Of a stretch of 22,567 bases of DNA, positions 1 through 22,567 are shown piece after piece (position 1 is the first letter of the stretch; each line of letters starts with the position of its first letter). Origin of the DNA: a virus; IMG/VR virus record IMGVR_UViG_3300037847_000430, positions 1 through 22,567 of that record; one strand, 5' to 3'. Both the position numbers and the translations under genes were made by a program. The notes beneath the pieces are model-generated. The model made no database searches, had not been told where the DNA came from, and saw nothing but the letters and a program-made list of their open reading frames with translations.

Positions 1-41
1 GTTGTAGCTAGACCTGCTACACTTTGTAATATTCCTATCAT
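1..41 (-). CDS. Partial small phage protein, 5' end only
   Basis: An ATG at 41 overlaps the TGA stop of the preceding gene (ATGA arrangement) and opens a frame that stays open to the left edge, reading MIGILQSVAGLAT. An AAAGGG ribosome-binding sequence sits a few bases upstream. The hydrophobic, glycine- and alanine-containing start resembles the N-terminus of small proteins that I recall after the membrane-protein genes of marine phages, but 13 residues cannot settle it. The overlap with the upstream gene implies translational coupling. Function unknown. Confidence 0.55.
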   Translation of the reverse strand, partial: MIGILQSVAGLAT

Positions 42-343
42 TGCCCTTTACCCATGTTTGTAAAACCATAGTAAGCCGCCACTATAGCAGCAATACTGAC
101 ATAATATATATTACTCATACTGCTTAACATTTCTGACGCTCTAGGTAGTTCCATCCACTCTGTAAACACTACACCAAACGGAAACAAAAGCATACCAGTA
201 AGGCTAAACCATGCCATGCGCCTCTGTGCATCTCGTTTCGCGTCAGCATCAATCATTATTCTACGGCGATCTTCAAGCATGATTGCACGCTCATCTGGAT
301 CAATCTTGCCGTTATCGTTTAAATCATATTTTGCTTTTGGCAT
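38..343 (-). CDS. Two-TM membrane protein with an EF-hand loop
   Basis: This 101-aa protein starts at an ATG preceded by AAGGAG. Residues 7-18 (DLNDNGKIDPDE) match the canonical 12-residue EF-hand calcium loop, with D1, N3, N5, G6, I8, D9 and E12 in place. A charged, Arg- and Asp-rich helix (about 22-42) follows, then two hydrophobic segments at about 43-62 and 78-95 that look like membrane spans. I recall similar proteins, with the order EF-loop, charged helix and two spans, in marine phages, where they are annotated as hypothetical. The size and topology would fit a holin-like or membrane-associated late protein, but nothing shows pore formation. It sits in a cluster of small membrane-protein genes after the head genes. 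The cytoplasmic or periplasmic side of the loop cannot be told. Confidence 0.8.
   Translation of the reverse strand: MPKAKYDLNDNGKIDPDERAIMLEDRRRIMIDADAKRDAQRRMAWFSLTGMLLFPFGVVFTEWMELPRASEMLSSMSNIYYVSIAAIVAAYYGFTNMGKGQ
290..325 (-). other. EF-hand-like calcium-binding loop
   Basis: Encodes residues 7-18 of the two-TM protein. Oxygen-donor residues are present at loop positions 1, 3, 5, 9 and 12, with glycine at 6 and isoleucine at 8, the standard EF-hand pattern. Only one loop is present, so binding would need dimerisation or be weak. Confidence 0.6.
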
Positions 344-446
344 TTAAAAAACTCCTTGCAACTTTCAGGTCACTCGTCTGCACGACAACCTTACCATTTT
401 CTGCATACACGACAAACCTATTTCTCTTAACCTCAACAAGTCTCAC
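324..446 (-). CDS. Small 40-aa protein with GTG start (hypothetical)
   Basis: This small frame fills the apparent gap between the 151-aa and 101-aa membrane-protein genes. Its GTG start at 444-446 overlaps the TGA stop of the upstream gene (GTGA), and its TGA at 324-326 lies 20 bases inside the next gene. The product begins MRLVEVKRNRFVVYAENGKV and continues with a VVVQTSDLKVA stretch. That alternation of hydrophobic and polar residues around a turn (ENGK) looks like a real beta-hairpin. An AGAG lies upstream but the ribosome-binding signal is weak, so translation may be coupled. The AAGGAG of the downstream gene lies within this frame. No family is recognised. The chance that it is a fortuitous open frame is real because it is so short. 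Confidence 0.5.
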   Translation of the reverse strand: MRLVEVKRNRFVVYAENGKVVVQTSDLKVARSFLNAKSKI

Positions 447-898
447 CTAAACCAATCTCTAACATCAATCCAATCCATGTAATGTAAATAAGCAGCAGAG
501 CCTATAGCGCTGAACAGGAGTAGCACAACAATTCCAGCTATGGTTATCATCATTTCCTGTCGTTCTATAGCTTCACGGCGCAGCCTAGCCTCCATCTCGC
601 GCTTTTCTTGCAATACTTCTTTTCTAATGCGTAGCAACGCTTGCCACTGCGATAATCCTAGATTGTTCGTCACCCACTCGCGTAGCTCTTCTTCAGCTTG
701 AGCAGCCTCACGCTCTTTTGCCCATCTGTCCAACGCTATAGAGTTTACATCTGAACTACTAACGCCTTTCTTTTGCAGTTTTTTCTTAGCTGCATCTGTT
801 GCGTCAAAGAAGTTACCTATTTCTTTTGATAATGATGCTACAGTTTTACCAGCAGCAAGCCCTGTTTTCAGCCCTGCCAGAATTGTTAATGGGTCCAT
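443..898 (-). CDS. Tail-anchored coiled-coil membrane protein
   Basis: This 151-aa protein starts MDPLTILAG. The N-terminal 30 residues are amphipathic, with repeated Leu/Ala/Gly. Residues about 55-115 are highly charged and helical (Glu, Arg, Gln rich), consistent with a coiled coil. Residues about 117-138 form one strongly hydrophobic segment followed by a short aromatic tail, so the protein is probably anchored near its C-terminus. Proteins beginning MDP-LTI with this layout are, from memory, common in marine phages without an assigned function. It lies between a 133-aa coiled-coil membrane protein and a 40-aa frame. Roles in lysis or in envelope association are possible but unproven. No enzymatic motif is visible. 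Confidence 0.78.
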   Translation of the reverse strand: MDPLTILAGLKTGLAAGKTVASLSKEIGNFFDATDAAKKKLQKKGVSSSDVNSIALDRWAKEREAAQAEEELREWVTNNLGLSQWQALLRIRKEVLQEKREMEARLRREAIERQEMMITIAGIVVLLLFSAIGSAAYLHYMDWIDVRDWFR

Positions 899-900
899 AA

Positions 901-1302
901 TTACATCCCATCATTTTTAGTATACTGTAAGGTCTTTTCTATTATTGCTATACGGGATTGTAGCTTAATGATCTCCATCATGTGAGCCGCCATGCCACCA
1001 AGATCATCGTTAATCATTTCTATATCTTCCCAGATTTCATCATCTGCATCTTCCATGTCCTCATAAAACTCTGCAAGAATGTCGATGATCTCTTGTAAAT
1101 CTTCTTGGTTTTTCTGCACATCCCTAATTAAATTAGTTCTGTCAGTTGCATTGTTTTCTATTGTAAGAACATTTACTTGCTCTGTAAGGCTCTCAATAAC
1201 AGAAGCTTGCTGAGAGGCGTACCAGATACCACCACCCACGGTACTGACTATTGCCACTACTGCACTTGCAGCAACGGCTATATTTACCTTGGGCAAGTCC
1301 AT
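901..1302 (-). CDS. N-anchored coiled-coil membrane protein
   Basis: This 133-aa protein has one hydrophobic segment at about residues 8-28 followed by a long, acidic, predicted coiled coil (about 33-125) with many Glu, Asp, Ile and Leu residues. One N-terminal span followed by a helical ectodomain is the layout of inner-membrane spanins (Rz type) and of some internal virion or signal-anchor proteins. There is no adjacent lipoprotein gene with a lipobox that would make a spanin pair, so the spanin reading is weak. The gene starts one base after the stop of the upstream gene and ends two bases before the next ATG, so it is part of the same transcript. Confidence 0.75.
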   Translation of the reverse strand: MDLPKVNIAVAASAVVAIVSTVGGGIWYASQQASVIESLTEQVNVLTIENNATDRTNLIRDVQKNQEDLQEIIDILAEFYEDMEDADDEIWEDIEMINDDLGGMAAHMMEIIKLQSRIAIIEKTLQYTKNDGM

Positions 1303-1303
1303 G

Positions 1304-1606
1304 CTAGTAACTGCCTTCCCAAACTCTAAGCTTGTTAAACTCGTTACTCATTAACTTACGTTTTAGCACATCTTTAACGGCTTGGGTATCCGTCCATTGT
1401 ACGCCAGCTTCTTTTAGCCACACGTTGAGCAATGCCATATCAACATTCCCAACGTGCTTATAATCTGAACCAAAACCATTGCCAGTTACTTCTCTTGCTT
1501 GCTCTGCATCTTTTAACATATGCGTTGCGTCAAAAGTATTCTTGATGATCATCTTGTCATCATCAAAGGTAACTGTCTCTTTGATTTTAGTAGAGTGACT
1601 AGGCAT
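1304..1606 (-). CDS. Conserved small phage protein, 100 aa
   Basis: The frame is open from an ATG at 1642, but I choose the ATG at 1604-1606 (MPSHSTKIKETV). It overlaps the end of the upstream gene by 8 bases (ATGCCTAG), as other genes here do, and the 12 extra residues would sit entirely inside the upstream gene. The product is soluble, with a beta-like N-terminal part (about 5-30), a middle segment with KHVGN and a helical C-terminal part ending in LRVWEGSY. I recall proteins with a similar end in marine phages near head genes, but cannot assign a function. There are no membrane segments. It follows the 86-aa protein and may act in head completion or be a virion accessory protein. Confidence 0.78.
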   Translation of the reverse strand: MPSHSTKIKETVTFDDDKMIIKNTFDATHMLKDAEQAREVTGNGFGSDYKHVGNVDMALLNVWLKEAGVQWTDTQAVKDVLKRKLMSNEFNKLRVWEGSY

Positions 1607-1859
1607 CTTCCCAAGCCTCATTCTCTGGCGTGCTAGGATCATCCGCTTTTAGAGTGCCGTCTTTATTTCTTGCTCTCTTTTTTTTTGCGGTAGTTTTTTT
1701 AGCAGTTTTAGGCTTAGTTTCTGCTTTTAATATTTCAAATGCCGAAGGCTTCATAACCATGATCTTTTTAACTTCTGCATCGGGTAACTCAACCTCATCA
1801 CCATTTCTAAAAATACCTTGAGATGTTGAGATACTTCTATCTTTTACTAATACCTTCAT
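1599..1859 (-). CDS. Small basic protein after the capsid gene
   Basis: This 86-aa protein has a strong AAGGAG ribosome-binding sequence. Residues 1-45 look like a small beta-rich domain (GIFRNGDEVELPDAEVKKI). Residues 46-65 form a lysine/alanine/threonine linker (KTAKKTTAKKKRARNK), and the end DGTLKADDPSTPENEAW resembles a C-terminal motif that I recall in small phage head-region proteins. Its place directly after the major capsid gene suggests a head accessory or completion function, which is inference. The lysine codons give runs of seven and nine A on the coding strand. Neither shifted frame leads to an extended product, so I see no programmed frameshift. Confidence 0.78.
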   Translation of the reverse strand: MKVLVKDRSISTSQGIFRNGDEVELPDAEVKKIMVMKPSAFEILKAETKPKTAKKTTAKKKRARNKDGTLKADDPSTPENEAWEDA

Positions 1860-1877
1860 TTCTTTCTCCTTTTAAAA

Positions 1878-1899
1878 GTAGGGGCAAAACTGCCCCTAC
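1878..1899 (-). terminator. Hairpin after the major capsid gene, probable terminator
   Basis: A perfect 9-bp stem (GTAGGGGCA / TGCCCCTAC) with a four-base loop lies 12 bases after the capsid gene stop. In the direction of transcription it is followed by four T then AAA. The T-tract is short, so it may only partly terminate, or it may act as a 3' stabiliser of capsid mRNA. It ends just before the ribosome-binding site of the next gene, which suggests reduced read-through into the downstream small genes. Confidence 0.55.
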
Positions 1900-1910
1900 C
1901 CATTATCTTA

Positions 1911-2867
1911 TTATGAAGTTGTATTGTCAGCAATAATACCGTTTGCTTTTTCATTTTTAGCGCACAGTGTAAGCTCAGTTACAACTTGTCGTTTGCTGCT
2001 ATCGCCTGTTTTTGCAAGCTCTACGTTCTTAGTTGGACGCAGTACAGCAACTTCCCACATATCATCCTGCATGATAAACACATCGCGTGATCTGTTCTCG
2101 CGGCTTGGTACAAACTCTACAGTTCCCCAAGGTGTAACATATACTGCAAGTGACTTGATGACACGCTCATCGCCGCCTTGTACGTTTGAACGCTGGTTGT
2201 TGTTACCAGTAAACGCCAATGCTTTGTTCATCTGAAATGCAGATAGATACACTGTGTCTGGGTTTCCACCGTTCTCCCAAACTGATTGCATAACTGTGTC
2301 AAATTTGGTTTGTGAAAACGCTGTTGGAGTACCATCGTCTGTTCGAGCGTCACTACCGTCACCAGTTGGGTTTGCACCAGAGTTACCTGATTGGAAGTCT
2401 ACGTTTGTAATCATCCAAGAAGGCGCACCAGCCAACTCACGCGCAGCCGAAGCCGAGCCTGCGACCTTTGCATTGTTGTCAAACAGTGCTTTTTCGATGT
2501 CTAATTTTTGCTCTTTAGCAATTTTTAGCACCTGATAAGCCATCTCACGTTGACGGCCTGCTTTATCAAGACCCTCATCCGTATCTGGAACAGTCACAGC
2601 ATTTTTGAAAATCTGTGTTCTGTTGTTCAGACGGCTTGTTGCAGTCATTGCATTGGCAGTAGTCTCGTCTCCTTCGATGTGCGCATTACTCGCAGAACTG
2701 CGTAACGCATCTGTCTGCCATTCTACCAAAGTGTTTTTTGCAGTAGTCTTGCGACACTTTGTATGAAATGGAGTTTCCTCAGGGCTGACGTTTGTGATAA
2801 TATCCGAAAGGTCTTCCCTTATCCCAACAGCATCATAGCTGTCGAATGTATTTGTAGGTTGTGCCAT
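1911..2867 (-). CDS. Major capsid protein, DUF5309 (SU10) type
   Basis: At 318 aa it is close to the usual length of this family. It forms the icosahedral shell. Features recalled for DUF5309/SU10 major capsid proteins are present: the N-terminal block with NTFDSYDAVG and REDLSDII followed by SPEETPF (about 6-34), an EWQTDAL motif (49-55), a long charged helix around residues 101-130 like the spine helix of the HK97 fold, and the segment ARELAGAPSW (142-151). Start ATG with AAAGGA upstream. It follows the scaffold gene directly, the normal order, and is itself followed by a hairpin terminator. No protease gene or obvious cleavage site is seen nearby, so maturation probably relies on the separate scaffold. 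Confidence 0.93.
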   Translation of the reverse strand: MAQPTNTFDSYDAVGIREDLSDIITNVSPEETPFHTKCRKTTAKNTLVEWQTDALRSSASNAHIEGDETTANAMTATSRLNNRTQIFKNAVTVPDTDEGLDKAGRQREMAYQVLKIAKEQKLDIEKALFDNNAKVAGSASAARELAGAPSWMITNVDFQSGNSGANPTGDGSDARTDDGTPTAFSQTKFDTVMQSVWENGGNPDTVYLSAFQMNKALAFTGNNNQRSNVQGGDERVIKSLAVYVTPWGTVEFVPSRENRSRDVFIMQDDMWEVAVLRPTKNVELAKTGDSSKRQVVTELTLCAKNEKANGIIADNTTS

Positions 2868-2892
2868 TTTTCTTTTCCTTTCAACGGCTTAA

Positions 2893-2909
2893 AGCATTAA
2901 GTTAATGCT
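2893..2909. repeat. Short inverted repeat between scaffold and capsid genes
   Basis: AGCATTAA and TTAATGCT form a perfect 8-base inverted repeat around a single G, overlapping the scaffold stop codon. It would form a weak AT-rich hairpin in the transcript. It may modulate RNA processing or capsid translation, or it may be chance. Confidence 0.35.
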
Positions 2910-3885
2910 AAGTTCTCATGATCAAGTCGATTGCATCTTCAATTCGACCGCTTTTTTGCAACCTTTGTTGTTGCTTACGCATTTGTGCGCCTTGAGGGTC
3001 AGCTACTTTCTTAGCACCAGCCTTTACAACAGGTTTGGCTTTCTTGCCTTTGGCTTCTGCCTTTTTGCGATTTGCAACAATTCTACGATACTTCATGGCG
3101 TCATTTGCCATCTGTATGTATCTAGCATCGGCTGTAGCTGCGATTTCATCATCGCTGAAGCCGTACTCTTTAGCGCTATTCATTAGTGACTGCCAGTGAG
3201 TTTGACTCTTTGCTGGGTCAGCCAGTTCAGGAATTTTGCTTCTGATTATTTCGCCTTGCTCTCTAACAAAAGCTTGGTGCTGTTCATCAGCTTGCTGCTG
3301 TTGTTGATATTGCAATTGCTGCATTTGCATCTGTTGCTGCTGGTAACTCTGCATATCAGTGTCGTACTTTGCCCTTTGCTCCATATAAGCTATGGGGTCA
3401 CTCTCTGCCAGACTTGCATCTGGTAACTGAGGTGGTGACATAAAGCCTTGCTTTTGCGATTGATCGTAAAGCTGATTTACCGTTTGCTCACGTTGCGAGA
3501 CTTCATTCATTTTTTGCTCAAGTTGCTTACGCATTTGAGCTAATTCCTGAAATCTATTTTGTATTGCTTTTTGACCTGAATACTCTTGCTTTAACTGCTC
3601 TATCGTTACCTTTTCTTCCTTGCCATCAGCCTTGACGGTGTAATACTCTGGCTCAACAGTTTCTTCTTCAATGTCATCTGCTTCAATTTCGGCATCCTCA
3701 ATGTCTTCTTCAGATACCTCTAATTCATCAAGTTCTTCAGTTTCCTCAACTGCTTCCAACTCAACCTCATCGGCCTCTGGACTTACAGTTGTTTCTTCCT
3801 CAACTTGATTAGTTTCGCCTGTTTCTTCTTGCGCTGGCGCTATGATTTTATCAATGGCGCTTTCTATATTGTCAGTCGCTTCCAC
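2908..3885 (-). CDS. Scaffolding protein
   Basis: This 325-aa protein has the layout of a phage scaffold: a very acidic N-terminus (about 15-80, mostly Glu and Asp), a central helical, glutamine-rich coiled coil (about 93-145 and 178-212) and a basic C-terminus (about 266-312) that would bind the inner face of the capsid. It lies between portal and major capsid genes, the standard place. The start is a GTG with a good AGGAG seven bases upstream, and no better ATG is available nearby. The run rich in Gln and Met at about 182-204 comes from short CAG/CAA repeats and is low-complexity. No protease motif is seen. Assignment is by composition and position rather than by sequence family, and is fairly sure. 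Confidence 0.85.
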   Translation of the reverse strand: MEATDNIESAIDKIIAPAQEETGETNQVEEETTVSPEADEVELEAVEETEELDELEVSEEDIEDAEIEADDIEEETVEPEYYTVKADGKEEKVTIEQLKQEYSGQKAIQNRFQELAQMRKQLEQKMNEVSQREQTVNQLYDQSQKQGFMSPPQLPDASLAESDPIAYMEQRAKYDTDMQSYQQQQMQMQQLQYQQQQQADEQHQAFVREQGEIIRSKIPELADPAKSQTHWQSLMNSAKEYGFSDDEIAATADARYIQMANDAMKYRRIVANRKKAEAKGKKAKPVVKAGAKKVADPQGAQMRKQQQRLQKSGRIEDAIDLIMRT

Positions 3886-3892
3886 GGTGCTG

Positions 3893-3897
3893 CTCCT
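3893..3897 (-). promoter_or_regulatory. Ribosome-binding site deciding the scaffold GTG start
   Basis: AGGAG on the minus strand, seven bases before the GTG at 3883-3885. It supports GTG as the true scaffold start; the site lies between the stop of the 78-aa gene and this start. Confidence 0.7.
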
Positions 3898-4132
3898 ATT
3901 GTTTACGATCTAAAAGTGTCTCTGCTGCTATTGCAGCGTCAAGTTGCACTTCGATCTTGTTTAATGCACGCAAAATAGCGTGCGCCTCTTCACGTTGCTC
4001 AACGTCTTGAGCATCGCTAGTCGTAAAAAGCCTGATTTGCTCATTACGGACATCCTCAACAAACTGCGTAAAAGCAGTATCGTTTTTTAACCTTTTGGCA
4101 TCTTCTGCCTGTATTCTTATTTCTGTTGTCAT
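3896..4132 (-). CDS. Small helical protein between portal and scaffold
   Basis: This 78-aa, mostly helical, soluble protein begins MTTEIRIQAEDAKRLKNDTA. Its pattern (a short N-terminal segment, FTQFVEDVRNEQI, then REEAHAILRAL) resembles small unnamed proteins that I recall next to portal genes in many podoviruses. The ATG overlaps the portal stop (ATGA), indicating coupled translation. A role in head assembly is suggested by its place only. Confidence 0.78.
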   Translation of the reverse strand: MTTEIRIQAEDAKRLKNDTAFTQFVEDVRNEQIRLFTTSDAQDVEQREEAHAILRALNKIEVQLDAAIAAETLLDRKQ

Positions 4133-6231
4133 AAGCCTGCTGCTCTAGCGGTCATATCATTTATTTGCCGCTCTCTTTCTTGCTCTGCTTTTATTCTAGC
4201 TACATCTACAGTTGACCCGTATTGACCTAATGTTTTAGCTGCATCAACATATAAGTTCTGTGCCATTTGATCCCGTTTAAAATCATCCTGCATAGCCATT
4301 TCTTCACGTTTTCTAGCATCATCCATTTGCGCTTTTTGTAAGTCAACTTGCGCTCTAGTTTGTGCTTTCATTTGCTCTGCTTGCGCCATAACAGCAGCAG
4401 GGTCTTGTGGCTGGCTTTGTTGCGCCATTGCTGCTTGCTGTTGCTGTTGCATTTGCAGCAATTGCATCTCTATCTCTGGTGTAATTGGCGCAAAATATCT
4501 ATCTGCGTTTCTAATACCGCTAGAGGCTAACATATCTGCAAGAGTATTGCGGATGTTTGTAAGCGATACTAAGCCATTCATAGGACCATATGTCTGATAA
4601 ATCATAGTTTGCTGCTGCAAAGCCATTGCTAAAGAATTTGTTTTTTCTTCTTCTCTACCAGTACCTAGACCTACATTAATGCTAACATCCATATCTATGT
4701 CAAAAGCTTTAGGATCAACAGGCTGAAAGCGTCCGTTCATACGCATCATAGCTCCGTCTTCCATATTCTTTTGCAGCAATCTTAACATTAAGCCAAACAA
4801 GTCTCTCGCACCGTCAGCTAGGTTTCTCACCATTACTTCCACTTGCCCAGCAGCAGCTTGCACAGTAGCCTGTACAGCCGCTTTTGTTGTTGACTGCATA
4901 GCATCAGGGTCTAACCCCATAGAGGCCTTAGTAACGCCTGTCTTGCCCTCTACAAGCTGATCTAGATAAGTTAGTGCGCCTAGCGTCTGACCTGCTGTAA
5001 ACGGCACAGCTAAATCCTGTACTGCGCCAGCCTGACGCATACGAACAATAGCGCCTATCTCATTATTCAAGACATCATCTATATTTACTGCGCCATCAAC
5101 TATACCAACTCTAGGATTATTAGTCATAGCTACGTTATCTAGTATACCTCTTAAAATAGAGGTTGCTGCGTCCTGATCATCTATAACTAAATCTGCTATA
5201 CTTCTGCCATAGAATGTGTGGGGTTCAGGGTCTACTTCAAATTTTGCAAAAGGTAATTCGTCTGCTAACTCATAATCTAGCAATTTGTACTTGGTTCCAC
5301 CGCATAGAAATCTATGCAACACAGCAACCCCTGTTCCGTCTATGTCCATTCTCATGTAAGCTTCAGTCACTGTGACTTGCTTCATAGATGGATCAGAGCT
5401 TGTTTCATTAAAGTCATCTTCATAACCTTGACGCTCATATCGCTCTGCCTCAACCATCTCTGTGCCTGAGTCAAAGCTATCTAGGTCAAAAACTATTTCT
5501 GGATCAAAGCCCATAGAAATAAGATCACTAGCTCTCATTTCTGATCTATGAACAACAACATGAGCGTCTTCTAATGTTCTACAGTTTCTATCTACAAAAA
5601 ATTCTTCTGGTGGTACGCTTTCTATTTTTAAGCAACCAGCATATGCCTTTCTAGAAACCTTTGCAGAATGAACAGGCGTTTTTACTTCAGCGCCTTGCTC
5701 ATCTATACTCATTTCCTGCTCGACAGTGTGTTCTAAGACACTAACATCATCATCTTGTACTAAAAACGTATACTCATCATCAGATAAGTTTGTATAAGTA
5801 TAAATCTCTGCTTCTGGCATTTCTTCCCAATAAGCTTTGACTATACCCTGCTTTTTGATTAGCGCATCGTGAAACGCATCGTTCAACACCCTATAACCAT
5901 TGCTACGCTGAAACTCGTAATGAATATAATCAGTGGCCTGCTCTGCCATTGCCACATCTTCAGGGCCATGCGGCATAAACTCAACTGGCCTTGCAGTGCT
6001 TAAAAACACACGCATTAGGCTGGGCTTGACCGCACGCACAACATCCCGAACCTTAGTTGCAACTACTTTGCTTCGACCATCCTCATAACCTATATCTACT
6101 TCACCATCGTAGTAGCGTTGTGCAGTTATTCTGTCTTCAGATATTTCGCTTTCAACAAAATCTACAGCATCATCTATAGCGTTTTGAACAATAGTTTCTA
6201 TTTCGCGTTCTGTTTTAGCTTTTAGTTCCAT
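4129..6231 (-). CDS. Portal protein
   Basis: This 700-aa protein would form the dodecameric ring at one capsid vertex through which DNA is packaged and ejected. The N-terminal block RYYDGEVDIGYEDGRSKVV (39-57) followed by KPSLMRVF and a stretch with EFQRSNGYRVLNDAFHDAL (106-124) is typical of the large portals of P22-like and SU10-like phages. The C-terminal 120 residues are helical and rich in Gln, Met and Ala (about 588-640), as expected for a barrel-like portal extension, and end in a charged coiled-coil segment. It precedes the scaffold and capsid genes. GAGGGG upstream of the ATG is a reasonable ribosome-binding site. The length agrees with P22-class portals (about 700 aa). Confidence 0.92.
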   Translation of the reverse strand: MELKAKTEREIETIVQNAIDDAVDFVESEISEDRITAQRYYDGEVDIGYEDGRSKVVATKVRDVVRAVKPSLMRVFLSTARPVEFMPHGPEDVAMAEQATDYIHYEFQRSNGYRVLNDAFHDALIKKQGIVKAYWEEMPEAEIYTYTNLSDDEYTFLVQDDDVSVLEHTVEQEMSIDEQGAEVKTPVHSAKVSRKAYAGCLKIESVPPEEFFVDRNCRTLEDAHVVVHRSEMRASDLISMGFDPEIVFDLDSFDSGTEMVEAERYERQGYEDDFNETSSDPSMKQVTVTEAYMRMDIDGTGVAVLHRFLCGGTKYKLLDYELADELPFAKFEVDPEPHTFYGRSIADLVIDDQDAATSILRGILDNVAMTNNPRVGIVDGAVNIDDVLNNEIGAIVRMRQAGAVQDLAVPFTAGQTLGALTYLDQLVEGKTGVTKASMGLDPDAMQSTTKAAVQATVQAAAGQVEVMVRNLADGARDLFGLMLRLLQKNMEDGAMMRMNGRFQPVDPKAFDIDMDVSINVGLGTGREEEKTNSLAMALQQQTMIYQTYGPMNGLVSLTNIRNTLADMLASSGIRNADRYFAPITPEIEMQLLQMQQQQQAAMAQQSQPQDPAAVMAQAEQMKAQTRAQVDLQKAQMDDARKREEMAMQDDFKRDQMAQNLYVDAAKTLGQYGSTVDVARIKAEQERERQINDMTARAAGL

Positions 6232-7848
6232 CTATTGCCCCTCTTGATATGTTCCAGCCTGACCGCCAACAAAGAAAGGCGAAACCTTATCTCTCATCGG
6301 CATCCCACCTGTAGCTAAATATTGCCGTATATCATCCATAGCTTGCAACCTAGCCCTATCTGCGCTTGCTTTGCCTACAATACCGCCAAGCGAAGCACTC
6401 ATAAATACTGGGTCAGTTGTTATAGCAGCAAGATTTAAGAAAGTCATAAGGCCGTTTCCGCTTGGGCTAAGTCTTCCTACTAATCTTAATATATCTGTAC
6501 CTACGTCACCTCTAGCTGCTTTTCTAAGCACTTCTATTTCTTTTTCACCAAAAAATTTAGCATCTTTTCCATTAATAATTCTTAACGCAGCTTGCCTATA
6601 TTGGTTATCAGTGTTTCCCCCAGTACCCGATACGCTTGTTTTATCGGCGGCTCTAGTCATTTCTCGATCAAATATTTCTACTTTTTTAAATGTTTTAAAA
6701 GCATCTCTTGCAGCAGAAACCAACTCACCACCATCAAAGTTTTCTACAACTTTATCAAACTCATCTATTATTGATCCTATTCTTGGATCAAAGTTTGCTC
6801 TAGCGTGTGAAGCAATAAGATTTTTTCTTACTTCCTCCATGCCTGCAAGAGTGCCATTAAACTCTGGAGTTCCGTCTTTTTTTAGTTTGGTTAAGTTGTT
6901 TATAACATCTAAAGAATATTCTAATTCTCTTTGATTTTTAGTTTTACTTCCTGAAACAAAAGATGGAGTTTCTCTTATCCTGTTAACTATAAGAAACATA
7001 TTGTCGATTGATTCTTGAGGTATTTTTATTCCTGATTTATCAACTAGTTCATAAGCTTTATCTTTTAACTGTTTAAGACTTTTTAAGGTAGGAGCTTCTT
7101 GGTTTTTACCAACTAAAAAATTATAAGTTTTATTACCACCACTTCTAACAAGATTAAAGACAGGCACACTAGCAGCAGTAAATAAACCGCCTACAGTGCC
7201 GCCCTGCATCGCTCTACTATATCTATCAGCAAAATCCTCTTCACCAGAACCAAACCCATAAGCAGCGCCATAAGCAGAGCCATACGCAGCGCCCTTACCC
7301 ATAGCGCCAAGAGTAGTTTTTGCTTTACCAAAAGGCATAGTTAAACCGCCTACTATTTCGCCAGCAGCCGTAGCAACAGGGTTTTGCTCCCTAGCAACTT
7401 CTAGATTTGCCCTAGCAAGCTCTGTTCCAAACTTCTGCCTTTCTGCTTCAGTTCCGCTAGAACCAAATTGACCAGAAAGTTTACCTAAAAGCTCATCTTG
7501 ACTTGATCCAGAAGCCATATTACCAGCGCCAGTAAAAAAACTTCTTAGATTACCCATAAGTGTGTTTTGATCACCTATTTCTTCTTTTAACCTAGCTCTA
7601 GACGTAACACCTAATACAGTTTCGCCTGTTGTCGGGTCTGTATACTGCTTAGTAGGGTCAGTAAAAAACCCTTCAGCAAGACCTTGCTCGTTAAGCTTTA
7701 CGTCTTGATTAATAAAGTCTTGGGTAATTTTATCTGCTTTTTCGTTTTGAGCTATCATTTGACGAAAGGCATTTTTAGCGCCCTCTATACTCTTACCCTC
7801 TACCTCATAAACCTTACCGTCTGGAGCAGTTATTTCAAAAATAGGCAT
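6232..7848 (-). CDS. Candidate DNA-ejection (internal virion) protein
   Basis: I start at ATG 7846-7848, giving 538 aa (MPIFEITAPDGKVYEVEG). AAAGGA lies seven bases upstream, so this is preferred to the TTG at 7851 in the same frame. The first 30 residues look like a small beta-alpha domain recalled at the N-terminus of many phage ejection-type proteins. Residues about 160-235 are rich in Gly and Ala (AAYGSAYGAAYGFGSG), with NPVATAAGEIVGGL before them, a composition that could insert into membranes. The rest is helical and charged. Portal-proximal position and composition suggest a protein packaged in the head and injected with DNA. No lytic transglycosylase or peptidase motif is seen, and no specific family can be named. 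Confidence 0.72.
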   Translation of the reverse strand: MPIFEITAPDGKVYEVEGKSIEGAKNAFRQMIAQNEKADKITQDFINQDVKLNEQGLAEGFFTDPTKQYTDPTTGETVLGVTSRARLKEEIGDQNTLMGNLRSFFTGAGNMASGSSQDELLGKLSGQFGSSGTEAERQKFGTELARANLEVAREQNPVATAAGEIVGGLTMPFGKAKTTLGAMGKGAAYGSAYGAAYGFGSGEEDFADRYSRAMQGGTVGGLFTAASVPVFNLVRSGGNKTYNFLVGKNQEAPTLKSLKQLKDKAYELVDKSGIKIPQESIDNMFLIVNRIRETPSFVSGSKTKNQRELEYSLDVINNLTKLKKDGTPEFNGTLAGMEEVRKNLIASHARANFDPRIGSIIDEFDKVVENFDGGELVSAARDAFKTFKKVEIFDREMTRAADKTSVSGTGGNTDNQYRQAALRIINGKDAKFFGEKEIEVLRKAARGDVGTDILRLVGRLSPSGNGLMTFLNLAAITTDPVFMSASLGGIVGKASADRARLQAMDDIRQYLATGGMPMRDKVSPFFVGGQAGTYQEGQ

Positions 7849-7851
7849 CAA

Positions 7852-9582
7852 CTAGTCCTTTAATTTAATGGTGTAACTACCATCGCCACCGCTAAAAATA
7901 TCTTTGCCTTCAGTAAATCCAGCTTGTACATCTTGATAAACCTGAATTAACCTAAGAGCTTCTTCTTTTGTGGTTGCTTCTTTTACCGCTCTAGCTATTG
8001 GGTCATTTAAAATTTTACTATAAATTTCAACTACTTTCTGCACGTTAAAAGCTAAATCTTTTGGTAATAAATCTTGCTGCAAAGCTCTCATAGAGTTATT
8101 TAATTGACCTAATTCTAAATTACTAACTTGTCCAAGCCCTGCGCCAGAAGCAGACGCCTCTCGCATTAGCTGCAATCTATCAAAACCAATATTTGCTACT
8201 ATATTTTCAATGAAGTTTTTAACAGTTCTACTTTCGTCAGATGAGAATATTCCTAAGTTGCCAAAAGCCTGACCCCTGACGCCAGCTTCAGGTGGGTCAA
8301 GCGTTAACAGTCTTGCAACTGTTGATTTATTGTATTTAGCATCTTTTCCAGAAGGTCTTAATCCTGTCTTCTTATCGGGTTTACCAACAACAATATCTAA
8401 AATTCTATTGGCAGAAAATGTTATATTATCAACCTTCATTTCATCTGTTATTTTATCTGAAAAGTTACGTTTTATTTCATCTAACTCTGCTTTATTGCGA
8501 TCATATTCTAATTTAGAGCCTGATGCTGGTCTATACACTATTTGGTTTTTATCATCTCTCTTGTACCCCTTGCTAGGATCATTAGGGTCAAGATATTCTG
8601 GAACCATCTCATCTTTAGCCATTTCTTCTATTTGCTTTTCTTCGGCTTCAGTTAGCTGAAAACCATCACTTCCAGTATTAACCTTAACATCAACTTCAAC
8701 ACCACCACCGCTAAACGGAACAAATTCAACAGTATCATCTTTTTTCTTAATAATAACACCGCCTATGCCTTGATTCATATCAAACTCTTTACCAAAAGCA
8801 TTTCTGACATATTCTTGGTAAAGAGCATCAGAAGGTTTAAGAATAGTGCCTTCTTTAGAAATCTCATCACGAACTTTCATTACAGACTCAAGATAAGACT
8901 GTTGATCAGCTTGGGTTCCATCTTTAGGAAAAAGAACACCAGACGCAGCAGACGCCGTAATTGCTTGCTTCGTTTGGTCATCAAATTTACTATAAAGGTC
9001 AACTTCCATACCAGAAGGCATAAATAGAGGAATTTCATCACCAAAAACAAAATTCATAAATTCAGGTGAACCTGCCTCTAAATTTCTTTGTTTTGCTAAA
9101 TCCATTCTCATTTGTATTTCTGGTGATAATTGTTTTTCTGCTGGCAATTTAAAGACTATTTGATTGTACATATCTGAGCCTTCAGGATGACCTGCTGCTA
9201 TAGCCATATTATGAAGAACTTGCGCGTTAGTAGGTTTAACAGGTTTAGCTGCATCTCTTTTCATAGCAAGCTTGTTTTGAAAAGTAGCTAACTGCATTGC
9301 TCTTTGCTGCGCTCTCTCTTCCTGCTCCATATCAAACATATACTTATAAGCATCAGAACCTTTTAATTGACCTGTAGAAACCATAGCAGCAAGCTTATCA
9401 CCCATAGGCGTATTTAAACCTTTTAAATACTCAACAGTTAGATTTCGCGCTCTTCTTGCTGTTCTCTGCTGCTCTATAGTCTGCATAGCAGATTCCAAAC
9501 CGTCATCTGGTTCAAGTCTTAACTGATTGCTAAACCTAGCAACCATTCCTGCGGCATCTCTCCAATCAAAACTAGAATCCAT
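7852..9582 (-). CDS. Candidate internal virion or ejection protein
   Basis: This 576-aa, mostly helical, hydrophilic protein has a strong GAGGTGAT ribosome-binding site. The N-terminal 130 residues are helix-forming and rich in Gln, Met, Arg and Ala. The middle (about 180-370) is mixed, with short beta-like stretches such as GGVIIKKKDDTVEFVPF. Residues 466-505 (LQLMREASASGAGLGQVS and following) match a segment that I recall in large structural proteins of podoviruses, often annotated as internal virion proteins. It is paired with the next gene, with three bases between the stop and that ATG, and both lie between the small tail-region genes and the portal. An ejection role is inferred from this context. 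No enzyme motif is visible. Confidence 0.72.
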   Translation of the reverse strand: MDSSFDWRDAAGMVARFSNQLRLEPDDGLESAMQTIEQQRTARRARNLTVEYLKGLNTPMGDKLAAMVSTGQLKGSDAYKYMFDMEQEERAQQRAMQLATFQNKLAMKRDAAKPVKPTNAQVLHNMAIAAGHPEGSDMYNQIVFKLPAEKQLSPEIQMRMDLAKQRNLEAGSPEFMNFVFGDEIPLFMPSGMEVDLYSKFDDQTKQAITASAASGVLFPKDGTQADQQSYLESVMKVRDEISKEGTILKPSDALYQEYVRNAFGKEFDMNQGIGGVIIKKKDDTVEFVPFSGGGVEVDVKVNTGSDGFQLTEAEEKQIEEMAKDEMVPEYLDPNDPSKGYKRDDKNQIVYRPASGSKLEYDRNKAELDEIKRNFSDKITDEMKVDNITFSANRILDIVVGKPDKKTGLRPSGKDAKYNKSTVARLLTLDPPEAGVRGQAFGNLGIFSSDESRTVKNFIENIVANIGFDRLQLMREASASGAGLGQVSNLELGQLNNSMRALQQDLLPKDLAFNVQKVVEIYSKILNDPIARAVKEATTKEEALRLIQVYQDVQAGFTEGKDIFSGGDGSYTIKLKD

Positions 9583-9592
9583 TTATATCACC

Positions 9593-10330
9593 TCAAAATC
9601 TTGGCATACCATACAATGCACTTGCCCCAGCCGTTAAGTAATCATAAATCCCCAACTCCTTAGTCGTGGTATTACTTTCAGGTTTTGGAGCAACGCCTAA
9701 CGCAGCAAGTGGTAACTGAAGCTTATTCATTGGCGCATCAGCATAATCACCATACTGACCTTTAGCAGCATTAATTAATTGTTGCATCAATGCCTGCTGC
9801 ATACCACCCTGCGCCATTTGCCTATCTGATATATTATTACCCATATTGAATGATGTTTGACCAAGCCCAGACAATTGACCAGCCATACCGCTTAATTGGT
9901 TTGCTGCGCCTAACTGCCTATTTAAGTCAGCTTGAGATGCACCTAACGCAGTATTAAAACCTTGCTGCCTCAACTTAGCCGCCTGATCTAGCATTTGTTG
10001 CTGTGTGCTTTTTGCTAATTCTGCCTCTGCAACACCATGCCTTGAACCACCAAACGAACCAGCCGCCGTTGCTTGTGCGCCTAAAGTGTTTTGCATCTTT
10101 AAACCTTGATTTCCAATGTCTCTCATAGATGCTTGGACAACCTGATCTTCATATGGATTTTGGTAATTAGCCATTCCAGAAGCAGCCGTTTCAGTCATGC
10201 CAGCCCCAACTCTACCCATAGCTGGCATCATAGCACCTAAAGAACCAGCTTGAGCTTGCGAAGCTTGCTGATAAGGGTTATTTGGCACGCCTGCTGGTTG
10301 AACCATATTTGGATTTAATGCACCTGCCAT
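9593..10330 (-). CDS. Conserved phage structural protein, 245 aa
   Basis: This Gln-, Ala-, Gly- and Met-rich protein contains YQNPYEDQVVQASMRDI (about 56-72) and AAGSFGGSRHGVAEAEL (about 88-104). From memory these blocks are conserved in a family of unnamed proteins encoded near the tail genes of phages with DUF5309 capsids. The middle is predicted helical (about 105-190); the C-terminus carries a short GIYDYLTAG segment. There are no membrane spans. The ribosome-binding site GAGAGG precedes the ATG. It follows the 179-aa gene with one base between stop and start, and the pair often occurs together. A role as minor virion protein, possibly ejected, is inferred. Confidence 0.75.
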   Translation of the reverse strand: MAGALNPNMVQPAGVPNNPYQQASQAQAGSLGAMMPAMGRVGAGMTETAASGMANYQNPYEDQVVQASMRDIGNQGLKMQNTLGAQATAAGSFGGSRHGVAEAELAKSTQQQMLDQAAKLRQQGFNTALGASQADLNRQLGAANQLSGMAGQLSGLGQTSFNMGNNISDRQMAQGGMQQALMQQLINAAKGQYGDYADAPMNKLQLPLAALGVAPKPESNTTTKELGIYDYLTAGASALYGMPRF

Positions 10331-10331
10331 C

Positions 10332-10826
10332 TTATTTACCTCTCGTCATTGCATCTTTTGATACAGGTTGAACCCCTAACGGTGATGAGTTTGTATATTC
10401 AGTAGGAGTAAAACTTTCTGCATTGCCCATAGGGGCGGCATTACTTCCTGCTTCACCCGTTTGAGGGTCCATAAAAAATGTATCTATATACTGACTTTGC
10501 GCTGGCCTAAACTTAGCTAGGTTTTCAACAGACTGCTCAAATAAAGGAGCGGATGATAGCCCCTTAACACCACCAGCAAACTCTGTTGCTTCTGGTACAT
10601 AACTTCCTGCCCCTGTATTCATACCAAATGCTGAAGCGGCATCTTGCGTATTTTGAAATGCAGCCTCTTGCATAGGGCTAAAAGCAGCTACATCTGGACC
10701 ATAATAAGGGGTGTACCCTATATTAGATATTTTATCAGCAAGCGCTAAATTAGATTTGGCTGCGTCTTCTATATATTTTGGTACAGTTGTCTCAACAGTT
10801 TTGCTGCCGCCTTTACCGCCACTCAT
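10332..10826 (-). CDS. Conserved phage protein, 164 aa
   Basis: The frame is open from 10871, but the start is taken as ATG 10824-10826 (MSGGKGGSKTVET) because AAGGAGA lies six bases upstream. The longer form would overlap the upstream gene by 44 bases. The N-terminus MSGGKGGS, the segment VPKYIEDAAKSNLALA and the block GYTPYYGPDVAAFSPMQEAA are features that I recall in unnamed proteins paired with the 245-aa type in many podoviruses. The C-terminal third is low in structure and rich in Ser, Thr, Pro and Gly. Function is unknown; a minor structural or ejection role fits its place between the GNAT-like gene and the candidate ejection proteins. Confidence 0.75.
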   Translation of the reverse strand: MSGGKGGSKTVETTVPKYIEDAAKSNLALADKISNIGYTPYYGPDVAAFSPMQEAAFQNTQDAASAFGMNTGAGSYVPEATEFAGGVKGLSSAPLFEQSVENLAKFRPAQSQYIDTFFMDPQTGEAGSNAAPMGNAESFTPTEYTNSSPLGVQPVSKDAMTRGK

Positions 10827-10827
10827 C

Positions 10828-11202
10828 TTATATCTCCTTCTGAAATGAAGCGTGCAATGGTTCCCAACCATGCGCCTTCAAAGGTTTCTTCCATCCAAAA
10901 CGACCTGTGATCGTCAATGCCTTACATCCATAGCTCTTAGCCCAAGCTGTAACATCATTGTGCATATCTAACAACTGATCTAGTTCTCCACCGCCTAAAA
11001 ACACGTTCAATACCTTTTTTCTAGGATATACCACAATTTCAGTAACAATGCACCCCCTTGGGCTAGGCCAAAGTTGCATATTGCCTTGAGCAATCCCCTC
11101 AACCACATCTTCAAAGTTGTGCGTACCGCCAGAATACTCTAAAGCCGCCTCTATCCAAGGGCGGCATCTTTCTAATTCATTTACTTGTGTGTCTTTAGGC
11201 AT
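10828..11202 (-). CDS. GNAT-fold-like phage protein
   Basis: This 124-aa protein contains CRPWIEAALEYSGGTH (13-28), a MQLWPSPRGCIVTEIVVYPR block, a short LNVFLGGG strand and turn, and WAKSYGCKALTITGRFGWKK near the end. The order resembles small GNAT-like proteins of podoviruses, which are sometimes annotated as acetyltransferase or as internal virion protein A by analogy to T7. The usual acetyl-CoA Q/RxxGxG/A motif is not clear here (GGGELDQL is the nearest), so enzymatic activity is doubtful. It lies among tail and ejection genes, which favours a structural or virion-assembly role. Weak ribosome-binding signal; it begins one base before the stop codon of the preceding gene. Confidence 0.72.
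   Translation of the reverse strand: MPKDTQVNELERCRPWIEAALEYSGGTHNFEDVVEGIAQGNMQLWPSPRGCIVTEIVVYPRKKVLNVFLGGGELDQLLDMHNDVTAWAKSYGCKALTITGRFGWKKPLKAHGWEPLHASFQKEI
10833..10839 (-). promoter_or_regulatory. Ribosome-binding site fixing the 164-aa protein start
   Basis: AAGGAGA on the minus strand, six bases before the ATG at 10824-10826. It lies inside the last codons of the upstream gene and decides for the short start over the longer frame. Confidence 0.75.
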
Positions 11203-11550
11203 CTACCATGTGGACAAAGCCACCCTCTTCCATATTGCTGTTGAACCATCATAATCTGCTGTGCAAATATAAATATAATTGCTATTCCAAGCTATCATTC
11301 CTGTCGTATCGCCTGATGCACCAGTGCTGGACACTGGGCTGGCTTGCTTGAGAGCTAACTGACGAAAAACACCGCCTGTGGACACAACTGGATAGCCTTT
11401 ACTTTCATCCCAAAGAAATATGCCGTTATCTGACGGCTTATCATCTTGTGATTTGTGAAAAATACGGCCTAAATTGCGATACAAGAACAGATTAATCTCT
11501 CTGCCCCACTGCTCAATGTTTGTTCCTATAACTGGTGGTATAACAGGCAT
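11203..11550 (-). CDS. Short tail-associated protein
   Basis: This 115-aa protein has an N-terminal helical part (TNIEQWGREINLFLYRNLGR) and a beta-rich C-terminal part ending in IAWNSNYIYICTADYDGSTA followed by IWKRVALSTW. That ending is one I recall at the C-terminus of several marine phage tail proteins. Its ATG overlaps the nozzle gene stop by one base (TAATG), so translation is coupled to the nozzle protein. A tail accessory role is likely. It is too short to be a fibre by itself. Confidence 0.72.
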   Translation of the reverse strand: MPVIPPVIGTNIEQWGREINLFLYRNLGRIFHKSQDDKPSDNGIFLWDESKGYPVVSTGGVFRQLALKQASPVSSTGASGDTTGMIAWNSNYIYICTADYDGSTAIWKRVALSTW

Positions 11551-13556
11551 TAGCGTTTCCCACCTTTTGCTGCTTCAATCCTGACAGTTCCTGACCGCCA
11601 ATCTGTATTTTTTGACCCTTGCACCTGCATTTTTATTTGGCGACCTGTAAACCTTACATCTATTTGACCATCTGCATCGTTTGTATTTTGTAATTGCTGA
11701 GAGTTCCAAGGTTTTCCATTTTCATCTCTATGATAAAACCTTAAACTTACATCTCCCAAATCAGAGGTGTCAGGATATATTTTTGACACCCTCATAACTT
11801 CGTCACCATTTCCTATTTCTATAGGGCCAGTAGTTGCTTCAGCCGTTGTACCGTTACTTGTACCAACCTCTGTTTCCAGCATATATCCATAATGAACATC
11901 ACTAGATGATTGATAATTATAATCGACCATAAGTGGGTAATTGAAAACTCCACGATCTAAAGCACAAGTTCTAGCTGGCATTGTCTCGTTGGCATAAGAA
12001 CCCATCATCCAATAATTTTCTTTATAATTATAACTGACATAACGATCTGGCTCTGACTGTAATGAATTACTGCTTGGATAGTGCCACCAAACTTCATTAT
12101 AGTGACTATTTACCCATGCAAATATTTTTGATTTTTGTGAGCGTTTAAAATCTCCAAAAACATGATCTAAAACTTCGCATGGCAAATCCCTAACGATATT
12201 ACCATCGAAATAATAAAAACCTTCTTCACCCATCCAATAAACACCAGCTTCAGTATTAACAGCAGCTTGCCTAGAGATAATTCCGCAACTTTGACCTACT
12301 AAATTTGTAGAGTAGACGTAGGGTGGGCCAATGTACCTAAAACTATGGGCCGCCGTTGTTGTAAGAACTAATGTTTGGCCTCTGGTTTTTACACCACACA
12401 TGATTTCGCCAACATCAGAAAGCTCTATGTCACCAGCTTCATTGGTGGCTGTAGGTGTCCAAGTGTCTTTATCTTCCCTGTCACACCATTGCACTTTTCT
12501 AGGGTTTCCACCTGCTCCTAATGCAAAGATAAACCTTTCGTCTGTAACAACACTTCCAACATTATCTACAGGAGCGTTTGGAATTGTAGCTAACGTAGGC
12601 GCTGGTGCTAAATAAACATTGTCTATCCTTGTTGTGTAGTTAGTAGAAAGTGTTGTTCCTCTTAATATTAGAGTGACACTTGTTGTGGTCGCAACAAATT
12701 CTATAAAATTATTGGTTGCAAAAATATCATCTAATATTGGATTACCATCAACATCATCTACTGCATTGCCAAATAATCCACTTCCTTCTCTTACTGTAAC
12801 ATTAAGTGGCCCCAAGCCTAGCTGACCATTGTAAGGTTGCGTAACTTGAAGATTGTCAGCGTCAAATAAATATTTAGTACCAACAGTGGTAGAAATAGTT
12901 TGATACAAATAATGGTTGCCAAAATTTGGTCTTTCATATTCAGCATACCCACTTGAAGTGTTGATAGTCCACCCACCAGTAGACCCAGCTTGCGCCTGTA
13001 TTGACCATCCTGAAGAACTACTAAAATCACCGTCTTGTATCAGGTTTGTACTTTCATCTTTTGTTTGTAAATTCCAACTTCTTATTTTTCCATCAAAATC
13101 GCTAGTACCAATAAGTAGCTCTCCAAAATTGTCTAAGCTCCATGTGGTCGCAGGGTCATAAATACCGTCTTGAACTTGGTTAATAGGAACGCCATATGTG
13201 CCGTTGCCATAAAACCCATAACCATATCCATCTTCATAATCCGCATCTTTTCGACCTGACGCTAAATCACCAGCACCAATATCAAAAATTGGATTAAACG
13301 CTGCTTTTGTTGCGTTAATACCATCGTACCAAGCCCAAGCGACCCATCTATTACCATTTAAATCTTGCCAGCTATGAATAGATCGTACTGGACGAGTTGC
13401 CGCAAACAAATTATGCGCCCTTCTGTTTCCCCCTATAGGACGCAATGAATTGTCTATCCACCTTACCTTATTTCCGCTTACCCAGCGATTTTTTTGCTCA
13501 TATTCTGTGCCGTTTGCATAAAAGCCTTTTGGTATTTGTAGTGGTATTCTTGCCAT
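11550..13556 (-). CDS. P22 gp10-like nozzle / packaged-DNA stabilisation protein
   Basis: This 668-aa protein probably forms the tail tube or nozzle that closes the portal after packaging. The N-terminal block IPLQIPKGFYANGTEYEQKN with RWIDNSLRPIGG (32-43) and the repeated Trp- and Tyr-rich strands through about residue 600 are typical of the beta-propeller-like P22 gp10 or Phage_stabilise class. The P22 protein has about 470 residues. The extra length here is largely explained by a beta-rich insertion at about 170-319 that looks like a galactose-binding domain. After the insertion the core resumes with VVTDERFIFALGAGG (336-350) and EEGFYYFDG. AGGG precedes the ATG. It lies between the adhesin cassette and the ejection genes. 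Confidence 0.87.
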   Translation of the reverse strand: MARIPLQIPKGFYANGTEYEQKNRWVSGNKVRWIDNSLRPIGGNRRAHNLFAATRPVRSIHSWQDLNGNRWVAWAWYDGINATKAAFNPIFDIGAGDLASGRKDADYEDGYGYGFYGNGTYGVPINQVQDGIYDPATTWSLDNFGELLIGTSDFDGKIRSWNLQTKDESTNLIQDGDFSSSSGWSIQAQAGSTGGWTINTSSGYAEYERPNFGNHYLYQTISTTVGTKYLFDADNLQVTQPYNGQLGLGPLNVTVREGSGLFGNAVDDVDGNPILDDIFATNNFIEFVATTTSVTLILRGTTLSTNYTTRIDNVYLAPAPTLATIPNAPVDNVGSVVTDERFIFALGAGGNPRKVQWCDREDKDTWTPTATNEAGDIELSDVGEIMCGVKTRGQTLVLTTTAAHSFRYIGPPYVYSTNLVGQSCGIISRQAAVNTEAGVYWMGEEGFYYFDGNIVRDLPCEVLDHVFGDFKRSQKSKIFAWVNSHYNEVWWHYPSSNSLQSEPDRYVSYNYKENYWMMGSYANETMPARTCALDRGVFNYPLMVDYNYQSSSDVHYGYMLETEVGTSNGTTAEATTGPIEIGNGDEVMRVSKIYPDTSDLGDVSLRFYHRDENGKPWNSQQLQNTNDADGQIDVRFTGRQIKMQVQGSKNTDWRSGTVRIEAAKGGKR
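12600..13049 (-). other. Carbohydrate-binding-like domain inserted in the nozzle protein
   Basis: Residues about 170-319. The pattern TNLIQDGDFSSSSGW, then GGWTINTSSGYAEYER, YLYQTISTTVGTKYLFDAD, and a final strand ending TTRIDNVYLAPA is that of galactose-binding-like jelly rolls (CBM4/9 type): an N-terminal DGDF-GW signature, a QTI-GTKY strand and a closing IDNV strand. Probably surface-exposed and able to bind glycans. This is a pattern judgement, not a computed match. Confidence 0.65.
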
Positions 13557-14102
13557 CTATCGAACCCTTATGTAACTTTGATTAGAGTTTGTTCTTTTTA
13601 AAAATCCTACTGTCAATTCATTTGACAGAGCTATATCTTCAATCTGACCAAGCAAATTAATATCACCGCCCCATCCTGATCTATCACAAATCAATTCTTC
13701 TTCATTTTCAGAAATTTTTACTGAAGAAGCATCAAATCTATCTAATAAAATACCATTATCTGTTCTTTTATACGTTTTTTTCTGCGTTAATTCACCGTCA
13801 CCATTATATTGAAACCCAAGAAGAACCTCGCCAGAATTTGCACTATCTATATACATTTTGACGTTATCCGTTCCTATTGACCCTAAATCAACAGCATAAC
13901 GATTTGTTGTTGCGCTTGCTATTTCGTCAGGCACAACGCCAACCAAACTTGTAAATGTATCTAAATTTTCTGTTACTAAACAAACTGTGTCTATTCCGTT
14001 TCTGCTGCAATAAACAAACTCTTTAGTTTGGCTTAGAACATCATCACTTAATGATTGTGTTGAACTGTGCAAGTGCGCTAATTTTTGTGCTACATTATAC
14101 AT
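13557..14102 (-). CDS. Unrecognised protein downstream of the Gly-rich adhesin
   Basis: This 181-aa soluble protein begins MYNVAQKLAHLHSSTQSLSD. The first 40 residues look helical. The rest has many short beta-like strands (FVYCSRNGIDTVCLV, NVKMYIDSANSGEVLLGFQY) with a mixed end (IEDIALSNELTVGFLKRTN). There is no membrane span or signal peptide, and I recognise no family. Its ATG overlaps the end of the Gly-rich protein gene by 8 bases (ATGTATAA), a tight coupling that suggests the two products act together, for example as adhesin and assembly factor or connector, as in some phages where a tip adhesin needs a partner. This is inference only. Confidence 0.72.
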   Translation of the reverse strand: MYNVAQKLAHLHSSTQSLSDDVLSQTKEFVYCSRNGIDTVCLVTENLDTFTSLVGVVPDEIASATTNRYAVDLGSIGTDNVKMYIDSANSGEVLLGFQYNGDGELTQKKTYKRTDNGILLDRFDASSVKISENEEELICDRSGWGGDINLLGQIEDIALSNELTVGFLKRTNSNQSYIRVR

Positions 14103-14883
14103 TTATTGTTGCCGTTCCTGTTGCAGTGAATGTATACGTTGCCAACGTGCCACCCTGTCCACCATCTGCACCACCTCTTATGGTACACTTACAATAACCA
14201 GCAGCACCGTCACCACCATGATAATTACCACCTACAGCGCCAGCGCCTTTCGCCCCTATAACAACATCTAGCAGTGAACCGTTCTGTGTATGAGTTTGGA
14301 TAAATTGTCTTTCTGCTGCCTGACCACCTTCACCAGCATTACCGTCACTATCATAGCCATCGCCTTGGTCACCACCTGCACCGCCGCCACCAGCGCCATA
14401 ACTTGTTGCAGGTGCGTCAGCCAATCCAGCGTTAGTGTTTTCACCACCGCCATTCCCAAAGCCCTTACCGCCATCTCCATAGAACGAAGCGTCACCACCT
14501 CTTTCGGCTACGCCAGCCCTGTCTACATTGTGACCTACAAAACCATTTCTGCCACCTAAAGCGCCTGAAGCTGTTTGCTGCCTGAGTTGCCCAGAAGAAT
14601 GAGTATAATCTATTATTGACTGACCACCAGAGCCGCCTCTTCCTGTACCTGCACCATCTTCCAATCCATAGCCTCCACCACCGCCGCCGCCAATAATTTC
14701 TATGTCTAAATAAAGCGTTCTGGCTTTCCCATAAAAACTAAGCAAACTTACAGGATCGCCTTGGTTAGCTCCAATTAAATGTCTAACATTTGCGTATCCA
14801 AGAGCTATTGTAGAATTAGCAGCAAAGCCCACTTCATCGCTTATATCGGCGAATGAAATAGCTCCTGTTTGTTGTAATGGCAT
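14095..14883 (-). CDS. Glycine-rich tail adhesin-like protein
   Basis: This 262-aa protein has two parts. Residues 1-53 (AISFADISDEVGF to LLSFYGKA) match an N-terminal module that I recall in many phage tail proteins, ending in the FYGK motif. Residues about 65-246 are strikingly glycine-rich (seven Gly in a row at 65-71, then GAGGGGAGGDQGDG and others), with few hydrophobic residues. This resembles the polyglycine-II-like receptor-binding domain of tail-tip adhesins such as S16 gp38 and related fibre proteins, although no homology is shown. Short loops between Gly runs (RQQTASGALGG, AERQFIQTHTQN) would be the variable receptor-contact sites. Its ATG overlaps the stop of the preceding fibre gene. 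Confidence 0.78.
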   Translation of the reverse strand: MPLQQTGAISFADISDEVGFAANSTIALGYANVRHLIGANQGDPVSLLSFYGKARTLYLDIEIIGGGGGGGYGLEDGAGTGRGGSGGQSIIDYTHSSGQLRQQTASGALGGRNGFVGHNVDRAGVAERGGDASFYGDGGKGFGNGGGENTNAGLADAPATSYGAGGGGAGGDQGDGYDSDGNAGEGGQAAERQFIQTHTQNGSLLDVVIGAKGAGAVGGNYHGGDGAAGYCKCTIRGGADGGQGGTLATYTFTATGTATINV

Positions 14884-15359
14884 TAAGGCGTTCCAAAGGC
14901 TGTAATATTATCATCGGTTACTAATGCGCCAGCAGCAGAAATAGACATAACAGCAGTGCCGTTATAAGCAAAAACAAGTTTACTACTTGCCCCTGTTCCA
15001 GAAATACTGAACGACCAATTTTCTGGCAAACCTACTGTGCCAGTGAAAGATGGTGATGCTTCGTCAGCTTTAGCATTAAGTTGTGTCTGAACATTATTGA
15101 ATTGTGTCTGAATATTGCTGGTAACATTATCTAAATAATTTAATTCTGTTGTTGTGACGTTTGCGCCAGCCAACTTGTTTATTTCTGCCGCCGTAGCCGT
15201 AACATTTGCACTATTTATAGTAAGGGTGCTTAAATTAGGTGCAAGGGTTCCTGACGTACCGTTTACAGCGTTAACAACTGTATCCAGAGCAGTATTAATA
15301 GTCGTTCCCCAACTATCCTCAGAACCACCAACAGTAGGTTTGGTTATAGTAATTGCCAT
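14883..15359 (-). CDS. Small tail-fibre protein
   Basis: This 158-aa protein has a strong AGGAG upstream. The N-terminal segment ITKPTVGGSEDSWGTTINTA is a recurrent start of marine phage fibre proteins. It is followed by an ATAAEINKLAGANVTTTELN stretch, a spacer-type helical repeat common in phage fibres. The C-terminal 50 residues are beta-rich (SFTGTVGLPENWSFSISG, then KLVFAYNGTAVMSIS) and end in ITAFGTP. It is too short for a full fibre and may attach to, or extend, a partner fibre. It lies between the 880-aa fibre and the Gly-rich adhesin. Confidence 0.82.
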   Translation of the reverse strand: MAITITKPTVGGSEDSWGTTINTALDTVVNAVNGTSGTLAPNLSTLTINSANVTATAAEINKLAGANVTTTELNYLDNVTSNIQTQFNNVQTQLNAKADEASPSFTGTVGLPENWSFSISGTGASSKLVFAYNGTAVMSISAAGALVTDDNITAFGTP

Positions 15360-15392
15360 GTCAATCTCCTAATTTAAAAACACTGTATCATG

Positions 15393-18035
15393 TTATGCTG
15401 CTTGCGTCCATGTTGAACTATCTAGTGTAATATCTGAAAAAAGCGGCTCTGTTAATTCGAAATAAACTTTAAATGTTCCTATTGCAGAACCTTTTGACGC
15501 TAGAACGTAACTTAAAACAGGATTATTAGATAATGTAATTACTGGTGTACGCATCCAAAATTCATAACCTGCAAAAGCAGGTGACGATGCTTCAGTGTAG
15601 ACAAACCCATTAGAAAACCTATTAGCGCCTGTACCTGAACTTGGTGTGTTAGTTGTATTTAATCTGCTCCACCTGCCATTATTAGCTCCATCAGGAATAC
15701 CTGCAAAAGTTGCATTTTCATAACTAGTTGAGCTAGTTGACGTTTGATATTGTGGATTTGTTGACCAAGTGGCTATAGACCCATCAACATTTATATTATC
15801 TAATTGTAAATCTGCTTTAAAAAAATCACTTCCAGAATTAGGGTCTATCTGATGATAAAATACTATTCTTCCTGTTTTGTTTTTATATCTTGTTATATCT
15901 TCTGTTATTGTTCTCCAACTTTCGTCTGGTGGTTCCGTAGAAGATATTAAATTCAACCCAAGATTAATAGAAATATCTATTTCACTAAAATTCGTATTTG
16001 CAGAACTTACATCTGACCAAATTTCTGATGGTGGTAAGTTTTCTGTATAATCATCATCATCTGTATCTGTTGTTGCATCCCAAGGATTTTTAGTGCTTTG
16101 AACCTCAACATTATTGGTAATTACATCATCACCTGCTAAGAAATGTAGCTGCGTTATTGCTGTAGTCTGAACATCAACACCACCTATAGAAATGGTAGGT
16201 TGCATATTGTGTATCTGGGTAATGCCAGTTTGGTCTATAACTGGCGCTTGCGCTGTAACATCGTCACTTAAAAATTCTATCTGTATAACAGCATTGGTAT
16301 CATCCACTGTTACTGCACCAGAGGTTACATCATCAGACGTAAGTACATGATTTCCTGTTAATATTGCATTATCAACGCTTGGTTGCTGTGTAGCTATGTC
16401 TGCGCTTGCAAATAGGTGATCTTGTATGAATACAGCAGGTGCAATTCTAACTGTTCCAGTAAATACGTCAGGCGCACTAAATGTTTCATCTTCAAAAACA
16501 GTTAGTGACGGAACATCAGCAGGTCTGCCATTATAAACCGCTTCTATGTTATGTATTTGGCTTATAGATGTTTGGGCTACTGTCGGCGTACCATAATTTA
16601 TGTCTGAAGCAGCAAAATCAAAAGAGAATATACAAGTGGTTGTATCTATCTCTACGTTTCCAAGCGATATATCTGTTGATGAAAATGGGTGATTTTGTGT
16701 AAATACACCCTGAGATATAGATATTGCGCCACTTGTAACACTGTCGTTTGTTAAGTCATGGACTTGTGTAATGGCAGAAGTCGCAACATCAACATTATCT
16801 GTTTCGGCATTATCACTAGTAATATTGTGAACTTGCGTAATTGCTGTAGAGTCTATTGAAACCGAGCCTGTGCTTATTGCATCATGGTTGTCTAAAGTAT
16901 GAATTTGCGTAATATTAGTTGATGCAACCGTAGGCGCTCCAAAAGTAATATCAGAAGCACTTAAATCATGGTTTTCGTCTAAATTTGTGCTATCTATGCT
17001 GACCGCTTGCGCTTCAACATCTTGCGAACCTAAATCATGTATTTGCGTTAATACGCCATTTGGTAAACTTACATTACCAGTTTCGGCATTGTCTGTGCTT
17101 ATGTCATGTATTTGCGTAATAGCTGTCGATGCTACAGAAACACTTCCTGTTGCTAAATCTGCACTTGAAACTGCATGGTCTTGGCTAATAGCTATCGTTG
17201 TATTTGCGTCTGTGTCAGCACTCCAACCCATATTTGAATGGTTAGAACAGTAGTAATAAAGTTGCGGTGCGCCTACCGCTACAGTTATTTCTGTATATGC
17301 CCCAGATTGACCCGCCGTTCCAACAATCGTTACACCTGTTGTATATTCTGAACCACTTGCATGAGTGCCATTTGCTGTTGTTGAAAACCTTAATGGATGA
17401 TTAGCGTTAGAACTATCTGACTGATCAAACCTATACGTTCTACCCTCTATTAAAGTTACAGCTACATCAGCCGTTGCTGTTGACCCATCTATGGCGAATT
17501 TATTCGTTGAACCAACATTATAATATGGGTGGTCTGACGGATTGCCACCGACTACCGTAACTGCAAATGTTTCTGTGGCGGCAGTGCTTGATAACGTTGG
17601 AACTCCAAAAGTTATATCGGCAAGTGCAAAATCGTTATTTTCAGTGATAGCTGTGCTTGCGATATTTACATTTTGCGCCGTAACATCTGTTGACTGCAAA
17701 TCATGGTTTTGTGTTAAAACACCACTAGCAACTCTAACTGTTCCAGTAATGACGTTAGGTGCTGAGAAACTTTCGTCCTCAAACATTGTTCCATTTGGAA
17801 CACTTGCACCATTGCCATTATATGTTGCGTCTAAGGAATGGTTTTGACTTATAGCACTTGTGTCAATTACAGGGTTTTGCGTAATTACACTTTGCCCTGC
17901 AAAAACGCCTAGCTGAGATAAAGTGCCTTCTGCTACCGTAGGCGCATTTGTTGTTACATCGCTCCCACTTAGGGAAACATTCTTAACCCCTAAATCACCT
18001 AATGGTGCAGATGCTAAAGGGTTAAGACCTAACAT
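15393..18035 (-). CDS. Repeat-built tail fibre with cupredoxin-like domain
   Basis: This 880-aa protein has no signal peptide or membrane segment. Its body consists of about twenty copies of a 23-residue unit with the consensus ITQ-x-H-D-(L/I), then a DV-TG-V-(S/D)-V type strand. Units run across residues about 17-150 and 280-645, separated by a domain at about 155-275 that looks like a cupredoxin. A distinct block with YNG, VP and FEDE-FSAP appears twice (about 69-112 and 498-541). Residues about 646-880 form a non-repetitive, beta-rich C-terminal domain with an ITRYKNKTGRIVFYH segment and an LQLDNINVDG motif, recalling lectin-like jelly rolls. Most likely a tail fibre with an elongated stalk and a distal binding domain. 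Its ATG overlaps the stop of the preceding small gene. Confidence 0.82.
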   Translation of the reverse strand: MLGLNPLASAPLGDLGVKNVSLSGSDVTTNAPTVAEGTLSQLGVFAGQSVITQNPVIDTSAISQNHSLDATYNGNGASVPNGTMFEDESFSAPNVITGTVRVASGVLTQNHDLQSTDVTAQNVNIASTAITENNDFALADITFGVPTLSSTAATETFAVTVVGGNPSDHPYYNVGSTNKFAIDGSTATADVAVTLIEGRTYRFDQSDSSNANHPLRFSTTANGTHASGSEYTTGVTIVGTAGQSGAYTEITVAVGAPQLYYYCSNHSNMGWSADTDANTTIAISQDHAVSSADLATGSVSVASTAITQIHDISTDNAETGNVSLPNGVLTQIHDLGSQDVEAQAVSIDSTNLDENHDLSASDITFGAPTVASTNITQIHTLDNHDAISTGSVSIDSTAITQVHNITSDNAETDNVDVATSAITQVHDLTNDSVTSGAISISQGVFTQNHPFSSTDISLGNVEIDTTTCIFSFDFAASDINYGTPTVAQTSISQIHNIEAVYNGRPADVPSLTVFEDETFSAPDVFTGTVRIAPAVFIQDHLFASADIATQQPSVDNAILTGNHVLTSDDVTSGAVTVDDTNAVIQIEFLSDDVTAQAPVIDQTGITQIHNMQPTISIGGVDVQTTAITQLHFLAGDDVITNNVEVQSTKNPWDATTDTDDDDYTENLPPSEIWSDVSSANTNFSEIDISINLGLNLISSTEPPDESWRTITEDITRYKNKTGRIVFYHQIDPNSGSDFFKADLQLDNINVDGSIATWSTNPQYQTSTSSTSYENATFAGIPDGANNGRWSRLNTTNTPSSGTGANRFSNGFVYTEASSPAFAGYEFWMRTPVITLSNNPVLSYVLASKGSAIGTFKVYFELTEPLFSDITLDSSTWTQAA
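16116..17198 (-). repeat. Array of 23-residue (69-base) repeats in the 880-aa fibre
   Basis: Residues about 280-640. The ITQ-x-H anchor recurs at about residues 281, 305, 328, 351, 374, 398, 421, 444, 468 and 490, spacing 22-24, and the array then continues less regularly to about 626. Typical units read AITQIHDISTDNAETGNVSL and AITQVHDLTNDSVTSGAISI. The copies are diverged, so the DNA repeats are inexact. A regular unit of this length suggests a stacked beta-solenoid or fibrous stalk. Confidence 0.8.
17211..17573 (-). other. Cupredoxin-like domain with type-1 copper ligand pattern
   Basis: Residues about 155-275 of the 880-aa fibre. Strands VAVTLIEGRTYRFDQSDSSN and NHPLRFSTT are followed by APQLYYYCSNHSNMGW. 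Candidate ligands are His213, Cys263, His266 and Met269. The C-x2-H-x2-M spacing agrees with that of amicyanin, from memory, and a His on the earlier strand fits the cupredoxin layout. I recall related YYYC-NHS-MG modules in marine phage proteins. Copper binding is not shown. Confidence 0.7.
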
Positions 18036-18247
18036 TAACTAGCTTTCTTTTGCGCCTCTATGTCGGCTATTAGTCTTGATGTAAAACTATCTAAAGCGGC
18101 TCTTTCTCTATCAACGTCCATAGAGGCTCTATTAACTCTAGCTTGGCACTCTTGGATTTGCGCTATTAAATACTTTTGCAAATCTGACAAATCATCTGAG
18201 TTATACTCTTTGCCGTTTATATTTACTACTTCGTTATTCTCAGACAT
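18035..18247 (-). CDS. Small helical protein, DUF6447-like
   Basis: I take ATG 18245-18247 as the start (MSENNEVVNINGKEYNSDDL), giving 70 aa. A GTG nine bases upstream in the same frame is less likely because it would overlap the upstream gene and has no well-spaced ribosome-binding site. The INGKEYNSDDLS motif followed by a helical coiled-coil tail (LQKYLIAQIQECQARVNRA) agrees with small phage proteins of the DUF6447 type, from memory. It sits between two fibre genes and is separated from the preceding stop by one base. Function unknown; a fibre-assembly or accessory role is possible by position. Confidence 0.72.
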   Translation of the reverse strand: MSENNEVVNINGKEYNSDDLSDLQKYLIAQIQECQARVNRASMDVDRERAALDSFTSRLIADIEAQKKAS

Positions 18248-18248
18248 T

Positions 18249-18497
18249 TTAATCACTACCCTGCCAATATGTGCGGCCCTGTGTTATCGTTTCATTTATG
18301 TAACTTAAATCTTTGCCTGCTGTTGTGTATTTATCGTCAAGCAATTCCACTTCAACAACCATAACAATGTTACCGACTTGAGCTTTCTTTTCTTCATCGG
18401 TAGCGTCACCCATTTTTCTATTATTTATTATGTTATGAATGGCATCACAATTATGTACCATCTTTAAATAATCTCTATCTAACTCATTTACAGCCAT
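18249..18497 (-). CDS. Small protein between fibre genes, function unknown
   Basis: This 82-aa protein begins MAVNELDRDYLKMVHNCDAI with AAGGAA upstream of the ATG. It is predicted mainly helical in the first 45 residues, with a VGNIVMVVEVELLDD strand-like stretch and a polar tail ending in TYWQGSD. No family is recognised. It starts one base after the S74 fibre stop. It could be an accessory of that fibre. Confidence 0.7.
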   Translation of the reverse strand: MAVNELDRDYLKMVHNCDAIHNIINNRKMGDATDEEKKAQVGNIVMVVEVELLDDKYTTAGKDLSYINETITQGRTYWQGSD

Positions 18498-18498
18498 T

Positions 18499-21321
18499 TT
18501 AATTTCCTTCTAATGTTGCAATTCTAGCCTCAAGACTATCAACTTTTGCAGATAATTCCTGAACTGCCTTTACTAGTATCGGATAAGTCCTTACATAGTC
18601 AGCTTCAAGCCTGTCAGGGTTTTCCGAATTTACTAATCTTGTTCTTGTTGCGGATGAATGTTCAATTTCAACATCCATTAAGTCTTGAGCAATAAATCCC
18701 ATGTCTTTCTTAGTGCCGAAAGTGCCATCACGCCTGTTCCAAGTAAACTGAACAGGGCGCATATCGTTTATAAAATTTAAACCGTAAGATAAATCTTCAA
18801 TAGCTGTCTTGTCACGTTCATCAGACAAACTTGATATAGTTTGCACATTACATCTAATCGAACTTATGGAAAAATTTCCAAGAGTGACTTCGTTATTTAC
18901 AGTGCCAGTTGAAGGGTTCGCTTGGTATCCAAGACACAAATTATTTGACCCTGTTGTAATAGAAGAGCCTGCCTGATATCCCATACAAGTGCTTTGACTT
19001 CCAGTTGATATCATACCTCCACTGTCATAACCGCAACCAGTATTATAGGCTCCAGAACCTAATCCATCTAAAGATCGGCTACCTATTCCAGTATTGTAAC
19101 TGCCAGTTCCTCCAGAATAACCTGTTTGGTATCCAACAAAGGTACAATAGTCACCTCCATCAATATCGTAACCAGCTTGGAAGCCTACGAAAGTTCCATG
19201 GTCACTTCCATTTATTCCAGAAGCCATTGCTTGCATACCAACAGCAGTACCGTAACTTCCAGTAACAACAGCACCGTAGCCAATTGCAACTCCGTTGTGG
19301 TAATTACTATCAGAAGCATAACCAACACAAGTTTGATTATCGCCTGAATAAGTACCATCTAAAGCAGCGTTACCAACAGCCACATTATAATAAGGATTGC
19401 TAGTAGAGTAACGCCCTATTGCATCGAAACCAATGGCAACTGATTTATAATGGTTGCCATCTGAAGCGGCAGCATAACCTACGGCTGTACAGTCATCGCC
19501 CCAGTTATCAGTACCTGCAAAAGTACCAACCATTACTTGATCGTCTTTATTCGAATTACTATAGTTCCCTGCGTGATACCCTAAATAGGTGTTATTAGCA
19601 CCAGCATAACCCTGACCAGCCTGTGATCCCACTGCTGTATTTTGATTGTATGTAGTAATAAGTTCCCCTGCTCTAGCTCCTACAAAAGTGTTGTTGTCTC
19701 CTGTCGTAAGGTCTTCCCCTGCAAGCGCACCTATAGCAGTGTTATTTTGAGGATTGGTTGAATTTATATCAAAAGAGCTAAGTGCGTTTACACCCAAAGC
19801 AGTATTGCTAGAAAATTGATTGCTACCAGTAATTGTTGGGGTTCCACTACCAATATACAAAGAATAATTGGGTGCATCCTCTGTCATTGATACTGATGAA
19901 CCGCCAGATGCGTCTTGCCATGTTGCGTTTGTGCCATCTGACGTTAAAACTTGACCATTAGTTCCAAAACCTGACCCTGCATAGATACCTGCCGACAAAT
20001 ACAGATTTTTAAAACGTCTATCGCTTCTCCCTAAATTTATAGCGTCATCGTTTGCGGAACCATTACCTGCGAAAGCAGGGGTTGATGCGCCACCAAATGA
20101 AAGCTGATTATTTGCAGTTTTAAGGATCATAAATTCGCCAGTTGCATCTACCAAAAGGGTAGTGCCATTAGCGCCAGTACTTCCTATCGTGCCTATTGTT
20201 GTTCCTGCTTGTCTTAGGTCTATTAAATTTCCGTCATCGCCTAATCTATTTGCTATAAACGGAACATTGCCATCAACGGTTGAACGAACGCCCAATTCGT
20301 CAGACATAGCAACACCAACGGTTGAAATGCCAGTATTACCTTTACTAATTAATACTGCTCTGTCATTTTGTACAGTCAGCCTAGCGCCTTGAGCAACATC
20401 AGCAATGCTAAAAATTCCATTAGAGTTTCGAACTTCCCACTTAGTATAAGCTGCGTCAGTAGTATCCTCTAACCTAATTTCAGGATTACTGCCGCTTATA
20501 TGAAGTTGTGCGGCAGGGTCATCTTGTCCAATTCCAACGTCCCCATCCAAACCAATAGTAAGTAAATTAGCTTCAGCCCCATTTAACTCGCTTCTAATAT
20601 GGATATTATTATCTGTATTTGACCCTGCGGAACCTTCATAAAAAATAGAAACTGCATTACTACTACCTTCTCTAAACAAAATTTTAGAGTCTTGGTCAGC
20701 GTCTGAAACTATAAAAACAGTAGGTGAAGCAGCATCTAAATACATATCGCCAGAAACTTGTACACCGCTAGAAATAGTTTCGAATGTTTTCGTGTTGTTA
20801 AAATAAAGAGAAACGTTTCCGTTACTCGTTGCTGTCATATATGTTTCTAATCCAGTACCAGTTTTTAATTCAAAACTAGTTGCTTGTATGATTAGATTGC
20901 CAGTACCACCTTCTTTTATGTAACTGTTACTACCATCATGATAAATGCCTAAATCTGACCCATCGCCAAATAATGCCATATCACTATCAGCAAATTTTAC
21001 GTTACCGTTACTTTCTTTTAAAACTAAGTCCTGATAGGCTGCGGTAATAAATACCTCAACATCGCTTCCAGAGAGGCTTAAAAGCGACCCCGTAGAACTT
21101 TCAGTGAGCGTTCTGGATAAAGTAGTTCCTGTAGCTGTATAAGTTCCAGTTCCTATTTCGAAATTAGTACCGTCTACAATAACGTATCTTACAACGTCAC
21201 CGTCCGAAATACCGCCATCAGCAAACGTTTGAAAACCGTCAAAGGCACTTCCTAATGTAATAGTGCCTGTGCCAGTTGTGCTTGTTCCGACCTTTACCCT
21301 GTTTGCTAAGACATTAGCCAT
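18499..21321 (-). CDS. Tail fibre with peptidase S74 chaperone domain
   Basis: This 940-aa protein has AGGAG upstream. Its N-terminal 105 residues ([20 protein letters not shown] onward) match an anchoring module that I recall in marine phage fibres. Residues about 105-330 are beta-rich ([18 protein letters not shown] and [18 protein letters not shown]). About eighteen units of NT-x-x-G-x-x-A-G type run over residues about 505-815, a trimeric beta-roll. Residues 833-940 are the intramolecular chaperone of endosialidase (peptidase S74): SDERDKT at 833-839, a FTWNRRDG segment, a DMGFIAQDL motif and a final leucine-rich coiled coil. In this family the C-terminal part helps trimerisation and is cut off before the conserved Ser, here Ser833. 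Probably a host-binding fibre or spike. Confidence 0.9.
18502..18825 (-). other. Peptidase S74 self-cleaving chaperone domain
   Basis: Encodes residues 833-940. Ser833-Asp834 begin the SDERDKT motif recalled from this family. The domain would be released after trimerisation, so the mature fibre would end near residue 832. A coiled coil with a heptad-like [17 protein letters not shown] end closes it. Confidence 0.85.
18877..19809 (-). repeat. NTxxG-type beta-roll repeats in the S74 fibre
   Basis: About eighteen imperfect units such as [27 protein letters not shown] and GTFVGFQAG, separated by 8-20 variable residues (residues about 505-815). The later units replace hydrophobic positions with Cys ([26 protein letters not shown]). 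This pattern is that of trimeric beta-rolls of the YadA-head kind, with variable loops on the outside. Confidence 0.75.
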
Positions 21322-21330
21322 TGTCTACTC

Positions 21331-21702
21331 CTAGCTAGGGTCTGGAATACCTACATCTAATGCTTCTAGGCTAAATGTGTTTCCTGTTGTAACCGACTGT
21401 GAAGCAGTTAAAGAACCAGTAACTAACAAACGCGAATTTGTTGTGTCAACGATTGCATAATGTGTAGCGGTTCCTGTTCCTGTAACAGACCCACCAGATA
21501 TTGCACTAAGCGTTACTTTACGTCCACCACCAGTTCTGTCTGCTGGTGCAGAGATAGTAATGCTTGTTGTATTGCCTAATGTGCTTGTTGATGTTGCATC
21601 TGTGTAGCTTGTTGCTTCTTGAGATGTAATATGTACCGCATTGGCTTCAGTGTCCAAAACTGTCAGGCCGTTGTCTAATACTCTGTCTGCTATTGTTGCC
21701 AT
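21331..21702 (-). CDS. Small structural protein near the adaptor
   Basis: This 123-aa protein is rich in Ser, Thr, Gly and Ala. The blocks ADRVLDNGLTVLDTEANAVH, APADRTGGGRKVTLSAISGG and SRLLVTGSLTASQSVT, ending in LDVGIPDPS, correspond to an unnamed conserved protein that I recall in many marine phages near tail genes. AAGGAG lies upstream of the ATG. It has no membrane segment and is probably a virion component, for instance a tail or neck accessory. It lies between the adaptor and the S74 fibre; the ATG overlaps the adaptor stop by one base. Confidence 0.8.
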   Translation of the reverse strand: MATIADRVLDNGLTVLDTEANAVHITSQEATSYTDATSTSTLGNTTSITISAPADRTGGGRKVTLSAISGGSVTGTGTATHYAIVDTTNSRLLVTGSLTASQSVTTGNTFSLEALDVGIPDPS

Positions 21703-22322
21703 TAATAACTCCTTATTTTCATTCTGCGGCCAGAACCGCTGGTTTTTGAACGTTCACTCTCCATACTAATAGCATCAATTGCACTTTTATACAACGCTGC
21801 CCACGTTTGTATTCTATTATCTTCTGCTAAATATGGAGCAGAATGAATAAGAGAACCATATAAATAAGCGTCTGGGTGATTAGTTAAAACCCAGTTTGAT
21901 GCATTGCTTGAATTTAATACATCTATTTTTTGATAATAAAGTAATTCTAAAGTATAAGAAGCGTCAGGCGTTGGGAACACTTCAATACTACCATCTAATA
22001 TAGCAAAACTTGTTGGCCGACCAATCGTATCTAAATTAGACGCCCTAAGATTAGAAATCTGAAAAGCATTAACCATTTCTAAAGTATGCGTATCGCCACT
22101 GGTTAAAGACATTCGGATAGGCTCTAAAAAATCATCTGGTAAAGAACTGTATTGCGTGTCGAGAGTAGCAGTAGAACGCTTTTCCATGCGCCAATGCCTA
22201 ACCTCTCTATTTAACTTAGTTTCTGCAAGAGTAATAAAATCAGGTATAACTGAGGTTAAATCACTGCGATTTAAAAAATCAGCTATACTTGCTTTTAACT
22301 CATCATAAGTTGTTAATGCCAT
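21702..22322 (-). CDS. Head-tail adaptor protein, SU10 type
   Basis: This 206-aa protein begins MALTTYDELKASIADFLNRS, followed by IPDFITLAETKLNREVR (about 26-42), a helical signature recalled for phage adaptor proteins that bind below the portal and join it to the tail. The middle segment (PDDFLEPIRMSL) and the C-terminal helical part with NHPDAYLYGSLIHSAPYLAED are typical of this class. AAGGTGG precedes the ATG. Its location far from the portal gene is notable, but this separation is seen in podoviruses. No enzymatic motif. Confidence 0.87.
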   Translation of the reverse strand: MALTTYDELKASIADFLNRSDLTSVIPDFITLAETKLNREVRHWRMEKRSTATLDTQYSSLPDDFLEPIRMSLTSGDTHTLEMVNAFQISNLRASNLDTIGRPTSFAILDGSIEVFPTPDASYTLELLYYQKIDVLNSSNASNWVLTNHPDAYLYGSLIHSAPYLAEDNRIQTWAALYKSAIDAISMESERSKTSGSGRRMKIRSY

Positions 22323-22567
22323 CTAACAATTCCACCTTCTACGCGCAGCTTTGCCACGTTCACCTGTCCAGCCTCTAGACCTAGCGCAAAAAGACTTCTT
22401 ACGAGCCTTCTCTTTTGCAGTTAAATTTTTCTTTTTTGTTACAGCCGTTTTTAATTTCGACTTTGGATTTTTTCTTCTATGTGCAGCTACGCCAGCAGCA
22501 GTCATGCCAGCGCCTTCTTTTACCGTCCTGTAATTACGACCCTTACCTTTAGTCGTTTTGCGTATAG
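22323..22567 (-). CDS. Small basic DUF6321-like protein (5' end beyond edge)
   Basis: The frame is open through the right edge. An internal ATG at 22503-22505 exists, but 20 further codons upstream (RKTTKGKGRNYRTVKEGAG before MTAAGVAAHRR) continue without a stop, so the true start lies outside. The protein is very rich in Lys and Arg, with NPKSKLKTAVT, KARKKSFCARSRGW and the end AARRRWNC. This matches the pattern I recall for DUF6321 phage proteins, whose function is unknown. It may bind nucleic acid because of its charge. The stop is directly followed by the adaptor ATG. Confidence 0.75.
   Translation of the reverse strand, partial: IRKTTKGKGRNYRTVKEGAGMTAAGVAAHRRKNPKSKLKTAVTKKKNLTAKEKARKKSFCARSRGWTGERGKAARRRWNC

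What the first reader, a model, noticed from the sequence alone, without database searches (positions are those of the whole stretch)
17211..17573. Cupredoxin-like domain with complete copper ligand set inside a phage tail fibre
In the 880-aa fibre, residues about 155-275 interrupt the 23-residue repeats and carry His213, Cys263, His266 and Met269 with the C-x2-H-x2-M spacing of amicyanin. A tail fibre that binds copper, or uses a former copper site for receptor recognition, is unusual. I recall that similar YYYC-NHS-MG modules recur in marine phage proteins, but their function is, as far as I know, not described. It might act in binding a copper-handling host surface protein, as a redox or stability site, or only as a beta-sandwich.
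Basis: partly seen in the sequence, partly recalled or inferred. Interest (0 to 1): 0.62.

Follow-up and report, generated by a model that had tools for sequence, protein, structure and literature searches.

The report
Copper-site-like domain in phage tail fibre
A tail fibre of this probably marine virus of bacteria carries a domain whose sequence and predicted fold match blue-copper proteins and whose four metal-binding residues are kept across hundreds of marine phage relatives, so these virus particles may carry copper, which nobody appears to have tested.

Summary
Residues 155-275 of the 880-aa fibre (window 17211-17573, minus strand) are a compact domain with His213, Cys263, His266 and Met269 at the stated spacing.

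The domain is a cupredoxin by predicted fold and by sequence link. AlphaFold2 gives a confident all-beta model (pLDDT 93.7), and its best PDB matches are mostly cupredoxins, at weak E-values. A secreted Prochlorococcus protein passes Pfam's plastocyanin cut-off and also matches the phage-domain profile (E 2.6e-11). Profile alignment puts all four ligands in register with plastocyanin.

It is a large family: hundreds of marine viral contigs, 336 of 50,697 deposited phage records, and lipoproteins of SAR86 bacteria. Of 321 copies, 304 keep His-Cys-His-Met. Where both can be read, the first His and the Cys are lost together or not at all. Cys and His codons vary freely, so selection acts on the protein.

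Best reading: a metal-binding, probably copper-loaded, cupredoxin module on marine phage fibres, filled after release and used in attachment or to stabilise the fibre. Metal and function are inferred, not shown. I found no paper describing it in the held library.

The parts
15393..18035 (-). 880-aa tail fibre gene that carries the domain
   Evidence: ORF; tail-fibre PHROG families; a 98%-identical sister fibre segment in another contig, L390
17211..17573 (-). cupredoxin domain, residues 155-275
   Evidence: profile span in the identical fibre of L002; AlphaFold2 pLDDT 93.7; Foldseek cupredoxin matches; profile link to PF00127 proteins
17397..17399 (-). His213 codon, putative first copper ligand
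   Evidence: invariant in alignment A2; CAT/CAC vary freely among relatives
17247..17249 (-). Cys263 codon, putative copper ligand (thiolate); the only Cys of the domain
   Evidence: invariant in A2; TGT/TGC vary freely
17238..17240 (-). His266 codon, putative copper ligand
   Evidence: invariant in A2; CAT/CAC vary freely
17229..17231 (-). Met269 codon, putative axial ligand
   Evidence: nearly invariant; replaced by His in two relatives
16116..17189 (-). 23-residue repeats after the domain (residues 283-640), with a ladder of histidines
   Evidence: periodicity at 23 and 46; 9 of 14 His have a partner 23+-1 residues on, 0 of 10,000 random placements
17592..17969 (-). N-terminal repeat part of the fibre before the domain (residues 23-148)
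   Evidence: same repeat motif by eye

Best explanation
The segment is a genuine cupredoxin domain (SHOWN by predicted fold plus profile linkage; about 0.93). Its four-ligand site is kept because it binds a metal (INFERRED from coupled retention; about 0.75), most likely copper in a type-1-like site (INFERRED; about 0.65). It sits as an interchangeable module on the tail fibre between repeat stretches (SHOWN by sequence). The fibre is made in the copper-poor cytoplasm as the apo form, and the site would load copper after lysis, in seawater or at the next host's surface (INFERRED). Loading would fix the Cys-His-Met loop at one end of the beta-sandwich. The domain then works as an attachment or fibre-stabilising module, not as an electron carrier (INFERRED; about 0.4).
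For: Confident all-beta model. PDB matches mostly cupredoxins. The Prochlorococcus secreted protein passes PF00127 (29 bits, cut-off 21.2) and matches the phage-domain profile at E 2.6e-11. Profile alignment with plastocyanins puts all four ligands in register. 304 of 321 copies keep His-Cys-His-Met; first His and Cys are lost together in 9 readable copies and singly in none; on 60% clusters p = 4e-5. Synonymous codon change at the ligand positions. Searches free of motif bias agree. Exported SAR86 lipoproteins with the same intact site. Sister fibre: the block with the domain is exchanged or fast-evolving while the ligands stay.
Against: No metal data. Foldseek E-values against PDB are weak (0.01-0.1) and the first row is not a cupredoxin. 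The window domain itself has no Pfam copper-protein match. hhalign against plastocyanins alone gives only 45%. Ligand distances were not measured. Some copies in cyanophage baseplate and fibre proteins have lost the site, so the fold has uses without it. No direct evidence for attachment.
Confidence: 0.6

Rival explanations
1. Structural only: the four residues are kept for packing or hydrogen bonding of the loop, and no metal is bound.
For: Other core residues (Tyr, Phe, Pro, Gly) are equally conserved. Copies without the site exist.
Against: First His and Cys are lost together, not singly, and full site loss occurs in otherwise recognisable copies, which a packing role does not predict. All four are in register with plastocyanin copper ligands.
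Confidence: 0.12
2. The site binds zinc or another metal in the virion, or the lone Cys serves as a reactive thiol or cross-link between subunits.
For: Cys/His/His sites can bind zinc (general knowledge). Cys263 is the only Cys in the domain. Met becomes His in two relatives.
Against: A free thiol role does not explain coupled His and Met retention. The met-containing plastocyanin-type site favours copper. SAR86 lipoproteins keep the same set.
Confidence: 0.11
3. Copper Trojan horse: the copper-loaded domain is recognised by a host copper-handling surface protein, parallel to the proposed iron-based Trojan horse for phage tail fibres.
For: The iron version has been proposed for marine phages (PMC11705849). 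The domain sits on fibres of phages of SAR11, picocyanobacteria and Methylophilales.
Against: No host receptor is known or was found. The domain also sits in baseplate and other structural proteins, where a receptor role is less direct.
Confidence: 0.13
4. A redox-active copper centre that transfers electrons or removes reactive oxygen at the host surface.
For: Electron transfer is the usual job of cupredoxins (general knowledge). The Nitrosopumilus purple cupredoxin is among the fold matches.
Against: No electron-transfer partner is recognisable among the window's genes that were annotated, and a fibre-bound centre would hardly reach one.
Confidence: 0.04

Closest known systems
Plastocyanin/azurin family (Pfam PF00127 Copper-bind)
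   Same: Predicted fold, ligand order and strand positions; profile alignment puts the four ligands in register.
   Different: The window domain does not reach the Pfam cut-off; first His is followed by Pro; long extra loop between the fourth strand and the Cys strand; carried on a fibre instead of being a free exported protein.
Amicyanin (NCBIfam TIGR02657)
   Same: C-x2-H-x2-M loop spacing.
   Different: Only one of 56 relatives touches the model, at E 0.069; no methylamine dehydrogenase context was seen in the window.
Secreted 139-164-aa cupredoxin of Prochlorococcus (L331-L337)
   Same: Matches both PF00127 and the phage-domain profile; keeps His, Cys, His and a Met.
   Different: Free secreted protein, C-x2-H-x4-M loop, about 29% identical over the aligned columns.
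SAR86 lipoproteins with a C-terminal domain of this family (L267, L275 and others)
   Same: Same domain family, site intact in 20 of 21 copies.
   Different: Cellular, lipid-anchored by sequence; function unknown.
Iron-binding HxH tail fibres (phage T4 gp37; Alteromonas phage R22Y, PMC11705849)
   Same: Metal-binding sites proposed on phage fibres in the sea.
   Different: Iron held by paired His; here a Cys/His/His/Met site within one domain and no HxH motif.

Membership tests
Cupredoxin superfamily (type-1 copper proteins) | Cupredoxin-type beta-sandwich fold | tested here: met
   pLDDT 93.7 all-beta model; PDB matches mostly cupredoxins, probability up to 0.99 but E 0.01-0.1
Cupredoxin superfamily (type-1 copper proteins) | Ligand set His ... 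Cys-x2-His-x2-4-Met | tested here: met
   conserved in 304 of 321 copies
Cupredoxin superfamily (type-1 copper proteins) | Ligands at the usual places: His before a middle strand, Cys at the end of the next-to-last strand, His and Met in the following loop | tested here: met
   secondary structure of the model and profile register with plastocyanin
Cupredoxin superfamily (type-1 copper proteins) | Ligand atoms converge on one point in space | not testable with these tools
   model coordinates are not returned
Cupredoxin superfamily (type-1 copper proteins) | Binds copper, type-1 spectrum | not testable with these tools
   needs purified protein
Pfam PF00127 Copper-bind (plastocyanin/azurin) | Score above the curated cut-off | tested here: not met
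   no match for the window domain; 9 of 56 relatives match weakly, best E 0.0067; linked only through the Prochlorococcus protein
Amicyanin | C-x2-H-x2-M loop | tested here: met
Amicyanin | Match to the amicyanin model TIGR02657 | tested here: not met
   window domain no match; one of 56 relatives at E 0.069
Phage tail fibre protein | Match to tail-fibre families and virion-gene context | tested here: met
   phrog_30742 and phrog_693, partly through the domain itself; neighbouring virion genes
Iron-binding HxH tail fibre | His-x-His motifs along the fibre | tested here: not met
   the His positions of the 880-aa protein include no pair two residues apart

The most novel reading that the evidence does not exclude
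Many marine phage virions carry functional type-1 copper centres on their fibres, and the loaded centre is itself what the host surface recognises, so that infection of SAR11, picocyanobacteria and others depends on copper.
Probability: 0.13. Interest if true: 0.88.

Novelty: new variant of a known kind. Interest (0 to 1): 0.6.

Why it matters
If the site binds copper, phages of the most abundant ocean bacteria carry a metalloprotein module in their particles. That would add copper to the metals discussed for phage-host contact and for metal pools in the sea. It gives a concrete test: express one 120-residue domain and see whether it colours with copper. It also gives an identity to a very common, mostly unannotated domain shared by phage fibres, baseplate proteins and SAR86 lipoproteins.

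Tried and rejected
Single-sequence searches of PDB and Pfam found nothing useful; relatives were needed. A twelve-member alignment was too diverse for the genome contigs pattern scan, so one divergent relative was used instead. Motif-selection bias of the scans was considered and tested: copies not carrying the motif-bearing search pattern are still HCHM in 268 of 281, and motif-free searches of isolates agree. In one search the first-His column was mis-set in my script; one search corrects it. A site-less paralogue was folded as a control; the model was too poor (pLDDT 60) and was not used. Many genome-contig hits on short MAG contigs may be mis-binned phage DNA, so only the long SAR86, Actinomarina and Bacteroidetes contigs were treated as cellular. 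The domain tree mixes cellular and viral rows but has few resolved forks, so no direction of transfer is claimed. Literature searches found no description; only an open-access library was searched. Electron carriage on a fibre was judged unlikely for lack of a partner.

Full report
OBSERVATION. The 880-aa ORF (15393-18035, minus strand) is real. Residues 155-275 map to 17573-17211, and His213, Cys263, His266 and Met269 are exactly as described. The rest of the chain shows a 23-residue periodicity, which the domain interrupts. The record is a 22,567-base viral contig. Its recognisable genes are virion and lysis genes: portal, major head protein, scaffold, DNA-ejection proteins, structural proteins and a spanin-like gene. 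No deposited phage is close at DNA level; the nearest portal, 48.5% identical, is that of a virus of the marine bacterium Octadecabacter.

FAMILY. Two divergent queries gave 223 and 579 more, overlaps not removed. In 50,697 deposited phage records, 336 match; by name they are phages of Synechococcus, Prochlorococcus, Pelagibacter (SAR11) and Methylophilales, plus a few marine or uncultured records. Annotated homes are tail fibres, baseplate wedge subunits and virion structural proteins. In many short relatives of about 240-285 aa the domain is the very C-terminus, and some proteins carry two copies.

FOLD. An alignment of the window domain with 55 diverse members from viral and genome contigs gave an AlphaFold2 model with mean pLDDT 93.7 and pTM 0.87, all beta apart from short turns. 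Against solved structures the leading matches are mostly cupredoxins: plastocyanin, pseudoazurin, Cu nitrite reductase, multicopper oxidases and the Nitrosopumilus purple cupredoxin. Probabilities reach 0.99, but E-values are only 0.01-0.1 and the first row is a semaphorin. In the viral structure library 57 entries match at E <= 0.001, many of them cyanophage structural proteins. The site residues lie where cupredoxin ligands lie: His before a strand, Cys at the end of the next-to-last strand, His and Met in the following loop. Ligand distances could not be measured.

HOMOLOGY TO KNOWN COPPER PROTEINS. Direct Pfam matching fails for the window domain; PF00127 is the family most often hit, below threshold, by its relatives (9 of 56). 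A secreted 148-aa protein of Prochlorococcus MIT 9201 closes the gap: it scores 29 bits against PF00127 (cut-off 21.2) and E 2.6e-11 against the phage-domain profile. Profile-profile alignment with plastocyanins from cyanobacterial genomes places all four ligands in register. The probability is 45% for plastocyanins alone, 93% with the bridging proteins included and 98% for the bridging proteins alone.

CONSERVATION OF THE SITE. In alignment A2 the only invariant columns are one Tyr, the first His, the Cys and the second His; Met is nearly invariant. Over 321 copies, 304 are His-Cys-His-Met. Nine readable copies have lost both the first His and the Cys, none has lost only one, and two replace Met by His. 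On clusters at 60% identity (25 kept, 4 lost both, 0 partial) the exact probability is 4e-5; clusters are not fully independent. The scans used peptide patterns, one of which held the motif, but copies without that pattern are still intact in 268 of 281. In 13 isolate genomes searched with the profile alone, 23 of 32 copies are intact; where the first His is gone, the Cys is gone too or the end of the domain does not align. Cys and His codons vary synonymously (TGT/TGC 199/109; CAT/CAC 182/126 and 187/120), so the residues are held by selection and not by recent descent. This is what a jointly used metal site predicts.

CELLULAR RELATIVES. SAR86 bacteria carry the domain on long chromosomal contigs: 36 of 81 related genomes match. 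Typical SAR86 proteins are 167-188 or 305-326 aa with a lipoprotein-like start, a glycine-rich linker and the domain at or near the C-terminus; 20 of 21 copies are His-Cys-His-Met. Others are large cadherin/RTX or subtilase proteins. Exported lipoproteins are where cupredoxins commonly function (general knowledge). Viral and cellular rows are mixed in the tree, without a resolved direction.

MODULARITY. A sister fibre (L390) is nearly identical, but residues 111-275 differ more than the rest: 14 amino-acid and 30 silent codon changes in 165 codons, against 13 and 37 in the other 715. This fits exchange of a block that holds the domain, with the ligands unchanged.

MECHANISM. Shown here: a cupredoxin-type domain, with the site under joint selection, on a fibre. 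Inferred: that it binds metal, that the metal is copper, that it loads after release from the copper-poor cytoplasm, and that it serves attachment or fibre stability. A copper version of the iron Trojan-horse idea (PMC11705849) is possible but has no direct support.

KNOWN OR NEW. The fold and site are a known kind. Their use as a recurrent virion module in marine phages is not described in any paper I could find. Only an open-access library was searched, and fold-based databases may already label such regions as cupredoxin superfamily; that was not testable here.

Noticed in passing
16116-17189 (-), residues 283-640 of the fibre: A ladder of histidines, one per 23-residue repeat (I-T-Q-x-H motif): 9 of 14 His have a partner 23+-1 residues on, never reached in 10,000 random placements. 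If the repeats stack, the His would line up along the fibre.
   Followed up: partly
L223, L227 (relatives, domain at residues 61-160 and 63-160): Met ligand replaced by His (YYYC-GNH-xNH-GG) with the other three ligands intact; an altered axial ligand or another metal is possible.
   Followed up: no
L037, L040, L045, L046, L047, L053 and L025: Neighbouring large structural proteins carry divergent copies without the site, beside a copy that keeps it.
   Followed up: partly
BFVD entries A0A481Z6J5, A0A481YWX9, A0A481YY19, A0A481Z7Q7: 'Beta-sandwich proteins' of deep-sea Pithovirus and Marseillevirus assemblies match the same fold at E 5e-8 to 3e-6; whether they keep the ligands was not examined.
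   Followed up: no
15393-17700 (-), residues 111-275 against L390: A block containing the domain diverges more than the rest of the fibre between two close phages, as if exchanged by recombination.
   Followed up: partly
18499-21321 (-): A second large tail protein of 940 aa ends in an intramolecular chaperone of the endosialidase type (Peptidase_S74, E 8.9e-13) with a YadA-like repeat, so the phage probably has two kinds of fibre or spike.
   Followed up: no
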